Source of the DNA: Rhizobium sp. AAP43
GTDB lineage: Bacteria > Pseudomonadota > Alphaproteobacteria > Rhizobiales > Rhizobiaceae
Length of the DNA: 64,000 nucleotides
Direction: 5' to 3'
NCBI RefSeq assembly: GCF_001296045.1
Contig: NZ_LJHS01000044.1
Span: 1-64,000 of the forward strand
In this document: in pieces, positions 1 through 64,000 of the stretch
How positions within the stretch are numbered: position 1 is the stretch's first letter
How the letters are laid out: the number at the start of each line of letters is the position of its first letter
Position numbers and translations under genes: made by a program
Notes under the pieces: generated by a model
The model's database searches: none
Seen by the model: the letters and a program-made list of their open reading frames with translations, nothing else
Told to the model about the DNA's origin: nothing

Positions 1-17
1 TTGACTGGAGGTCAATA

Positions 18-1031
18 ATGAACATCAAGAGCCTTCTCATCGGCTCCGCTGCAGCTCTCGCTGTAGTTTCCGGCGCCCAGGCTGCCGACGCCATCGTTGC
101 TGCCGAGCCTGAGCCCATGGAATACGTTCGCGTTTGCGACGCTTTCGGCACCGGCTACTTCTACATCCCCGGCACCGAGACCTGCCTCAAGATCGGCGGC
201 GAAGTTCGCTTCTCTTACGACTGGGCCAAGGTTGACGACGCTGACTTCGGCGGCGACTTCCAGACCCGCGCTCGCGTTGTCTTCGAAGCCAAGAACGACT
301 CGGAAATCGGCACGATCGGTTCCTACATCCGTCTGCAGGGCACCAGCGACTCGACTTTCTCGGGTGTTGACGCTGCCGGCGACGACGTAACCCTCGGCTC
401 GCTTGCTACCCTCGACCAGGCGTACATCACGGTTGGCGGCTTTAAGGCCGGTTACTTCCTGACCTGGCTCGACGACGTTGGCACGGCTTCTGAAGGCGAC
501 GCCTTCATCACCGACGCCAAGTTCGATGCAGTGTCCTACACCTACGCAACCGACTCCTTCACCGTTGGTCTCGGCGTTGACGAGCTGTCGAACGAAGGCT
601 TCGACGACCTCGGCGTACAGGGCTTCGCTTCTGCTTCGCTCGGCGCAGCCACGATCTCTGCTTGGGGCGCATACGACTTCGACGCTGAAGAAGGCCTCGT
701 TGTTGGCGAAGTCTCGGCTGAAGTTGGCCCGGGCACGTTCGAACTCTACGCTGGTTACGCTTCTGGCGCATCGACCTACGCACAGGTTGCTGAGTGGACC
801 GTTGGCGCAGCTTACGGCTTCAAGGCTACCGAAAAGCTCACCATCACCCCGTCGGCTAACTACTGGGGCGACGTTGGCTTCGACAGCAATGTCGACGCAT
901 GGGGCGTAGGCCTTCTGGCTGAATACCAGATCGCAACTGGCCTGAAGGCTGCTGCGACCGTCGACTACTTCGACGCCGACGACAGCTCGGAAGCTTGGAC
1001 CGGCTTCGTCCGTCTGACTCGCTCGTTCTAA
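18..1031 (+). CDS. Outer-membrane porin, RopA/Omp2 type
   Basis: General diffusion porin of the outer membrane, letting small hydrophilic solutes into the periplasm. The 337-residue product begins with a signal peptide (residues 1 to about 22, ending AQA). A conserved rhizobial porin head follows, with two cysteines (in RVCDAF and ETCLKIGG). The rest alternates short aromatic and glycine-rich segments typical of beta-strands, and the protein ends in RSF, the terminal-Phe outer-membrane signal. The start is fixed by a GGAGGT ribosome site 5 bases upstream. Lysines, phenylalanines and asparagines use the codons AAG, TTC and AAC almost exclusively, as in highly expressed genes. The promoter lies outside the window and a strong hairpin terminator follows. 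Family call is firm; which porin paralogue it is cannot be told. Confidence 0.93.
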   Translation: MNIKSLLIGSAAALAVVSGAQAADAIVAAEPEPMEYVRVCDAFGTGYFYIPGTETCLKIGGEVRFSYDWAKVDDADFGGDFQTRARVVFEAKNDSEIGTIGSYIRLQGTSDSTFSGVDAAGDDVTLGSLATLDQAYITVGGFKAGYFLTWLDDVGTASEGDAFITDAKFDAVSYTYATDSFTVGLGVDELSNEGFDDLGVQGFASASLGAATISAWGAYDFDAEEGLVVGEVSAEVGPGTFELYAGYASGASTYAQVAEWTVGAAYGFKATEKLTITPSANYWGDVGFDSNVDAWGVGLLAEYQIATGLKAAATVDYFDADDSSEAWTGFVRLTRSF

Positions 1032-1054
1032 TTCGATCTTAGGATCGGATAGGG

Positions 1055-1081
1055 AAAGCCCGGCGTTTAGCCGGGCTTTTT
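1055..1081 (+). terminator. Rho-independent terminator of the porin gene
   Basis: Perfect 9-bp stem AAAGCCCGG / CCGGGCTTT with a 7-base loop, running into a T tract. It lies 23 bases after the porin stop codon. Confidence 0.85.
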
Positions 1082-1131
1082 CCGTTTTAGCGCCTTAGAA
1101 CCTGCGTCAGCATGGCCGATGCGTGGCCCGC

Positions 1132-1992
1132 TCAGGCGGTAAGAAACGCCGCGATCTGCTTGGGGAGCGGTGCGAGGTGCAGGATCGGTGCATGGCCTTG
1201 GCCCTCGGCCTGGATGACAACGAGATCCGGTTTGCGGGCAGCCATGGCCTGCACGGTCTGATGTGACAGAAGCTGCGAGTTTTCTCCGCGGATCACCATC
1301 AGTGGCTTTTTCGCAAGACCTTCATAAGCCTCCCAGAGTGTGGGTAAGGGCGCATTGAGGTCGATCGCACTGATTTGCGCAGCGATGGCCGGGTCGTAAT
1401 CGGATGATAGCCCGCCATCCTGTTTCCGGAACAGGGCCGCCGCCATGTCTCGCCAATCCTGATCTGACAGCCGCGGAAATTCCACGCCATAGACCTGGCG
1501 CAGTGCGGCGACTGCCTCATCGACTGTGCCCGGGGTCTCTCGGGCTGCCAGTTGGGTCTGGATCGTCCGGAGTCCGTCCGCTTCCAGCACCGGGCCAATG
1601 TCGTTGAGCACGGCCCGGTCGATCCGCTCTGGATGTGTCATCGCGAGCATGTGCAGGATCAGGCCGCCGCGCGAGGTGCCGATAAAGGCGGCTTGGTTCA
1701 GCGAAAGCGCGTCCATCACCGCGATAACATCGCTGGCTTCCACCGGTACCGTATAACGGGTCGGGTCCGGATCACGATCCGATCGCCCCCGTCCGCGCGA
1801 CGAGATCGAAATGACCTGACGTCCATGCGGGGAGGCGGCGAGAATATGGGCAAGCCCGTCAAAATCGAGAAGGTTGCGGGTCAGACCTGGCAGACACACA
1901 ACCGGGGTCCCGCCATTGGACACACCATAAAGCCGAAGATGCAGGCGCAAACTGTCCGGACCCGTGATGAAGCGATCCTCGACATCCACCAT
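1132..1992 (-). CDS. Alpha/beta-fold hydrolase
   Basis: Small-molecule hydrolase of the alpha/beta fold, substrate unknown. The 286-residue product has the nucleophile elbow G-T-S-R-G with Ser at about residue 107, an oxyanion-type LPGLTRN segment near residue 38, and a C-terminal G-Q-G-H with the likely catalytic His at about 267. No signal peptide. A start 9 bases upstream (1999-2001) would place the GGGGAG ribosome site against the ATG; the start used here, at 1992, has that site 9 bases away and is preferred. It lies downstream of the lytic transglycosylase on the same strand with a 141-base gap, so co-transcription is possible but not shown. Its 3' end faces the porin terminator. Confidence 0.8.
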   Translation of the reverse strand: MVDVEDRFITGPDSLRLHLRLYGVSNGGTPVVCLPGLTRNLLDFDGLAHILAASPHGRQVISISSRGRGRSDRDPDPTRYTVPVEASDVIAVMDALSLNQAAFIGTSRGGLILHMLAMTHPERIDRAVLNDIGPVLEADGLRTIQTQLAARETPGTVDEAVAALRQVYGVEFPRLSDQDWRDMAAALFRKQDGGLSSDYDPAIAAQISAIDLNAPLPTLWEAYEGLAKKPLMVIRGENSQLLSHQTVQAMAARKPDLVVIQAEGQGHAPILHLAPLPKQIAAFLTA

Positions 1993-2133
1993 GCAGGCCA
2001 TCTCCCCTCTGTGATACCGATTGCTGACAGCATTCGAAACCGGATAGGGACAATGCTAGTGCAATTCCAGCAAGACTGCGAAGCGATTTTGCCGGCGCAG
2101 ATGGCGGAAGATTGGAAGGCGACAGAACTTCAT

Positions 2134-4242
2134 TCAGCGCCCGAAGCGCAGATCGTGCACGATGTCGGTCTTCTGGCCAAGCCTTGTCTTGTAGACCTGA
2201 TAGTTCTCCATGACCCGCTGCACATAGTTGCGCGTCTCGGGGAAGGGAATGCGCTCGATCCAGTCGACGACCTCGTCGATTGACTTCCCGCGCGGGTCGC
2301 CATAACGGCCAATCCATTCCGGCACTTTGCGCGGGCCTGCATTATAGGCAATGAAGGTCAGGATATAGGAGCCGCCAAAGGCGTCGATCTGCTCGCCGAG
2401 ATAATGGGCGCCAAGCGTGGCGTTGAAGCCGGCATCGCGTGTCAGTTTTTCCGGCGCATAGGCAATGCCGTGGCGTTTTGCGACGCCACGCGCCGTGCCC
2501 GGCATCAGCTGCAGAAGCCCTTGTGCATTGGCTGGCGACACGGCCCCGGGATTGAACGAGCTTTCCTGCCGCGCAATCGCATAGGCAAGCGCCTTGCCGG
2601 AGCCGGCAATATCCGCAGCATCTGGAATGACACCGACCGGGAAGGCAAGCGCCGGCACATCGATCCCTCGGCCATAAGCCGTCTTGCCGATCTGCAGCGC
2701 CAGATGATGGCCGCCTTCGGATTTTTCCGCCCGCGCCGCCAGAAGCGCAAGTTCCCCCGGACTATCAAGCTGTTCGGCCAGCATCTTGTAAAGTCCCTGC
2801 GCGCGCCGGCCATGCCCCGCCGCCTCGTAACGTTCGATGGCACGCACCGCTTCGCGACCGGCAAAGCGCTCGCGTTCGGTGTTGCTTGGCGCCGGATAGG
2901 GGATGGTCAGGCCGGACGCGCCGCGGCGAGCGGCCGCGAGCTGTCCATAAAATGTGCTGGCATGACGCGCAGCCTGGGCAAATTGAGTGTCGGCCCGCGC
3001 CTTGTCGCCGGCTGCTTCCGCCGTACGGCCGAGCCAGTAATAGGCACGCGACTGAGAAAGCGGGCGGTCAGATGCCGCAAGGATCCGCTCGAAGTGAGGC
3101 CGAGCCAGCGTCGGGTTATGAAGCGATCGCAGCGCATACCAGCCGGCATGGAACTCGGCATCGACAATATCTGCGGGATCGGTCGCAACATGATTGGCGA
3201 CGATCTGATAGGCCTCGCGCGCTTTCCCGAGATCGGCAAGCCCCCGGGCAATGATCCGCTGTTCGTTCCACCAGGCGCCCGCATCGACCAGCCGCTCGCG
3301 TTCCCTCGGCATGCGGGCAAAGAGTGTCGCGGCTTCTTCGTATTTCTGCTGCTTGCGCAGGTTTTCGATGCGTATAAAGAGAGCCGCAGGCTCCTTGGCC
3401 CATGCGGCCTCAAGCTTGCCGATCAGGTCGCCGGCATTGGCCGATCCCGCAATCAGCGCGGCCCAGGCCGTGTACAGTGGGTCTGCTTCCGCAAGTGCAG
3501 CAAAGCGTTTCGCCTGGCTGGCGCGGTCCTTGTAAAGCAGGCGCTCCATGCGCAGGCGGTGATCGGCCTTGTCCAGCATGCCGCCGAAATCGGCCAAAAT
3601 CCGGTCTTCCCAGAAGGTTTCGAGCACTTCATCATGCCAGAGATGCTGGATAATGCGCTTGGCCGCGGCCGCATTGCCGGTATCGGCATGGGCACGGGCC
3701 AGCAGCAGCTGCCCCTCGGTCGTTTCCGGCGCCGTCGTTCCGAAGGCAGACAGGACTAGGCTTGCCGAAGGCTTCGCCTTGAAAAGCGCGCGCTCGGAAT
3801 TCGAGCGAAACGTCTTGGCACCGGGCCAGCCCTCAAGCTCGCGGCTCGCCGCTGCAATCTCTTCCGCGGCAATCTCCGGCAGGCCGGACATGGCAATCGA
3901 CCAGGTCAGCATGTGCCGATCCAGCCCGCTGGCCATCCGGTTGCGGATGGCAACCGCACCCGCCCCATCTCTGGCGGAAAGCGCATCCAGCCCCGCCTTC
4001 AGATCCGGATTGACGGCGGGAAGCCGGTTCGTTCGCGGAATGGTGCCGGTGGTCTCGGCAGACGGCAGGTCAAATGAGGGCGGCATGGCCTTGGTTGGCG
4101 CAAATCCCAGCGGCTTGCTCAGTGGCACGGGCACATCCTCTGGCAAGGATGGCATGTCCGACAATGCTCGCGCGACGTCCAGCGCACCCGAGGCGAGAAC
4201 GCCACAGCTGACGATGGAAGCGAACAGGACGGCTCTTTTCAT
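2134..4242 (-). CDS. slt: Soluble lytic murein transglycosylase
   Basis: Periplasmic enzyme cleaving the MurNAc-GlcNAc bond of peptidoglycan with formation of 1,6-anhydroMurNAc. The 702-residue product starts with a signal peptide (MKRAVLFASIVSCG onward, to about residue 26). A long alpha-helical TPR-like superhelix covers roughly 90-510. The C-terminal SLT domain has catalytic Glu at about 560 in A-R-Q-E-S-S-F, then G-L-L-Q-L-M-P-G-T and A-Y-N-A-G-P. The open frame extends 11 codons further upstream (to 4275), but that start would bury the signal peptide, so 4242 is chosen. The ribosome site is weak either way. It is divergent from dapA. Confidence 0.92.
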   Translation of the reverse strand: MKRAVLFASIVSCGVLASGALDVARALSDMPSLPEDVPVPLSKPLGFAPTKAMPPSFDLPSAETTGTIPRTNRLPAVNPDLKAGLDALSARDGAGAVAIRNRMASGLDRHMLTWSIAMSGLPEIAAEEIAAASRELEGWPGAKTFRSNSERALFKAKPSASLVLSAFGTTAPETTEGQLLLARAHADTGNAAAAKRIIQHLWHDEVLETFWEDRILADFGGMLDKADHRLRMERLLYKDRASQAKRFAALAEADPLYTAWAALIAGSANAGDLIGKLEAAWAKEPAALFIRIENLRKQQKYEEAATLFARMPRERERLVDAGAWWNEQRIIARGLADLGKAREAYQIVANHVATDPADIVDAEFHAGWYALRSLHNPTLARPHFERILAASDRPLSQSRAYYWLGRTAEAAGDKARADTQFAQAARHASTFYGQLAAARRGASGLTIPYPAPSNTERERFAGREAVRAIERYEAAGHGRRAQGLYKMLAEQLDSPGELALLAARAEKSEGGHHLALQIGKTAYGRGIDVPALAFPVGVIPDAADIAGSGKALAYAIARQESSFNPGAVSPANAQGLLQLMPGTARGVAKRHGIAYAPEKLTRDAGFNATLGAHYLGEQIDAFGGSYILTFIAYNAGPRKVPEWIGRYGDPRGKSIDEVVDWIERIPFPETRNYVQRVMENYQVYKTRLGQKTDIVHDLRFGR

Positions 4243-4462
4243 CCACACACCCGAAATTTGCGACCATATTGCCAATAGGCGGGTCTAAAGGTTAACGAAA
4301 TCTTGTCGAACCCGGAAAAGGCGGCCTGGCCAATCCTTGCGGATTCCGTCACAAAACCGTTGAACATGCGCTTGTCGCACCAAAAGCTGCGAAGTAATGT
4401 GCAGCCGATTTAATTCAGGAATGCGGCCGAAGCGTGAATGTCGGCCCGTGGGAGTTCATTGC

Positions 4463-5347
4463 ATGTTCCAGGGATCCATTCCCGCACTCGTCACGCCCTT
4501 CACCGATACGGGGGCCGTCGACGAGCAAGCCTTTCTCGCCCATGTCGAATGGCAGATCGCGGAAGGCTCCACCGGCCTGGTCCCGGTCGGCACCACGGGC
4601 GAATCCCCGACGCTGTCGCATGCCGAACACAAAAGAGTCGTCGAGCTCTGTGTTCAGGCGGCGGCCAAGCGCGTACCCGTCATTGCCGGTGCCGGCTCCA
4701 ACAACACGGTGGAAGCCATCGAGCTTGCCCAGCACGCCGAAGCTGTCGGCGCAGACGCGCTGCTCGTCGTCACTCCCTATTATAACAAGCCGACCCAGAA
4801 GGGCCTGTTCGCCCACTACAAGGCGATTGCCGAGGCAACGGTCCTCCCGATCATCATCTACAACATCCCCGGCCGCTCGGTGATCGACATGACGCCAGAA
4901 ACCATGGGCGCGCTGGCCAAAGCCCACAAGAACATTGTCGGCGTGAAGGATGCGACCGGCAAGATCGAGCGCGTCTCCGAACAGCGCATCACCTGCGGCA
5001 CGGATTTCGTCCAGCTCTCGGGCGAAGATGCGACCGCACTCGGCTTCAACGCCCATGGCGGCGTCGGCTGCATTTCCGTCACCGCCAATGTCGCCCCGCG
5101 CCTCTGTGCAGACTTCCAGGCCGCAACGAGGGCCGGCGATTTTGTGAAAGCGCTTGAACTGCAAGACCGCCTGATGCCGCTGCACAAGGCCATCTTCATC
5201 GAGCCCGGCCTTTGCGGCGCAAAATACGCGCTCAACCGCCTCGGCCGCATGAACCGCAATGTCCGCCTGCCGCTGATGGCAACGCTTGAACCGGCAACGG
5301 AAGCTGCGATTGACGCGGCCATGGTCCATGCGGGACTGATGAATTGA
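4463..5347 (+). CDS. dapA: 4-hydroxy-tetrahydrodipicolinate synthase
   Basis: Condenses pyruvate with aspartate semialdehyde, the first committed step towards diaminopimelate and lysine, feeding cell-wall synthesis. The 294-residue product has the family's normal length. Visible motifs are G-T-T-G-E-S-P near residue 43, YYNKPTQKG near 106, catalytic Tyr133 in IYNIPGRS, Schiff-base Lys162 in GVKDATG, and HGGVGCIS. The start at 4463 follows a GGGAG site by 9 bases and gives the conserved [13 protein letters not shown] head. The open frame begins 22 codons earlier, but that stretch is not conserved sequence. A strong terminator follows directly. In related rhizobia I recall dapA next to smpB; here about 2.5 kb of accessory DNA lies between them. 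Confidence 0.96.
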
Positions 5348-5356
5348 GGGAATGAC

Positions 5357-5386
5357 AAAAGGCCGGCGGAGACGCCGGCCTTTTTT
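5357..5386 (+). terminator. Rho-independent terminator of dapA
   Basis: 12-bp stem AAAAGGCCGGCG / CGCCGGCCTTTT around a GAGA loop, ending in six T. The A-rich 5' side would also give a T tract on the other strand, so it may also stop the convergent gene at 5454-6437. Confidence 0.88.
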
Positions 5387-5453
5387 GGGGTGGGTGTTGT
5401 TCCAAGATAGATATACTCAGATCTTGCAGACTGTTCTTTGCAATTTGTTGCTC

Positions 5454-6437
5454 TCAGAGCACCTGTTCACTTAGTTGGTCTAGAAATGCTAAATTTTGCT
5501 TTAGCAAGGTCAATTTCAGAAATGGTCGGACGTCATAGTAGCGCAAGCCCGCCAGTTGCAGTCCGTCTATGAACTGCAATTGAGCCTCCAACGTCGCTCT
5601 GTTTTGAGAGGCAAGTTCCTCCCAATCTGAAGATATAAATGCTTCGAATTCTGCTTCGGTTTTAGCTACGGCGCCAATTTTCTCCTCCCGCGTTTTGATA
5701 GCGTCTAGTAGAATGGTAACCTCATCCATCGGATAGCCATCCGGTCCTAATTGATTTGGAAAATTTGCCGGCGCTCGCGTGCTTATTGTGTGCTCGATTT
5801 CTTGAAGCATTTTTAGGATACGCTCACCTTTGAGTAGAGCTTCTTCAAAGCTCTCGCAATCGCGCACATTAGGATGTCCAATCGTACCTATTCCAATTTC
5901 ATGAACCAGCTCATTTCTTTCAACAAAGAGTTGGTCTAGCAGTTGGCCGATCGAAAGGTCGTCAACTGCCCGGTTTAGTATGGCCGATAGCGCGTCCTTA
6001 TGTATCCCGAGCGACTCGAATACACGACTGATTGCTGCGACATATTTCTCTTTAGAAGATATACCGGTAGAGCTTGCGATAAGGTGGGGGATGGTGAGTC
6101 CCTCAGCAACCATCTGGGCTAACTTGTCGTTGCTGATTGCTTGTTTGATATCATCACTGCGGATAACTCCCGGAGAAAAACAATACATATCGTATAGTCG
6201 AGATTTCGCGTGCCACTCCAGGCAGGTGACAAAGCCCACTCGATAATATGCAGTGAACTCAAACGAGCTTGGTGCGAAGCGCTGCTTTAACTGAGGCTCG
6301 AGCACCGTGCGAACGGAACGGATGTCTTCCAATAGGCTTTCAAGCCTAGCGATGGCCGACCAAGCTGTGAAGGTTGACACCTCGACAGCTATATAACGTT
6401 TTGCGAATTCGATTTGCGGAAGTGCTTGCTTCGACAT
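5454..6437 (-). CDS. Unknown protein with HEPN-like R-x4-H motif
   Basis: 327-residue, probably cytoplasmic protein of unknown function, without signal peptide or membrane segment. It is mostly helical in character. Around residues 172-180 it reads E-R-N-E-L-V-H-E, matching the R-(x4-6)-H signature of HEPN domains, where Arg and His form an RNase active site; here the residues would be R174 and H179. This is an inference from one motif. Start at 6437 is chosen over an in-frame ATG 22 codons upstream because AGGGG lies 6 bases before it. The gene is clearly AT-richer than its neighbours and sits alone, convergent with dapA, in an insert between dapA and smpB, which suggests horizontal acquisition. 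No partner nucleotidyltransferase is visible, so it is not a standard HEPN/MNT toxin-antitoxin pair. Confidence 0.7.
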   Translation of the reverse strand: MSKQALPQIEFAKRYIAVEVSTFTAWSAIARLESLLEDIRSVRTVLEPQLKQRFAPSSFEFTAYYRVGFVTCLEWHAKSRLYDMYCFSPGVIRSDDIKQAISNDKLAQMVAEGLTIPHLIASSTGISSKEKYVAAISRVFESLGIHKDALSAILNRAVDDLSIGQLLDQLFVERNELVHEIGIGTIGHPNVRDCESFEEALLKGERILKMLQEIEHTISTRAPANFPNQLGPDGYPMDEVTILLDAIKTREEKIGAVAKTEAEFEAFISSDWEELASQNRATLEAQLQFIDGLQLAGLRYYDVRPFLKLTLLKQNLAFLDQLSEQVL

Positions 6438-6605
6438 GTGAGCCCCTGATGGTAAGCAGTGGGGTGGGCGATTGTCTTTCACGTTCTGGCTACATGATGA
6501 CATGCGAGTGCCGGATTCGGGAAGACTGATCGCCTCCAGTGAGAACGAGCATAGCGTGTTCTAAGTGGGTATTGCGCATCAATGACCACAATGTTCCAAT
6601 CACAC

Positions 6606-6712
6606 CCCCACCTTTATTTCCCCCCTCATCCTCCATTACATATCCACGACAACAGCCACGCCCCGCCCGCGTATGGCGAAGACCACGACAAAACCACGGG
6701 CGAAACGGAAGA
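6606..6712 (+). repeat. Direct repeat, copy A (duplicate of smpB leader)
   Basis: About 107 bases nearly identical to 7757-7863. Both copies begin CCCCACCTTTATTTCCCCCC, continue through TCCATTACATATCCA and the GACAACAGCCACGCC segment, and end with CGAAACGGAAGA. I see only a handful of substitutions and a length difference in the C run. In copy A the sequence after GAAGA drifts: where the smpB copy reads GACC-ATG-GCC, copy A reads GACC-ATC-ACC, so the smpB start codon is absent here. Confidence 0.9.
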
Positions 6713-6781
6713 TTTGACCATCACCCGCTGTGGTCATTCCTGCCCAACGTGACCGATGCGTGCTACAAGTGGCTGCGCGGC

Positions 6782-6940
6782 TCAAGACCGGTAAATCGCC
6801 TCCTCCTCGGCGACAAGCAAACACTCCGCGTGATCCGGCAGAACACGAATTGCCTTTATTCGCCTTCCATCCTCAGTTAACAGCTTCAGCTCGACACCAA
6901 GCGAGCGAAGACATGCCGTTGCGCTGGATCGGGATGTAAT
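6782..6940 (-). pseudogene. Possible remnant of a small gene
   Basis: On the minus strand a frame of about 50 codons has protein-like composition, including the segments GVELKLLTEDGRRIKAIRV and DHAECLLVAEEEAIYRS, and ends in a TGA at 6782-6784. No ATG, GTG or TTG start occurs in frame before an upstream stop, so it cannot be an intact gene as read. It may be the tail of a gene truncated when the insert formed, or chance. I do not recognise the protein. Confidence 0.25.
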
Positions 6941-6942
6941 GA

Positions 6943-7740
6943 ATGAGGGAAAAATTGCGCCTGCGGTTATCCATCATCTTCCCGGCATGTTCTGTTCTGG
7001 TTGCCCTGGGCTATCTGCAGCAGCTTTCTGAGTTGTCAGGGGGCGGACAGAGCCCTCGTCTCGGGTATTTTTTCCTTGTCGCGGCAACCGCCGGTGCCGT
7101 TGCGATTGCGCCCCTTGTGCCGTTCGTCCTGGCCACCGTTTTCAGCTGCACTGCCTTGCGTCTGCCCCGGCTTCTCGCTGTTGTCTTGGCGATCTTTGTC
7201 GGACTGTATGGGCTGATCCTAACGATGGGCGGTGCCATTTTTGCGGGCGGTGGCGCCACGATGGTGTTGCTTCACGGGGCGACGCTGACCTTGGCAGTTT
7301 CAGCGTCGGTGCTTCTGATTGCGCGGCATGGTCCTGGCACAGTGTTCCGCCGGCTGTCGTTCACACTATTCATGATCCCCACATGTGCAGCCATGTGGTC
7401 TCTGGCGACCGTGCCGATTGCCGTCTGGCGTTCGAACTCGATTGCACTCGGTGAGCCTATGTGCGTGGCGGAACATCATGACGGGAGCTATTCCCCCGTG
7501 TCATGGTCCTCTCAAAGGGCCTTCTCGCTCTACACAACCCGGACAGGCTACAAAAATGCAGACGCGTGGTACTTCCATCGCATTCTGCAGGTGAAGCGAA
7601 CCTCAGGTTTCGAAGTTTTCAATTGGTCTTTCGCCACGATGAACTTCGAGCCGATCATGGCGCCTGAGAGGTATCTCGTCAAAATCGTTGGCGTCTGCGT
7701 TCCTCGCAAGGACTTCTGGTCCTCAGTTGCGGTCCTCTGA
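6943..7740 (+). CDS. Unknown membrane protein between leader repeats
   Basis: 265-residue inner-membrane protein of unknown function. The first about 165 residues hold four to five hydrophobic segments (around 8-26, 40-68, 75-122 as two, and 136-160). A polar C-terminal region of about 100 residues follows, probably periplasmic, with two cysteines (in EPMCVAEHH and VGVCVPRK) that could pair. The ribosome site is modest (GGATGT, 6 bases from the ATG). It is flanked by two copies of the smpB leader and ends 16 bases before the second copy, so the gene and one leader copy look like a single inserted or duplicated unit. It does not resemble any family I know. Confidence 0.65.
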
Positions 7741-7756
7741 TCTATCGACCGTTCTC

Positions 7757-7863
7757 CCCCCACCTTTATTTCCCCCCCATCCTCCATTACATATCCATGA
7801 CAACAGCCACGCCCCGCCCGCGTATGGCGAAGACCACGACAAAATACCGGGCGAAACGGAAGA
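7757..7863 (+). repeat. Direct repeat, copy B (native smpB leader)
   Basis: Second copy of the 107-base repeat. It includes the smpB ribosome site (GGAAG) and ends 7 bases before the smpB ATG at 7871. See copy A at 6606-6712; the centre-to-centre distance is about 1.15 kb. Confidence 0.9.
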
Positions 7864-7870
7864 CAAGACC

Positions 7871-8347
7871 ATGGCCCCCAAAGGCTCGCAGCGCACCGTC
7901 AACAAGATCGTCGCGGAAAACCGCAAGGCGCGGTTCAACTACGAGATCATCGACACCTATGAGGCAGGCCTTGTGCTGACCGGCACGGAGGTCAAGTCGC
8001 TGCGCGAGGGCAAGGCCAATATTGCCGAATCCTATGCCTCGGATGAGGGCGAGGAGATCTGGCTGATCAATTCGCATCTGCCGGAATATCTGCAGGCCAA
8101 CCGCTTCAATCACGAGCCGCGCCGCCGCCGCAAGCTGCTTCTGTCCAAGCGCGAGATCAACCGCCTGCGCGTTTCGATCAATCGCGAGGGCATGACGCTC
8201 GTGCCGCTCAAGATCTATTTCAACGAGAAGGGCAGGGCGAAGCTGGAGCTGGCGCTCGCCAAGGGCAAGAAGCTGCATGACAAGCGCGAGACCGAGAAGG
8301 AACGCGACTGGAACCGCCAGAAGCAGCGCCTGATGAAGACGGGTTGA
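7871..8347 (+). CDS. smpB: SsrA-binding protein SmpB
   Basis: Binds tmRNA and delivers it to stalled ribosomes for trans-translation. The product is 158 residues, the family's usual size. It shows the conserved N-terminal [13 protein letters not shown], then [14 protein letters not shown], the AYA-like region [17 protein letters not shown], and a lysine/arginine-rich tail ([20 protein letters not shown]) that enters the decoding centre. The ATG at 7871 has GGAAG 8 bases upstream. The open frame runs further upstream through the leader repeat, but that part is not SmpB-like. The next gene begins 4 bases after the stop, so the two are probably co-transcribed. ssrA itself was not found in this window. 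Confidence 0.96.
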
Positions 8348-8351
8348 TCCC

Positions 8352-8771
8352 ATGGCGCTCACCCATCTGAAGGTCACCGTCGGCCCCTTCATCTTCGAAG
8401 CCCGGTTCGAGCTGGAAAAGGCGCCCGAGACCTGCCGTATCTTCGAAACCTTCCTGCCGTTCCGCAACCAGGCGATCCATTCGCGCTGGTCGGGCGAGGC
8501 GGTCTGGGTGCCGCTCGGCGATTTCCAGTTCGGTGCCGGCTTTGAAAACCACACCGCCCATCCCTCGCGCGGCGACATTCTGCTGTATCCCGGCGGCTTC
8601 AGTGAGACGGAGTTGCTGTTTGCTTATGGCAGCTCGCAATTTGCCAGCAAGATGGGCGTGCTCGCCGGCAATCACTTTCTGACGGTCGTGAAGGGTGCGG
8701 AGCAGCTGGAGGCCATGGGCAAGATGATCTTGTGGCAGGGCGCGCAGGATATCGCTTTCGAGGCGATGTAA
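8352..8771 (+). CDS. DUF3830-like protein (cyclophilin-like fold)
   Basis: 139-residue cytoplasmic protein resembling the DUF3830 family. Recognisable features are an early F-E-A-R-F-E-L-E-K-A-P-E-T-C segment, W-S-G-E-A-V-W-V-P-L, and a conserved second half with GDILLYPGGFSETELLFAYG, then L-A-G-N-H-F and LWQGAQDIAFEAM at the C-terminus. The family is predicted to share a beta-barrel fold with cyclophilin-type proteins; biochemical function is unknown to me. It starts 4 bases after smpB and probably shares its transcript. An inverted-repeat element that could terminate transcription follows. Assignment rests on remembered family sequence. Confidence 0.75.
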   Translation: MALTHLKVTVGPFIFEARFELEKAPETCRIFETFLPFRNQAIHSRWSGEAVWVPLGDFQFGAGFENHTAHPSRGDILLYPGGFSETELLFAYGSSQFASKMGVLAGNHFLTVVKGAEQLEAMGKMILWQGAQDIAFEAM

Positions 8772-8781
8772 GTAAAGAAAG

Positions 8782-8990
8782 TCCCCTCCCAAACCCTCCC
8801 CACAAGGGGGAGGGCTTAACTCGGCCTCGCTGTCTCCGCCTCCGCTAAGCGGACGTCGATTGTAGGTGGAGCAGGGAAGCCGCGTGTCCTCTCCACACGA
8901 TGAGGTGCCGGCAAACCGCTTGCTATATCGACAAAGGTGTACGCGACGCGAAAGCCCCTCCCCCTTGTGGGGAGGGGGTGGGGAGGGGAT
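8782..8990. repeat. Small intergenic element bounded by inverted repeats
   Basis: Arm 1 (8782-8815) reads TCCCCTCCC-AAA-CCCTCCCC followed by ACAAGGGGGAGGGC. Arm 2 (8954-8990) is its near-complete reverse complement (GCCCCTCCCCCTTGTGGGGA and on). Each arm is itself a partial palindrome around CCCC-ACAA-GGGG. The about 138 bases between arms show no gene. It lies between two convergent genes, the DUF3830-like gene and the NYN gene, and could act as a two-way terminator. It resembles short palindromic intergenic repeats common in rhizobial genomes. Confidence 0.7.
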
Positions 8991-9020
8991 TTTTGTGACC
9001 TGAAATCGGAGGGCGAGCCC

Positions 9021-9605
9021 TCAGTGCTCGTCTTCGCTCACCGTCGCAGGCTCGGCGACGCGGGGTGCGCCGCGTTCGCTCGGGTCGCGGCCGATTTCCG
9101 CCTTCAGCGTCATCAGGTCGATGAAATGGTCGGACTGGCGGCGCAGGTCGTCTGCGATCATCGGCGGCTGGGTCGACATGGTCGAGACCACCGAAACCTT
9201 GCGGCCCTTGCGCTGCAGGGCTTCGACCAGCGTCGTGAAATCGCCGTCGCCGGAAAACAGCACCAGATGGTCGACCGTTTCGGACTGTTCCATGGCGTCG
9301 ATCGCCAGCTCGATGTCCATATTGCCCTTGACCTTGCGGCGGCCCATGGAGTCCGTGAACTCCTTGGCAGGCTTGGTCACTACCTTGTAGCCGTTATAGT
9401 CAAGCCAGTCGATCAGCGGACGGATGGACGAATATTCCTGATCTTCGATCAGCGCCGTGTAGTAATAGGCGCGGAGCAGATAGCCGCGCTTCTGGAATGC
9501 CTTCAAAAGCTTGCGATAGTCGATATCGAAGCCGAGGCTCTTGGAAGCGGCATAGAGATTGGCGCCGTCAATAAAGAGAGCGATTTTTTCGCGTGGGTCG
9601 AACAT
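9021..9605 (-). CDS. NYN-domain (LabA/DUF88) putative ribonuclease
   Basis: 194-residue protein with the PIN-like NYN fold, expected to be a metal-dependent RNase. It shows the acidic motifs of the family: F-I-D-G-A-N-L-Y with Asp13, K-G-N-M-D-I-E-L with Asp97, and LFSGDGDF with Asp120 and Asp122. The C-terminal about 25 residues are polar and acidic. The start at 9605 has AAGGA 8 bases upstream; 27 codons of open frame further upstream encode unconserved sequence and are excluded. It is divergent from rpoZ. Rhizobial genomes commonly carry a NYN gene near rpoZ and rsh, though no functional link is established. Substrate unknown. Confidence 0.88.
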   Translation of the reverse strand: MFDPREKIALFIDGANLYAASKSLGFDIDYRKLLKAFQKRGYLLRAYYYTALIEDQEYSSIRPLIDWLDYNGYKVVTKPAKEFTDSMGRRKVKGNMDIELAIDAMEQSETVDHLVLFSGDGDFTTLVEALQRKGRKVSVVSTMSTQPPMIADDLRRQSDHFIDLMTLKAEIGRDPSERGAPRVAEPATVSEDEH

Positions 9606-9828
9606 CCCCGATATCCTTAAATCCAATAGAGGCAATATGGCTAAAGGCAATGAAAAACAAGACGTTGCCCCTCCACTTATGAACACTCCTGTAAATTATG
9701 AAGTGATCATATAATGACTATTTAGTGTGCTACCCGGGGTATTCCAAGCAGCTTGTGGTTGAAACCGGTTGTATCCGTGATCTTTTTGGGGTCAACAGGA
9801 CCGTGAGAGGCGGGCGAGCACGAAAAAC

Positions 9829-9857
9829 TTGAATTTCCTGTCCATTGATTGTATCGC
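9829..9857 (+). promoter_or_regulatory. Candidate rpoZ promoter
   Basis: TTGAAT and TATCGC separated by 17 bases, about 40 bases before the rpoZ ATG. The spacing fits a sigma-70 type promoter but the -10 match is poor. Confidence 0.35.
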
Positions 9858-9898
9858 AACCCTCAATTCCATACATTCACGACCGTAAAGGACAGGCT

Positions 9899-10300
9899 AT
9901 GGCCCGCGTCACCGTTGAAGATTGCATCGACAAAGTCGAAAACCGCTTTGAGCTCGTGCTGCTCGCCAGCCATCGCGCTCGGCAGATTTCGCAAGGGGCG
10001 CCGATCACCATCGATCGCGACAAGGACAAGAACCCGGTCGTGGCGCTGCGCGAAATCGCTGACGAGACCCTGTCGCCGGATGATCTGAAGGAAGACCTCA
10101 TCCATTCGCTGCAGAAGCACGTCGAAGTCGACGAGCCGGAGCAGGAGCCGAGCTCGATGCTCGCCAATACCGGTACGGCCGGCAAGGGCGACGAAGAGGA
10201 CGAACTGCCCGAGACGCTCACCTTCGACCAGATGTCGGAAGAAGATCTTCTGGCTGGCATCGAAGGGCTTGTGCCGCCAGAAAAGAGCGACGATTACTAA
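9899..10300 (+). CDS. rpoZ: RNA polymerase omega subunit
   Basis: Small RNA polymerase subunit that helps assemble beta-prime and, in many bacteria, forms part of a ppGpp site. The 133-residue product has the conserved head [19 protein letters not shown], then ASHRARQI and [13 protein letters not shown], followed by a long acidic alphaproteobacterial tail ([11 protein letters not shown]). Start at 9899 is set by AAGGAC 7 bases upstream and by the MARVTVEDC head. A hairpin terminator separates it from rsh, 96 bases downstream, so any readthrough would be partial. The neighbouring ppGpp synthetase gene is consistent with the common rpoZ-spoT pairing. Confidence 0.96.
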
Positions 10301-10347
10301 TCGTCAACCGGTCGGACGTAAGTCTGTCGGGAGCAGTTGGATTGTGT

Positions 10348-10380
10348 GCGCCAGTCATGTCGGCTGGCGCGCTTTTCGTT
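10348..10380 (+). terminator. Hairpin terminator between rpoZ and rsh
   Basis: Stem GCGCCAG / CTGGCGC with a 9-base loop followed by GCTTTTCGTT. It lies 47 bases after the rpoZ stop and just before the rsh ribosome site. Confidence 0.65.
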
Positions 10381-10396
10381 TCCGGGGGACGCTTGA

Positions 10397-12625
10397 ATGA
10401 TGCGGCAATACGAGCTTGTTGAGCGGGTTCAGAAGTACAAGCCCGACGCCAACGAAGCTCTCCTCAACAAGGCCTATGTCTATGCCATGCAGAAGCACGG
10501 CAAGCAGACGCGCGCCAGCGGAGACCCCTATATCTCCCATCCGCTTGAGGTTGCCGCCATCCTCACCGACATGCATCTGGATGAGTCCACGATAGCCGTC
10601 GCACTCCTGCATGACACGATCGAGGACACCTCTGCGACCCGCGCCGAGATCGACGAACTGTTCGGTGAAGACATCGGTCGCCTCGTCGAGGGACTGACAA
10701 AGATCAAGAAACTCGATCTCGTCACCAAGAAGGCCAAGCAGGCGGAAAACCTGCGCAAGCTCTTGCTCGCCATCTCCGACGACGTCCGTGTGCTCCTGGT
10801 GAAGCTCGCCGATCGCCTGCACAATATGCGTACCCTTGAGCATATGCGCGACGACAAGCGCGCCCGCATCTCCGAGGAGACGATGGACATCTATGCGCCG
10901 CTCGCCGGCCGCATGGGTATGCAGGATATGCGCGACGAACTGGAAGACCTGTCTTTCCGCTACATGAACCCCGAAGCCTATGAGACGGTGACCGACCGCC
11001 TGTCGGAACTTTCGACCCGCAACGAGGGGCTGATTACCAAGATCGAGGACGAGTTGCGCGACCTTCTCGTCGCCAACGGCCTTCTCAACACCTCCGTCAA
11101 GGGACGGCAGAAGAAGCCTTATTCCGTCTTCCGGAAAATGCAGTCGAAGTCGCTCTCCTTCGAGCAGCTTTCCGATGTCTATGGTTTCCGCATTCTCGTC
11201 GATGACATCCCGGGCTGCTACCGGGCGCTTGGCATCGTGCACACGCGCTGGCGCGTCGTGCCGGGGCGCTTCAAGGATTACATCTCGACGCCGAAGCAGA
11301 ACGACTACCGCTCGATCCACACCACGATCGTTGGTCCGTCGCGCCAGCGAATCGAACTGCAGATTCGCACGCGCCGCATGCATGACATCGCCGAATTCGG
11401 CATCGCCGCCCACAGTCTCTACAAGGACGGGGAGGGCGGCGAGGCTGGCGAGCTTCTGTCGCGCGAGAGCAACGCCTATTCATGGCTGCGCCACACGATC
11501 GAGGCGCTGGCCGAGGGCGACAACCCGGAAGAATTCCTGGAGCACACCAAGCTTGAGCTGTTCCAGGATCAGGTCTTCTGTTTCACGCCCAAGGGCAAGC
11601 TGATCGCGCTGCCGCGCGGTGCGACGCCGATCGACTTTGCCTATGCCGTGCACACCAATGTCGGCGATACCTGCGTCGGCGCCAAGATCAACGGCTCGAT
11701 CATGCCGCTGGTCACCCGCCTGTCGAACGGTGACGAGGTGGAGATCATCCGCTCCGGCATTCAGGTGCCTCCGGCGGCCTGGGAGGAGATCGTCGTCACC
11801 GGAAAAGCCCGCTCTGCCATCCGTCGCGCCACCCGCATGGCGATCCGCAAGCAATATGCCGGCCTTGGCCAGCGCATTCTCGAGCGTACATTCGAGCGCG
11901 CCGGCAAGGTGTTCTCGCGGGAAGTGCTGAAGCCGGTCCTGCATCGGCTGGGCCAGCGCGAGGTCGAGGATGCGATTGCCTCTGTCGGACGTGGTGAGAC
12001 CTCCTCGCTCGACGTCTTGCGTGCCGTCTATCCAGACTATCAGGATGAGCGGGTCACGGTGAAACCATCCTCGGACGAGGGCTGGTTTGCCATGAACAGC
12101 GCCAATGGCATGGTCTTCAAGATCCCGGGAGCGGCCCACCCCAAGGGTATCGTGCCGACCGCCGGCGACGGGCCGGAGCCTCTGCCGATCCGCGGCATGT
12201 CTGGCAATTCAGAGGTGCATTTCTCCCCGGCCGGCGCCGTGCCGGGCGATCGCATCGTCGGCATCGTGCAGGATGGAAAGGGAATCACCATCTATCCGAT
12301 CCAGGCCTCGGCCCTTCAGCGGTTCGAAAACGAGCCGGAGCGCTGGATCGATGTGCGCTGGGATCTCGACGAGGCGAACAAGTCGCGTTTTGTCGCCCGC
12401 ATCCTGATCAATGCGCTGAACGAGCCGGGCACACTGGCGACGGTGGCGCAGTGCGTCGCTCGCCTCGACATCAATATCCGGATGCTCAACATGATCCGCG
12501 TGGCGACCGATTTTACCGAGATGGGGCTTGATCTGGAGGTCTGGGACCTGCGGCAGCTCAATCAGATGATTGGCGAGTTGAAGCAGCTCGACTGCATTTC
12601 GACGGTCAAGCGCGTCTACGATTAA
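10397..12625 (+). CDS. rsh: Bifunctional (p)ppGpp synthetase/hydrolase Rsh
   Basis: Stringent-response enzyme making and degrading (p)ppGpp, the single long RelA/SpoT homologue typical of Rhizobiales. Domains of the 742-residue protein: N-terminal HD hydrolase (about 20-190, metal motif LLHDTIED with His72-Asp73); nucleotidyltransferase synthetase (about 235-345, YGFRILVDD and YRSIHTT); TGS (about 391-452); helical region; C-terminal ACT (about 660-740). The synthetase carries R-F-K-D at 291-294, the RXKD form seen in bifunctional enzymes rather than the EXDD form of synthetase-only RelA. Both catalytic halves look intact. GGGGGA lies 7 bases before the first of two adjacent ATGs. Confidence 0.96.
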   Translation: MMRQYELVERVQKYKPDANEALLNKAYVYAMQKHGKQTRASGDPYISHPLEVAAILTDMHLDESTIAVALLHDTIEDTSATRAEIDELFGEDIGRLVEGLTKIKKLDLVTKKAKQAENLRKLLLAISDDVRVLLVKLADRLHNMRTLEHMRDDKRARISEETMDIYAPLAGRMGMQDMRDELEDLSFRYMNPEAYETVTDRLSELSTRNEGLITKIEDELRDLLVANGLLNTSVKGRQKKPYSVFRKMQSKSLSFEQLSDVYGFRILVDDIPGCYRALGIVHTRWRVVPGRFKDYISTPKQNDYRSIHTTIVGPSRQRIELQIRTRRMHDIAEFGIAAHSLYKDGEGGEAGELLSRESNAYSWLRHTIEALAEGDNPEEFLEHTKLELFQDQVFCFTPKGKLIALPRGATPIDFAYAVHTNVGDTCVGAKINGSIMPLVTRLSNGDEVEIIRSGIQVPPAAWEEIVVTGKARSAIRRATRMAIRKQYAGLGQRILERTFERAGKVFSREVLKPVLHRLGQREVEDAIASVGRGETSSLDVLRAVYPDYQDERVTVKPSSDEGWFAMNSANGMVFKIPGAAHPKGIVPTAGDGPEPLPIRGMSGNSEVHFSPAGAVPGDRIVGIVQDGKGITIYPIQASALQRFENEPERWIDVRWDLDEANKSRFVARILINALNEPGTLATVAQCVARLDINIRMLNMIRVATDFTEMGLDLEVWDLRQLNQMIGELKQLDCISTVKRVYD

Positions 12626-12633
12626 GCACTTTG

Positions 12634-12663
12634 GATGTTGCGGCGTTGGTGCGCCGCAGCATC
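12634..12663 (+). terminator. Hairpin after rsh
   Basis: 12-bp stem GATGTTGCGGCG / CGCCGCAGCATC (one G-T pair) with a 6-base loop, starting 8 bases after the rsh stop. No T tract follows, so terminator function is uncertain. Confidence 0.4.
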
Positions 12664-12852
12664 TGGCGCATGAATGTCCAGTTGGACGTAAAAAGCCTGC
12701 TTTTTCAGCACAGAATTGCCCAAATAGTAAACCTTGGTTAGCTCGTCATGCGCTCGACGCATGGCTGATGCGGGTATTTGGCGCTGGTGCCGTGTGCGTC
12801 GCAACATTATGTTCAGCTCAACAAATGAAGACAGCAAAACGAGGACTGAACA

Positions 12853-13002
12853 ATGTTTACTCCGATCCGCAGATTTGCCCGTGCCCTCCGCGTTCCCAGC
12901 GTTGCAGAGCGTGAAATGATGTACCTCAACGGTGCGCGTGACATGGTCGATCTGGAATACCGCCAGCGCGAAATCGATCGTGGCCTCTTCCGTCGCGGCT
13001 GA
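12853..13002 (+). CDS. DUF3563-like small protein
   Basis: 49-residue protein, basic at the N-terminus (MFTPIRRFARALRVP), then a helical segment VAEREMMYLNGARDMVDLEY and a conserved-looking end RQREIDRGLFRRG. The Y-L-x-x-A-x-D-x-x-D-L-E-x-R-x-R-E-x-D pattern resembles DUF3563, a family of very short proteobacterial proteins of unknown role. GAGGA lies 8 bases before the ATG, and a strong terminator begins 32 bases after the stop, so it looks like a complete monocistronic gene. A 227-base upstream gap could hold its promoter. Family assignment is from memory and moderately sure. Confidence 0.72.
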   Translation: MFTPIRRFARALRVPSVAEREMMYLNGARDMVDLEYRQREIDRGLFRRG

Positions 13003-13034
13003 TCACGGCCCGGCGGACAGAGTTTGATGGATGG

Positions 13035-13058
13035 AACGCCGGCCTTTGCCGGCGTTTT
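13035..13058 (+). terminator. Rho-independent terminator of the DUF3563-like gene
   Basis: 9-bp perfect stem AACGCCGGC / GCCGGCGTT with loop CTTT, followed by TTGCGTTTT. Confidence 0.82.
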
Positions 13059-13119
13059 GCGTTTTCGGTGGCATCGAACCGATGGCCCAGACTTGCAGGA
13101 CCCATGGTCGATCCATTAC

Positions 13120-13710
13120 ATGATCACCATGCTGTTTCGTCGTCGCACACGCTTGCCGCTCAAGGCCAAGCTGCAAGAGCTGTTCTGGCCGAGGAAAGGC
13201 TTTTCCCGGCCGTTTCACTATGTCCGCCGACGCGTCCTGCGACTGACAGCCACGCCACATGCGGTGGCTGCAGGCTTCGCAGCCGGCATCGCCATTTCCT
13301 GGACGCCCTTCATCGGCCTGCACTTCCTGCTCGCCTTCGCCGTTGCCTATCTCCTGGCTGGGAACCTGATCGCTGCTGCCCTGGGGACGGCCTTTGGCAA
13401 TCCGCTGACCTTTCCCTTCATCTGGGCAGTCACCTGGGAAGTTGGTCATCACATTCTTGGCGGTGAGACGTCGGGCGGTGGCAGGGTCGATCTCGAAAGC
13501 CTGTTCACGACTGTTGGGGCCGCAAAGCTCTGGGAGCCGCTGCTGAAGCCGATGCTGGTCGGTGCTGTACCGCTTGCGATTGTCTCCGGCATCATCATTT
13601 ATCCGGTAACCTACAAAATGGTTGCGACGTTTCAGCGCCGCAGGCGCGAGCGTCTGGCAGACCGCGCCCGCGCGCACATGGCCCATGCCTTTGAAGAGCA
13701 GAGTATTTGA
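13120..13710 (+). CDS. DUF2062 membrane protein
   Basis: 196-residue inner-membrane protein of the DUF2062 family, function unknown. After a basic N-terminus (MITMLFRRRTRLPLKAKLQ) come hydrophobic segments at about 48-72, 75-100 and 150-172. The family hallmark is visible as A-A-G-F-A-A-G-I-A-I-S-W-T-P-F-I-G-L-H and G-N-P-L-T-F-P-F-I-W. The open frame extends upstream across the terminator at 13035-13058, so the start must lie after it; 13120 or 13129 are the choices and neither has a strong ribosome site. The stop codon is directly followed by the acpS ATG, so the two are translationally linked. I recall pdxJ in this position in other alphaproteobacteria. Confidence 0.8.
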   Translation: MITMLFRRRTRLPLKAKLQELFWPRKGFSRPFHYVRRRVLRLTATPHAVAAGFAAGIAISWTPFIGLHFLLAFAVAYLLAGNLIAAALGTAFGNPLTFPFIWAVTWEVGHHILGGETSGGGRVDLESLFTTVGAAKLWEPLLKPMLVGAVPLAIVSGIIIYPVTYKMVATFQRRRRERLADRARAHMAHAFEEQSI

Positions 13711-14118
13711 ATGATTATCGGTATCGGCAGCGACCTCATCGACATCCGCCGGGTGGAAAAGTCCATCGAGCGCTTTGGTGCGCGTTTCACCGCCCGCTGT
13801 TTTACAGAGGCCGAGCAGGCGCGCTCCGAAGGCCGCAAGGACCGGGCAGCCTCCTATGCCAAGCGCTTCGCTGCCAAGGAGGCGACTGCCAAGGCACTCG
13901 GCACGGGCATCGCGCGTGGTGTCTTCTGGGCGGAGATGGGGGTGGTCAATCAGCCATCCGGCTCGCCGACCATGGAGTTGACCGGGCGTGCCGCGGAGCT
14001 TCTTGCCACGCTCCTGCCGCAAGGGCATGTCCCTTACGTCCACCTGACGATCACCGATGAATATCCCTATGCCCAGGCTTTCGTCGTGATCGAAGCCCGT
14101 CCGGTCGCGCAGCCGTGA
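13711..14118 (+). CDS. acpS: Holo-[acyl-carrier-protein] synthase
   Basis: Transfers 4'-phosphopantetheine from CoA to acyl carrier proteins, activating fatty-acid synthesis. The 135-residue product shows [15 protein letters not shown] with the metal-binding Asp8, then R-C-F-T-E-A-E and the signature [14 protein letters not shown] with catalytic/metal Glu near residue 57. Length and motifs are normal. The ATG follows the stop of the DUF2062 gene without a gap. A 93-base space separates it from lepB. In rhizobia acpS-lepB-rnc-era form one conserved block. Confidence 0.95.
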
Positions 14119-14211
14119 CCTGACGCCGGCCGAAAGCTTGGCTTCACGGTTGCCGCAGCCACGCGAACGGACTAGAGAGAGCAGGATTTTCGCAAGAAGG
14201 AACCGATCCGC

Positions 14212-14949
14212 GTGAGCGAAGAAAAGACACAAAGCGCCCTTTGGGAAAACATCAAGGTCATCATTCAGGCTCTTCTGCTGGCGGTCGTTATCCGAACCGT
14301 TTTCTTCCAGCCCTTTACGATTCCCTCCGGATCGATGATGCCGACGCTCTTGGTTGGCGACTACATCTTCGTCAACAAGTTCTCCTACGGCTATTCGAAG
14401 TATTCTCTGCCGTTTTCGCCGGACCTGTTCGAAGGTCGCGTCTTTGGCAGCGAACCGGAGCGTGGCGACATCGCCGTCTTCCGCTTCCCGCCCAATCCGA
14501 GCATTGATTACATCAAGCGCGTCATCGGTCTTCCGGGTGATCGTATCCAGGTGGTCAACGGCATTCTGAACGTCAATGGCAAGCCGGTCCCCAAGGTCGA
14601 GGACGGCGTCTTTACCTCGGACTACCGCATGGATCCGGGTACCGACGTGCCCGTCTTTCGCGAAACGCTCGACAATGGTGTAAGCTTCGACACGCTCGAC
14701 CAGGCGCAGAATACCCGTGGCGACAACACCCGCGAATTCGTCGTGCCCGCCGGCCATTATTTCATGATGGGCGACAACCGGGACAATTCGCTCGACAGCC
14801 GCTTCGACGTCGGTTTCGTGCCTGCCGAAAATCTTGTCGGCAAGGCCTCGCTGATCTTCTTCTCGCTCGGTAACGACATCTCGTTCCGCGAAGTCTGGAA
14901 GTGGCCGGCCAACATGCGTTGGGATCGTCTGTTCAAGGTTGTCGAATGA
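14212..14949 (+). CDS. lepB: Signal peptidase I
   Basis: Membrane-bound serine protease that removes signal peptides from exported proteins. The 245-residue product has one N-terminal membrane segment (about 14-33). Catalytic Ser41 sits in I-P-S-G-S-M-M-P-T-L and catalytic Lys102 in Y-I-K-R-V-I-G-L-P-G-D. The box M-G-D-N-R-D-N-S-L-D-S-R follows near residue 185. The start is a GTG at 14212 with AAGGA 11 bases upstream; this gives the short cytoplasmic MSEEKTQSALWEN head seen in relatives. It overlaps rnc by 4 bases (ATGA), indicating coupled translation. Confidence 0.95.
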   Translation: MSEEKTQSALWENIKVIIQALLLAVVIRTVFFQPFTIPSGSMMPTLLVGDYIFVNKFSYGYSKYSLPFSPDLFEGRVFGSEPERGDIAVFRFPPNPSIDYIKRVIGLPGDRIQVVNGILNVNGKPVPKVEDGVFTSDYRMDPGTDVPVFRETLDNGVSFDTLDQAQNTRGDNTREFVVPAGHYFMMGDNRDNSLDSRFDVGFVPAENLVGKASLIFFSLGNDISFREVWKWPANMRWDRLFKVVE

Positions 14950-15668
14950 ACCGGAAAAAGGGCCTCAGCGAAGAGCAGTGGTCTATGATGGAGGACGCGG
15001 TCGGCCACAAGTTTGCCGATCGCGACCGTCTGGCCCGCGCGCTGACCCATGCAAGCGTGCAGTCGTCGAAAAGCGGTGGCGACTATGAAAGGCTGGAGTT
15101 TCTCGGCGACCGCGTCCTCGGGTTCTGCATTGCTGAACTTCTCTTCACCACCTTCCGCAATGCGACGGAGGGGGAGTTGTCGGTCCGCTTCAATCAGCTG
15201 GTCAGTGCCGAAGCCTGCGCGTCCGTTGCTGATGAGATGCAGCTCCATCGGTTTATCCGCACCGGTGCCGACGTTAAGGCGATCACGGCCAAGAACATGC
15301 TCAACGTTCGCGCCGATGTCGTCGAAAGCCTGATTGCGGCGATCTATCTCGATGCCGGCCTCGAAGCCGCGCGCAGCTTCATCCTGCGATACTGGACGGA
15401 GCGTGCCAAGCGCGCAGAGGGTGCTCGGCGTGATGCCAAGACCGAATTGCAGGAATGGACGCATGCCAAGTTTGGTGTGCCGCCCACATACAAGGTTGCC
15501 GATCGCTCCGGACCGGATCATGATCCCCGCTTCACGGTGATCGTCGAGATCCCCGGCATCCAGCCGGAGACCGGCATAGACCGATCCAAGCGGGCCGCCG
15601 AACAGGTAGCCGCCACAAAGATACTCGAACGCGAAGGCGTCTGGGCCAAAGCCTCGAACGCCAACTGA
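14946..15668 (+). CDS. rnc: Ribonuclease III
   Basis: Double-strand-specific endoribonuclease processing rRNA precursors and structured mRNAs. The 240-residue product has the RNase III signature E-R-L-E-F-L-G-D-R-V-L-G (about 48-59, catalytic acidic residues) and further acidic residues in DVVESLIAAIYLD near 125-137. A C-terminal double-stranded RNA-binding domain (about 158-232) includes T-E-L-Q-E-W and SKRAAEQVAATKIL. The open frame begins 45 bases upstream inside lepB, but the ATG in the ATGA overlap with the lepB stop is the natural start. It is followed closely by era. Confidence 0.95.
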   Translation: MNRKKGLSEEQWSMMEDAVGHKFADRDRLARALTHASVQSSKSGGDYERLEFLGDRVLGFCIAELLFTTFRNATEGELSVRFNQLVSAEACASVADEMQLHRFIRTGADVKAITAKNMLNVRADVVESLIAAIYLDAGLEAARSFILRYWTERAKRAEGARRDAKTELQEWTHAKFGVPPTYKVADRSGPDHDPRFTVIVEIPGIQPETGIDRSKRAAEQVAATKILEREGVWAKASNAN

Positions 15669-15677
15669 TTGGATGCT

Positions 15678-16619
15678 ATGACCGAAACAGAGACCCCGGA
15701 CGGCGGCGAAGCCATCGTCAACACCCCGACCCGATCCGGCTTCGTTGCCCTGATCGGCCCGACCAATGCTGGCAAGTCGACCCTCGTCAACCGCTTCGTC
15801 GGTGCCAAGGTGTCAATCGTCAGCCACAAGGTGCAGACGACGCGCGCCGTCATGCGCGGCATTGCGATACACAAGAACGCCCAGATCGTCTTCATGGATA
15901 CGCCCGGCATCTTCAAGCCGCGCCGCAAGCTCGACCGTGCCATGGTCACTTCGGCTTGGGGTGGGGCAAAGGATGCCGATATCATCCTGTTGCTGATCGA
16001 CAGCGAACGAGGCCTGCGCGGCGACGCCGAAGCGATTCTGGAAGCGCTGAAGGATGTGCCGCAGCCGAAGATCCTGGTCTTGAACAAGATCGACCGCGTC
16101 GAGCGGGAAGCGCTGCTGAAGCTGGCAACCACCGCCAACGAGGCCGTCAAGTTCGACCGCACCTTCATGATTTCCGCGACAACGGGCTCTGGTTGCGACG
16201 ATATCATGGATTATCTGGCGGACACCTTCCCGGAAGGTCCATGGTATTATCCGGAAGACCAGATTTCCGATCTGCCGATGCGCCAGCTGGCGGCCGAAAT
16301 CACCCGGGAGAAGCTGTTCCTGCGCCTGCATCAGGAGCTTCCCTATTCTTCGCATGTCGAGACGGAGAAGTGGGAAGAGCGAAAGGACGGCTCCGTCCGG
16401 ATCGAGCAGGTCATCTATGTCGAGCGCGACAGCCAGAAGAAGATCGTGCTCGGCAAGAACGGCGATGCGATCAAGGCCATCTCGACCGCATCACGCAAGG
16501 AGATGTCGGAGATCCTCGAGCAGACGGTTCATCTCTTCCTGTTCGTCAAGGTGCGCGAAAACTGGGGCAATGACCCGGAACGCTTCCGCGAAATGGGTCT
16601 TGAATTCCCGCGCGACTGA
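15678..16619 (+). CDS. era: GTPase Era
   Basis: Ribosome-assembly GTPase acting on the 3' end of 16S rRNA in the small subunit. The 313-residue protein shows G1 GPTNAGKST (27-35), G3 DTPG (about 75), G4 NKID (about 135) and SATTGSG, then a C-terminal KH domain (about 215-300) with GKNGDAIKAI. A TTG three codons earlier (15669, immediately after the rnc stop) is possible, but the ATG at 15678 is preferred. It lies 9 bases from rnc in the lepB-rnc-era operon. In many relatives recO comes next; here a divergent abrB/tetR pair intervenes. Confidence 0.95.
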   Translation: MTETETPDGGEAIVNTPTRSGFVALIGPTNAGKSTLVNRFVGAKVSIVSHKVQTTRAVMRGIAIHKNAQIVFMDTPGIFKPRRKLDRAMVTSAWGGAKDADIILLLIDSERGLRGDAEAILEALKDVPQPKILVLNKIDRVEREALLKLATTANEAVKFDRTFMISATTGSGCDDIMDYLADTFPEGPWYYPEDQISDLPMRQLAAEITREKLFLRLHQELPYSSHVETEKWEERKDGSVRIEQVIYVERDSQKKIVLGKNGDAIKAISTASRKEMSEILEQTVHLFLFVKVRENWGNDPERFREMGLEFPRD

Positions 16620-16625
16620 TGATCG

Positions 16626-17795
16626 TCAGCCGCGTTGGCCTTTTGGCGTGATGCGGCTGGCAACGAAACTGGAGATCTGCGGCCCGATCAAAATGATGAT
16701 GATCAGCCGCATGGTCTGCAGGGCCATGACAAAGGACATGTCGACATCGGTCGTCGCCGCAATGATTGCGATCGAATCGAGACCGCCCGGGCTGGTCGCT
16801 AGATAGGCCGTCAGCGGGTCGATACCCATGACCCGCCACAACAGAAATGCAAGCCCCCCACAGAAGGTCATCAGCACCAGGATGGAGCCGACGATCTGGG
16901 GCAGGGCGCTCGCCGCATGGCGCAGAATGCGCCGGGTGAAGGTCAGGCCCACCCGCCAGCCGATAATGCCGTAGGCAAGTGCAAGCAGCCAGGCCGGCAG
17001 GTTGAGCGTAATATATCCTAGGACATGTAGGATCGTGGTGGCCGCCAGCGGCAACAGCATCGTGCCGGCCGGGATCTTCAGCCGCGCGCCCACGGATGCC
17101 GCAAGCACTGCGACGATGAGCGTGAAGCCGAGATCAAGCCAGTCTGTTTCCGGAAACCAGACCGTCTCCCGCGCCACGCCGCCTTCAATGTTGAAAACGA
17201 AGGCTGCCATCATTGCTGCACCCGTCGCGACGAACACCACCCGCAAATACTGCATGAAGGCGACGAGCCGCGCATCGGCCCCATGCGCTTCGGCCATCAG
17301 CACCATGGCGGAGGCCGCGCCCGCAGATGTCCCCCAGACGGCCGTCGTGCCTGGCAGGATATCTGCCCGGGCAATTAGATAGCCAAGAAGACTGCTTGCG
17401 GAGACCACGGCGATCACGATGGCGAGGAAGACAGGCCAGTCGAGCGCGACGGCTTTCAGCGTCTCGACATCGAGCGCGCGCGCGATGATGCAGCCGAGAA
17501 GCGAATGCGCGAAGATGTAGGGATAGCGATGCACGGAAAGTCGCGCACCATTGGTCGCCACAAGGATTGCTGACGCCATAGGCCCGATCAGCAGCGCGCC
17601 TGGAATCTGGGCAAAATGGAGCAAGGCTGAAATGGCCACCGAGATAACGAGCAGAATCACCCAACGCAGCTGTGAGGGAAGGGAGGTCAGCAGACCCGGA
17701 GGCGGGGTGGCAGGCTGTTCGGCCGAAGGCGTGACCAAAGGCATGAGAGGGGACGTGCCCTGGGGCTTTGATTCCATGCGCTCGTCTTCAGCCAT
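16626..17795 (-). CDS. AbrB-family membrane protein (putative transporter)
   Basis: Inner-membrane protein of the family annotated AbrB or ammonia-monooxygenase-like, unrelated to the Bacillus AbrB regulator. It has 389 residues from this start, with about ten hydrophobic segments after a polar 40-residue head. Two related halves are visible, each with a P-G-x-x-x-G-P-M- or P-G-G-L-D-S-like turn (IPGALLIGPMAS; LATSPGGLDSIAII). Substrate unknown. Start is uncertain: in-frame ATGs at 17855, 17795 and 17777 all have poor ribosome sites. The gene is convergent with era and divergent from a tetR gene, separated by a palindrome at 17879-17900, so it is probably the regulator's target. Confidence 0.8.
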   Translation of the reverse strand: MAEDERMESKPQGTSPLMPLVTPSAEQPATPPPGLLTSLPSQLRWVILLVISVAISALLHFAQIPGALLIGPMASAILVATNGARLSVHRYPYIFAHSLLGCIIARALDVETLKAVALDWPVFLAIVIAVVSASSLLGYLIARADILPGTTAVWGTSAGAASAMVLMAEAHGADARLVAFMQYLRVVFVATGAAMMAAFVFNIEGGVARETVWFPETDWLDLGFTLIVAVLAASVGARLKIPAGTMLLPLAATTILHVLGYITLNLPAWLLALAYGIIGWRVGLTFTRRILRHAASALPQIVGSILVLMTFCGGLAFLLWRVMGIDPLTAYLATSPGGLDSIAIIAATTDVDMSFVMALQTMRLIIIILIGPQISSFVASRITPKGQRG

Positions 17796-17878
17796 GACCG
17801 TCTGCGTCTTTCGTCTGAGGCCGTGCGTTTCGAAAACACTGGACGCTGGCGGCATTTGATCGAATAAATGAGATCGCC

Positions 17879-17900
17879 CTCACAAAACGAGTTTTATGAG
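17879..17900. promoter_or_regulatory. Palindromic candidate operator for the TetR regulator
   Basis: 22-base inverted repeat: arm CTCACAAAAC, 2-base centre GA, arm GTTTTATGAG, with 9 of 10 positions complementary. It occupies the short space between the divergent abrB-family and tetR genes and overlaps the first possible tetR ATG (17896). Size and symmetry fit a TetR-family binding site; binding itself is inferred. Confidence 0.7.
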
Positions 17901-18534
17901 AATGACCTCGCATAAGTCAAGTTCACCGACACAGCCAATCGCCAAGGAGCCGAAGCGCAAGCGGGGCATTGCCCGTGTCGCGAAACTGCTTGATGCCGGC
18001 GCGGCCGTCTTTGCGGAGCAGGGCTACAAGGCCGCAACCATGACCGAGATAGCTGCTCGCGCCGGCGCGCCGATCGGTTCGCTTTACCAGTTCTTCCCCA
18101 ACAAGGATGTTCTGGCCGATGCCCTTGTGGCCCGTTACGGCGAGCATGTGGAGGCAGCCCTTGAGCGGATCCGGGCGGAGGCGGATCAGCTGGACGGACA
18201 GCGCCTCGCCGATCGCTTGCTCGACGTTCTGGTGTCGCATTCAGCCGAGCGCAGCCTCGCCCTCAGTCTTCTCGATGCGCGCTGGGAGCAACCCGGTGTT
18301 CGCCCTGGCGTGCTGCGCGAGAGCCTGCGCCGCGAGATTGCGAAGATCTTGCTGACCTGGCGTCCTGGTTGGACAGAGGAGAAGGCTCAGCCTGTCGCTA
18401 TTGTCCTCCTTCAGGCCATGAAGTCGCTGGCGCAACTGCATGAAGAAAAACGATATCCGTCCAAGAACGAGGCGCTTGAGCAGTGGCGCGGCTGGGTTCG
18501 CCACTATCTCGTCCGGTTGGGGGAGCCCGCGTAA
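17896..18534 (+). CDS. TetR-family transcriptional regulator
   Basis: 212-residue regulator with an N-terminal TetR helix-turn-helix (about 28-72): [20 protein letters not shown] followed by [15 protein letters not shown] variable C-terminal ligand-binding domain follows; the ligand cannot be guessed. Start is 17896 or the ATG two codons later (17902), the latter clearing the palindrome that precedes it. It probably represses itself and the divergent AbrB-family transporter gene. Its 3' end lies 41 bases before recO, so readthrough into recO is possible. The pair interrupts the usual era-recO order. Confidence 0.9.
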
Positions 18535-18575
18535 CGGGCTGTCGTTTCCAGGCGATTTCAGGTAGACTCCATTCC

Positions 18576-19349
18576 ATGCAATGGACCGATGAAGCAATTC
18601 TGCTCGGTGTGCGGCGACATGGCGAAACCAGCGTCATCGCCGAAATGATGACCCGTGAGCGTGGCCGCCATCTGGGCATGGTGCGTTCTGGTCGGTCGCG
18701 CAACATGCAGCCGGTGCTGCAGCCGGGCAACCGGCTGGAAGTCACTTGGCGTGCCCGCCTCGACGAGCATATCGGGGAATACCGTGTAGAGCCGCTCGTC
18801 TTGCGCGCAGGGCGGCTGATGGAGAGTGCAACGGCAGTCTATGGCGTGCAGGCGCTCGCCGCCCTCCTGCGCCTGCTGCCGGAGCGCGATCCGCATCCGC
18901 ATCTGTTCGAAGCGCTGGATGTCATTCTGGATCACCTTCAGGAACCGGCAACGGCGGGTGAGCTCTTCGTCCGCTTCGAGCTGGCGCTGTTGAATGATCT
19001 CGGTTTTGGGCTGGACCTGGAAGAATGCGCAGCCACTGGCTTGCGCGATGATCTGGCCTTCGTGTCCCCGAAATCGGGTCGCGCAGTCAGTCGCGATGCA
19101 GGGGCGCCCTGGGCTGACAAGATGCTCGCCTTGCCCGGTTTTCTTGCGCCGGGCACGCGGCGTGGTGCCGATCCGGAAAGCCTCATAGAGGCGTTCAAGC
19201 TAACGGCTTTCTTCCTTGATCGACATGTTTACGTGCCGCGCGGGCTGGAACCGGGCGCGGCACGCGAAGGCTTCTGTCAGGCGGCGTTGAAGACGCTGCG
19301 TGCCTCGTTGGACGCCACATCATTGGCTGCACCCAGAAACACAGCCTGA
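18576..19349 (+). CDS. recO: DNA repair protein RecO
   Basis: Recombination mediator that helps RecR load RecA on SSB-coated single strands. The 257-residue product, of normal length, has an N-terminal OB-like domain ([17 protein letters not shown], then [11 protein letters not shown]) and a helical C-terminal part with [19 protein letters not shown] and [11 protein letters not shown]. The zinc cysteines of some RecO proteins are not obvious here. Start at 18576 is preferred to 31 further codons that overlap the tetR 3' end. The last 73 bases overlap the 3' end of a convergent gene. Confidence 0.92.
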
Positions 19350-19531
19350 TCTTCCTCGGCTGATTTCGATACATGCTCGTGAATGGCGGCCTGCAGGTCG
19401 CGGACGCTGTCATAGCTGCCACCATCGAGATCGATGACGGGGTATTTGACGGCGATGAACTTGATCCGGTTGCCATCGGGAACAGTGATGCCGACCGGAA
19501 CACCGGCATATTCAATAACTTGCTTTTTCAT
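19277..19531 (-). CDS. Small conserved unknown protein
   Basis: 84-residue protein beginning [19 protein letters not shown], with a central [19 protein letters not shown] and a helical second half. I recall similar short proteins in Rhizobiales but no function. GGGGA lies 7 bases before the ATG, which supports translation. The gene is convergent with recO and overlaps its 3' end by 73 bases, so the C-terminal 24 codons are antisense to recO. Real but uncharacterised. Confidence 0.72.
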
Positions 19532-19935
19532 AACGTAATTCCCCGCCCGTACGGTTTGCGCACGGAGCTTCAGATAATGCCGATTGTTGATGTCAGAGCT
19601 TGTTCAGCGTCACATTCGACAGGCGTGGCAGTAATGGCGCTTCGCCATCACCAGGCGCGGGGCAGACGGCCAGGATCGGGCGGCATTTTGAAATACGATT
19701 TGCATTTCGCTGTCCTCCATCTTTGGCTGTGGTCACGCTTTCTTGCGACCATTGAAAGGTTGTGTGCCGGTAATCTCAACTAGCTGCCACAAGGTAGGTG
19801 TCAGATGCGAATCCGTCAACGGGGTGTCCGCAAAAAATAAAATAATTTTCTGTGACAGTCGTTGTGCGGCGCATCATGCGGAATAAAGATCCGGCATGAG
19901 TGAATTGTCGAAAAATAATCTCAGTTTGGGCCAAA
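19532..19935. other. Gene-free interval
   Basis: About 400 bases with no supportable gene. It should hold the promoter of the small gene ending at 19531 (first part) and the downstream region of the MFS gene (second part). Around 19790-19930 the DNA becomes AT-rich (AAAAAATAAAATAATTTTC). A short ATGGCG / CGCCAT hairpin sits near 19634. Nothing else stands out. Confidence 0.5.
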
Positions 19936-21159
19936 TTATGCCGGGCTGGGGGCGGGACGGGCCACGGCGGCCTCCCGGATCGGCCAATGCACGGTAGCCG
20001 CGAAGAGGCCAAGCGCCACACCCAGCCACCAGACCTGGTCGTAGCTGCCGAGGCGGTCGTAGAGAAAACCGCCGAGCCAGACGCCGAGGAAGGAGCCGAT
20101 CTGGTGCGACAGGAAGACCAGTCCACCAAGAAGGCCAAGATGGCGTGTGCCGAACATCACGGCCACGAGTCCATTGGTTGGCGGCACGGTCGACAGCCAG
20201 AGAAGGCCCATGACGGCGGCGAAGATGACGACGGACAGTGGTGTCTGCGGCAGCAGCAGAAACAGTGTCACGATGATCGAGCGGCCGATATAGATCAGCG
20301 CCAGGAAATAGGCTTTCGAGTACCGCTGGCCGATATAGCCAGCGGCAAGCGAACCTATGATGTTGAAGAAACCGATCAGCGCCATGGCAATCACCGCATA
20401 ACGCGGCTCAATGCCGATATCCCCGAGATAGGCAGGGAAATGCGCCGTGATGAAAGCCACCTGGAAGCCGCAGACGAAGAAGCCGGTGGTCAGCAGCAGG
20501 TAGCTTCTGTGTGTCAGCGCTTCCTTCAGGGCGTCAAGCACCGTCTGTTGATATTGGTTGCCCGACTGCGTGCCCGACTGCGCATTGCCGCGCAGCGGAA
20601 AGGCGAGCAGGGGGATGACAAGCATCATTACGGCGAGGATGACGAGACTGTCCGACCAGCCATAAGTGGAAATGAAGCCCTGGCTGAGCGGCGCAAAGAG
20701 AAACATGCCGGCAGAACCCGCAGCCGTGCCGATACCAAACGCCATGGAGCGCTGTTCTGGTGTCACATTGCGGGCGAAAGCCGAGAGTATGACGCTGAAT
20801 GAGCCGGCGCCGATGGCCGTGCCGACCAGCACGCCGCCGCCGATATGCAGCCAGATCGGGGCCGTCGCATTGGCCATCATCACGAGGCCGGCCGCGTAGA
20901 GCACACCGGAACTCGCCAGCACACGCCCGGTGCCATACTTGTCAGCCAGTGCGCCGAAGAAGGGCTGGCTCAGGCCCCAGAACAGGTTCTGAAAAGCCAT
21001 GGCAAGTCCGAATGTGGAGCGATCCCAGCCGCGATCGGCGAGCATTGGCAGTTGGAAGAAGCCCATGGCAGAGCGCGGCCCGAAGGTCATCACTGCGATC
21101 AGCGATCCGGCGAGGATGATCAGCCAGGGCATGGCAGGACGGCTGGCGGCTTTGGTCAT
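19936..21159 (-). CDS. MFS transporter (OFA-like)
   Basis: 407-residue major facilitator with 12 predicted membrane segments, a proton- or anion-coupled transporter of the inner membrane. The first helix ends G-P-R-S-A-M-G, and the cytoplasmic loop 2-3 carries G-A-L-A-D-K-Y-G-T-G-R-V (MFS signature). A polar central loop between helices 6 and 7 contains a small tandem repeat (SGTQSGNQ). The layout resembles oxalate/formate-antiporter-like MFS proteins; the substrate is not determinable. Start at 21159 is supported by GGAGAG; an ATG 9 codons upstream is rejected. Upstream genes on this strand (HD, MOSC) are 117 bases away. Confidence 0.85.
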   Translation of the reverse strand: MTKAASRPAMPWLIILAGSLIAVMTFGPRSAMGFFQLPMLADRGWDRSTFGLAMAFQNLFWGLSQPFFGALADKYGTGRVLASSGVLYAAGLVMMANATAPIWLHIGGGVLVGTAIGAGSFSVILSAFARNVTPEQRSMAFGIGTAAGSAGMFLFAPLSQGFISTYGWSDSLVILAVMMLVIPLLAFPLRGNAQSGTQSGNQYQQTVLDALKEALTHRSYLLLTTGFFVCGFQVAFITAHFPAYLGDIGIEPRYAVIAMALIGFFNIIGSLAAGYIGQRYSKAYFLALIYIGRSIIVTLFLLLPQTPLSVVIFAAVMGLLWLSTVPPTNGLVAVMFGTRHLGLLGGLVFLSHQIGSFLGVWLGGFLYDRLGSYDQVWWLGVALGLFAATVHWPIREAAVARPAPSPA

Positions 21160-21275
21160 GGGACTCTCCTGTGTCGCGCAGACCATAGATCACGATTGCC
21201 ACGACGAAAAACGCCTTTTGATGAAGCCCTCATCAGTAGAATTGATAGGCGTCAGGTGGTCCGGCGGGCGCGTGT

Positions 21276-22121
21276 TCAGCGCTGCTTGATCGCCCAGACC
21301 TCGCGTTCTCCTGTAACTGTCACGCTGTCGCCGACCTGAACTGTGCCTTCGCCGCGCGGTACGGCATTCCAGCCGAACAAAGGGCCGGGAACACGTCGGT
21401 CGGCCGACATGCGGATCCGGCCCATGGCCGGCATCGGATTGGCGCCATCGCGTGAGCCGTTCTTCTGGTCCTGCGTTGTCATGATGCAGCGCGGGCATGG
21501 CTTGACGAAGTCGAACTGAATGCCGCCGATCTCGATGCCAGCCCAACGATCTTCCGCCCAGGGCGCGTCGCAGTCGAGCACGATATTGGGCCGGAACCTG
21601 TTCATGCCGACTGCGCCTTCGCCATGCTGCTCCATGTCCGCATTGAGGGCCGCGAGCGAGCCGGTCGTGGTAACGAGGATCTGATAGCCATCGGCAAATC
21701 CCATCGGTGTTCCCTGGCCCGCCCATTCGGGGCTTGCTTCCCGCCGGCTTTCGCCATCGATGAACGCGAGCCGAACCGGCCGACCGAACCAGTCTGAGAG
21801 CTTGGCATTGACGCTGTCATCGGCCACGGCGGCATCGACGATCGACCTCCAGATGGCCACCTTTTGCCGATGGTCCGGTTGCGGCGGCGCCACCATCATC
21901 TCGCGGCCATCGTCTAGCTTTAGGGTGACATAGGCGGCACCGGGAATGGCGGTCAGCCCTGCAAGGGCCGGTAATTCGCGCTGGGTAATGAAGTGCCCGT
22001 CGGGATCGGTCAGCATCATCCGCCGGTCACCGGCAAGGCCCATGGCCTCGATGCGAGCCTTCGGCACAGCGATCCCGCGCGCACTCTTGAAGGGGTAGAC
22101 GACGAGTTCGGTGATCTGCAT
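21276..22121 (-). CDS. MOSC-domain protein (YcbX-like)
   Basis: 281-residue protein with a MOSC N-terminal beta-barrel domain (1 to about 115: LVVYPFKSARGIAV, MGLAGDRRMMLTD) and a C-terminal MOSC domain (about 130-275: M-N-R-F-R-P-N-I-V and the cysteine motif K-P-C-P-R-C). MOSC proteins bind molybdenum cofactor through such a Cys; YcbX-type members reduce N-hydroxylated compounds. That activity is an inference from family. It starts 8 bases after the HD-domain gene and forms a two-gene operon with it. Confidence 0.88.
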   Translation of the reverse strand: MQITELVVYPFKSARGIAVPKARIEAMGLAGDRRMMLTDPDGHFITQRELPALAGLTAIPGAAYVTLKLDDGREMMVAPPQPDHRQKVAIWRSIVDAAVADDSVNAKLSDWFGRPVRLAFIDGESRREASPEWAGQGTPMGFADGYQILVTTTGSLAALNADMEQHGEGAVGMNRFRPNIVLDCDAPWAEDRWAGIEIGGIQFDFVKPCPRCIMTTQDQKNGSRDGANPMPAMGRIRMSADRRVPGPLFGWNAVPRGEGTVQVGDSVTVTGEREVWAIKQR

Positions 22122-22129
22122 GGCGTGCC

Positions 22130-22783
22130 TCAGATTTCATCGCGGAAAAGAGTGAGAAACTCGACCAGTCGACTGTGGCGCTCGGTGGCCAGTTTGCGGC
22201 CGGCCTCGGTCTGGAAACCGGCAGAAAGCTTGAGCAGCTTCGCCGGAAAATGGTCGATCGCATAACGCCGGTCGTCGAGCGACCGGTTGTCGGCATCCGG
22301 GTCACCGGCGTGATAGAGCGCCGATCCCATGCGGCCGGCGATGTAGAAGCAGCGTGCCACACCCACCATGCCGATCGCATCCAGCCTGTCGGCATCCTGG
22401 AGAATCTTCGCTTCAAGGCTTTTCGGAGGGATGCCCGCAGAATAGCTGTGCGTCAGGATCGCATGGGCGACGGCTGCAATCTGCATTCTTTCCCAGCCGA
22501 GGGCCGCGAGAATGCCGGATGCCTTGTCCGCCGCAAGCCGCGAAGCTTCCGCCCTTAGCGGCGAGTTCTTTTCGACTGCCACGCAATCATGCAACAGCAC
22601 GGCGGCAGCGAGAACCGTACCATCGCCACCTTCCTCCGCGTGGATGCGCATGGCATTGCGAAAGACGCGGTGGATATGGGCGAGATCGTGCGAACCATCA
22701 TCGCCTTCAGTGGCATGGGGCAGAAGATTGGCGGCAAGGCCCGCATGTGGCGCGAAGTCGGCCGCAGTCAGCTGATCGGTCAC
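22130..22783 (-). CDS. HD-domain phosphohydrolase (YedJ-like)
   Basis: 217-residue HD-superfamily protein. Metal-binding motifs are H-D-L-A-H-I-H-R-V near residue 32, A-V-L-L-H-D-C near 62, and I-L-Q-D-A-D-R-L-D-A-I-G near 130, a complete set for an HD hydrolase of the YedJ type, likely acting on nucleotides or related phosphoesters. The start is taken as the GTG at 22783, with GGGAG 5-6 bases upstream; a longer frame (to 22879) has an unconserved low-complexity head. It is followed after 8 bases by the MOSC gene. Confidence 0.82.
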   Translation of the reverse strand: MTDQLTAADFAPHAGLAANLLPHATEGDDGSHDLAHIHRVFRNAMRIHAEEGGDGTVLAAAVLLHDCVAVEKNSPLRAEASRLAADKASGILAALGWERMQIAAVAHAILTHSYSAGIPPKSLEAKILQDADRLDAIGMVGVARCFYIAGRMGSALYHAGDPDADNRSLDDRRYAIDHFPAKLLKLSAGFQTEAGRKLATERHSRLVEFLTLFRDEI

Positions 22784-22922
22784 GATGTCTCCCTTGTCGG
22801 TCGGCCCACCCGCCGGGGCGCGCTTGGAAGGAGAGAGGTTTACGACGCTTTTCAGCGTCGTCCACCCGGAAAGTGCCAAACTGACAGCTTATCCCGCAGC
22901 GAAACCCAGGGCAGCATCCAAA

Positions 22923-25247
22923 TCAGGAGCCGCTCGCCTTTCCTGGAAGAGCGAAGGCTATCAGGTAATCGCCACTTTCCTCCGAGAAGGGCGCACCACC
23001 GACAGACACAACCACATATTGCCGCCCTGTCTTCGGCGAGACATAGGTCATCGGCGTGGCGCTGGCGCTCACCGGCAGGGGGTATTGCCAGAGCATCGTC
23101 CCGTTCTCGGCGTCATAGGCGCGGATGTAATGATCCTGGAAACCTGCAAAGAACACCAGGCCGCCGGCGGTTGTCATGCTGCCGGCATAGGTCGGCAGGC
23201 CAAGCGGCATCGGCATGCTGAGCTTGAGGCGCAACGGTCCGAGCTCTTCTGCGGTGCCGGCTGGCACCTGCCAGGCGATCGTCTTCGTCGTGAGGTCTAT
23301 GGCCGTAATCGTGCCGAAAGGCGGCTGGTTGCACGGCACGCCGATCGGCGATTCCCACATTTCGGTTTCCATGCCGTAAGGTGTGCCGAATTGCGGCGCG
23401 GGGCCATGGCCGGCCGCATCGCTGAACTGGTCGGCATACTCTGCACGGGAAATGAGCCTGAATACGCTTGGAACGCGGATATCGTTCAGGAACACGCGGT
23501 TGTTCGGGACGTCGACGGAAACACTGCCCCAGTTCATCCCGCCGAGATTGCCGGGTTGCTGCAGGGCGGGCTGAAGCCCGATCGGGGTGAAGTCCCCGTC
23601 GTAACGCAGCTTGCGGAAGGCGATCCGGCAGGCGAGCTGATCGAACATGGTCAGGCCCCAGGCCTTCTCTTCCGACAGTCTGTCCGCGCCAATCACCGGC
23701 ATGTCGACCGAGTAAGGCTGTGTGGATGCCAGCTTTTCCTCAGGCGCAGCGCCCGATTGCGGCACCGGCCTTTCTTCGACGCGGCTGATCGCTTCGCCGG
23801 TCGCCCGGTCGAGCAGGAAAACCTGTCCGCGCTTGGTCGTCTGCAGCACGGCCGCAATCGTGCCACCCTTGCCGTCCGGCAGGTCGATCAGCGCAGGTTG
23901 TGACGGCAGGTCATAGTCCCAGATGTCATGATTGACCGTGCGGAACCTCCAGCGCTCCCGGCCGGTGGTCACGTCCAGCGCCACCAGCGTGGCATTGTAG
24001 GCGTCGGCATGCGCGGGCCGCTCGGCGCCGTAATAGTCGGGCGTCGCATTGCCGAGCGGCGCATAGATGAGGCCGAGCTTTTCGTCGAAGGCCGCGGTCG
24101 TCCACATATTGGGCGTTCCTCGGCTGTAGCTCTTGCCCTCGGGCGGCAATCGGGTGATCGAGGGATCTGCGAGATCCCAGGCCCATTCCAACTCGCCGGT
24201 GATGGCGTTGAACGCCCTGATGACGCCGGAGGGTTCGCCGGTTTCCTGATTGTCCTTCACCCAGCCGCCGATGATGATCCGGTCGCGGGCAACGAGCGGT
24301 GCCGATGTCTGGAAATAGTAGCCAGCCTTCAGCTCGCCCATGCCGACGGCGAGCGACACCGTACCGTTACTGCCGAAATCCGGGCAGGGCGTGCCGGTTT
24401 TGGTGTCGAGCGCCATCAGTCGAGCATCGATCGTCGTCATGATCAGGCGCTCGTGGCAGGGAGCGGCAGGCTCTGGCGCGGGGGCGGACATTTTGAAATA
24501 ACCGAGACCCCGACAACGCTGCCACATCGGCGCTTCCGCCTTCGGATCAAAAGTCCAGCGCGGCGCGCCGCTATCGACATCGAGCGCCGCAACGACATTG
24601 CTGGGCGTGCAGGAATATAGCGTATCGCCGAGGAGAAGCGGTGTGTTCTGGTCAACGCCAACCGTCTTGCCGGTCCGATACGTCCAGGCGGGTTCAAGCT
24701 GCCCGACGGTATCGCGATTGATCTGGTCGAAGGTCGAATAGCGCAGGCCCGAGGTCGTCTTGCCATAGGACGTCCAGTCGCTTGGTCGATTGTCACCTGC
24801 GACTTGTCTGTAGGCGGTCGTCGCATCCGTCGGCCGGATCGCGCCATGTTCAGCGAAGGCGAGCGAAAGGATTGCCACGAGCGGCAGGGCCGTGGCCACC
24901 GCACCGGCAAGGCCGCTGCGCCTGCTGATGGTCGGGCAGAGACGCAAGCTGACCAGAAAGGCAAGGCAGGCGATGACGAGCGGCGAAAGCAGCCGGGGGA
25001 AAAGCGCCCAGAAGTCGAGACCCGCTTCCCAGATCGCCCAGGGCAGGGTGATGATCGCAACCGCCACGACAATCCTCAGGCCTGTGGCCCGACCTGAATA
25101 GAGAAGGATTGCCGCTGCGACATAGGCGATGCCGACCAGCGCGTAATAGGGGGAGCCCCCCAGGGCAATGAGCCAGGCCCCGCCAGCCAAAAGGCCCATT
25201 CCGGCCAGGAGGAGGACACCGCAAAGAAGACGACAGAACAAGGTCAC
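22923..25247 (-). CDS. gcd: Membrane-bound PQQ-dependent glucose dehydrogenase
   Basis: Oxidises glucose to gluconolactone on the periplasmic side and passes electrons to ubiquinone. The 774-residue product has five N-terminal membrane helices (to about residue 130), then an eight-bladed PQQ propeller. Family segments include D-N-R-P-S-D-W-T-S-Y-G-K-T, N-T-P-L-L-L-G-D-T-L-Y, FDPKAE, WDYDLPSQPALIDLPDGKGG and D-M-P-V-I-G. Start is a GTG at 25247 with GGAG 8 bases upstream. The HD-domain gene lies 139 bases downstream on the same strand. No PQQ biosynthesis genes occur in the window, so cofactor must come from elsewhere in the genome or from outside. Confidence 0.94.
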   Translation of the reverse strand: MTLFCRLLCGVLLLAGMGLLAGGAWLIALGGSPYYALVGIAYVAAAILLYSGRATGLRIVVAVAIITLPWAIWEAGLDFWALFPRLLSPLVIACLAFLVSLRLCPTISRRSGLAGAVATALPLVAILSLAFAEHGAIRPTDATTAYRQVAGDNRPSDWTSYGKTTSGLRYSTFDQINRDTVGQLEPAWTYRTGKTVGVDQNTPLLLGDTLYSCTPSNVVAALDVDSGAPRWTFDPKAEAPMWQRCRGLGYFKMSAPAPEPAAPCHERLIMTTIDARLMALDTKTGTPCPDFGSNGTVSLAVGMGELKAGYYFQTSAPLVARDRIIIGGWVKDNQETGEPSGVIRAFNAITGELEWAWDLADPSITRLPPEGKSYSRGTPNMWTTAAFDEKLGLIYAPLGNATPDYYGAERPAHADAYNATLVALDVTTGRERWRFRTVNHDIWDYDLPSQPALIDLPDGKGGTIAAVLQTTKRGQVFLLDRATGEAISRVEERPVPQSGAAPEEKLASTQPYSVDMPVIGADRLSEEKAWGLTMFDQLACRIAFRKLRYDGDFTPIGLQPALQQPGNLGGMNWGSVSVDVPNNRVFLNDIRVPSVFRLISRAEYADQFSDAAGHGPAPQFGTPYGMETEMWESPIGVPCNQPPFGTITAIDLTTKTIAWQVPAGTAEELGPLRLKLSMPMPLGLPTYAGSMTTAGGLVFFAGFQDHYIRAYDAENGTMLWQYPLPVSASATPMTYVSPKTGRQYVVVSVGGAPFSEESGDYLIAFALPGKASGS

Positions 25248-25458
25248 GGCAGGGGCTCCGCAATCGAGGGGGCATGTCTGTGCTGATTGAGGAACGTGGC
25301 GCCGCCGAATACGGCGGTCTCTTCCGAGTTTCGAAACATGCTTAAAATTATAGGCAGTGTTGCCATGGTCACTGACAGCCCGATGATGTGCAATCTAACA
25401 TGGAGGCGAGGCAACAGGTTTTTGATGCCTGCGTCAAGGTAAACTGCAAGGTGTTTTC

Positions 25459-26604
25459 ATGCTTCTCGAAGAAAAACTGGGTTTGTCTGGTGGTCGTCCG
25501 ACCGGCTTCGACTACATGCGAATTATCCTGTCAATCTTGGTGGTGTGGATCCATACGGCCCGTGTGACAACGGGGAATGATTTGTTCATTTGGGAATCGG
25601 CTGCTCGGCCATTCCTGAAGTCTGTTTTGCCAATGTTCTTCATTCTGAGCGGTTTTCTAGTTGCCGGAAGCTTGGGGCGTGCGCGAACGCTGGTTTCGTT
25701 CCTCGGCAATCGCTTCATCCGCATCTATCCGGCTCTGGCGGTCGAAGTCTTCCTCTCGGCGCTTCTGCTGGGCGTCTTGTTCACCAGCCTTAGCCCAAGC
25801 GCCTACTTCACCGATCCGGAATTCTTCCGCTATCTGTTCAACGTCACCGGCCATATCCATTTCACGCTGCCCGGCGTGTTCGAAACCAATCCGGACGGCG
25901 GAACCGCCAATATCCAGCTCTGGACGGTGCCTTACGAACTCGAATGCTACGCCGCGATTGCCATCCTCTTTCTGGTTGGTGTGGTGCGTTATCGCATTCT
26001 CTCGATTGCGGCGGTCGTTGGCTGCACGATTACCTATGGGCTGATCCGCTACGCCAAGCACGGTCCGGAATGGGCGAGTTTTCCGACTGTCATGTCGGGC
26101 AACCTCCTGATCTGCGGTTTCCTGCTTGGCGTCGTCTTCTATCTGTATCGCGATCGCATCCTCTGGGATCGACGCCTTTTCGGCCTATCCTGTGCGTCAG
26201 TGCTGTTCAGCTACTGGTACACCTCAATCGGCGATTTTCTGGCTCTACCGGGGCTTGGCTACATCACCGTTTTCCTCGGGCTCTGTTCGCCGCGCAAGAT
26301 CGGCATTCTCAAGGGCGCCGACTATTCCTACGGTATCTTTCTCTATGGATACCCGATCCAGCAGGCGCTCTATGCACTCGGACCCGCTGGGCAGAACTGG
26401 TTCGTCAATGGCCTGCTTGCCACCGTTTTGGCCGCCGGTTTTGCTGCCATGTCTTGGCATTTCGTCGAGAAGCCAGCCTTGAAGCTGAGAAGGGTTGTGA
26501 TGGCGTTGGAAGAGCGCTGGCTCGAGCTGTCCGGGCGTTTGCGGTTTCGGCGCAGGCTCGGTCTTCCGGGTGCCGCGCCCTCCGCAACAGTGGCCGTGAA
26601 ATGA
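25459..26604 (+). CDS. Acyltransferase 3 family O-acyltransferase
   Basis: 381-residue inner-membrane O-acyltransferase of the acyltransferase-3 (OafA/ExoZ-like) family, adding acetyl or similar groups to sugars. About ten hydrophobic segments; typical motifs are F-D-Y-M-R-I-I-L-S-I-L-V-V-W-I-H with the functional His near residue 33, F-F-I-L-S-G-F-L-V, R-F-I-R-I-Y-P, and W-T-V-P-Y-E-L-E-C-Y. It ends with a basic cytoplasmic tail. It sits at the edge of the exopolysaccharide locus and is convergent with a glycosyltransferase gene, so decoration of that polymer is likely. A bidirectional terminator follows. Confidence 0.88.
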   Translation: MLLEEKLGLSGGRPTGFDYMRIILSILVVWIHTARVTTGNDLFIWESAARPFLKSVLPMFFILSGFLVAGSLGRARTLVSFLGNRFIRIYPALAVEVFLSALLLGVLFTSLSPSAYFTDPEFFRYLFNVTGHIHFTLPGVFETNPDGGTANIQLWTVPYELECYAAIAILFLVGVVRYRILSIAAVVGCTITYGLIRYAKHGPEWASFPTVMSGNLLICGFLLGVVFYLYRDRILWDRRLFGLSCASVLFSYWYTSIGDFLALPGLGYITVFLGLCSPRKIGILKGADYSYGIFLYGYPIQQALYALGPAGQNWFVNGLLATVLAAGFAAMSWHFVEKPALKLRRVVMALEERWLELSGRLRFRRRLGLPGAAPSATVAVK

Positions 26605-26694
26605 GGGGCTGGCGTCGCTGAAGATGTTGGGCAGGCATGATAATTCCCGATGAGCGCGACCCGGTTTGGGCCGTGATCACCTCTGGGAGTTGAG

Positions 26695-26724
26695 AACGCG
26701 CTCTATGATGAAATAGAGCGCGTT
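26695..26724. terminator. Bidirectional terminator
   Basis: Perfect 12-bp inverted repeat AACGCGCTCTAT / ATAGAGCGCGTT with a 6-base loop, between the convergent acyltransferase and glycosyltransferase genes. Confidence 0.8.
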
Positions 26725-26729
26725 TGGTG

Positions 26730-27734
26730 TTACATTGACTGGTCCCATCCCCCGCCATCGATCAGTCCGTTGTCGAAAAGATCGCGCCAGCCGGTATAAG
26801 GCTGGCTTTCCGCGCCGAGAAAGACTTCATTCCCCGCACCGGCTGTATAGGCCGCATACTCTGCTGTATGTTCGGACAGGTTGGACTGGTCCGTGACCTT
26901 CTCGACAAAGGTCGACAGAAACTTGAAATGCAAGAGAGCGCCGGTCACTGGCGGGATGCCGACGGGATCGGACAGGTTGAGGGCGAGAGGCCAGATCTGG
27001 TGTGACGATTTTAGATAGAGCCGTTCGCCGCAGACATGCACGAGCGGGATCTTGTTCAGCGCCGGCCCATCCCAGAGGCGTTCACGAAAATAGATCCGAC
27101 CGCGCACGCCCCCCTTGATCCAGGTTGTATTTTCGCGTGGATCATGATGGCGAACATAGCCGGAGCGATCGAAAAGCGGGCAGATATCGAGGGGGTCGCG
27201 ACCAGGTTCGCAGACATTGTCTGACAGTCGTCCGCGGCCGTACATATCGACCATGATTGCCCGGAGTGACCGAAGTCCGTGCCGGGCAAGATGGGCCGTC
27301 AGGTCGCTGATCCCACGGCGGTCGTCATGTGGAAAGACGAGGAACTCGTCCGCATCCACATAAAGCACCCATTTTTCGCGGCAGAGGCGGTTGATCACCT
27401 CATTTACCCAGTCATTGCCGAAGCGGGCCGCCTTGTAGGAGCCGGTTGCCGACACAACCGAGATGTCGGCCTGCCCAGCCAGAATATCGGCCGTGCTGTC
27501 GCTCGACTGGTTGTCGATAAAGATGAAATGCTCGAAGCCGAGCCGCCGGTAGTAGTCGAGAAAGAAGGCCAGACGGTGCCCCTCATTGCGGACCACGCAA
27601 ACCACGACATGCTGCGCGGCAGATAAGGCCGCCTCGTTCAGCGTATAGCGCAGCTGGCGCGATTTGATCAGGCGGCGAAGCCGGGCCTTGGAATAATGCA
27701 GGGCGCTTGCGGTTGCCGGTGAGGCAAATGTCAT
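26730..27734 (-). CDS. Glycosyltransferase (family 2-like, Glyco_tranf_2_4 type)
   Basis: 334-residue cytoplasmic glycosyltransferase. The N-terminal nucleotide-sugar domain begins HVVVCVVRNEGHRLAFFLDYYRRLGFEHFIFIDN (about 42-75, cited in two parts here as VVVCVVRNEG and HFIFIDNQSSD). The metal-binding D-A-D-E-F motif is near residue 127. The type is common in capsule and exopolysaccharide loci. Start at 27734 has GGAGG 9 bases upstream; an ATG five codons earlier overlaps that ribosome site and is rejected. It follows the GT8 gene by 117 bases on the same strand and probably adds a sugar to the same polymer. Confidence 0.87.
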   Translation of the reverse strand: MTFASPATASALHYSKARLRRLIKSRQLRYTLNEAALSAAQHVVVCVVRNEGHRLAFFLDYYRRLGFEHFIFIDNQSSDSTADILAGQADISVVSATGSYKAARFGNDWVNEVINRLCREKWVLYVDADEFLVFPHDDRRGISDLTAHLARHGLRSLRAIMVDMYGRGRLSDNVCEPGRDPLDICPLFDRSGYVRHHDPRENTTWIKGGVRGRIYFRERLWDGPALNKIPLVHVCGERLYLKSSHQIWPLALNLSDPVGIPPVTGALLHFKFLSTFVEKVTDQSNLSEHTAEYAAYTAGAGNEVFLGAESQPYTGWRDLFDNGLIDGGGWDQSM

Positions 27735-27851
27735 GCTGTGCGCCTCCATTCTGGCCTGAGAGGATCGCTGTTGCGACCCTTGGTCCTCGGGCGGTTCCGG
27801 GGCAAGAAGGATGTAGCTCTGTCTGTCACGCGGATTTTCCCAGTTGGCGGC

Positions 27852-28844
27852 TCAAGCGGGGTAATTTCCGGTCAAGGCATACTCAAGTGGATTGCGTTTG
27901 CGTCCGCCTGCAAGTGCATGAAGCGTCCGCTCCCGCATCGACCGCAACGTATAGACGAGCTTGCGCTCGAGTGAGATGCCACGATAGAGGCGGGCGAAAA
28001 GCGGGTCTTCACGCCGCAGTTCGCGATAGATCCTGCTCTCGGCATCCGTCCAGGGAAAGTAGGTTCCATGCCATGGCTTCGGATGCGCCATGTAATGCAC
28101 AATGCTGAGCGAGCGCATGTCGACCATGTGCAGGAACTGCTTGGGGAAATTCCACTTGTTGGAAATCAGGATCAGCGACTGGCCGGCAACGTGATTGAGG
28201 GCGCCCTGGTCGTGTTTTCCATCGCAGGCCTCAGGATTGGTCAGGAACAGATTGAACGCCTCTTCGCCAATCCAGCCTTCCCGATTGAACTTCAACACGC
28301 CGGCGTTGAAATAATGGCTGTCCCTGCCATGCGCCAGAAGATCGCGCAGCGCCAGATAGTCGCGTGCGGCGTAGAACTTTCCTGGCGGCGCTACCAGTTT
28401 CTCAAGGTCTTCGAGCGGGCGGATGACCTGGGTGTCGCCGTCAAGGTAGATGATCTGTGTATAGTGTTTCGGTAATATTTGCGGGAGGATCAACTTCGCC
28501 ATGGTGCTGACGCTGATTCGACCCTGGAAATGCCCGAGATCCAGCCGTCCAAGTGAGCTCGCCAGCGCCTCAGAGACGTCGAGAAGGATCACGCCCTTTG
28601 CTGCCAGCAGTTCCCTCAGCGCCGCAAAATCAGTGATTGCCTCGGAGAGCAGGACGCAGATATCCGTGCTGTGAGAGCTTTGCTTGCGGGCCTGCAGCGC
28701 CGACATGATCGTCGGAAAGGCGTATTCCCCATCGGTCACATAGACCACACACTGAGTGTTGAGGGATTGCGCCGCTTCGGGCTTTGGGTTGCCCTGGGCC
28801 TCACCCTTGGTTGTGTTGCCATCATTGATTGCCTGGCGAACCAT
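27852..28844 (-). CDS. Glycosyltransferase family 8
   Basis: 330-residue retaining glycosyltransferase of family 8 (galactosyl/glucosyl transferases such as LPS RfaJ-type enzymes). It shows Y-V-T-D-G-E-Y near residue 36, the metal motif Y-L-D-G-D-T with Asp135 and Asp137, YFNAGVLKFN near 175, and H-D-Q-G-A-L-N near 224. GGGGA lies 6 bases before the ATG. It is the upstream gene of a probable two-gene operon with the next glycosyltransferase, within the exopolysaccharide locus. Donor and acceptor sugars cannot be read from sequence. Confidence 0.9.
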   Translation of the reverse strand: MVRQAINDGNTTKGEAQGNPKPEAAQSLNTQCVVYVTDGEYAFPTIMSALQARKQSSHSTDICVLLSEAITDFAALRELLAAKGVILLDVSEALASSLGRLDLGHFQGRISVSTMAKLILPQILPKHYTQIIYLDGDTQVIRPLEDLEKLVAPPGKFYAARDYLALRDLLAHGRDSHYFNAGVLKFNREGWIGEEAFNLFLTNPEACDGKHDQGALNHVAGQSLILISNKWNFPKQFLHMVDMRSLSIVHYMAHPKPWHGTYFPWTDAESRIYRELRREDPLFARLYRGISLERKLVYTLRSMRERTLHALAGGRKRNPLEYALTGNYPA

Positions 28845-28968
28845 AAAATTTCCCCATTCCTGTTTTTACTGAATACTTAGCGAAGAAACGCATTACTATG
28901 CTGCTGACGCAGGTATTTTTCTTGATTCGTATTGGTGTCCGACGGGACATTGCTCCAGGGAGCGGATC

Positions 28969-29289
28969 ATGGGCAGAGGTAACGTCGGAATGTCGAGCGC
29001 CGCACTTCTGGTTTTCGCAGTGTCTTCCCTTGCCGGTACGGTGCTTCGTGCCTGGGCCTTTGCACTGACATCCCTGGGAGTCGTCCTTGCCGTCCTTGTT
29101 GTGCTCCTCTTTCAGGGCGAGCCTCTGTTCCGCAGTCTGATCCTCGGCCTGAAGTTGCTGGTGCTCATGCAGACCAGTTATGTGCTGGGGCTTTTCGTCA
29201 GCCATTTTGTCAGCCAGATGGTCCGTCGCCGGAAAGGTCGCCCCCTGAGCGACAGGAGCCGCATGGGCGGCGAGCCGCCGCCTTCTTGA
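28969..29289 (+). CDS. Small two-pass membrane protein, ExoX/SyrA-like
   Basis: 106-residue protein with hydrophobic segments at about 8-48 (one or two helices) and 55-82, then a basic and polar tail (VRRRKGRPLSDRSR). GGGAG lies 7 bases before the ATG; a second ATG seven codons in is also usable. Its size, the MQTSYVLGLFV segment and its place inside an exopolysaccharide locus recall small rhizobial repressors of exopolysaccharide production (ExoX, SyrA), but this is an inference from general resemblance. It is divergent from the GT8 gene and lies opposite to the surrounding minus-strand genes. Confidence 0.6.
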   Translation: MGRGNVGMSSAALLVFAVSSLAGTVLRAWAFALTSLGVVLAVLVVLLFQGEPLFRSLILGLKLLVLMQTSYVLGLFVSHFVSQMVRRRKGRPLSDRSRMGGEPPPS

Positions 29290-29476
29290 ACGGGTCGAGA
29301 CATCAACCCCTTCATAGGCCATGACGGAATGAACACGCTTCTGACGGAGGCGTTTGGTTTGCTCTCCGGTATCGCCTGCAAGCGCAGCGGAAACAGCACG
29401 CGCATATGGCGACTGTCGGGCCCGCGATACCGGCGCAAAACGGCTTGCCACACCCCATCCGGGCGCACAGGTCCTG

Positions 29477-30925
29477 TCAGACAAGACGGACTCCTTCCGG
29501 AAAGGCGGCCGGTCCTGCATCGTCGGATGCGAGCACAGCCTGACTGGTCCTCGCCCTCGGCGCGCTGATGCCGGCTGCGAGCCCCGCGATCAGGCTGAAC
29601 AAGAGCCCGAGATCGGTGCTGGTGCCGGCCAAGGCGGCCGCGACTATCTGGCTTAGCGAAGACATGAGGGCGGCCATTCCGATGGCGAAATCGTAAGAGT
29701 GTTTCGAATCCAGTCGCCGTGTGGCGCGCAGAAGCCTGTAGAGGAAAAGCAGAAACAGCAAAGTTCCGATGATGCCGACATTCGACAGCAGCGCCACAAC
29801 GAAGCTTGATGCGCGCACGGAGCCCAAACCGGCCCCCATGCCGACGGTATCGAGGAAAGAAATCAGGGCAAGTGTGTTCCAGGCGGTCCGCTCCTCTCCC
29901 GATTGGGAACCGAGCTTGTTGGAAAAGGCTTCGACGCCAACATCTGTAATCATCTGCCAGATCGCAGGCATCAGCATCAGTCCCAGCAAGAGGCATGGCA
30001 GGACAAGAACGAACAGCAGCAGGAATGTGGCATGCGACGTGCGTGCACGGCCTCGCCAGACCCGGACAAGGCAAAACAGCACGCAGACGGCTGTCATGAC
30101 CGCGCCCGCGGCATAGGCCGTGGTTGATGTGCACAGCAGAAGGGAGATGCCCGTCACGCAGGTGATCGGTCCAAGCCAACGCACGGGATAGCGCTCGAGC
30201 CAGAGGATGAGCGTGAAGACGAAGAGGGAGAGCGCGATGGCGCCAAAGGAACTTGCTTCAGGAAACGATCCGACGATGCGCTTGAACCCGGCAAATGTGT
30301 CCGTCGTATGCATGGTGTAGTTGGCATTGCGAATGACATCCAGCGCCTGCGGCACGCCTGCGTAATAGGTGGTGACATCAAGCAGCGCGAAGAGGCAGCA
30401 GGTCGCAGCCGTCGCGATCACTGCATGGGTCAGAAAGCGTGCGTGGCCGTTGCGGGCCAGAGCCGCGACGATGGCGAAGCAGGCGAGATCTGCCAGCAGA
30501 TAGACAGATTGGGTGAAGTTCGATGAGCCGGGCCGAAGCGGCGAGGCGAGGGTCGACATCATGGAGTTCGCGCCGCGCGCAGAGGAATAGACGAGGCTTG
30601 CATCGGCAAAGATCCTCGGCAGAAAATAGGCGGTTGCGACAGAAAACATGATATAGGCGGCAAACCAGTAGCCTGGCCCGGGGTGAGCGAGGCTTGCCAG
30701 GCTCGCATGCAGATGCGCAGGCCGCACGGCAACACTGATGAACAGAAACAAGAGCAGCAAATGGCTGGGCTGCACACTATTGCCGCCGAGCGCCGGGAGC
30801 TGGATGGCCGCCGCCGCACCGAACAACAGTGACATGGCAAGGATCGCCGCGCTCCAGCGCGGCCCGAGATAGACCCCGACGGCGCCGAGCAGTATTGTCA
30901 GAAGACCGATGATTTCTAGCGACAC
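29477..30925 (-). CDS. Wzy/ExoQ-like polysaccharide polymerase
   Basis: 482-residue inner-membrane protein with about 11-12 hydrophobic segments and a long polar loop in the second half (about 325-365, containing GSQSGEERTAWNTL). This is the pattern of Wzy-type polymerases and O-antigen ligases that join lipid-linked repeat units in the periplasm. The gene follows exoF on the same strand, matching the exoY-exoF-exoQ content of rhizobial exopolysaccharide operons, which favours polymerase over ligase. Start is a GTG at 30925 with GGGAT about 9 bases upstream. The gap to exoF is 130 bases. Sequence divergence in this family makes the exact type uncertain. Confidence 0.8.
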   Translation of the reverse strand: MSLEIIGLLTILLGAVGVYLGPRWSAAILAMSLLFGAAAAIQLPALGGNSVQPSHLLLLFLFISVAVRPAHLHASLASLAHPGPGYWFAAYIMFSVATAYFLPRIFADASLVYSSARGANSMMSTLASPLRPGSSNFTQSVYLLADLACFAIVAALARNGHARFLTHAVIATAATCCLFALLDVTTYYAGVPQALDVIRNANYTMHTTDTFAGFKRIVGSFPEASSFGAIALSLFVFTLILWLERYPVRWLGPITCVTGISLLLCTSTTAYAAGAVMTAVCVLFCLVRVWRGRARTSHATFLLLFVLVLPCLLLGLMLMPAIWQMITDVGVEAFSNKLGSQSGEERTAWNTLALISFLDTVGMGAGLGSVRASSFVVALLSNVGIIGTLLFLLFLYRLLRATRRLDSKHSYDFAIGMAALMSSLSQIVAAALAGTSTDLGLLFSLIAGLAAGISAPRARTSQAVLASDDAGPAAFPEGVRLV

Positions 30926-31055
30926 GATGGCGATCCCGGCTTTGGCGGGGCGTAAAGAAGCGGCAGGGCATCAGCCCCGCCCGCCATTGGGCGAACGGGA
31001 TTCTGTGCCTTCGACTGAAATACGCAGACGTCCAAAAGGCTCACATTGGCATCCT

Positions 31056-32423
31056 TTACGGTCCGACCTGCAGCGTGCCGGGGGGCAGTATGCCAGCAGC
31101 TGTTGTGTCCAGCGCGATCTTTGCGTTATTGCCGGCTGGCATCAGGCTGGTTGACTTGCCAATGCCCTGGGCACCGGCCCGCGACGTGCTGATGCCGATC
31201 TCGACCAGATCATGCGGCACGAGCAAAGTCGCTTCGTCCCCTGGAATCACCGTTGTGCTGCCGTCGGCATTGCGGCGAATGATGCGGTAGGTTCTCTGTT
31301 CGCTCCTCGTTTCGTCTGCTGCCGCTTCCAGCTGTGCCAGCTGTTCGTTGTATCCGGCCTGTTGACCAAGGAGTTGCGCCACCTGCATTTCGATCGAGGC
31401 CCGCGACAGGGCTGCGTCGATCGTGTTGAGTTCCTGCTGGTTTTCCGCATTGCGCTGATAGACCAGGTTCGCCTTCTCGCGATCGCTTTCGCTCACCGCC
31501 TGGCGGGCCCGGGTAAGCGCGATCTCGAGGTCGAGAAGATTGCTCTGCAGGGTCGCAAGGTCACGGTCGATGGCCAGCTGGCGGCTGTTCGTGATTGCGC
31601 CCTTGGTCACCAGGCTGGTGGCCGTCTCCAGTTCCTTTCTCGCACGGTCGATCTGCTGTTTCTGGGACTTGATCTTGGCATCCAGAGACTGGATCTCCTG
31701 ACCATAAAGCGTCACCAGGTCGTCCGCTGCCGCGATCCGGCTAGACAGTTGGACCCGACGCAACTGCAGCAGGTTCAGTTCGTCTGCTTTCGCCGCTTCA
31801 ATATTGGCCGCGCCGACGAGTTCCGCCGGGATGTCGAAATCGTCGCGGCCCTCGATTTCTGCGGTCAGGCGCGCGCGGCGCAAGAGCAGTTCGCGCTGGC
31901 CGACAACGGCCGTGCGATAGGCGCCCGCTGCCTGGATCTGGTCCCGCAGCAGATAGGCATTGTCTCCGCGCGACCGCAGGAAGCCGCCGGCGACGCTGAC
32001 CGCCTTCATCGTCGTCATGCCGGCCTGGAAAGGATAGCGCCCCGGGCTCTGGACAGACCCGACAACGAAGATCGGGGCATGTTCCTCGACTTCGATGGCA
32101 ACGGAAGGCGGCGTTGGCAGACCGGCCCGCTCGGCGAGCGTCACGGCCAGGGTCTCGGCCAGTTCCTGGGTGGTCTTGCCGCTTGCTGGCACGGTGCCAA
32201 TGACGGGGACCGCGATTTCGCCCGCTTCGTTGATCGTGTAGACGCCTTCCAAGGCTTCCCAGCTGGCATAGCGTCCATCTGCAGAGCGCCATTCGACCAC
32301 GCGAAGCCGGATCTGGTCCTCAACGACGAGCCGTTGGCTTTCCGCCGCCGCAGGCGCGCTTGTAAAGAGGCTGGTGATGAGGGACAGGCCAAGGGCCAAA
32401 CGTGAGATCCGATGAACCATCAT
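31056..32423 (-). CDS. exoF: Polysaccharide export protein ExoF-like
   Basis: 455-residue periplasmic/outer-membrane export (OPX) protein. A signal peptide (1 to about 28, ending AAA) precedes a polysaccharide-export N-domain (about 32-105: YTINEAGEIAVPVIGTVPA) and a SLBB-like region (PIFVVGSVQSPGRYPFQAG). A long coiled coil follows (about 225-375: repeated L-D-A-K-I, ELETA, DLATLQSNLLDLEIALTRA). No lipobox Cys is seen, as in ExoF. AAGGA lies 8 bases before the first ATG. The stop of the upstream GT2 gene overlaps its start (ATGA), so they are co-translated. Confidence 0.9.
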   Translation of the reverse strand: MMVHRISRLALGLSLITSLFTSAPAAAESQRLVVEDQIRLRVVEWRSADGRYASWEALEGVYTINEAGEIAVPVIGTVPASGKTTQELAETLAVTLAERAGLPTPPSVAIEVEEHAPIFVVGSVQSPGRYPFQAGMTTMKAVSVAGGFLRSRGDNAYLLRDQIQAAGAYRTAVVGQRELLLRRARLTAEIEGRDDFDIPAELVGAANIEAAKADELNLLQLRRVQLSSRIAAADDLVTLYGQEIQSLDAKIKSQKQQIDRARKELETATSLVTKGAITNSRQLAIDRDLATLQSNLLDLEIALTRARQAVSESDREKANLVYQRNAENQQELNTIDAALSRASIEMQVAQLLGQQAGYNEQLAQLEAAADETRSEQRTYRIIRRNADGSTTVIPGDEATLLVPHDLVEIGISTSRAGAQGIGKSTSLMPAGNNAKIALDTTAAGILPPGTLQVGP

Positions 32424-33442
32424 GGTCGAGATCCTTGCGTTGCAGGTGAGGGGATTGGGCTTCGGGCACTCGGCTGCAGATCGATTTCAAGGATCCGTGC
32501 GGGATCGAGTCTGCGCCGAAGGAGATCGCCCATCGCCATGAGATTGCCGAGGAAGCGGCCACGGCGATCCACTTCCGTTGTCTTGAAGAGCGTGCCGATG
32601 AAATTGGCCGTGATGTTGCGCCCGATCTGTCGGAAACCACGCAGTGGTGAAAGCGTGCCCTTGCGCATCATCCGCCAGGGATTGGCGACTTGCGAATAAC
32701 CCAGCCGACGGCCCGGCTGGCGTCCGGAGCGAACCCCGAGATGCACACCAAGGGCACCGGGGACTTCGACGCAGCGGCCGTGACGGGCAAGTGCCCGGCT
32801 GAAATCAACGTCTTCGAGCCATCCATAGAGTGGCAGTGATTCGTCGAACCGGATGCCGTGATCGCGCGCTGTCGCAATCTTGACCGCCATGTTGCAACCA
32901 TAAGCGTTGTAGATATCGCGAACAGTGCCCGAAGCCGCCTGCGGTTCGCTGGTGTCGAGCCGAGAGACGGCCTCTGCAAGGCCGATCGCCGAACCGAGGA
33001 TGCCGTCGGCAATCACGCGACCCGTGGCAATCGCGATGTCCGGATCCGCAGCAAAGGCCTGCTGCATGCGAGCGGCAAACTGCGGATGAGGCACAAAATC
33101 ATCGTCAAAGAACAGCACGAGATCGGCCTTGTCGGCGCAGGCCGAGAGGATCGCGTTGCGCTGGCGTGTCAGCCCGCTGGGGCCTGTCAGCAATTGCACC
33201 CGATCGCATGCGGCAAGCCCTGCTGCATGGTCAAGCACGGGAACGCAGACAATGATCGGTATGTCCGGCATGGCAGGGGATAGCAGATAGGCGACGGTTG
33301 CCGCGAGCGTCTCCGCCCGGCCAGCCGAGGCAATACCGATCGCCAGGCGCGGAAGGGTGGCTTGCCCTTCCGTGCATTGCGGTCGTTCCTTGCTCTGCTC
33401 TACGTGCGCAAGTCGGCCGAGTTGCGATGGATACTGCGCCAT
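32420..33442 (-). CDS. Glycosyltransferase family 2
   Basis: 340-residue cytoplasmic or membrane-associated glycosyltransferase. The GT-A domain covers about 30-250, with I-G-I-A-S-A-G-R-A-E-T, the metal motif V-L-F-F-D-D-D-F near residue 115, and Y-G-W-L-E-D-V-D-F near 215 (the ED acceptor-side motif). A longer open frame exists upstream (to 33625) but is antisense-like, arginine/tryptophan-rich and overlaps the ExoP gene. The ATG at 33442 lies 4 bases after the ExoP stop with AGGACTGAGAGG before it. The 3' end overlaps exoF by 4 bases. Confidence 0.9.
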   Translation of the reverse strand: MAQYPSQLGRLAHVEQSKERPQCTEGQATLPRLAIGIASAGRAETLAATVAYLLSPAMPDIPIIVCVPVLDHAAGLAACDRVQLLTGPSGLTRQRNAILSACADKADLVLFFDDDFVPHPQFAARMQQAFAADPDIAIATGRVIADGILGSAIGLAEAVSRLDTSEPQAASGTVRDIYNAYGCNMAVKIATARDHGIRFDESLPLYGWLEDVDFSRALARHGRCVEVPGALGVHLGVRSGRQPGRRLGYSQVANPWRMMRKGTLSPLRGFRQIGRNITANFIGTLFKTTEVDRRGRFLGNLMAMGDLLRRRLDPARILEIDLQPSARSPIPSPATQGSRP

Positions 33443-33446
33443 CCTC

Positions 33447-35165
33447 TCAGTCCTGCCGGCTCTTGTTGATGATGGCGCCCGCGACGTCCGCGCCAACCAG
33501 CCGCAGGTCGCCAGTCGCCTTCGCCAGCGCATCCAGCGTGGTCTGCCCCTCGATCGCCACCAGAAGGACTGTGTCCAGTTCCGGTGAAAGCGCGTTGGCA
33601 TCGGGTGCATCCTCGACCGCGGCAATGTCGAAGATGATTGTATCGTAGTCTGCCTTCATCGTTGCAAGGGTCAGCTTCGTCGTCCGCGAACCCAGCCGAA
33701 CCGCGGGCGATACGCCGTCTCGCTGTCCGCAAGGCAGGAAGTGAAGGTTCGGGTTCAGGTCCACCGTAAGGTCAGCAAGTGGCGCGGTGCTGGAGAGAGC
33801 CTTGATCAGCCCTTTTGATCCATCATGGTTGAGTAGACGGCTCAGCGATGCCTTGCCGCCAACGGTATCGACAAGCAGCGTCCGCGCGCCGGAGGCCGCC
33901 GACTGCAGCGCCATTTCTCGAGCGATCGTGGATGCCCCGCAGCCCGGGCCGATGCCGATAACACCGATCGCCGTCTTGCGCTTTCGGCGCAGGTTGAGCA
34001 GCAGCGGCGTCAACACCTCCAACTCCGGCATGCGCCGCAGCACCACCTTGTCCGATGGCGGAACTTCGGGGTCCCCTCCGGTCTGGCAAGGCGCGAGGCT
34101 GCGGATTGGCAGCCGACGGATGCGGGCAAGAACAGAGACGCCGGCCACGTCTGCAATCGGCGAGCGCCGGGTGATCCGCCGGTCGGCAGCATGCGCCAGC
34201 ATGGCGATCATCAAGCCGAGACCGAGGCCAACAAGCAGGCTGAAAGCCAGGAGCAGGGTAGAACGCGGGCTTGCTTTTGAGAGCGGTGGCGTTGCCGGGG
34301 AGACGATCGTCGCATCGGAGACGGGCGAAGAGACGCGTTGCTTGGCTTCCGTAAAGGCAGTCAGCGTGCTTTCGAACAGGTTGCGCCGCGCCTGAGCCTG
34401 ACTTTCGAGTTCGGCGAGGCGATATTGGTCTTTCGGATTGGCACGGAACGCGGCGAGGTCGTTTGCCGCCTTTGTCAGGCCGCCCTGCTGCTCATTCACC
34501 AGCCGTTCCAGCCAGTTGCTGTATTGCTGTGCCGACTGCGATTTCATTTCGAGGTTTTTGGCGATGTAGGCCCGTGCGAGCATATCCGCGATCTCTGCGG
34601 ATCGCTCTCGGCTGTTTGCCGACGCCGAGATTTCGACAACCATCGAACGGCCAATCCGCCTGGCCCATGTGACATTGCGCAGTTTCGCGACGACGAGGTC
34701 CAGCATCGCTTCCTGGTCTGTGCCGGCGGACGCGCCATCTGGCTGCCCGGAAGGGGACACAAGATTGAGCAGTGCTGACTTGATCCGGTCGCGCAGGGAG
34801 GTCGTGTCCGTGAATTGCGGATCACTGGTCAGGTTGAGGTTGATCGCTGCGCTGCGCAGCACGTCGCTGGCGCGGGCAATCTCGATTTCACCCTCAATGA
34901 ACGTGTCTTCAGCCAGCGCCCGGGCCGCATCTCCGCTATTGATTTGCGGCGAGACCAGCAGTTGGGTCGATGCCACATAGGACGGTTCAGCCATGAGGAG
35001 ATAGATGAGGGTCAGGCCAACCGTCACAAGCGGGACGCTGGCGATGATCCGAAACCGACGGCGGACAAAGAACGTGACGTCGGCGAGCGAAAACGGCTCT
35101 TCCTTTCCCGATTGTGGAAACATCGAAAGTGCAGGCAGTCGCTGGAAACTCTGATTGGTCGACAC
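33447..35165 (-). CDS. exoP: ExoP-like chain-length/co-polymerase with degenerate ATP site
   Basis: 572-residue inner-membrane polysaccharide co-polymerase controlling chain length and export with ExoF. A Wzz domain has membrane segments at about 35-57 and near 300-325, flanking a periplasmic coiled coil. A cytoplasmic BY-kinase-like domain follows from about 395. Its Walker A reads G-P-G-C-G-A-S-T: the Lys of the usual GKS/T is Ala (about 411). The Walker A' reads V-D-T-V-G instead of D-x-D-x-R, and the C-terminus has no tyrosine cluster. It therefore looks like a pseudokinase. Start at GTG 35165 (GGGGA 7 bases upstream) avoids the 75-base overlap with exoY that the longest frame would give. 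Confidence 0.88.
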   Translation of the reverse strand: MSTNQSFQRLPALSMFPQSGKEEPFSLADVTFFVRRRFRIIASVPLVTVGLTLIYLLMAEPSYVASTQLLVSPQINSGDAARALAEDTFIEGEIEIARASDVLRSAAINLNLTSDPQFTDTTSLRDRIKSALLNLVSPSGQPDGASAGTDQEAMLDLVVAKLRNVTWARRIGRSMVVEISASANSRERSAEIADMLARAYIAKNLEMKSQSAQQYSNWLERLVNEQQGGLTKAANDLAAFRANPKDQYRLAELESQAQARRNLFESTLTAFTEAKQRVSSPVSDATIVSPATPPLSKASPRSTLLLAFSLLVGLGLGLMIAMLAHAADRRITRRSPIADVAGVSVLARIRRLPIRSLAPCQTGGDPEVPPSDKVVLRRMPELEVLTPLLLNLRRKRKTAIGVIGIGPGCGASTIAREMALQSAASGARTLLVDTVGGKASLSRLLNHDGSKGLIKALSSTAPLADLTVDLNPNLHFLPCGQRDGVSPAVRLGSRTTKLTLATMKADYDTIIFDIAAVEDAPDANALSPELDTVLLVAIEGQTTLDALAKATGDLRLVGADVAGAIINKSRQD

Positions 35166-35251
35166 ACTCTTCCCCAATACTTGAAACTTCTTCCGGCATC
35201 TTGAGAACCCTTTGGGTACACAGGTGACAAAGTGCCGGCATATGCTTGGCT

Positions 35252-35965
35252 TCAGTAGGCGCCTTCGCGTGAGAACAGGACAGGTACGGTTTTTGCCATG
35301 ATCCAGAGATCCCAGGAGAGCGACCACCGCGTGACATACTCCACGTCAAGCGCCACACGGTGTTCGAAACAGGTGTTGCTCCTGCCGCTCGTCTGCCAGT
35401 GCCCGGTCAGGCCAGGCCGCGCGGCGGTGTAGAGATCGACGTGGTCGCCATAGCGAATCAGTTCTTCGCGGGTGACGGGGCGCGGTCCCACGATACTCAT
35501 GTGACCGGCAAGTACATTGAGAAGTTGTGGAAGTTCATCCAGGCTGGACTTGCGCAGCACTTCCCCGACAACCGTGATCCGCGGATCGTTTCGCAGCTTG
35601 CGCGTCTCTTCCCACTCGGCACGAGCCTCGGGATTGTCCTTCAGAAGGGCCGCAAGCTGTGCGGCGGCATCCGTCCGCATGGTTCGGAACTTCAGACAGC
35701 CAAAATCCCGGCCTCGCCAGCCCACTCGACGGTGCGAGTAGAACACCGTGCCGCCATCGGAGGCTTTGATCAGCAGGGCGACCAGCAGTGCCATGGGAAG
35801 CAGAGCGATGATCGCAATCAAGGAAATAGTGATGTCTAGCACACGCTTGACAATATTGCTTCTCAATGGAAGGCGATACACGCCTAGATGGCGGATATCA
35901 GCGTCTTCGGGTTTCAAGCTGATCCAAGAGTCGGTACCATCCAGACCCTGAAATTCGGTCGTCAT
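35252..35965 (-). CDS. exoY: Sugar-1-phosphate transferase (ExoY-type priming enzyme)
   Basis: Transfers a sugar phosphate, galactose-1-phosphate in ExoY itself, to undecaprenyl phosphate and so starts each repeat unit. The 237-residue product has one membrane segment (about 43-65) and the conserved bacterial sugar transferase core: K-F-R-T-M-R-T-D, the R-K-x-S-L-D-E-L-P-Q-L-L-N-V-L segment, S-I-V-G-P-R-P-V-T-R-E-E, and A-R-P-G-L-T-G-H-W-Q. It lacks the extra N-terminal domains of the PglB/WcaJ type, as ExoY does. GGAG lies 6 bases before the ATG. It is first in the minus-strand operon exoY-exoP-GT2-exoF-wzy, so the promoter should lie in the AT-rich region upstream. Confidence 0.93.
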   Translation of the reverse strand: MTTEFQGLDGTDSWISLKPEDADIRHLGVYRLPLRSNIVKRVLDITISLIAIIALLPMALLVALLIKASDGGTVFYSHRRVGWRGRDFGCLKFRTMRTDAAAQLAALLKDNPEARAEWEETRKLRNDPRITVVGEVLRKSSLDELPQLLNVLAGHMSIVGPRPVTREELIRYGDHVDLYTAARPGLTGHWQTSGRSNTCFEHRVALDVEYVTRWSLSWDLWIMAKTVPVLFSREGAY

Positions 35966-36410
35966 CTACATCTCCGGGGCGCGTCGCACTTCGCCTTTGC
36001 GCTCGACCCTCAGATTGTTGCGTCGCAATGTTGCTGTCTGTGACCCCGGTTACAAACATTAATAATTTATTCATGATACTGATCTCTCCATTGCGAAATT
36101 CTAATCAGACCAATTTTGGAGGTATCTCATCGCGTTCATGCAACTTTCTCGACTCAATTTTCAAAACTCTATAAGCATAGTTTAGATCCATAATATTGAC
36201 GTCTCGAATGTTGTCTCTAGGCGTTAAGGCAATCAAAAATGCTTATCGAATGCGCATATGCATTCGAATTGTGCTTTCGAATGATCTGAAATACCCTCAG
36301 TTTTTACTGGGAAATTTGGATCAAATTTGACTGCGATCAGATCAGAATTCCTCTTGGCAGACCAGAAATTGTGCAGTGCGTCATATTTGAGTGCGTAGGG
36401 AGTTGATGCA
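35966..36410. other. Regulatory intergenic region between exoY and the Crp-like gene
   Basis: 445 bases between divergent genes, much more AT-rich than the flanks (for example AACATTAATAATTTATTCAT near 36056). No gene is supported; one 95-codon frame on the minus strand has no ribosome site. It must contain the promoters of the exoY operon and of the regulator. It holds the inverted-repeat cluster at 36246-36283. AT-rich DNA of this type is also the usual target of the rhizobial Ros/MucR repressor, though no specific box can be claimed. Confidence 0.7.
36246..36283. promoter_or_regulatory. Cluster of three alternating half-sites, candidate operator
   Basis: TCGAATGC (36246-36253) and GCATTCGA (36260-36267) form a perfect inverted repeat with 6 bases between. 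CATTCGAA (36261-36268) pairs again with TTCGAATG (36276-36283), 7 bases apart. The middle half-site is thus shared by two dyads. It lies 128 bases before the Crp-like ATG and 281 bases before exoY. Confidence 0.65.
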
Positions 36411-37160
36411 ATGAATGGAGCAGTGACGAGCCCGCTTGCGGGCGAGAAGATACGCGCTTTGCGAGCGGGCAAGGTCTCGTCTCCGTTCATTTGCGGAGGC
36501 GATGATGGGTTGCTTGCCAATTGGGCTCAGCATTTCCCGCAGTATCGCTATACTATTCGTAACTTCCGGCGTGGCGATGTTATTGCTGGCGCCGGCGTAA
36601 GTGGCGACATGTTCGCACGGATACAGCGTGGACTGGTCGGAGCCAACGCCCTGTTGTCTGACGGCCGGGAGTTCATTGTCGAGATCATGCCGAAGGGCAG
36701 TGTTGTCGGCGAAATCGAGGTGCTGCGCCGGCAGCCGATGAACCTGGAATACAAGGCTGTTTCCGATTGCGAACTGCATTTCTATGACGGTCGGCTGCTC
36801 CGCGAAATGTGCGCGAAGGATCCGAATTTTCAGTTCCAGTTGTTGTCGCGCGCCCTGGCCAGGATCACGGAACTCGAACTGCGGATCATCGCAAATGCCG
36901 GCGGCAGTTTGATCTCCCGACTGGCCCAGACCCTGCTTCGGCTTTCGGCGGTCTACGGCATTGACGGCACGGATGGCGATGAGGTGACCATCTCCCAGCA
37001 TGAATTGGCGGCCACGCTCCCGGCTTCGCGGGAGAAGGTGAACCAGTGTCTGCGCCGTTTGCGTGAAAGCAAGGTGATTGACGGGACGCATGGAACGATC
37101 CGCATCCTCAATCGGCCGGCATTGGAAAACCACGCGCGCAGCGGTGGCGCCTTGGCCTGA
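36411..37160 (+). CDS. Crp/Fnr-family transcriptional regulator
   Basis: 249-residue regulator with an N-terminal cyclic-nucleotide-binding-like domain (about 45-150: Y-T-I-R-N-F-R-R-G-D-V-I, I-M-P-K-G-S-V-V-G-E-I-E-V-L-R-R). A dimerisation helix follows, then a C-terminal winged helix (about 170-240) with recognition segment I-S-Q-H-E-L-A-A-T-L-P-A-S-R-E-K-V-N. The family's PxGEIALL/RS cAMP pocket is only partly kept (G-E-I-E-V-L-R-R-Q), so the ligand may differ or be absent. No FNR-type N-terminal cysteine cluster. It is divergent from the exoY operon and upstream of the plus-strand glycosyltransferase operon, so it probably controls the locus. Confidence 0.9.
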   Translation: MNGAVTSPLAGEKIRALRAGKVSSPFICGGDDGLLANWAQHFPQYRYTIRNFRRGDVIAGAGVSGDMFARIQRGLVGANALLSDGREFIVEIMPKGSVVGEIEVLRRQPMNLEYKAVSDCELHFYDGRLLREMCAKDPNFQFQLLSRALARITELELRIIANAGGSLISRLAQTLLRLSAVYGIDGTDGDEVTISQHELAATLPASREKVNQCLRRLRESKVIDGTHGTIRILNRPALENHARSGGALA

Positions 37161-37341
37161 CCCGCTGGACACCTGAATTGACTGGCGCGTCGGCAACGCG
37201 CGTTGGTCCAGTCAGGTGGGACTGGCGAGACTTCTTGCGGTTTGGGCAGCGGGTGTCGCCAGATTCCCGACGATATGTTTGCTGCTGGTTCTGTCTCCGA
37301 CCCGCAGCGTGAAAGACGACCTGGAGCCGCGGGGTGTGTGG

Positions 37342-38721
37342 ATGGATAGCATGAACATGGCGCATTGGGGGGCATCACTGCGATCCCCGAACACGTCATT
37401 GGCGGCGGGGGCACAAGAGGCCAGGGCACCGACGACCGGGCTTTCCACCATTGATCGGGTGGTCGTGATCGACGACTATTCTGTTGCAAGAGGCGGCGCG
37501 ACAGCCCTGGCAATTCGGGCGGCGCAATTGCTCGCCGATGCGGGCCTTCGGGTCACCTATATCTGCGGTGACAAGGGCGATGAGGGAGCCCTTGCGGCCA
37601 GTGGCATCGAGCTCGTGGCGCTCGGGGGTGCCGACCTCCTCAACGCCGATCGCGTGACAGCTGTGCTGAACGGAGTGCACAATCGCCCGGCCGCTGCCGC
37701 AATCTCTGCCTGGATCGCCAAAAATGACAGTCCAGCCACGCTTTATCATGTACACGGATGGTCGAAGATCCTGTCGCCTTCGGTGTTTGAGGCCCTGTCT
37801 CCGGTCGCCAGTCGGTGCCTGGTCCATGCCCATGACTTCTTCTCGGCATGTCCGAACGGCGCATTTTACGATTACACCCGGCAGGAAACCTGCACGCGCA
37901 CGCCACTCGGGTTTGATTGCCTGAAGACGGCCTGTGACAAGCGCAGCTATACCCACAAGATCTGGCGTTCGGTGCGCGGCGCCAATCTCTTCCTTCAGCT
38001 GCGCCGCCGCCAGGCGTTCGGCCGGCTGGTGATGCTGCATGACAAGATGACCGGCTATTTCGAGCGTTCCGGCTATGATGCCGATCGGCTTGTGACGATC
38101 CGCAATCCGGCGGCTCCTTATACGCGCGAGCGGGTGCGCGCCGAAGATAACAGCGAATTCTTCTTCATCGGGCGGCTCGATCCTGAAAAAGGTGTCGCGG
38201 ACGCGGTCGCTGCCGCTGGCCGAGCGGGGGTTCGGCTCTGCATCATCGGCGATGGCCCTTTGCGGGCGGAGCTTGAAAAGGCGGGTGATCACGTCCGTTT
38301 CCTCGGCTGGCGTTCCCATGCCGAGATCGCCGACGCCATCAAGTCGGCGCGGGCGGTCATCATGCCGTCGCGCTACCCGGAGCCGTTCGGCCTCGTGGCT
38401 GTCGAGGCGGCTGCGAGCGGTGTCCCCGTGATCCTGCCGGCCAGCGCTTTCCTGGCCGAAGAAATGACCGAGCTTGGCTTCGCTTTGTCCTTCGATGGCG
38501 CGAACCAGCAGAGCATGGTCAGCGCCTTGCAGGCACTCGACCGCATGCCCTCTGAGGATGTGAGAGTGATGAGCGAGCAGGCTTTTGCCTCCGCCCCCTC
38601 ACTGTTCAACCGGCCGGAGGATTGGCGGGATGCGCTGGTCGCGGCCTATGCCGCGATGCTGAGCCCCGCTGCCGCGGAGGTCGTGCGGTCCAAGGGTTTC
38701 ACCGAACAATCGCCGATCTGA
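37342..38721 (+). CDS. Glycosyltransferase family 4 (first)
   Basis: 459-residue GT-B glycosyltransferase. The N-terminal acceptor domain starts V-V-V-I-D-D-Y-S-V-A-R-G-G-A-T near residue 40. The family-4 donor domain has F-F-I-G-R-L-D-P-E-K-G-V near 278, L-C-I-I-G-D-G-P-L, then M-P-S-R-Y-P-E-P-F-G-L-V-A-V-E-A-A-A-S-G (the E-x7-E signature) near 345. Cysteines cluster around 170-200 (SACPNGAF, TCTRTPLGFDCLKTAC), as in some GT4 enzymes. The open frame extends 42 codons upstream without similarity; 37342 or 37351 are likely starts. The next GT4 gene begins 22 bases after the stop. Confidence 0.88.
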   Translation: MDSMNMAHWGASLRSPNTSLAAGAQEARAPTTGLSTIDRVVVIDDYSVARGGATALAIRAAQLLADAGLRVTYICGDKGDEGALAASGIELVALGGADLLNADRVTAVLNGVHNRPAAAAISAWIAKNDSPATLYHVHGWSKILSPSVFEALSPVASRCLVHAHDFFSACPNGAFYDYTRQETCTRTPLGFDCLKTACDKRSYTHKIWRSVRGANLFLQLRRRQAFGRLVMLHDKMTGYFERSGYDADRLVTIRNPAAPYTRERVRAEDNSEFFFIGRLDPEKGVADAVAAAGRAGVRLCIIGDGPLRAELEKAGDHVRFLGWRSHAEIADAIKSARAVIMPSRYPEPFGLVAVEAAASGVPVILPASAFLAEEMTELGFALSFDGANQQSMVSALQALDRMPSEDVRVMSEQAFASAPSLFNRPEDWRDALVAAYAAMLSPAAAEVVRSKGFTEQSPI

Positions 38722-38743
38722 CGAAAGGGCTGGCTTCAAGACC

Positions 38744-39964
38744 ATGGATACACTGACAAGCCTCGCAGCCCCGCCACGGCATGCACCGAAAGTCCCGGAC
38801 GCTCCCGTCGTCGGGGGAACTCCACAAAAGCCTCTGCGCGTCGCAATCGTGCATTATTGGCTGGTCTCCATGCGCGGCGGCGAGAAGGTGATCGAGGAAC
38901 TTTGCCAGCTGTTTCCGCAAGCCGACATCTTTACGCTGGTTTGTGATGAAACCAGGCTGAGTGCGCGCCTGCGTCAGCACCGCATCACGACATCCTTCCT
39001 GCAGAAAATCCCGGGTGCCCGCCGCCACTACACCAAGATGCTGCCGCTCATGCCATTCGCGCTCGAGCATTTCGACCTGCAGGACTATGATCTGGTCATT
39101 TCCAGCGAATCTGGTCCCGCCAAGGCGATCGTGACGCGGCCGGATGCTTTGCATGTCTGCTACTGCCATTCGCCGATGCGTTACATCTGGGACCAGTTCC
39201 ACCTGTATCGGAAGGGCTTGCCCTGGATCGGCCGTGTGATGATGTCGCTGACAGCGCCCATCCTGCGCGTCTGGGACGTAACGACGGCAGCCCGGGTCGA
39301 TACCTTTGTCGCCAATTCGGCCTATATCGGCAGCCGCATCCGGCGCTTCTACAATCGGGATGCGACAGTGATCCACCCCCCGGTGGCCGTCGATGATTTC
39401 AAGCTCGGCACCGGCCAGGGCGAGTTCTACCTCTATGCCGGCCAGTTGACCGGCTATAAGCGCGCCGATCTCGCGGTGCGCGCCTGCACCGAAAGCGGGC
39501 GGCAACTGGTGGTGATCGGCGAGGGGGAACAAACGGCGCATCTGCGCGCAATTGCTGGCCCCTCCGTGACCTTTCTCGGCCATCAGCCATTCCCTGTTCT
39601 GGCGGAGCATCTGTCGCGCTGCCGGGCGCTGCTGTTTCCCGGAACGGAGGATTTCGGCATTCTGCCGGTCGAGGCCATGGCAAGCGGCAGGCCTGTGATT
39701 GCCTTTGATGCCGGCGGTGCGCGCGAAACCGTCTCGTCCCCGGATGTCGGTCTGCGCTTTGCGGAGCAAACCGTGGAGGGAATGCTAGAGGCGATCAATG
39801 CCTTTGAGGCGCGTGAGAGTGAATTCGACCCGGCGGTGATCCGTCGCCACGCCGAGCGCTTTTCATCGGAGGTCTTTCGCTCCCGTTTCCGGACGCTGGT
39901 TGAGGACTTGCTGACCAGCCGCGCGATGCCCGGTGTCGACACCCAGACAGGGAGTTCGGCGTGA
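38744..39964 (+). CDS. Glycosyltransferase family 4 (second)
   Basis: 406-residue GT-B glycosyltransferase similar in layout to WbaZ/mannosyltransferase-like enzymes. It has V-A-I-V-H-Y-W-L-V-S-M-R-G-G-E-K-V near residue 33, C-Y-C-H-S-P-M-R-Y-I-W near 139, Y-A-G-Q-L-T-G-Y-K-R-A-D-L-A near 231, and F-P-G-T-E-D-F-G-I-L-P-V-E-A-M-A-S-G near 300. It lies between the first GT4 gene (22 bases) and the flippase (115 bases), all on the plus strand. Acceptor and donor sugars are unknown; the motif set is complete, so it should be active. Confidence 0.9.
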   Translation: MDTLTSLAAPPRHAPKVPDAPVVGGTPQKPLRVAIVHYWLVSMRGGEKVIEELCQLFPQADIFTLVCDETRLSARLRQHRITTSFLQKIPGARRHYTKMLPLMPFALEHFDLQDYDLVISSESGPAKAIVTRPDALHVCYCHSPMRYIWDQFHLYRKGLPWIGRVMMSLTAPILRVWDVTTAARVDTFVANSAYIGSRIRRFYNRDATVIHPPVAVDDFKLGTGQGEFYLYAGQLTGYKRADLAVRACTESGRQLVVIGEGEQTAHLRAIAGPSVTFLGHQPFPVLAEHLSRCRALLFPGTEDFGILPVEAMASGRPVIAFDAGGARETVSSPDVGLRFAEQTVEGMLEAINAFEARESEFDPAVIRRHAERFSSEVFRSRFRTLVEDLLTSRAMPGVDTQTGSSA

Positions 39965-40079
39965 CGCATCCGGGGTCTGGCCTTTTCCGAGCCTGGTTGG
40001 CGGCGGGAGCCGGGGGTGAACGTGACGCAGAGTGCCCTGCGCGCATCCCCTTGTCGACCAATGTGCGGGAGGGGGCGAT

Positions 40080-41576
40080 ATGACCGGTATCAGTCATCGG
40101 ATCGCCAATGCCAGCCTCTGGAGTGTGGCTGGCAAGCTTGTCGCCCGCCTGATCGACTTTGCCAGCCTCCTGTGTCTCGCACGCCTTCTGACGCCGGAGG
40201 ATTTCGGTCTGGTCGCAATCGCCGTCTCGATCCTCGTGATTGTCGAGACGGTGCTCGAATTGCCGCTGACCCAAGCCTTGTTGCGCCACGAGGAACTGAC
40301 GAACGACCTGATCGATACCGCCTTCACCCTCAGCCTGATCCGGGGTGGTGTCATGGCGCTACTGCTGGTTGCACTCGCCTGGCCGGTCGGCCACTTTTAT
40401 GACGATCCGCGCCTGGTGCCGCTGATAGCTGTGCTGGCGGTGGCACCTGCGATGCGCAGCGTCGTCAGTCCCCGGCTGGTGATCTTCATGCGCGACTTTG
40501 ATTTCAAGCGCGAATTCGTCATGGATCTCGCGGTCAAATTCGCCTCGCTCATTGCTGCCGTCGGGGTCGCCTTTGCAACCGGCAGCTATTGGGGACTGGC
40601 GATCGGCGCGATCACCGGGCCGATCCTGGGCGGCATCCTGTCCTATGTTTTCGCCCCGATGCGGCCGCGTCTGACGCTGTGCGAGTGGCACGCCTTTCGA
40701 GACATCATCGGCTGGAACAGCGTGGCGCAGGTGCTGATGTCGTTTAACTGGCAGCTCGATCGGCTGCTCTTGCCGCGTTTTGCCAGCCTCTCGGCCCTCG
40801 GTGCCTTCAGCGTATCGGATAGCATCGCCGGCATCCCGCACCAGGTCTTTGTCGGGCCGCTGCTGCGACCACTGATTGCCGGTTTCACCCATGTCTCCGA
40901 TGCCGGCAAACGGATCGAGGCCTATCTCAAGGCAACCCATGCCATCGTGCTGACAGCGGCACCCGTTTTGATCATTCTGACGGTGCTTGCCGAGCCGGTG
41001 CTACGGCTCGCTGTCGGAGACAAGTGGGTCTTTGCCGCACCGATCTTCCAGGGGCTGTGCATCGTCAGCATCATCACGCTGCCATCGGCAATCATGCCGC
41101 CGCTCGCCATGGTTCGCGACAGGACAAGCCTCGTCGCCTTGCGTATGGCGATCGAGTTTGCCGTCCGCATCCCCGTTACCATTGCCGCCGTGATCCAGTT
41201 TGGCCTTGCTGGCGCGATCGGTGCTCGTCTCGTCGGCGTGCTCGTCGCCTATCTCACCTGCATTCTCATCGTCCGGCATCTGATCGGCCTGTCGCTGCGC
41301 CGGCAGGTTGCCGTTTTCGCCAAGGCGCTGCTGCCAGCACTCCCCATGGCGCTCGGCCTCTGGTGGATCGAGCCGAACCTTGCGGCTCTCCCGGCAGGTA
41401 TCTTGCTGTTTGTTGCGCTCTCCGCCGCGAGTGCAGGTGCCATGGCTCTATTCTGGCTGTGCGCGCTCCTCTTGTGGATCCTGACGGACCGACCGGCTGG
41501 ATTGGAAAAGATTGTCATCGAGAAACTGCGCGCTGGTCGGCAGCGGTTTTCCGTCGCGTTGGAGCAAGGCCCATGA
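40080..41576 (+). CDS. Wzx-type lipid-linked oligosaccharide flippase
   Basis: 498-residue inner-membrane protein of the MOP/polysaccharide-synthesis superfamily, moving undecaprenyl-linked repeat units to the periplasmic face for the polymerase. It has 12-14 hydrophobic segments; the head N-A-S-L-W-S-V-A-G-K-L-V-A-R-L-I-D-F and A-R-L-L-T-P-E-D-F-G-L-V-A-I are typical of the Polysacc_synt_3 (ExoT/AmsL/WzxC) branch. Start at 40080 has GGAGG 8 bases upstream; 16 further upstream codons are unconserved. It overlaps the GH16 gene by 4 bases (ATGA), tying the two translationally. Confidence 0.9.
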   Translation: MTGISHRIANASLWSVAGKLVARLIDFASLLCLARLLTPEDFGLVAIAVSILVIVETVLELPLTQALLRHEELTNDLIDTAFTLSLIRGGVMALLLVALAWPVGHFYDDPRLVPLIAVLAVAPAMRSVVSPRLVIFMRDFDFKREFVMDLAVKFASLIAAVGVAFATGSYWGLAIGAITGPILGGILSYVFAPMRPRLTLCEWHAFRDIIGWNSVAQVLMSFNWQLDRLLLPRFASLSALGAFSVSDSIAGIPHQVFVGPLLRPLIAGFTHVSDAGKRIEAYLKATHAIVLTAAPVLIILTVLAEPVLRLAVGDKWVFAAPIFQGLCIVSIITLPSAIMPPLAMVRDRTSLVALRMAIEFAVRIPVTIAAVIQFGLAGAIGARLVGVLVAYLTCILIVRHLIGLSLRRQVAVFAKALLPALPMALGLWWIEPNLAALPAGILLFVALSAASAGAMALFWLCALLLWILTDRPAGLEKIVIEKLRAGRQRFSVALEQGP

Positions 41577-42418
41577 GGACCACATCGAAATGGAAGCTGC
41601 GGGCCGCTGCGGTCAGCATCGTGATCTTGGGAGCACTGACTGCCTTGGTCCCGTATTCGGGCAGCCTGGCCGAGGATGCGCCTTTAAACCTTGACGATTT
41701 CGACATGACCTTCGAGGAGAATTTCGATACGTTGAGCGTCTCACCATGGGGTGAGCGATCGACGCGCTGGATTGCCCATACGCCCTGGAATGGGGATTTC
41801 GGCGCCGCCCGTTTCAGCGATCCGCTCGACGGTTTTCCCTTCACCACCAAGGACGGCATCCTGCGCATCGAAGCGCGCAAGGGCGACGATGGAAACTGGC
41901 GCGCCGGACTTCTCTCCTCGACCAATCCACGCGGGGACGGGTTCTCGCAGAAATTCGGCTATTTCGAAGCGCGGATGAAGCTGCCGCCGGGCAAGGGCGT
42001 CTGGCCTGCCTTCTGGCTCATCGGCCTTGACCGCTCCGGCTTTACCGCCGAAATCGACGTGTTGGAATATTACGGGCGGGCACCCTACGAATTCTCCAGC
42101 GGCTACCACATTTGGCGCGAAAGCCATGGCGGCAAGAACCAGAACGATGGCTTCTGGACGGCAGTGCCCGAGGGCAGCCTGAGCAGCGATTTTCACACTT
42201 GGGGCGTGGAGATCAAAGCGGACCGCACGACGATCTACTTCGATCGCAAGCCGGTCTGGGGCTTCGACACCCCGCCGGAGTTTCATATGCCCTTCTTCCC
42301 GCTGGTCAATCTGGCCCTCGGCGCCGGCTGGCCGATCGATGAGACGCCAAACCCGTCCTATCTCTATGTCGACTACATCCACGTCTACCAGCGCAAGGCT
42401 GCAAGCCCGACCGAATGA
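41573..42418 (+). CDS. Secreted glycoside hydrolase family 16 (ExoK-like)
   Basis: 281-residue exported endo-beta-glycanase of family 16. N-terminal signal (MRTTSKWKLRAAAVSIVILG onward, cleavage about residue 33), then a beta-sandwich. The catalytic motif is E-I-D-V-L-E (Glu160 nucleophile, Asp162, Glu165 acid/base), with substrate-cleft segments FGYFEARMKLPPG and W-P-A-F-W-L-I-G. It resembles ExoK, which trims nascent succinoglycan. It overlaps the flippase stop by 4 bases, so trimming of the polymer made by this locus is the likely role. Convergent with galE. Confidence 0.92.
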   Translation: MRTTSKWKLRAAAVSIVILGALTALVPYSGSLAEDAPLNLDDFDMTFEENFDTLSVSPWGERSTRWIAHTPWNGDFGAARFSDPLDGFPFTTKDGILRIEARKGDDGNWRAGLLSSTNPRGDGFSQKFGYFEARMKLPPGKGVWPAFWLIGLDRSGFTAEIDVLEYYGRAPYEFSSGYHIWRESHGGKNQNDGFWTAVPEGSLSSDFHTWGVEIKADRTTIYFDRKPVWGFDTPPEFHMPFFPLVNLALGAGWPIDETPNPSYLYVDYIHVYQRKAASPTE

Positions 42419-42551
42419 CAAGATGCGGTGCGCTGAACCGAAGGCGATTCCGCTACGCCTGGGAAGTGGCCTGGCGTCGGGAATGGTTTAAAAAAGATAG
42501 CTAGCCACTGAGGGCGCTTCATATTCGCCGGCTGTGCTCTAAGCCCTGCTT

Positions 42552-43538
42552 CTAGGCAATATGATTGCTTCTGGCATGCCAGTCCCAGGCGGAACGGATG
42601 ATGTCGGAAAGCCCGAAGCGGGGTTCCCAGCCCAGAACTTCGCGAGCCTTGGCATTGTTGGCAACCAGCGATGTGGAATCCCCTTCGCGCCTCCGGCCAT
42701 ATTCCACCGGGAAGGGGCGGCCCGAGACTTCGGAAATGGCGCCCAGCAGCTCCTTGACCGTCGTGCCATGGCCGGTGCCGAGATTGATCTCGACGGTCTC
42801 GCCACCGCCGAGGAGATAATCAACCGCCCGTACATGTGCATCTGCCAGATCCAGCACATGGATATAGTCGCGCACGCAGGTGCCATCGCGTGTGTCATAG
42901 TCGGTACCGAAGACCTTGAAGCCCTCGCGCCGCCCAAGGGCCGCCTCGATCGCCAAGGGGATCGCATGGGTTTCCGGCGTATGCCATTCGCCGATCCGGC
43001 CCTCGAAGTCGGCGCCTGCTGCGTTGAAATAGCGCAACATCACCGATCGCAGGTTCTTATAGGTGCCGAAGTCCTTCAGCGCCTGCTCGATGATGTATTT
43101 CGTCCGTCCGTAGGGATTGATCGGCGCTTGCGGATGGCTTTCGTCCATCGGCACCGTCTCCGGCAGGCCGTAGGTGGCGCAGGTCGATGAAAAGACGAAG
43201 GCCTCGACGCCGGCCTCCATGGCGACGGACAGCAGCGTCAGAGCGCCGATCACGTTGTTATCATAGAAGGCGACGGGATCCTTGACCGACTGCCCGACTT
43301 CAATCAGTGCGGCGAAATGCAGAACTGCGTCCGGCTGGTGCGTTGCAAAGACTTCCGCCAGCCGCGCACGGTCGCGAATGTCGCCCTGTTCAAACGGACC
43401 CCATTTGACGAATTCCGCATGGCCGTTCGACAGGTTGTCGTAAACCACCGGCTGATAGCCGCGTTCGGCGAGAAGCAGGCAGGTATGCGAGCCGATATAG
43501 CCGGCTCCGCCAACGACGAGGATCTTCTTGAGCGACAT
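42552..43538 (-). CDS. galE: UDP-glucose 4-epimerase
   Basis: Interconverts UDP-glucose and UDP-galactose, supplying galactose for exopolysaccharide and LPS; called exoB in rhizobia. The 328-residue product is a short-chain dehydrogenase-type enzyme with the NAD motif G-G-A-G-Y-I-G (10-16), S-S-T-C-A-T-Y-G near 117-124, catalytic Tyr143 and Lys147 in Y-G-R-T-K, and R-D-Y-I-H-V-L-D-L-A. Length is normal. The start at 43538 gives the usual MSLKKILVVGGAGYIGSH head; an ATG four codons upstream lacks support. It lies at the end of the exopolysaccharide locus, on the opposite strand from the GH16 gene. Confidence 0.95.
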   Translation of the reverse strand: MSLKKILVVGGAGYIGSHTCLLLAERGYQPVVYDNLSNGHAEFVKWGPFEQGDIRDRARLAEVFATHQPDAVLHFAALIEVGQSVKDPVAFYDNNVIGALTLLSVAMEAGVEAFVFSSTCATYGLPETVPMDESHPQAPINPYGRTKYIIEQALKDFGTYKNLRSVMLRYFNAAGADFEGRIGEWHTPETHAIPLAIEAALGRREGFKVFGTDYDTRDGTCVRDYIHVLDLADAHVRAVDYLLGGGETVEINLGTGHGTTVKELLGAISEVSGRPFPVEYGRRREGDSTSLVANNAKAREVLGWEPRFGLSDIIRSAWDWHARSNHIA

Positions 43539-43760
43539 GGAGTACCACACTTGAGATTTGGGGAGGACTTCAAAGGCGGGGGCGGAATGGGTCTAAAGAA
43601 TGAATGGCGGACAATCCCGTCAGGGACGCCCTGGCAAAAAGGCATATGCCTCGCATTTTTACGGAGGAATGTCCGCCCGTCCAGTGCGCTGCACAAGAAT
43701 TGACGGGCGGCATGCTGGGTTCAACGGACCAATTTGGGGCTGTCCCGTCGATCCCGTCGT

Positions 43761-46589
43761 CTACCCCTCCAGAACCTCTCCCGGCGCATCTCTGCCATCG
43801 TCAGGAGTTGAGGATTTGCGCGCCAGAATGCGTTGGTAGAAAAGTCCGATGCCGATCAGCACAAAGCCGAGGCCGATGAAGGAGAGTGCTCTGAGCACGC
43901 CTTCGAGGTGGCTCATGTCGACAAGGAAGGCCTTGGCGACGGAGAGCATGACGATGACGGCCGAAGTAATGCGCAGGCTTCTTGCATCGAAGCGCGAGCC
44001 AAGCACCAGAAGGCCAACGCCAATCACAAGCCAGGCCACGGAATAGCTGTAGGTTTCCGCCTGTTCGAAGCCCTTCCAGTAGGCGATGTATTCGCCCTGC
44101 CAGAAGCGCCGAACGCTGAGCGTCACCCAGGAAAAGCCGAGGGTCGCGCCGGAGAGTGCGAGCATGGTGACGTAAGGCAGCGGGCGCTTGCCGCGGGCAT
44201 AAACGGCAAGACCCGCATAGCTCAGGCCCGGGATCAGATAGCCGATCAGGAGGAGGTTGACCAAGGGCCATTCTCCGGTGCTTTCGCCGCTGAAATACGG
44301 ATTGAGGCCGCCGAGATGCAGGCTGAGGATCTGCACTATCGACAGCCCGCCCGCGATCATCGAGCCGTAACGGAAAACATGGCTCGGCGATTTCCGGTCG
44401 AGCGTCATCAGGATGCCGGACATGCCGATGACAAGCAGCGTGTAGATCGACTGCTCGCCAAGCGTCGGCGTGCTGGAATCAAGCACGCCACCATTCATGG
44501 CGTGGCGGACCAGAATGGCGATCGTGAGCAGGCTCATCAGTGCGGCAATACCCTGCAGCGCGTTGCGAACCCGCTCGCCGGGCCAGTTGCGCAGCTCATA
44601 GGCGGCGATAATGGCCAGCAGTGCCGGAATGCCATATCCGGGCAGCAGCTGGTTGAAGAACGGCGTGCGGCTCAGCGCATCCGGCCCGACCAGTGTGGGA
44701 TCGGAACCGATCCGGAGCATGACGCCGGCCAGCGCTGCGACCATCATCCAGGGCAGGCTCGCCCAGCTGCGCAGCCGGGTTGCCATGAGGAAGCCGAAAC
44801 CGAGGACGGCAAGGGCAAGCGTCGTGACCAGCCCATCCGTCATGACGTGCAGGGCCAAGGCAAAGGCTGCAAAGCCACCCGACACGAGAATGTCGCGTGC
44901 CGGACCGTCAATCATGCCGAACCGCCCTCGATGCAGGAGCTCCGCCGCGACGATCAGGGCGGCACCCACCCCAACCGCATAAAGGCCATGGGTCAGATCG
45001 AAGGCGTAGATCCCGTAGAACAGAAAACTGATCGTTGCGAGAAGGATCGGCATGGCAGCTGCAAGGCTGGCCCAGACGGTGGCCATTACGGGCGCTTGGC
45101 GACCGGAGCGTGCCAGGAAGGCCACACCGAGCATCAGGAAAATCGCACCGAGCCCGAGCAGGACCAGAACCAGCGGACCGTCGAAGTCGGTCAGGACCGC
45201 GCTGGAGCCTTGGGCATCGATCAGGTCGTTGACGAGTTGCGTTACCATCGAACCGTCGAACAACGCGCCAATCACCGCGCCGAAACCGGCAAGCATGGAG
45301 GGCCAGATGGCACCCTTGTTCTGGCTGCCGGCGGCCGCAAGCGTGGCAATCAATGTGGCGAAGACATAGGAGGGAAAGAGGTCCGTATCCCCATCAAGAC
45401 CAAGCATGGCGAGCGCCGGCAAAAGAATTGCGATCGCCATCGAAATGTCGAGCCAGATGGGCCCTCGGCCCAGCTGCCGGGAGACGCTATCAACGATCAC
45501 GGCCTGATCCGTTGCGCCATCATCCTCCCGGATGCGGCCGGGCCAGACCAGCGCCCACGAGGCGATCATTGCGATCAGCGCCAGCGCCACCGGCGTGAGC
45601 TCGGTATAGTCCGAAAAGGCGAGGTAGGCGATCACCCAGAAGCCGAGTGCCAGATGGGCAAGTCCGGGCACCAGATGCCAACCCCTGATGCGGGATGCGG
45701 CCGAGGTGGCGACCTGGACGACGGCCAGGAAGCCGAACAGCGTCCAAGGGCGCGGACCTGTGCTGGCGATCAGCGCCGGAGTGATCATCGATCCGGCGAG
45801 ACCGAGGCCTGCAAGCGCCTGTCCGTGCAGGAGCGATAGACCGAGAACGGCAAAGGCCGTGAGCGCCAGCAGGAGGAAGGCTGGCGTCGGGCCGATGAAT
45901 TCGTAAATGCCATGGGCCGCATAGATGGATCCGAAGATCGAGACGGCACCAGCGGCCGTCAGGATGCCGGGGATCATGGCGTTTTCATAGAGCGCTGCAG
46001 CCTTCGGCAGCGCCTTGCGCCGGATCAGCTCTGCGCCGCCGATCAGGATAAGACCGAAAAAGGCTGCGAGTGACAGCCGGACACCGGGGCCAAGAAGGCC
46101 GCTTTCGATCGAGTAACGCACGAGGAAAATGCCGCCAAGCGCCAGCGCCAGCCCACCGGCCCAGACCGCCCAGCGTGCGCCGAGCAGATTTTCCAGGCTG
46201 TCCTGCGAGGCCGACGCAGTGCGCGGAGCCGTGAGAAGAACTGGCTCGGTCGAGAGCGTGATGGCGGGTTCAGCCGCCTCACTGACGCCATCGGCCGTGG
46301 TTTCCTCGCGTGCGGCGATGACGGGTGGTTCGAGGTCTGCCTCTTCGGCTATAGCCTCGGAGATTGCAGGGGCCATCGGTCTGTCAGGTTCTGCCAACAC
46401 ATTTTGCGCAGCGTCATCCGAAGCCGCTTCAGTCGAGATAGTTGGGGGTGCTTTATCCGTCTGATCAAGCTTGAGCAGACGCTCGCGCAAGGTTCCGACC
46501 TCTTGTTCGAGAGATGAAACGCGTTTTCCCGTTCCCCTGATAATGGAAACGAGAATAACGAACTGGATAATCATCAGGGTCAGAAGCAT
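43761..46589 (-). CDS. Large DUF2339 multi-pass membrane protein
   Basis: 942-residue inner-membrane protein of the DUF2339 family, function unknown. A first membrane helix (1-18) is followed by a short coiled coil (KRVSSLEQEVGTLRERLLKL), an acidic Ala/Glu/Pro-rich linker of about 100 residues, and then more than 20 hydrophobic segments to the C-terminus. The family landmark E-N-L-L-G-A-R-W-A-V-W-A-G-G-L-A-L-A-L-G-G opens the membrane region near residue 135. Start at 46589 is favoured over a 25-codon longer frame with an unconserved head. It is divergent from nadA. Open reading on the other strand across this gene is a composition artefact. Confidence 0.87.
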   Translation of the reverse strand: MLLTLMIIQFVILVSIIRGTGKRVSSLEQEVGTLRERLLKLDQTDKAPPTISTEAASDDAAQNVLAEPDRPMAPAISEAIAEEADLEPPVIAAREETTADGVSEAAEPAITLSTEPVLLTAPRTASASQDSLENLLGARWAVWAGGLALALGGIFLVRYSIESGLLGPGVRLSLAAFFGLILIGGAELIRRKALPKAAALYENAMIPGILTAAGAVSIFGSIYAAHGIYEFIGPTPAFLLLALTAFAVLGLSLLHGQALAGLGLAGSMITPALIASTGPRPWTLFGFLAVVQVATSAASRIRGWHLVPGLAHLALGFWVIAYLAFSDYTELTPVALALIAMIASWALVWPGRIREDDGATDQAVIVDSVSRQLGRGPIWLDISMAIAILLPALAMLGLDGDTDLFPSYVFATLIATLAAAGSQNKGAIWPSMLAGFGAVIGALFDGSMVTQLVNDLIDAQGSSAVLTDFDGPLVLVLLGLGAIFLMLGVAFLARSGRQAPVMATVWASLAAAMPILLATISFLFYGIYAFDLTHGLYAVGVGAALIVAAELLHRGRFGMIDGPARDILVSGGFAAFALALHVMTDGLVTTLALAVLGFGFLMATRLRSWASLPWMMVAALAGVMLRIGSDPTLVGPDALSRTPFFNQLLPGYGIPALLAIIAAYELRNWPGERVRNALQGIAALMSLLTIAILVRHAMNGGVLDSSTPTLGEQSIYTLLVIGMSGILMTLDRKSPSHVFRYGSMIAGGLSIVQILSLHLGGLNPYFSGESTGEWPLVNLLLIGYLIPGLSYAGLAVYARGKRPLPYVTMLALSGATLGFSWVTLSVRRFWQGEYIAYWKGFEQAETYSYSVAWLVIGVGLLVLGSRFDARSLRITSAVIVMLSVAKAFLVDMSHLEGVLRALSFIGLGFVLIGIGLFYQRILARKSSTPDDGRDAPGEVLEG

Positions 46590-46763
46590 GGACGTCTCGC
46601 AATTGTGCCTTAATCCCAGTCTTAGCGCCTTTCTGTGTGGAAGAAAGCGCGGAGTGTCACGCAACAGCAGGAACGACTGAAGTCTTCACGCCGGGCCTTG
46701 CAAACCGTCATGAAACTTTCTAAATCCATGCCACCGGCAACCGCCGGTTTTCTTAGCGTTCAG

Positions 46764-46784
46764 TTATGCTCAATGTGAGTATAA
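46764..46784. promoter_or_regulatory. Candidate NadQ operator before nadA
   Basis: 21-base palindrome: arms TTATGCTCA and TGAGTATAA (8 of 9 positions complementary) around ATG. It ends 20 bases before the nadA start, where a repressor would block transcription. The nadQ regulator gene lies just beyond nadC, which makes NadQ the obvious candidate binder. Confidence 0.7.
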
Positions 46785-46804
46785 TTCGGGAGGAGCAGGC
46801 CGCC

Positions 46805-47875
46805 ATGGAAACCGCAACCGTCTTCAATGGGGTCTCGAAACCCATTTCCGCAGCCGCGCGTCACGGCATTCTCGAGAGGCCGGAGCTGAGCTACACGCCC
46901 GCTGTCGCCAAGGAAACCGAGCATCTCTACGAGCGCGTGCGCGACTTCATACCGGCGATCGAATGGCCGGTCTTTGCCCCCTATATCCATGCGATCAACC
47001 GGCTGAAAAAGGAACGCGGTGCGGTCATCCTTGCCCATAATTATCAGACGCCGGAGATCTTTCATTGCGTCGCTGACATCAAGGGCGATTCGCTGCAGCT
47101 TGCCCGTGATGCCACCCGGGTCGATGCCGAGATCATCATTCAATGCGGTGTGCATTTCATGGCCGAGACGTCAAAGCTGCTCAATCCGCAAAAGACGGTT
47201 CTGATCCCCGATGGCCGCGCCGGCTGTTCCCTGTCGGAATCGATCACCGGCGCCGATGTGCGCCTATTGAGAGAGCGCTATCCCGGCGTGCCTGTGGTCA
47301 CCTATGTGAACACCTCGGCCGACGTGAAGGCCGAGACCGATATCTGCTGCACCTCTGCCAATGCCGTGGATGTGGTCAACAGCTTCGACAGCGACACCGT
47401 GCTCTGCATCCCCGATGAATATCTGGCCATGAACGTTGCCAACCAGACGACGAAAAAGATCCTCACCTGGAAGGGCCACTGCGAAGTGCATGAGCGCTTC
47501 ACGGCCGACGAATTGCTGGAATACAAGCGCGCCGATCCGCGCATCGAGATCGTCGCCCATCCCGAATGCCATCCAAGTGTGCTGGCGGTGTCCGATTATG
47601 CCGGCTCGACCAAGGGCATGATCGACTACGTCAAGACCAAGCAACCCCAGCGCGTTCTGCTGGTCACCGAATGCTCCATGGCCTCGAACATCCAGGTCGA
47701 AGTCCCCGAGGTCGACTTCGTCAAACCCTGCAATCTCTGTCCGCACATGAAGCGCATCACGCTGCCAAAGATCCTCGACAGCCTGCTCTTCATGACCGAG
47801 GAAGTGACCGTCGACCCGGCCATCGCTGACCGCGCGCGACTGGCAGTAGAACGGATGATCAACCTGAAGAATTGA
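46805..47875 (+). CDS. nadA: Quinolinate synthase
   Basis: Condenses iminoaspartate (from NadB) with dihydroxyacetone phosphate to quinolinate, using a [4Fe-4S] cluster. The 356-residue product shows [43 protein letters not shown], and [13 protein letters not shown]; these include the three cluster cysteines. The start at 46805 (GGGAGGAG about 10 bases upstream) is chosen. An upstream in-frame ATG at 46766 lies inside the palindromic operator and is not plausible. nadB follows closely. Confidence 0.96.
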
Positions 47876-47913
47876 GCGGTGATACCGCGCATAAGGACCT
47901 CGGGGGAGGAAAA

Positions 47914-49506
47914 ATGGCTATCAATCTGGAGGCGATGCGGCCGCAATCCTGGCAGGGCATCGATGATATCGTCATTGTCGGTGGCGGGCTGGCGGGGCTG
48001 TTTTGCGCGCTGAAGCTTGCGCCACGGCCTGTGACCGTGCTGGCGGCAGCCCCGATCGGGCAGGGGGCGTCCTCGGCCTGGGCGCAAGGCGGCATTGCGG
48101 CTGCCATGAGCCCGGGCGATAGCTTCGACAAGCATCTGGCCGACACGGTTGCAGCCGGTGCTGGTCTGGTCGAGGAGAAGGTCGCCCGGCTGATGATATC
48201 AGAGGGGCCGGATCGTATTCACGATTTGCTCGCCTATGGCGTGCCCTTTGACCGTGATCTCGAAGGCCATTTGCTTTTGTCGCGCGAGGCAGCCCATTCC
48301 GAGCGCCGCATCGTCCGGGTTGCGGGTGACAAGGCCGGCGGCGCGATCATGGAAGCGCTGGTCGCAGCCGTCCGCCGCACGCCCTCGATCCGTGTCATGG
48401 AAGGCTATGTGGTCGAGGAGCTGATTGCCGAGGGGCGCTTCGTCTCCGGTGTTGTTGCTCGTCCCGATGCGGGGCAGTCGAAGACACGTGTCGCCTTTCC
48501 GGCCCGCGCCGTTGTCTTGTGTTCCGGTGGTATCGGTCATCTCTATCAGGTGACGACCAATCCGGCCGAGGCTCGGGGTACCGGTCTTGGCATGGCCGCC
48601 CGCGCAGGAGCCGTGATCGCGGATCCCGAATTCGTCCAGTACCATCCGACCGCCATCGATGTCGGACAGGATCCGGCGCCTCTAGCCACGGAAGCCTTGC
48701 GCGGCGATGGCGCAACCCTGGTCAACCGTGCCGGCCATCGCTTCATGCTCGACCTGCATCCGGACGCCGAACTTGCGCCGCGCGATATCGTGGCACGCGG
48801 CGTCTTTGCCGAAGTGGCCGCCGGACGGGGTGCCTTTCTCGACTGCACGAAAGCCATCGGTCGGGACTTCGCCACCCATTTTCCGACGGTTTACGCCTCC
48901 TGCATGGCGGCCGGCATCGATCCGGTCACGCAGGGCATCCCGGTCGTACCGGCAGTGCACTATCACATGGGCGGCGTCGCGGTGGATGCCGATGGGCGGA
49001 CCTCGCTCGATGGCCTCTGGGCCGCCGGCGAAGTGACCTCCAGCGGCGTCCATGGCGCCAACCGGCTGGCCTCGAATTCGCTTCTGGAGGCGGTCGTCTT
49101 TGCCGGGCGCATTGCCGACAGCATCAAGGGCATGCTGCCGGAATCGGCGCTCTATGAATGGCCGACCTCGGCCGGCGAGAACGACGATCTGGTGACGGTT
49201 GAAGACAGCGCTGAACTCAAGCGCCTGCGTCAGCTGATGAGCGCCCATGCCGGCGTGATCCGCGACGAGGAGGGGCTGAAGGTCCTGATCCGGGAACTGG
49301 CAGCGCTGGACCGCGCCCGGTCACGTGTGCGCTTCTCCAACATCTGCGCGGCCGCCAAGCTGATCGCGGTCGGCGCCTTGCTGCGCACCGAAAGCCGTGG
49401 TGCCCATATGCGCTCCGACCATCCATTTCCGGTCGAGAGCCAGCGTCACCGCACCTATCTGACCCTGAAGACCGCTGACCGGATCATTGCCGATATCGCC
49501 GGCTGA
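47914..49506 (+). CDS. nadB: L-aspartate oxidase
   Basis: FAD enzyme oxidising aspartate to iminoaspartate, first step of NAD synthesis. The 530-residue product has the FAD dinucleotide motif [10 protein letters not shown] near residue 20, [12 protein letters not shown] near 50, [26 protein letters not shown] and [21 protein letters not shown]. Start at 47914 has GGAGG 5 bases upstream; a TTG overlapping the nadA stop is possible but less likely. It lies 12 bases before nadC in the nadABC operon. Confidence 0.96.
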
Positions 49507-49518
49507 GAGAGGACTGTC

Positions 49519-50424
49519 ATGACCATTTCCCTGTTGCCGCAATTGTCGCCCTTGATGGTCGAGGATCTCGTGCGCATGGCCTTGGCCGAAGATCTCGGCC
49601 GGGCAGGTGACATCACCACTTACGCAACGATCGGACCGGAAAAGCAGGCCATGGCGGCGATGAACAGCCGCGAAAGCGGGGTTGTCGCCGGCCTTCCTCT
49701 GGCCGAGACCGCCTTCCGGCTGATCGATCCGGCAGTCTGCTTCGAGCGGCTCACGACAGATGGCGACCGGGTCTCACCCGGTCAGGTGCTTGCCCGTGTC
49801 ACAGGGCCGGCGCGGGCGGTGCTTTCGGCCGAACGGGTGGCACTGAACTTCCTGATGCACCTGTCGGGCGTCGCAAGCTACACGGCGCGCTTCGCCGAGG
49901 CGATCGCGGGAACGTCGGCAAAAGTGACCTGCACACGCAAGACCCTGCCGGGCCTGAGAGCCGTCGAGAAATATGCGGTTCGGCTCGGCGGCGGCTCGAA
50001 CCATCGCTTCGGTCTCGATGATGCGATCCTGATCAAGGACAACCATATCGCGGTTGCCGGCGGTGTCGCGCAAGCGATCGAGGCGGCCCGTGCCTATGCC
50101 GGGCACCTCGTCAAGCTGGAGGTCGAGGTTGATGGCCTTGACCAGATGCGCGAGGCGCTCTCGGTCAGGCCTGACGTGATCCTGCTCGACAATATGGGGC
50201 CGGATCTCTTGCGGGAGGCGGTCGCGATCAATCGCCTGCATCACGGTCTCGGCGCGGAAGACTATGCAACGACGCCATCCCGCGTGGTCCTGGAAGCCTC
50301 CGGAAATGTCCGTCTTGACACGATCCGCGCCCTTGCCGAGACCGGTGTCGACTACATCTCCACCTCGAAGATCACCATGGCGGCGCCAACACTCGATATC
50401 GGCCTCGACATCGCGGTTCACTGA
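49519..50424 (+). CDS. nadC: Nicotinate-nucleotide pyrophosphorylase (carboxylating)
   Basis: Quinolinate phosphoribosyltransferase, making nicotinate mononucleotide from quinolinate and PRPP. The 301-residue product shows E-D-L-G-R-A-G-D-I-T-T near residue 23, L-N-F-L-M-H-L-S-G-V-A near 110, T-R-K-T-L-P-G-L-R-A-V-E-K-Y-A-V near 137, H-R-F-G-L-D-D-A-I-L-I-K-D-N-H near 158, L-E-V-E-V and V-I-L-L-D-N-M. The ATG follows AGAGGA by 6 bases. It ends the nadABC operon and is convergent with nadQ, 63 bases away. Confidence 0.96.
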   Translation: MTISLLPQLSPLMVEDLVRMALAEDLGRAGDITTYATIGPEKQAMAAMNSRESGVVAGLPLAETAFRLIDPAVCFERLTTDGDRVSPGQVLARVTGPARAVLSAERVALNFLMHLSGVASYTARFAEAIAGTSAKVTCTRKTLPGLRAVEKYAVRLGGGSNHRFGLDDAILIKDNHIAVAGGVAQAIEAARAYAGHLVKLEVEVDGLDQMREALSVRPDVILLDNMGPDLLREAVAINRLHHGLGAEDYATTPSRVVLEASGNVRLDTIRALAETGVDYISTSKITMAAPTLDIGLDIAVH

Positions 50425-50487
50425 TCGAAGCCGTATGTCCCCGTGCGGAATGATTGCGCAAGCCGCGATGCGCCGGGAGCTGTAAGG

Positions 50488-51480
50488 TCAACCGCCGGGC
50501 TGGCCTGTTGACCGGCCGCCGAGGCGAAGGCCCGGTGCCGGCCGCTCTTCGAGGATCTGGCGCCGGAAGCGGAAAAGGGCTGCCGGCCGTCCACCGGTTG
50601 CAGCCTTGCTGTGCCCGGTCGGCTCGACGAGTTCAGCCCCCTCGACCAGGCGTCGAAAATTCTGCTTGTGAACATGCCTGCCGGCAATCGCTTCGACCGT
50701 CACCTGCAGTTCGGTGAGCGTAAACTCTGGCGCCATCAGCTCGAAGATGACAGGCCGATACTTGATCTTGCTGCGCAATCTCGCCAGCGCCGTCGCCGCG
50801 ATCCGCCGGTGATCGTGCCGCATCGGGCGTCCGAGCGCATGCGCAACAGATCGTTCGGCCACACGACCGTCCAGCACCGCCTCATCGAGCAGGCCGGCCT
50901 CATAGAGCAGTTCATAGCGCTCCAGCACGCGTTCTTCGTCAAACGGGAAGTCATCCTGGCCAAAGGCAAGCTTGAGCCGCGACGGGCGCGACGGGACTGG
51001 GGCCGAGCCCATACTGCCACTGGGCTCTGCTGCCCAAGCCCGAAGAGCCGGCAGGATGACCCGATCGATCACCGCCGGCCGCCCGTTTCGCCAGTCCTCC
51101 CAGGGCAGGAAACTGTACCAGTCCCGCCAGACGGCCCCGGCCGCCTCAAGGCGTGCCGTCTTGGCGGCATCCGTTCGCGTCAGAGCCAGATAGCCGACGG
51201 ATACGACATGCGGCCCGAGGTCGCCCGGCATCTTGTGGCGTCCGCGATCGCCGAAGGTGTAGAGCTGTTCGATATAGCCAAGTTCAAGCGCCGTCTGTGC
51301 CTCGACGGTGCCGCGCAGCGATCGCTCCATCGTGCTGTGGCGCACGGGATCGAAAGGCCCGAAGGGCAGGGCGTCAAGGGTATGCTGCATGTCGGCGACG
51401 ACGAGGAGCTGGGGACCTTGATCGATCATCGCGACGATCGCCGCATTAAGGCCGATCTCGATCCCGGCAGGTGTCGTCAT
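50488..51480 (-). CDS. nadQ: NadQ-type NAD biosynthesis regulator (Nudix fold plus winged helix)
   Basis: 330-residue protein with an N-terminal Nudix-like domain (about 1-155) and a C-terminal winged-helix region (about 225-315: F-E-L-M-A-P-E-F-T-L-T-E-L-Q-V-T-V-E-A-I, then K-Q-N-F-R-R-L-V-E). This is the NrtR architecture; the Rhizobiales version is known as NadQ. The catalytic Nudix box (G-x5-E-x7-R-E-x2-E-E) is not present, so it should sense rather than hydrolyse. It sits beside nadABC, which carry a palindrome before nadA. Its start overlaps the phosphatase gene by 4 bases (ATGA). Confidence 0.88.
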   Translation of the reverse strand: MTTPAGIEIGLNAAIVAMIDQGPQLLVVADMQHTLDALPFGPFDPVRHSTMERSLRGTVEAQTALELGYIEQLYTFGDRGRHKMPGDLGPHVVSVGYLALTRTDAAKTARLEAAGAVWRDWYSFLPWEDWRNGRPAVIDRVILPALRAWAAEPSGSMGSAPVPSRPSRLKLAFGQDDFPFDEERVLERYELLYEAGLLDEAVLDGRVAERSVAHALGRPMRHDHRRIAATALARLRSKIKYRPVIFELMAPEFTLTELQVTVEAIAGRHVHKQNFRRLVEGAELVEPTGHSKAATGGRPAALFRFRRQILEERPAPGLRLGGRSTGQPGG

Positions 51481-52013
51481 TGTCCGGCCTGTCCCATGTC
51501 GGGCAAGGCAAGCGCAAAGGGCGCATTGCCGTCCGTATCCGCCCCGCGCCCAATCGCCTTCACGGCCTTGATCAGCCGCCCCTCGCGGCCGAGCATGCCA
51601 TCGGCAATCTCGATCAGTCGGCTGTTCGGGGTGGCGAAGGGTGAGGCCTCTCGCAGTCTTAGTGCCAAGGCTTCGTCATCATCGTCAGGTGCAACCGCAA
51701 GGCTGACGATCATCGCGGCCGCCGGCGAACGGGAAACGCCCATCCAGCAATGCACGACAAGTGGCGCCGTCTGGTCCCAGCTCCGTGCGAATGCGATGAT
51801 CTCGGCGACATGTGCTTCTTGCGGGGCAATCAGGTCGCCGGTGCCGGCAAAGGTGATGTCGTTCATCCCGAGCTTCAGGTGTCGCGACGCCTGGATCACC
51901 GCTGGCCGGTGAAAATCCTGGTTGGCGGCCAGCAGGCTGATCATCTCGCGCGCCTTGTGGCGCACCGCCATTTCGGCAATCCGGGCGAGTGGCGAAACAA
52001 CAATCAGGCTCAT
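51477..52013 (-). CDS. Protein tyrosine phosphatase-like protein
   Basis: 178-residue protein with the cysteine-phosphatase signature H-C-W-M-G-V-S-R-S (H-C-x5-R-S) at about 88-96, preceded by a long V-V segment, and an upstream D-I-T-F acidic loop that could supply the general acid. It belongs to the dual-specificity/tyrosine phosphatase superfamily; substrate unknown. It overlaps nadQ downstream and the HD nucleotidase upstream, each by 4 bases, so the three proteins are made from one transcript, probably at similar levels. A role connected with nucleotide or NAD metabolism is only suggested by context. Confidence 0.86.
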   Translation of the reverse strand: MSLIVVSPLARIAEMAVRHKAREMISLLAANQDFHRPAVIQASRHLKLGMNDITFAGTGDLIAPQEAHVAEIIAFARSWDQTAPLVVHCWMGVSRSPAAAMIVSLAVAPDDDDEALALRLREASPFATPNSRLIEIADGMLGREGRLIKAVKAIGRGADTDGNAPFALALPDMGQAGQ

Positions 52014-52639
52014 GCCCGAGCCCTGTTTGACGATTGGCGCTCGGCTTCGATCGCCTCAAACCGCTCGATGAATTTCGCCTGCGCCTGAAAGGTCGGCAGT
52101 GGCTCGATCAGGATCGTGTCGCGCTCAAATCCCTTCGGTTGGCCAAAGAACTTGCGCGCCTCCACTTCCGAAAATCCGGCAAGGACGGTGGCCTCGAAAT
52201 AGGCTGAGATCATGTCGGCCTTCTTGATCAGGCCTTTCAGCGCCGCTGTCGGATGGGCGGGAAGGCCAAAGCGCAGATGGATGGCCGCTTCCAGACGTTT
52301 CTCAACGACCTTGTATCCACCGCCGACCACGGCCTTGAACGGCGAAATCATGTCGCCGATCACATATTCCGGCGCATCATGCAAAAGCGCCAGCATGAGG
52401 TCGTTTGAGTTTGCCTTCGGATTTGAACGACGAAACACATCCTCGACAATCAGGCTGTGTTGCGCCACCGAAAAGGCGTGCTCACCGAATGTCTGGCCAT
52501 TCCAGCGAGCCACACGCGCCAGGCCATGGGCGATATCGGTGATTTCCACATCAAGCGGCGAAGGATCAAGCAGGTCGAGACGGCGGCCGGACAGCATGCG
52601 CTGCCAGGCACGGTTGGACGAAACAGTCGACGAGGCCAT
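52010..52639 (-). CDS. HD-domain nucleotidase (YfbR-like)
   Basis: 209-residue HD-superfamily hydrolase. Motifs: R-W-N-G-Q-T near residue 45, F-G-E-H-A-F-S-V-A-Q-H-S near 51-62, L-A-L-L-H-D-A-P-E-Y-V-I-G-D-M near 83-97, and a late D-M-I-S-A-Y (Asp near 143). The HDAxE pattern is that of YfbR 5'-deoxynucleotidases. Four-base overlap with the phosphatase and a 3-base gap from ygfZ place it in the middle of the ygfZ-HD-phosphatase-nadQ operon. Exact nucleotide substrate not known. Confidence 0.87.
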   Translation of the reverse strand: MASSTVSSNRAWQRMLSGRRLDLLDPSPLDVEITDIAHGLARVARWNGQTFGEHAFSVAQHSLIVEDVFRRSNPKANSNDLMLALLHDAPEYVIGDMISPFKAVVGGGYKVVEKRLEAAIHLRFGLPAHPTAALKGLIKKADMISAYFEATVLAGFSEVEARKFFGQPKGFERDTILIEPLPTFQAQAKFIERFEAIEAERQSSNRARA

Positions 52640-52642
52640 GGG

Positions 52643-53479
52643 TCAGCCTTCCTCGGATGCAACGGGAAAGTCGAGGCCGCTCCACTGGGGAAGCGTCAGG
52701 GTCACCGGCACCGAGCCAGCCAAGATTGTCTGCCCTTGCGCCATGGCCTCGCCGGCCTTGTCGATACGAAGGATGGCGAGCCCCTTGTTCTCGTAAACCG
52801 AACCGAGCGTGCCAATGGACTTTTGTTCGACGGTCATCTCCACGCCGCCGAATGGCAGAGCAGTGTCACCCGTGACAATCACCAGGCGGCGACGCGCCGT
52901 CGAGCGATGCTGCATGCGCGACACCACTTCCTGGCCGACATAGCAACCCTTGCGGAAGGAAACGCCACCGATTTTGTCGAACAGGACGTCGTGCGGAAAC
53001 GCATCCTGAAGGGCGAAGTCCGAGCCCGATTCCGGGATGCCGCAGGCAATCCGGAGCGCATCAAAGGCAGCCTGATCCAAGACAGGAGCGGTGGGGCCCA
53101 TGTTTCGGTGGACGCTGACACCCGCGACTGCAAATCGATGATCGACGAAACCGGCCGTGGTTGCTTCACCGAAGTGGACGGTCGTTCCCTTTGTCTCCAG
53201 GATCTCGATCGTGACGGCCGCCCGAAGCTTGTACATGGTCAAGCGGCGGACAAGCGCGTCTGCCTGATCCATCGTCGTTTCGAGAATCAACTGACCCTCG
53301 CCACGCCAGACAAGGAAATCGAAGAGGATCTTGCCCTGAGGCGTCAGGAGCGCGCCAGGCCAGGCTTCGCCAGCGGGCACCTGGCCGAGATCGGTGGTGA
53401 TCAGGTTCTGCAGGAAATGCTCTGCATCCGGACCGCCGATCCGAAGGAAGGTCCGGTCTGGCAGGAAGGCTGAAGGCAT
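52643..53479 (-). CDS. ygfZ: Folate-binding Fe-S cluster protein YgfZ (GcvT-like)
   Basis: 278-residue tetrahydrofolate-binding protein of the YgfZ/IBA57 family, supporting assembly or repair of iron-sulfur enzymes. The hallmark K-G-C-Y-V-G-Q-E is at 177-184 with the conserved Cys179; other family segments are I-T-T-D-L, L-T-P-Q-G-K-I-L-F-D-F near 45-55, and G-I-P near 147. Length is normal. It is first in the operon leading to nadQ. A functional link is reasonable because NadA of the adjacent pathway is an Fe-S enzyme, but that is inference. Confidence 0.93.
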   Translation of the reverse strand: MPSAFLPDRTFLRIGGPDAEHFLQNLITTDLGQVPAGEAWPGALLTPQGKILFDFLVWRGEGQLILETTMDQADALVRRLTMYKLRAAVTIEILETKGTTVHFGEATTAGFVDHRFAVAGVSVHRNMGPTAPVLDQAAFDALRIACGIPESGSDFALQDAFPHDVLFDKIGGVSFRKGCYVGQEVVSRMQHRSTARRRLVIVTGDTALPFGGVEMTVEQKSIGTLGSVYENKGLAILRIDKAGEAMAQGQTILAGSVPVTLTLPQWSGLDFPVASEEG

Positions 53480-53568
53480 TGCGAGTCACCGAATGATTGC
53501 TGTTGCCGGACAGTTAGGCGCTCGCAGTCTACCCGACAAGCCCGCCCTTCAACAGCCCACAGTTGGGA

Positions 53569-54312
53569 TCAGTCGCCGACGGTGAAGAATTTCCAGCGGC
53601 CATCGGGGGTGATGCCGAGGCGGAAGAAGTTGTAATTGCCGTATTCCTGCATTTCAGCGACGTCGCCGGCGGTCACGATGCGCAACAGCTCCACCTTTTC
53701 GGCAGGCGTCAGCAGGCCGATGGCCTTGCCGGCGAAATAGGGCCAGACATAGGCCTCGTCCGGTGTGCCCTTATCCTGAACGACATAGCCGGTCGAGAGG
53801 ATGTCGAGCATGATCGCCAGAACCTCAAGTCCGTCTGCGTCTCCCGACATGCTCTTGAGAGTCTGGAGGATGTCCTGGTCTGGATTGAGAGCCGAAAGCT
53901 GCGTCTGCTCCGGGCCGGGGTTCAGCAGCGGCTTCAAACGCGCGATATCGCCGGTGAGCGCCGCTTCCATGATCAGGCGGCGCATCCGGCGCACAGGCTC
54001 AGGCGCTTTTTCGAGATCATAGAAGACTTCTGCAGGCGGCTCGGCGGCCAGATCATCTGCGGCCTCCGCCTCGTCGTCGCGGATGAGTGGGTCGGGATCT
54101 GGAATGACCGGGATAGTGTCTTCCACGACCGGAGGATCGATGGGCTCCACCGTATCGTCCGATGTCGCAGGTGATGTGTCCGGTTCGCTCGGCGTGATGT
54201 CGCGAATGTCCGAAAGCGCGAGCGCAGGGCTCGAGAAATACGGAAGAGGGGCGGCCGAAAGCCCAACTGCGGCAGCCAGGCAAAGGAGCCGGACCCGCGA
54301 TAACATCGTCAT
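53569..54312 (-). CDS. Secreted protein of unknown function
   Basis: 247-residue exported protein. A signal peptide (MTMLSRVRLLCLAAAVGLS to about residue 33, ending ALA) is followed by an acidic Pro/Asp-rich linker (about 35-95) and a helical C-terminal domain of about 150 residues (VRRMRRLIMEAALTGDIARL, PAEKVELLRIVTAGDV, ending RWKFFTVGD). I recall related proteins in rhizobia only as hypotheticals. GAGGA lies 5 bases before the ATG. It follows an 85-residue gene by 18 bases and is probably co-transcribed with it. Confidence 0.8.
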   Translation of the reverse strand: MTMLSRVRLLCLAAAVGLSAAPLPYFSSPALALSDIRDITPSEPDTSPATSDDTVEPIDPPVVEDTIPVIPDPDPLIRDDEAEAADDLAAEPPAEVFYDLEKAPEPVRRMRRLIMEAALTGDIARLKPLLNPGPEQTQLSALNPDQDILQTLKSMSGDADGLEVLAIMLDILSTGYVVQDKGTPDEAYVWPYFAGKAIGLLTPAEKVELLRIVTAGDVAEMQEYGNYNFFRLGITPDGRWKFFTVGD

Positions 54313-54330
54313 GTCAGTCCTCGATGAAGG

Positions 54331-54588
54331 TTACTGCAGTTGCCGCTCGGGCGAAAACTCTCCCGCCAGGAGCCTCGACTTCAGTGCGTCGAGAATGGCT
54401 TCGGCGCCATGCTCACCGTGAATGCGGATGGTTTCGCGCATGGCGAGCGCAAAGGCAGCATCGGCGATGATCTCCGGCTCGATGCCGTCTGCCATGCCGT
54501 CTGCCCAGGCCTCGTTCTGATATTCCAGCGCCGCCTGCATTTTTTCATGCACGATCATATCGTCGATTTCGTTTCGGCGCGGATCCAT
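54331..54588 (-). CDS. Small acidic helical protein, unknown
   Basis: 85-residue cytoplasmic protein, mainly helical and acidic (MDPRRNEIDDMIVHEKMQAA; ALEYQNEAWADGMADGIE), ending SRLLAGEFSPERQLQ. No family recognised. GAGGA lies 7 bases before the ATG at 54588; two in-frame ATGs just upstream (54594, 54606) crowd or precede that ribosome site. Composition and third-position GC agree with a real gene, and the short 18-base gap to the secreted protein gene suggests an operon. Confidence 0.7.
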   Translation of the reverse strand: MDPRRNEIDDMIVHEKMQAALEYQNEAWADGMADGIEPEIIADAAFALAMRETIRIHGEHGAEAILDALKSRLLAGEFSPERQLQ

Positions 54589-54684
54589 GGGCATTCCTCG
54601 AAGCACTCTTACTCAGTCGTTAATGACCCTATCAGGGTTTTGCCAAAACGACACGGGGCAAGATCGGAAGAGGTGAATTATTCG

Positions 54685-55128
54685 TTAATTTCCGTAGCGT
54701 GCGGTAATTTCCGCCGCCAGTGTTGCGCCTTCGTTACGGTAATTCTCCTCTGCACGAACTGCGGCGGCTGTGCAAGTCGTGTAAACCGATGCGAATGACC
54801 GATAACCGCGATTGTAAGCGGCGGTCAGCCGTGCCCGGCGCTTCGGCTCGGCCTTGGTCTCGTTTTCCATCAGATCCGATAGTGACTGGCGCCATTCCGG
54901 CTCGGCTGCAGAATTGCACAAATTGCGCAGGTAATGCACGGCACCGACCACCTCGGACAAACGGGTGAGGCGATCGTCGTAAGGGGCTGGCTTCTCGAAG
55001 CCCGCAGCTTCGCTGCCGCCGGCCTGCGGCACGGCCTCTGTCTGCGCCATGGCTGGAGAAACGAGGGCGACGCCCAGCGCCAGTGCGGCGATCGCAAGGG
55101 GGGGGGCTCTGTTGAGATGCTGGCTCAT
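54685..55128 (-). CDS. TIGR02301-family periplasmic protein
   Basis: 147-residue exported protein resembling the alphaproteobacterial family TIGR02301 (DUF2385), function unknown. A signal peptide runs to about residue 28 (SPAMA-Q). The mature part has V-H-Y-L-R-N-L-C, E-W-R-Q-S-L, then A-A-Y-N-R-G-Y-R-S-F, V-Y-T-T-C-T-A-A-A and E-I-T-A-R-Y-G. The two spaced cysteines probably pair. Its ATG overlaps the stop of the upstream Nudix gene (ATGA), so they are co-translated. Confidence 0.82.
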   Translation of the reverse strand: MSQHLNRAPPLAIAALALGVALVSPAMAQTEAVPQAGGSEAAGFEKPAPYDDRLTRLSEVVGAVHYLRNLCNSAAEPEWRQSLSDLMENETKAEPKRRARLTAAYNRGYRSFASVYTTCTAAAVRAEENYRNEGATLAAEITARYGN

Positions 55129-55553
55129 GCGATGACCTCAAGACTGTTTGGCGCCAGCCGCAGAAGGCAGGCCCGAACGCTGTCCGGGATCGGCATGGCG
55201 AGAGCCTCTTCCGGAAGATACCAGCCCGCTTCGAGCGCGTCGCTATCCGCGCATGCCAGCGAATCGGCAGCGGCGTCAACGAGGAAGACGGACAGAATAT
55301 AGTGGCTACCGGCAAGGCCGGGTTCCGGCAGAAGCTCGACGGTCTCGAACAGGCGAGGATTGGAGCCGGCGATCCCGGTCTCCTCCAGCAGTTCACGAAG
55401 CGCAGTATCGGCTGCGGTCTCGCCTGCCTCGGCCCGTCCGCCGGGAAAGGCGAAGAGGTCTGCGGCGGGCGGATTGGCGCGGCGCACGAGCAGATAGCGT
55501 CCGTCGCGATGGACAATGGCGGATGAGGCGAGTCGCGGTTCAGTCATGGGCAT
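55125..55553 (-). CDS. Nudix hydrolase
   Basis: 142-residue housecleaning pyrophosphohydrolase with a complete Nudix box at about 41-63: G-R-A-E-A-G-E-T then A-L-R-E-L-L-E-E-T-G-I. The head MPMTEPRLASSAIVHRDGRY and A-D-L-F-A-F-P-G-G agree with ADP-ribose or (d)NTP pyrophosphatases; substrate not determinable. Two ATGs (55553 and 55547) are possible, with AAGGA 11 bases before the first. Unlike NadQ in this window, the catalytic residues are intact. It overlaps the TIGR02301-type gene by 4 bases and is divergent from the SRAP gene. Confidence 0.87.
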   Translation of the reverse strand: MPMTEPRLASSAIVHRDGRYLLVRRANPPAADLFAFPGGRAEAGETAADTALRELLEETGIAGSNPRLFETVELLPEPGLAGSHYILSVFLVDAAADSLACADSDALEAGWYLPEEALAMPIPDSVRACLLRLAPNSLEVIA

Positions 55554-55681
55554 GCAGGTCGGATGTCCTTTCCCGTCGCCGAAGAAGGCGACATGCGGTG
55601 CGATTATCACGTCTAACTTCCGACACTGCAAGTTTCACCCATGGCTTGACCTGTTCTGGCGCGGCTGCCATGCATTTCCCT

Positions 55682-56443
55682 ATGTGTGGACGTTTCGCTT
55701 TGACCGCGAGCCCGGAAGAAGTTCGCGAATTGCTGGGTCTCCTCGAACTGGATGGCTTTCCGGCGCGCTACAATATTGCGCCGACGCAGCCCATCCTGGT
55801 TGCCATTGCCACGCCGCCCTCCGCACATGGATCGAACCGGCCCGACCGTAAGGCCTTGCTTGTGCGCTGGGGTCTCATTCCCTCCTGGGTCAAGGATCCG
55901 AAGGAATTCACGCTGCTCGTCAACGCGCGATCCGAAACCGCTGCCGAGAAGGCATCCTTTCGCGGCGCGATGCGCCATCATCGCATTCTGGTGCCGGCCT
56001 CCGGCTTCTACGAATGGCACCGGCCCTCCAAGGAAAGCGGCGAAAAGTCTCAGGCCTACTGGATCCGTCCGAAGGCAGGCGGCATTGTCTGCTTCGCGGG
56101 GCTGATGGAAAGCTATCTGTCGAAGGACGGCTCGGAAATCGACACCGGCTGCATTCTGACAGTCGCAGCGAATGAGACTGTCGGCGCCGTGCATGACCGC
56201 ATGCCGGTTGTCATCGCTCCGGAAGATTTTACCCGCTGGCTGGACTGCCGCGCAGGCGAACCTCGCGATGTCGCGGATCTGCTGCGTCCGGCTCAGGAAG
56301 ACCTATTCGAGGTGATTCCCGTCTCCGACCTCGTCAACAAGGTCGCCAATGTCGGGCCGGAGCTGCAGACACCTGTCGTCCCGTCACGCCAGCTCAAGTC
56401 GCCCGGAAAGCCACCGGGCGACGGGCAGATGAGCCTGTTTTGA
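55682..56443 (+). CDS. SRAP-family protein (YedK/HMCES)
   Basis: 253-residue SOS-response-associated peptidase-like protein that crosslinks abasic sites in single-stranded DNA through its N-terminal cysteine. The start at 55682 puts Cys at position 2 (M-C-G-R-F-A-L), which removal of Met would expose; an ATG four codons earlier would bury it. Other active-site residues are present: Asn31 in Y-N-I-A-P-T, Arg83 in N-A-R-S-E-T, Glu111 in S-G-F-Y-E-W, and His171 in H-D-R-M-P. No clear Shine-Dalgarno precedes the start. No LexA-type box was recognised upstream. Confidence 0.93.
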   Translation: MCGRFALTASPEEVRELLGLLELDGFPARYNIAPTQPILVAIATPPSAHGSNRPDRKALLVRWGLIPSWVKDPKEFTLLVNARSETAAEKASFRGAMRHHRILVPASGFYEWHRPSKESGEKSQAYWIRPKAGGIVCFAGLMESYLSKDGSEIDTGCILTVAANETVGAVHDRMPVVIAPEDFTRWLDCRAGEPRDVADLLRPAQEDLFEVIPVSDLVNKVANVGPELQTPVVPSRQLKSPGKPPGDGQMSLF

Positions 56444-56462
56444 GCTCTTTGCGGCCAGGACT

Positions 56463-56621
56463 TCAGGCGATCTTGGCTGCTGGCTTGCGCTTCAGCATCA
56501 AGGCGGCCGCAACGACGGCCTTGAGCCCGATCGGGCGGTAGTGCGCGGCCAGGGTCTGAACTGCCGGCTGCTGCTGTTGTTGTGGCTGCTGCTCGGTCTT
56601 GATCTCGGTCGTCATCGTCAT
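56463..56621 (-). CDS. Small glutamine-rich protein, unknown
   Basis: 52-residue protein: MTMTTEIKTEQQPQQQQQP, then V-Q-T-L-A-A-H-Y-R-P-I-G-L-K-A-V-V-A-A-A-L and a basic end LKRKPAAKIA. The Gln run and the following short amphipathic helix resemble small rhizobial proteins I cannot name. A GAGGG site sits 3 bases before the first ATG and 9 before the second (56615). It is convergent with the SRAP gene, 19 bases away, and downstream of the pssA terminator. Confidence 0.6.
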   Translation of the reverse strand: MTMTTEIKTEQQPQQQQQPAVQTLAAHYRPIGLKAVVAAALMLKRKPAAKIA

Positions 56622-56741
56622 GTCCCTCGGAAGTGTCCTTACCCGTTTTATCGTTGGCGGCTCTCTCTGCGGAGATCATGACAAAAGCGTGGCGGAAACT
56701 TTTGATCAAATCAAATTAGAAGAAAATACTAACATAAAGCG

Positions 56742-56769
56742 AGAGCGCCGTCCCAGGGGACGGCGCTCT
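56742..56769 (-). terminator. Hairpin terminator of the psd-pssA operon
   Basis: Long inverted repeat AGAGCGCCGTCCC / GGGACGGCGCTCT, 27 bases after the pssA stop, followed on the minus strand by CGCTTTATGTT. Strong stem, modest T tract. Confidence 0.65.
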
Positions 56770-56795
56770 TGATGGTGCCCGGCAGTGACGAAAGG

Positions 56796-57656
56796 TCAGA
56801 CGCCGCGGTCGATTTCTGAAAATCCGTGTTCGGCACTCTCTTCGCCAATCGTCAGTGTGCCATAGCGGTTATGCCAGTTCCGCGCGCCGAGCGGCAATGA
56901 GCAGAGATAAAGCACGACCGACACGATCAGAACCTGCCACGTGTAGCTCATCAGAAGAGCGACGTAGAGCACCACGCCGAGGATCATCGGGAACACGAGG
57001 TCGCGGCGAATGCGCGTGGTTTCTGACTTGCCCGACCAGACGGGGAGGCGGCTGACCAGCAATCCGGCAATCAGCATCGTATAGCCGGCGCTCACATAGG
57101 CAAAGATATCGACGGGCGCAAAGCCGATGAAACCGATATAGACCGGCAGCAGCACGAGTGCGGCGCCAGCCGGGGCCGGGACCCCGACGAAGAATTCCGA
57201 CTGCCAGGGAGCCTTTGTTTCGCGCTCGGCCATGACGTTGAACCGGGCGAGGCGGAGGCCAGCGGCAATCACATAGATCAGCGCGGCGATCCAGCCGAAG
57301 GAGCGGGCCTGGTCGAGGACATAAACATAGAGGACAAGCGCTGGTGCCACGCCGAAATTGATGATGTCGGCAAGCGAATCCATCTGTGCGCCGAATTTCG
57401 ACGTCGCCTTCATCATGCGGGCAACACGGCCGTCGATGCCGTCGAGGAAGGCGGCGGCCAGAACCATGGCGACCGCAAGCTCGTAGCGACCTTCGAAGGC
57501 CAGGCGGATGCCGGTAAGCCCGGCGCAGATCGCCAGCACTGTGATCAGGTTGGGAACGACCAGCCTGAGCGGAATTTCCCGAAGGCGCGGCCCTCGGGCG
57601 TTGTCGTCCTTCTGGCCGTTCGGGCGGTTATCAATGCTCAGTTTGGTCGGTTCCAT
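56796..57656 (-). CDS. pssA: Phosphatidylserine synthase (CDP-alcohol phosphatidyltransferase)
   Basis: Makes phosphatidylserine from CDP-diacylglycerol and serine in the inner membrane; psd then converts it to phosphatidylethanolamine. The 286-residue product has about eight hydrophobic segments and the complete CDP-alcohol motif D72-x2-D75-G76-x2-A79-R80-x8-G89-x3-D93-x3-D97. This integral-membrane form (type II) is the one found in rhizobia. The ATG lies 14 bases after the psd stop, so the two steps of the pathway are co-expressed. A hairpin follows. Confidence 0.94.
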   Translation of the reverse strand: MEPTKLSIDNRPNGQKDDNARGPRLREIPLRLVVPNLITVLAICAGLTGIRLAFEGRYELAVAMVLAAAFLDGIDGRVARMMKATSKFGAQMDSLADIINFGVAPALVLYVYVLDQARSFGWIAALIYVIAAGLRLARFNVMAERETKAPWQSEFFVGVPAPAGAALVLLPVYIGFIGFAPVDIFAYVSAGYTMLIAGLLVSRLPVWSGKSETTRIRRDLVFPMILGVVLYVALLMSYTWQVLIVSVVLYLCSLPLGARNWHNRYGTLTIGEESAEHGFSEIDRGV

Positions 57657-57670
57657 CGTGTGCGTTCTCC

Positions 57671-58369
57671 TCAGCTGCGGCGGCTGATGACCGGCCCCTT
57701 GCTCGAGCCGAACTCTGCCAGCACGGTTTCACCCGCGATTGCGGTCTGGCCAAGCGCGACGCGCGGTTCAGCACCGGCAGGCAGGAAGACGTCGAGACGC
57801 GAGCCGAAGCGAATAAGGCCGAAGCGCTCACCGGCATCGAGCGGCTCGTTCGGATTGGTCCAGCAAACGATGCGACGGGCAACAAGCCCGGCAATCTGCA
57901 CCACGCCGACGTTACCATGGCGCGATTCGATGACGAGACCATTGCGCTCGTTGTCGGTCGAAGCCTTGTCCAGCTCGGCATTGAGGAACTGGCCTTCCTT
58001 ATAGGCGATGGTTGTCACGCGGCCACGCACGGGGGCGCGGTTCACATGGCAGTTGAATACGTTCATGAACACGGTGATGCGCAGCATCGGCTCCGAGCCG
58101 AGGTTGAGCTCTTCCGGCGGAACAGACATCTGCACGGACGACACGCGGCCGTCGGCCGGGCTGATCACCAGATCGTCGTCCTGCGGCGTGACGCGTTCCG
58201 GATCACGGAAGAAATAGGCGCACCACAGCGTCAGCACCATCCCGATCCAGAAGAGCGGATCCCAGATCCAGCCGAGGATAAGGGAGGCGACGAAGAAGGC
58301 CGCAATGAAGGGATAGCCTTCCTTGTGGATGGGGACGATCGTCTTGCGGATGGTTTCCAACAGATCCAT
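57671..58369 (-). CDS. psd: Phosphatidylserine decarboxylase proenzyme
   Basis: Pyruvoyl enzyme converting phosphatidylserine to phosphatidylethanolamine. The 232-residue proenzyme has two hydrophobic N-terminal segments (about 20-50), I-S-P-A-D-G-R-V near 69, [12 protein letters not shown] near 100, [11 protein letters not shown], and the self-cleavage site E-F-G-S-S with predicted cleavage between Gly221 and Ser222. This short form is the type common in alphaproteobacteria. GAGG lies about 6 bases before the ATG. First gene of the psd-pssA operon; the ABC gene upstream ends in a terminator. Confidence 0.94.
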
Positions 58370-58526
58370 CGGTACCTCTGTCTGAAGTCGTTGATTTGTC
58401 CGTGACTACCCCGAATGCGACCAAGGGGCAATGGCGGGGCGCACATGAGCCACGATGCAGGGCTTTTCAAACAGCGCGACAGACCCGAAAAGCAGGCCAA
58501 TAATCGCGGCGGCTCCGCGGAAAGGC

Positions 58527-58549
58527 GGCAGGGCGCGAAACGCCCTGCC
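58527..58549 (-). terminator. Hairpin terminator of the ABC transporter gene
   Basis: Perfect 9-bp stem GGCAGGGCG / CGCCCTGCC with a 5-base loop, 14 bases after the ABC gene stop. On the minus strand it is followed by GCCTTTCC, a weak T tract. Confidence 0.6.
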
Positions 58550-58563
58550 AAAAGGTCGCAAGG

Positions 58564-60453
58564 TCAGATGGCCGGCGGGCGGCGCACAACAACGCCGAGT
58601 TCGTCGTTTTCCTGAACCTGACGAAGGCGTTCTTCCGCCTGTGTCGCTTCGCGCTGGCGGTTCCACATCGACGCATAGAGACCATTCTGGTCCAGCAAGG
58701 CCGCATGGCTCCCGCGCTCCGCGATCTCGCCACCCTTCAAGACGATGATCTCATCGGCGTCGACGACGGTCGAGAGCCGGTGGGCGATGACCAGTGTCGT
58801 GCGGTTCTGCGACACGATGTCGAGAGCCGACTGGATCTCGTGTTCGGTCGTCGTATCCAGCGCGGACGTCGCTTCGTCGAGGATCAGGATCGGTGGTGCC
58901 TTGAGCACGGTGCGGGCAATCGCCACGCGCTGTTTTTCACCGCCCGAGAGCTTCAATCCGCGTTCGCCCACCTTGGTGTTGAAACCCTCAGGCAGTTCCT
59001 GGATGAAATGGCCAATCTGCGCCACCTCGGCCGCCTGCAGGATCTCGGCATCGGATGCGCCCGGGCGACCGTAGCGGATGTTGTAGGCGATGGTATCGTT
59101 GAACAGGACGGTATCCTGCGGCACCATGCCGATCGCCGAGCGCAGCGATTTTTGCGTTACGGCGCGCACATCCTGGCCATCGATTGTGATCGATCCCTGC
59201 TGCACGTCGTAGAATCGATAGAGCAGACGCGAAATGGTCGACTTGCCGGCACCCGATGGGCCGACAACCGCGACCGTCTTGCCGGCCGGGACCTCGAAGG
59301 AGACGCCCTTCAGGATGGGGCGGTCGGGGTCATAGTGGAAATGCACGTCCTTGAAGGCGATCGCGCCCTGGCCGATGACCAGTGGCACCGCGTCAGGACA
59401 GTCGACGACTTCCGCCTGGACTTCGAGAAGATCGAACATCTGTTCGATATCGGTTAGACCCTGGCGGATTTCGCGATAGACGAAACCGATGAAATTGAGC
59501 GGGATCGACAACTGCATCAGCATCGCATTGACGAAAACGAAGTCGCCGATCGTCTGCTCGCCACGCTGAACGGCCATGGCCGACATCACCATGATGATCG
59601 CGGTGCCAACACCGAAGATGACACCCTGGCCGAAGTTCAGCCAGCCGAGCGAGGTCCAGACCTGGGTCGCAGACTTTTCGTACTTCGCCATTGAAGCATC
59701 GAAGCGCTTGGCTTCCATCTCCTCATTGCCGAAATATTTGACCGTCTCGAAGTTGAGCAGCGAGTCGATCGCCTTTGTATTGGCGTCGGTGTCGCTGTCG
59801 TTCATCGCCCGGCGAATGCCGATGCGCCAGTCGGATGCGCGGATTGTGAACCAGATATAGGCCCAGACGGTAAAGGCGGTGACGCCGAGATAGGAAAAGC
59901 CGTAGGTCCACCAGAAGATCGCGGCGGTCAGCACGAATTCGATCAGCGTCGGGATGGAGTTGAGGATCGTGAAGCGCACGATCGTCTCGATGCCCTTCGT
60001 GCCGCGCTCGATGATCCGCGACAACCCGCCGGTCTTGCGCTCGAGATGGAAGCGCAAGGACAGCTGGTGCATATGCACGAAGGTTCTGTAGGCGAGTTGT
60101 CGAACGGCATGCTGGCCGACGCTGGCAAACAGCGCATCACGCAGCTGGTTGAGACCGACTTGGGCGATCCGGGTGACGTTGTAGAAGATCACCAGCGCCA
60201 CGGCACCAAGCAGGAAGGTCGGCAGAAGGCCGCCCATGTCCAGCTGGCCATCCAGCGCATCGGTCGCCCATTTGAAGAAATAGGGCACAAGGATCAGGAT
60301 GAATTTCGAGATGATCAGAAAGACCGATGCCCAGACGACCCGCATCTTCAGGTCCATGCGATCCGCCGGCCACATATAGGGCCAGAGGTTCACGAGTGTG
60401 CGCATCGGATTGCCGTCGTCGGCCGATACCGTTTTCTTCTTGATGTCCGCCAT
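58564..60453 (-). CDS. Atm1-type ABC exporter (half-transporter with fused ATPase)
   Basis: 629-residue inner-membrane exporter with six transmembrane helices (about 30-320) fused to a nucleotide-binding domain: Walker A G-P-S-G-A-G-K-S-T near 398, signature L-S-G-G-E-K-Q-R near 502, Walker B I-L-I-L-D-E-A-T-S near 523, H-loop A-H-R-L-S. The segment R-A-I-E-R-G-T-K-G-I-E-like (SRIIERGTKGIE) and D-S-L-L-N-F-E-T-V-K-Y-F are typical of the mitochondrial Atm1/HMT1 branch, which exports glutathione-linked compounds. Start at 60453 (AGGGG 6 bases upstream) is preferred to a GTG at 60516 or ATG at 60474. Works as a homodimer. Confidence 0.92.
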   Translation of the reverse strand: MADIKKKTVSADDGNPMRTLVNLWPYMWPADRMDLKMRVVWASVFLIISKFILILVPYFFKWATDALDGQLDMGGLLPTFLLGAVALVIFYNVTRIAQVGLNQLRDALFASVGQHAVRQLAYRTFVHMHQLSLRFHLERKTGGLSRIIERGTKGIETIVRFTILNSIPTLIEFVLTAAIFWWTYGFSYLGVTAFTVWAYIWFTIRASDWRIGIRRAMNDSDTDANTKAIDSLLNFETVKYFGNEEMEAKRFDASMAKYEKSATQVWTSLGWLNFGQGVIFGVGTAIIMVMSAMAVQRGEQTIGDFVFVNAMLMQLSIPLNFIGFVYREIRQGLTDIEQMFDLLEVQAEVVDCPDAVPLVIGQGAIAFKDVHFHYDPDRPILKGVSFEVPAGKTVAVVGPSGAGKSTISRLLYRFYDVQQGSITIDGQDVRAVTQKSLRSAIGMVPQDTVLFNDTIAYNIRYGRPGASDAEILQAAEVAQIGHFIQELPEGFNTKVGERGLKLSGGEKQRVAIARTVLKAPPILILDEATSALDTTTEHEIQSALDIVSQNRTTLVIAHRLSTVVDADEIIVLKGGEIAERGSHAALLDQNGLYASMWNRQREATQAEERLRQVQENDELGVVVRRPPAI

Positions 60454-60560
60454 CCCCGGCCCCTGATCGTTCATAGAAAAAGGCGGCGATCCGTATGGAC
60501 CGCCGCCCGTGTTCACTTAGGGTCTCGGTTTCGTGAATACAATGACCGAATACCGAAAGG

Positions 60561-62612
60561 TCAGTTCACTGCCTTGTCCTGCAAACGCTTGCGATGGATT
60601 TCCTCGGCATTCGGCAGGGCATCTTTCGGAACCGTGAAGATCTGGCCCGGCTCGATGAAGTCCGGGTTGGTGATCTCCTTCGAATTGGCGAGATAGATCG
60701 TCGTGTAGCGGACGCCCTGCCCATAGACGCGGCGGGAGATCTGCCAAAGCGTGTCGCCGCGTCGGATGATGACGCTGTTGTCGCTCTGTGCCAGCGGTGC
60801 CTGCTGGATGGTGCGTGGCTCGGTGGAGCCGGCATCGGCCGATGCACCACTTGCCGCAGCATTAGCCGCAGGGGCCTGGGACGCGGTGTCCGGGGCATCC
60901 GGCTGCATGAGATCGGCAAGCATGGAAGCAAGCTTCGGCAGTGCCTCGCCCATCGCTTTGACGTCACCGGCCGGAACGGACTGCAACAGCTTCAACGCAT
61001 CCTTGGCCTTTGCAGTGTGGGTCGCTGCCGTCAGGACAAACTGGTCCGTGGCATCGGCCGGGACGCGCAATCCGGCGATGGACTGGAGCGCGATCTCGAC
61101 CGAGGAACGCGCTGCCGCGACCTGATCCATGGCAGGGGATTGCCCACCGGCATAAAGGTTCTGCAGGATGGCCATCGACTTGGAGAGTGCGATCCGAAGC
61201 CGCTCGAAGCCTGCCTCTTCCGGCGTGCCTTTGCTTGCATCGGCTGCAGCTGTCCCCGGAGCAACGACGGATACCTGTTCGCCGGCCGGACGATCGAAGG
61301 GAACAGCCGCGCGCACCAGAACACGGCCATTCGCATCGAGAAGTTCGACCTCGATCAGGTGATTGCCGACAGAAAGCTCGATGTCGCCCTCGATGACGAA
61401 ATTGCCCGTCGTATCGCTGCGCGTCTCGCCGATCGCGGCCTTGTCAGCATAACCCCGGACCATGGCACCGGCAGGCGCACGGCCCGCAACGAAGATCTTG
61501 CGACCCTCGATCTCGACAGCCGTCACCTGAACCTCCGCAAGGGTCGTCGGTTGGCTTGTGCTGGAGGCCTCTGCGGGCTTCGCGGCGGCCACTGTCTGGC
61601 CGTCAGTCGTGCCCGGCATGGCTGGCGGGGCAGAGGCCAGTGTGCTGGACGCGGCCGGAAGGTCCGGCATGGCGGGCATGGTGTTGGCAGCGGCCTCGGT
61701 CGTTGCTGCGGCCCCGGCGGGATTGGCAGCGGCGTCGGCCGCCGGCGCCGTCGGTGCGGCTTCCTGGCCGGGAAGTGTGATCAGCCGACTGGCTTCGCCC
61801 GGCTTGGAGACCATGGCGAGCAGCTCACCCTTGCCCTTGTCGGGAACCGAGATCGTCGCGATCTCTTCCGATGTCACGACCTTGCCGTCTGTGCCTGTCG
61901 CCCGGATCTGTAGCGAGTGGTCGCCGGGTGCGAGCGGATTATCGAGGACGGCTGCAAAATCGCCGGTGCCATCGACGGTTTGTGAGGAAATGACCTTATC
62001 GCCGCTGATGATCTCGACCTTGGCGCCAGCCGGGGCATTGCCGGCAATCACCGTCGAGCCATCGGGCTCGACCCGCAGGATATCGAAGCGTGGCGCAAAC
62101 GAAACCTCTGGTGGGGCGACGGCCTCGACGGGAGCACCGAGCAAGGCGTTTTTCACGGCCACAATCATCGCTGTCGCACGGGCAGGGTCGGCGGGCAGCT
62201 GCTCGATCATGGCAAGTGCCTTTGCTGCATCGGCACGGACTTTGCGCATGGCGTCTGCGAGCTTCGCGTCAAGGTCCGTCGGAATGTCGAGAGAGGCAAG
62301 GGCTGCAACAGCGCCCTGCGCGAGGGTGCGGGCGGCCGAATAGGCCTCGATCCCAGGCGTGCGTCCCTCGTCGAAGAGGGCGGTCATCCGGTCTACCGCT
62401 GCGACAGCCTCCGTCTTAAGCCGGTCCATCTTCTGGTTCGCGGTTTCCGTGGAGGGCGTTGCTGGCGGCTGGGTTGCGGCGGGCGTCGTCTCCGCCGTCA
62501 CAGTTGGCGCATCGCTGTCGGACAGATGAAGGCGCGGCATGATGACAAACACCATCAACAGGCTGACGATGGCAAGCACGAACAGGACCACCCAGAGGGC
62601 ACGGTTCTTCAT
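60561..62612 (-). CDS. LysM protein with mirrored Ig-like and helical repeats
   Basis: 683-residue inner-membrane-anchored periplasmic protein. Order of parts: membrane anchor (7-27); helical repeat (about 60-165); Ig-like beta domain (about 175-265); Ala/Pro-rich linker (about 285-350); second Ig-like domain (about 358-450); second helical repeat (about 468-570); Ala/Ser linker; C-terminal LysM (about 615-665: I-I-R-R-G-D-T-L-W-Q-I-S). The two helical parts match each other (for example AYSAARTLAQGAVAAL against QVAAARSSVEIALQSI), as do the Ig parts (AGNAPAGAKV against AGRAPAGAMV). It should bind peptidoglycan. GGGAG lies 10 bases before the ATG. Divergent from the LOG gene. Confidence 0.87.
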   Translation of the reverse strand: MKNRALWVVLFVLAIVSLLMVFVIMPRLHLSDSDAPTVTAETTPAATQPPATPSTETANQKMDRLKTEAVAAVDRMTALFDEGRTPGIEAYSAARTLAQGAVAALASLDIPTDLDAKLADAMRKVRADAAKALAMIEQLPADPARATAMIVAVKNALLGAPVEAVAPPEVSFAPRFDILRVEPDGSTVIAGNAPAGAKVEIISGDKVISSQTVDGTGDFAAVLDNPLAPGDHSLQIRATGTDGKVVTSEEIATISVPDKGKGELLAMVSKPGEASRLITLPGQEAAPTAPAADAAANPAGAAATTEAAANTMPAMPDLPAASSTLASAPPAMPGTTDGQTVAAAKPAEASSTSQPTTLAEVQVTAVEIEGRKIFVAGRAPAGAMVRGYADKAAIGETRSDTTGNFVIEGDIELSVGNHLIEVELLDANGRVLVRAAVPFDRPAGEQVSVVAPGTAAADASKGTPEEAGFERLRIALSKSMAILQNLYAGGQSPAMDQVAAARSSVEIALQSIAGLRVPADATDQFVLTAATHTAKAKDALKLLQSVPAGDVKAMGEALPKLASMLADLMQPDAPDTASQAPAANAAASGASADAGSTEPRTIQQAPLAQSDNSVIIRRGDTLWQISRRVYGQGVRYTTIYLANSKEITNPDFIEPGQIFTVPKDALPNAEEIHRKRLQDKAVN

Positions 62613-62771
62613 TTCTCAAGTCTCCCGGCAGACGATCCGCCACTGTATCTTCAAATTGCTAGCGTCTAGCTTTGGCAACGACAAGCGTCGCAGCACACTT
62701 CAAGCCGGCAAGAGACGTGTTTTCTGCCAATTTTGTTGACGTTGCCATCGGCAGCCTGTTTTTTGACCCGC

Positions 62772-63392
62772 ATGAGCAAGCAAAATTCCCCGATTCGATC
62801 CGTCTGCGTCTATTGTGGTTCCCAGCCCGGCCGTGATCCGGCCTTCATGGAAGCCGGACGTCAGTTCGGCCGCGCCCTTGCCGAAAACAACCTCCGCCTC
62901 GTCTATGGCGGCGGCACCAAGGGTATCATGGGTGCGGTGGCGTCAGGCGTCTTGTCGGCCGGTGGCCACGTGACCGGCATCATCCCGGACTTCCTTGTCG
63001 ACATGGAAGCGACCCGCCACTCGCTCGGTCAGCTCAACGAGTTGATCATCACCAAGGACATGCATGAGCGCAAGCACGCGATGTTCGAGCGCTCGGATGC
63101 CTTCGTGACACTGCCCGGTGGTATCGGCACGCTGGAGGAGATCGTCGAGATCATGACATGGGGTCAGCTCGGTCGCCACACCAAGCCGATGGTCTTTGCC
63201 AATATCAACCAGTTCTGGAAGCCGATGCTGGAACTCATTGATCACATGTCGGAATCGGGCTTCATTCACACGGCACACAAGGTCCGCCCGTTGGTCATAG
63301 ACCGGATCGAGGACATTGTTCCCGCCATCGCTAGCCGTTGGGCCGAGGCAGAAATGCCGGAAGGCGACCCGGAGACGATCGCCAAGCTCTAA
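62772..63392 (+). CDS. LOG-family nucleoside 5'-monophosphate phosphoribohydrolase
   Basis: 206-residue enzyme of the LOG (lysine decarboxylase-like, TIGR00730) family, releasing free bases, including cytokinins, from nucleoside 5'-monophosphates. Key motifs: V-C-V-Y-C-G-S-Q-P-G near residue 11, Y-G-G-G-T-K-G-I-M-G near 44, M-H-E-R-K-H-A-M near 95, and the signature L-P-G-G-I-G-T-L-E-E near 112. All catalytic residues appear present. The start at 62772 gives the normal length; there is no clear ribosome site, and a T-rich stretch lies just upstream. Whether it makes cytokinin in this organism is unknown. Confidence 0.93.
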   Translation: MSKQNSPIRSVCVYCGSQPGRDPAFMEAGRQFGRALAENNLRLVYGGGTKGIMGAVASGVLSAGGHVTGIIPDFLVDMEATRHSLGQLNELIITKDMHERKHAMFERSDAFVTLPGGIGTLEEIVEIMTWGQLGRHTKPMVFANINQFWKPMLELIDHMSESGFIHTAHKVRPLVIDRIEDIVPAIASRWAEAEMPEGDPETIAKL

Positions 63393-63407
63393 GGGCCATG
63401 CGGAGCG

Positions 63408-64000
63408 TCAGCGGCGTCGAAGCATCGGCAGTGTGTAGATCACCAGCGCCACCCAGATCAGCGGGAATGCGACGGCCTTGGCCGGGCTGAACGGTTCGTG
63501 GAACACGAAGACGGCGGTGATGAAGATCATCGACGGTGCGATATACTGCATGATCCCGATCGTCGACAGGCGCAAGAGTTTGGCACCATTGGCATAGAGG
63601 ATCAGCGGCACGGCCGTCACCAGGCCTGCGGATGCAAGCAGGACCGTGTCCGTCATGTTGCCCATCAGGAAGTGCCCCTCGCCAAAGAGGTTGAGGTAGA
63701 CGAGATAGCCGAGCGCAATCGGCGACAGCAGCAGGACTTCGAGGAGAAAGCCCTGGTTCGGCCCGATCGGCAGCGTCTTGCGGAAAAAGGCGTAGAAACC
63801 CCAGGAAAAGGTCAGCGCCAACGCCACGATCGGCAGGCGGCCTGCTTCAACGGTCAGGATGACCACGGCAATGACCACCAGGGCCAGTGCCGCAATCTGG
63901 GTCCGCTGCAGTCTTTCCTTCAGCATCACTGCGCCGAGCAGGATGGAGAATAGCGGATTGATGAAATAGCCGAGCGCCGTGTCGAGCGCGTGTCCTGCCC
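63408..64000 (-). CDS. rarD: RarD/EamA-family transporter (partial, 5' end outside window)
   Basis: Inner-membrane drug/metabolite-type permease of the RarD group. Only the C-terminal about 197 residues are present; reading from the window edge gives A-L-D-T-A-L-G-Y-F-I-N-P-L-F-S-I-L-L-G-A-V and then M-L-K-E-R-L. Six hydrophobic segments follow, with S-W-G-F-Y-A-F-F-R-K and I-M-Q-Y-I-A-P-S, both characteristic of RarD. An internal ATG at 63929 is not the start. The last residues (LRRR) are basic. Convergent with the LOG gene, 15 bases away. Confidence 0.88.
   Translation of the reverse strand, partial: AGHALDTALGYFINPLFSILLGAVMLKERLQRTQIAALALVVIAVVILTVEAGRLPIVALALTFSWGFYAFFRKTLPIGPNQGFLLEVLLLSPIALGYLVYLNLFGEGHFLMGNMTDTVLLASAGLVTAVPLILYANGAKLLRLSTIGIMQYIAPSMIFITAVFVFHEPFSPAKAVAFPLIWVALVIYTLPMLRRR

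Follow-up and report, generated by a model that had tools for sequence, protein, structure and literature searches.

The smpB gene of Rhizobium sp. AAP43 is preceded by a promoter and leader of which a second, truncated copy stands upstream, beyond a gene for a 265-amino-acid protein. This arrangement, found in a stretch of 64,000 nucleotides (positions 1 to 64,000 of contig NZ_LJHS01000044.1, hereafter the window), raises the question of how a core gene's 5' end came to be duplicated at this locus, and whether the duplicate belongs to the gene that it precedes or to a process acting on the locus as a whole.

The duplicated leader and its neighbors

A gapped alignment matched the smpB promoter/leader at 7757-7872 to 6605-6721 over 117 columns at 93.2% identity (E ~1e-46), confirming the duplicated leader described by an earlier sequence-only reading. 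The copies, A upstream and B next to smpB, lie on the same strand with a start-to-start spacing of 1,151 bp and share a longest identical block of 46 bp; as an ungapped direct repeat they extend over 6605-6726 and 7756-7877 (122 nt, 87%). The repeated block looks like the smpB promoter plus 5' leader, its window copy ending at the AT of the start codon, where copy A reads ATC at 6720 and smpB reads ATG at 7871, and the promoter part of copy A is nearly unchanged. A search of the window's own genome for further copies of the block returned these two and no third (next match ~30 bp, E 0.32), which rules out a dispersed repeat. No RNA family reached the gathering threshold in the window, and a consensus fold of 33 smpB leaders, made from a gappy alignment, gave three pairs with zero covariation. 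The features from dapA to smpB are as follows, each with its basis in brackets.

4397-5347, plus strand: dapA, the left core flank (Pfam DHDPS, 1.8e-91)
5348-5386, plus strand: hairpin followed by a T run, resembling a terminator of dapA and bounding the variable interval on the left (the sequence itself)
5454-6437, minus strand: cargo 1, a 327-amino-acid HEPN-like protein with an R-x4-H motif, RNELVH (motif, without a profile match)
6605-6721, plus strand: copy A, truncated duplicate of the smpB promoter/leader, a putative scar (repeat alignment)
6722-6942, no strand assigned: filler that may include the C-terminal remnant of a minus-strand gene, at about 6785-6900 (chance-level matches)
6943-7740, plus strand: cargo 2, a 265-amino-acid protein of a rare family (rare relatives)
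7757-7872, plus strand: copy B, the smpB promoter/leader proper, with the ribosome site and the start of the ATG (repeat alignment)
7871-8347, plus strand: smpB, the right core flank (Pfam SmpB, 9.7e-60)

The 265-amino-acid gene starts 223 bp past the dead start codon of copy A on the same strand, and the orphaned leader may, from this placement, serve as its promoter. The 221 bp of filler between copy A and this gene matched the genus loci at chance level only, in short stretches (best E 0.007 over 18 amino acids), and no match in PHROGs or NCBIfam. Downstream of smpB lies a 37-nt inverted repeat (8778-8814 and 8956-8992, 84% complementary, 141 nt between the arms).

Neither cargo protein matched a family in Pfam, PHROGs or NCBIfam (best Pfam E 0.14 for the 327-amino-acid protein), and no PADLOC model for either was among the matches listed. 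The 327-amino-acid reading of 5454-6437 uses the start supported by its relatives, and the gene has a G+C content of 0.475 against 0.607 for the window. The protein was found in 3 of 397 genomes of the order, its own included, the two relatives standing at 47% and 33%; another relative (51%) lies on an Agrobacterium plasmid (L203) with an annotated HEPN-domain protein and a site-specific integrase as neighbors, and one (L201) adjoins an ORF resembling a D12-type DNA methylase. HEPN RNases are recognized by an R-x4-6-H motif within an all-helical domain. The R-x4-H of this protein (RNELVH), which we take to be the HEPN motif, includes R174 and H179, both invariant in all three aligned sequences, and a weak structure model (pLDDT 61.6, alignment of three sequences) is mostly helical. 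Comparison of the same protein's alignment with solved structures gave an unconvincing best match (E 0.032). Judging from its motif, the protein may act as an RNase, and we regard 5454-6437 as a candidate defense gene.

The 265-amino-acid protein has a hydrophobic N-terminal part and a C-terminal nonmembrane part, and its gene occurs in 1 of 63 genomes of the genus, the window's own. One relative in another family of the order is 36% alike over residues 6-262, and there are 17 weaker relatives in the order; partial relatives (33-66% of the length) occur on six plasmid records, five from Rhizobium and one from Rhodobacter, one of them near toxin-antitoxin genes. Scans of viral contigs and named genomes, which reach close relatives only, returned none. 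The structure model is weak (pLDDT 45.3, alignment of two sequences), and a membrane-anchored accessory or defense protein is our guess at its nature.

Gene turnover between dapA and smpB

SmpB was found in 60 of the 63 genus genomes (G016, G076, and G018 gave no SmpB match and were left out), and the interval upstream of its gene was read in 59 relatives and the window, giving 60 genus loci. dapA stands upstream of smpB in 59 of them, the 60th being cut by a contig end. Gap lengths in the genus are bimodal: 32 loci have a short gap of 107-226 bp and 27, the window included, a filled one of 834-5,681 bp, and the interval of G009 is filled and left out of the length counts because its contig ends inside it. 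Identity of smpB equates G009 with Rhizobium wuzhouense W44, G017 with R. rhizophilum 7209-2, G070 with R. rosettiformans W3, and G034 with Ciceribacter selenitireducens; the group that includes the first three species is now named Peteryoungia, according to the accessible part of its description (PMC9558580). Nineteen of 80 further named loci had an smpB identical to that of a genus genome, and the other 61, counted apart and mostly from other Rhizobiaceae by their titles, had gaps of -1 to 241 bp with no filled interval. Among the loci read, the interval is thus filled only in this genus. In 5 of the 61 named loci (L147, L148, L151, L155, and L156) dapA and smpB overlap as TGATG, leaving smpB without any intergenic leader.

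Most filled genomes, though not every one, share some 40-45 bp 3' of dapA before the sequences diverge, and about 113 bp 5' of smpB are conserved among filled genomes; what lies between is mostly unrelated. A tree of dapA plus smpB, itself built from flanking genes that may recombine, requires at least five changes between the filled and empty states, or three if only starred branches are counted. The insertion polymorphism that the sequence-only reading had anticipated is strong (32 short against 27 filled of 60 genus loci). The variation is not confined to the part between the repeats, as that reading had it, and extends over all of 5348-7755. Its expectation that genomes without the 6943-7740 gene would have a single leader failed, as six such genomes hold two leaders around different cargo. 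By the same observation, retention of both copies without any polymorphism, a pattern that it had named as speaking against insertion, did not occur. We conclude with high confidence that the whole interval between dapA and smpB is a hotspot of gene turnover. The repeat in the window is best read as one scar among several that a general process has left at this hotspot, and not as something tied to the membrane-protein gene.

The cargo was surveyed as 76 ORFs of at least 85 amino acids, chosen by a simple script in 28 loci, a cutoff by which short genes are missed. Eighteen of these ORFs form seven similarity groups of two to four, and 58 match no other at E 1e-5. Insert G+C content is below that of the flanks in every one of the 27 filled intervals (means, 0.546 versus 0.628). 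Alignments of 59 of the 76 ORFs were scanned against Pfam and PADLOC, the best 25 of 88 families being listed in one scan and the best 25 of 70 in the other, and complete Pfam lists for these 59 were taken at E 1e-7. The complete lists contained no integrase or other site-specific recombinase family for the 59 ORFs, and transposition domains of the IS110 and rve types in one ORF each. The IS110 case is in G010, where the DNA separating two leader copies contains an IS110-family transposase and a further transposase-like ORF (L030:8794-10747).

Some of the cargo resembles antiphage defense genes. Single-protein PADLOC scans at E 1e-5 matched 15 of 30 proteins chosen as candidates and left 15 without a match; matches at E <1e-20 occur in 7 of the 27 filled intervals and in G009, all of them to single proteins and not to complete systems. 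The strongest are Drt6/Drt4 (G061), Dsr1 with a SIR2-like domain (G067), IetA plus IetS (G002), IetS (G009), a type II methyltransferase with a DpdB-like protein (G060), candidate PDC-M30/M41 proteins (G077), a PifA-like KAP NTPase (G017), and PD-Lambda-2_B (G010), with weaker matches in G035, G079, G070, and G003. Metabolic and regulatory genes also occur among the cargo (short-chain dehydrogenase, TetR, AraC, GGDEF, TelA). The most recurrent cargo after a 114-amino-acid ORF is a proteasome-like gene (Pfam PF00227, weak) directly 3' of dapA in G025, G070, G079, and G081 (L026:4323-5252, L068:8520-9281, L073:9058-9927, and L074:4052-4954).

Truncated flank-gene copies and their possible origin

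Truncated pieces of the flanking genes stand inside 10 of the 27 filled intervals, all in direct orientation, seven from the 5' end of smpB and three from the 3' end of dapA; the inserts read in reverse at the same threshold gave 0 matches to the flank genes. The pieces span 68-143 aligned nt and always derive from the core-gene end that faces the interval, namely, the last 124 nt of dapA, or the leader plus at most 31 nt of smpB. Leader copies occur in the window and in G062, G017, G025, G082, G002, and G010, the piece in G082 being 76 nt only, with the promoter part missing. In these six relatives the copy reaches 28-31 nt into smpB, so the divergence exactly at the start codon that the sequence-only reading had emphasized holds for the window copy (ATG to ATC) and is peculiar to it. 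The same hairpin and 113/114-amino-acid minus-strand gene follow the leader copy in all six, and this shared junction beside the same module indicates that the six copies are probably one ancestral event. A 114-amino-acid-type gene without a leader copy is present in G032 and G061, so the copy is either not needed for this module or has been lost from it. The dapA pieces run from -83 to +8 in G032 (92%), from -90 to +32 as two pieces in G070 (81-85%), and from -124 to -13 in G014 (80%); these truncated 3' ends (L027, L068, and L038) mirror the smpB leader copies. Counted in this way, there may be about five independent scars: the window, the six-genome group, G032, G070, and G014.

Since truncated copies of either flank always appear in order and orientation, one-sided homologous recombination is the simplest common cause. 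We therefore consider it reasonably probable that the hotspot works without an integrase of its own, that its cargo is turned over by recombination anchored in both core flanks, and that one such event left copy A as its scar; our confidence in the one-sided mechanism is moderate. A donor fragment carrying new cargo and one flank would recombine homologously through that flank only, either as a religated circle by a single crossover or by homology-facilitated illegitimate recombination (HFIR), and would leave a truncated flank duplicate where the resident cargo meets the incoming one. HFIR would be marked by a microhomology of 3-10 bp at the nonhomologous join, of which the genomes read here supply the junction but not the donor side. 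For the window, an older HEPN-like gene would then be parted from a newer 265-amino-acid gene by the smpB promoter/leader, ending at the start codon, with the intact leader retained in front of smpB. The earlier proposal that new DNA had entered by homologous recombination through the leader is supported, and we infer from the present arrangement both the integration event in the window and the order of its modules; among the 60 genus loci, no near relative of the window preserves the interval as it stood prior to the second module. A likely before/after pair, to judge from its gene order, is offered by G009, in which an IetS gene is directly followed by the smpB leader within 1.2 kb on the contig, and G002, in which the IetS gene is followed by leader A, the 114-amino-acid-gene module, and leader B, their common part being 90.6% alike over 1,118 bp. 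For the 17 of 27 filled intervals that have no scar, replacement on both sides or decay has to be invoked. Crossing over between A and B could in turn delete the newer module, an outcome that the 46-bp identical block makes plausible.

That copy A repeats the leader in direct orientation would also be expected had the leader and smpB been duplicated in tandem and the upstream smpB later been lost or replaced by foreign cargo, and the pairing of window A with window B in the leader tree (0.74) agrees with this. Such a history is nonetheless unlikely: no smpB coding sequence past the start codon remains between the window copies (a 14-nt chance match only), the copies of six relatives all end within 28-31 nt of smpB, and the dapA 3' fragments of three genomes are left unexplained. 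The sequence-only reading had offered this duplication and replacement as its second route, to which on these grounds we give little weight.

That common end 28-31 nt into smpB in six relatives is what an attachment site would produce, and a small mobile element might have integrated site-specifically at the 5' end of smpB, restoring the gene with its own leader. Yet the window copy stops at the start codon, the six relatives' copies adjoin homologous DNA, so that one event explains their common end, and the three dapA fragments start at different places (-83, -90, and -124). No recombinase family was found in the window's two cargo proteins, the scar ends differ among genomes, and the absence of integrase families noted above for 59 of the 76 cargo ORFs likewise stands against this account, which we hold to be very improbable. 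We give equally little credence to a self-seeding arrangement, in which modules would bring the smpB promoter and first codons with them, restore smpB, and leave the old promoter as both anchor and cargo promoter, each integration easing the next, while a recombinase acting in trans would serve the shared site about 30 nt into smpB of the six genomes.

Copy A could also have been kept or selected as a promoter for the 265-amino-acid gene, whatever its origin, given its nearly unchanged promoter part and the gene downstream on the same strand. In the six relatives, however, the gene after copy A is on the opposite strand, so a promoter role is not general, and as an explanation of the copy we find it decidedly unlikely.

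Entry of cargo by one-sided recombination through the smpB flank can also be set beside the ancestry of the two core genes. G027 is the closest filled relative of the window in five of the eight segments from 1 to 5347, both halves of dapA included, and the dapA tree groups the two with support of 100/99. By BLAST score it comes 19th of 20 over 7871-8371 and 16th of 17 over 8371-8871, and farther to the right, past 8871, its position moves between 1 and 18. The grouping of window and G027 was rejected on smpB plus the next 424 bp (p-AU 0.022), in a test whose group was picked with the dapA result already in view and whose smpB tree contains long branches. This discordance between dapA and smpB fits an arrival of the cargo together with its smpB side, though the closeness of G027 is uneven along the window, so ordinary recombination could also give the discordance at smpB.

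Known systems and what the locus offers

Partial duplications of a homologous arm are known from Escherichia coli, where, according to the accessible part of the report, a linearized plasmid bearing a single homologous arm was introduced by conjugation and 56 of 60 screened clones yielded the PCR product of a partial arm duplication, with duplications of 109-950 bp in 14 sequenced clones explained by a single crossover of a circle; HFIR in published work is rare and usually accompanied by deletion, a point against this route at our locus (PMC3240628). The likeness to our locus, so far as that account goes, lies in the joining of a homologous end with a nonhomologous join and in the partial arm duplication, and the difference in that those events were experimental, whereas the dapA-smpB case is inferred from natural genomes, involves pieces of 68-143 nt, and uses either flank (PMC3240628). 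For the type VI secretion effector-immunity modules of Vibrio cholerae, the proposed model is displacement by a route resembling HFIR, and its authors state, in the part of the paper accessible to us, that they found no evidence for an integrase (PMC5361080). As far as that part describes it, there too a conserved anchor is the entry point of a new module, next to which an orphan from the earlier state is left, but the Vibrio orphan is an immunity gene and that of dapA-smpB is a truncated core-gene leader or 3' end (PMC5361080). The core defense hotspots of Pseudomonas aeruginosa, as portrayed in the accessible part of their description, likewise hold variable antiphage cargo between constant core genes, but are larger (median of 26 kb for cDHS1) and carry a mobile-element gene at 53-71% of sites (PMC10250203). 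Unlike them, the dapA-smpB inserts stay below 6 kb, with transposition domains in 2 of the 59 scanned ORFs. We recognized no description of the dapA-smpB locus as a hotspot in open-access titles and abstract openings, which is weak evidence of its being unpublished.

The scar-leaving process is thus known in kind, and the value of dapA-smpB is as a readable example of it. To our knowledge, the entry of cargo into integrase-free hotspots has so far mostly been inferred. Because this interval retains pieces of both flanks as footprints, the sequence can reveal from which side and in what order modules arrived, and the small size of the cargo makes each step testable. The locus also gives a short interval in which to seek new defense genes in the Peteryoungia/Ciceribacter group.
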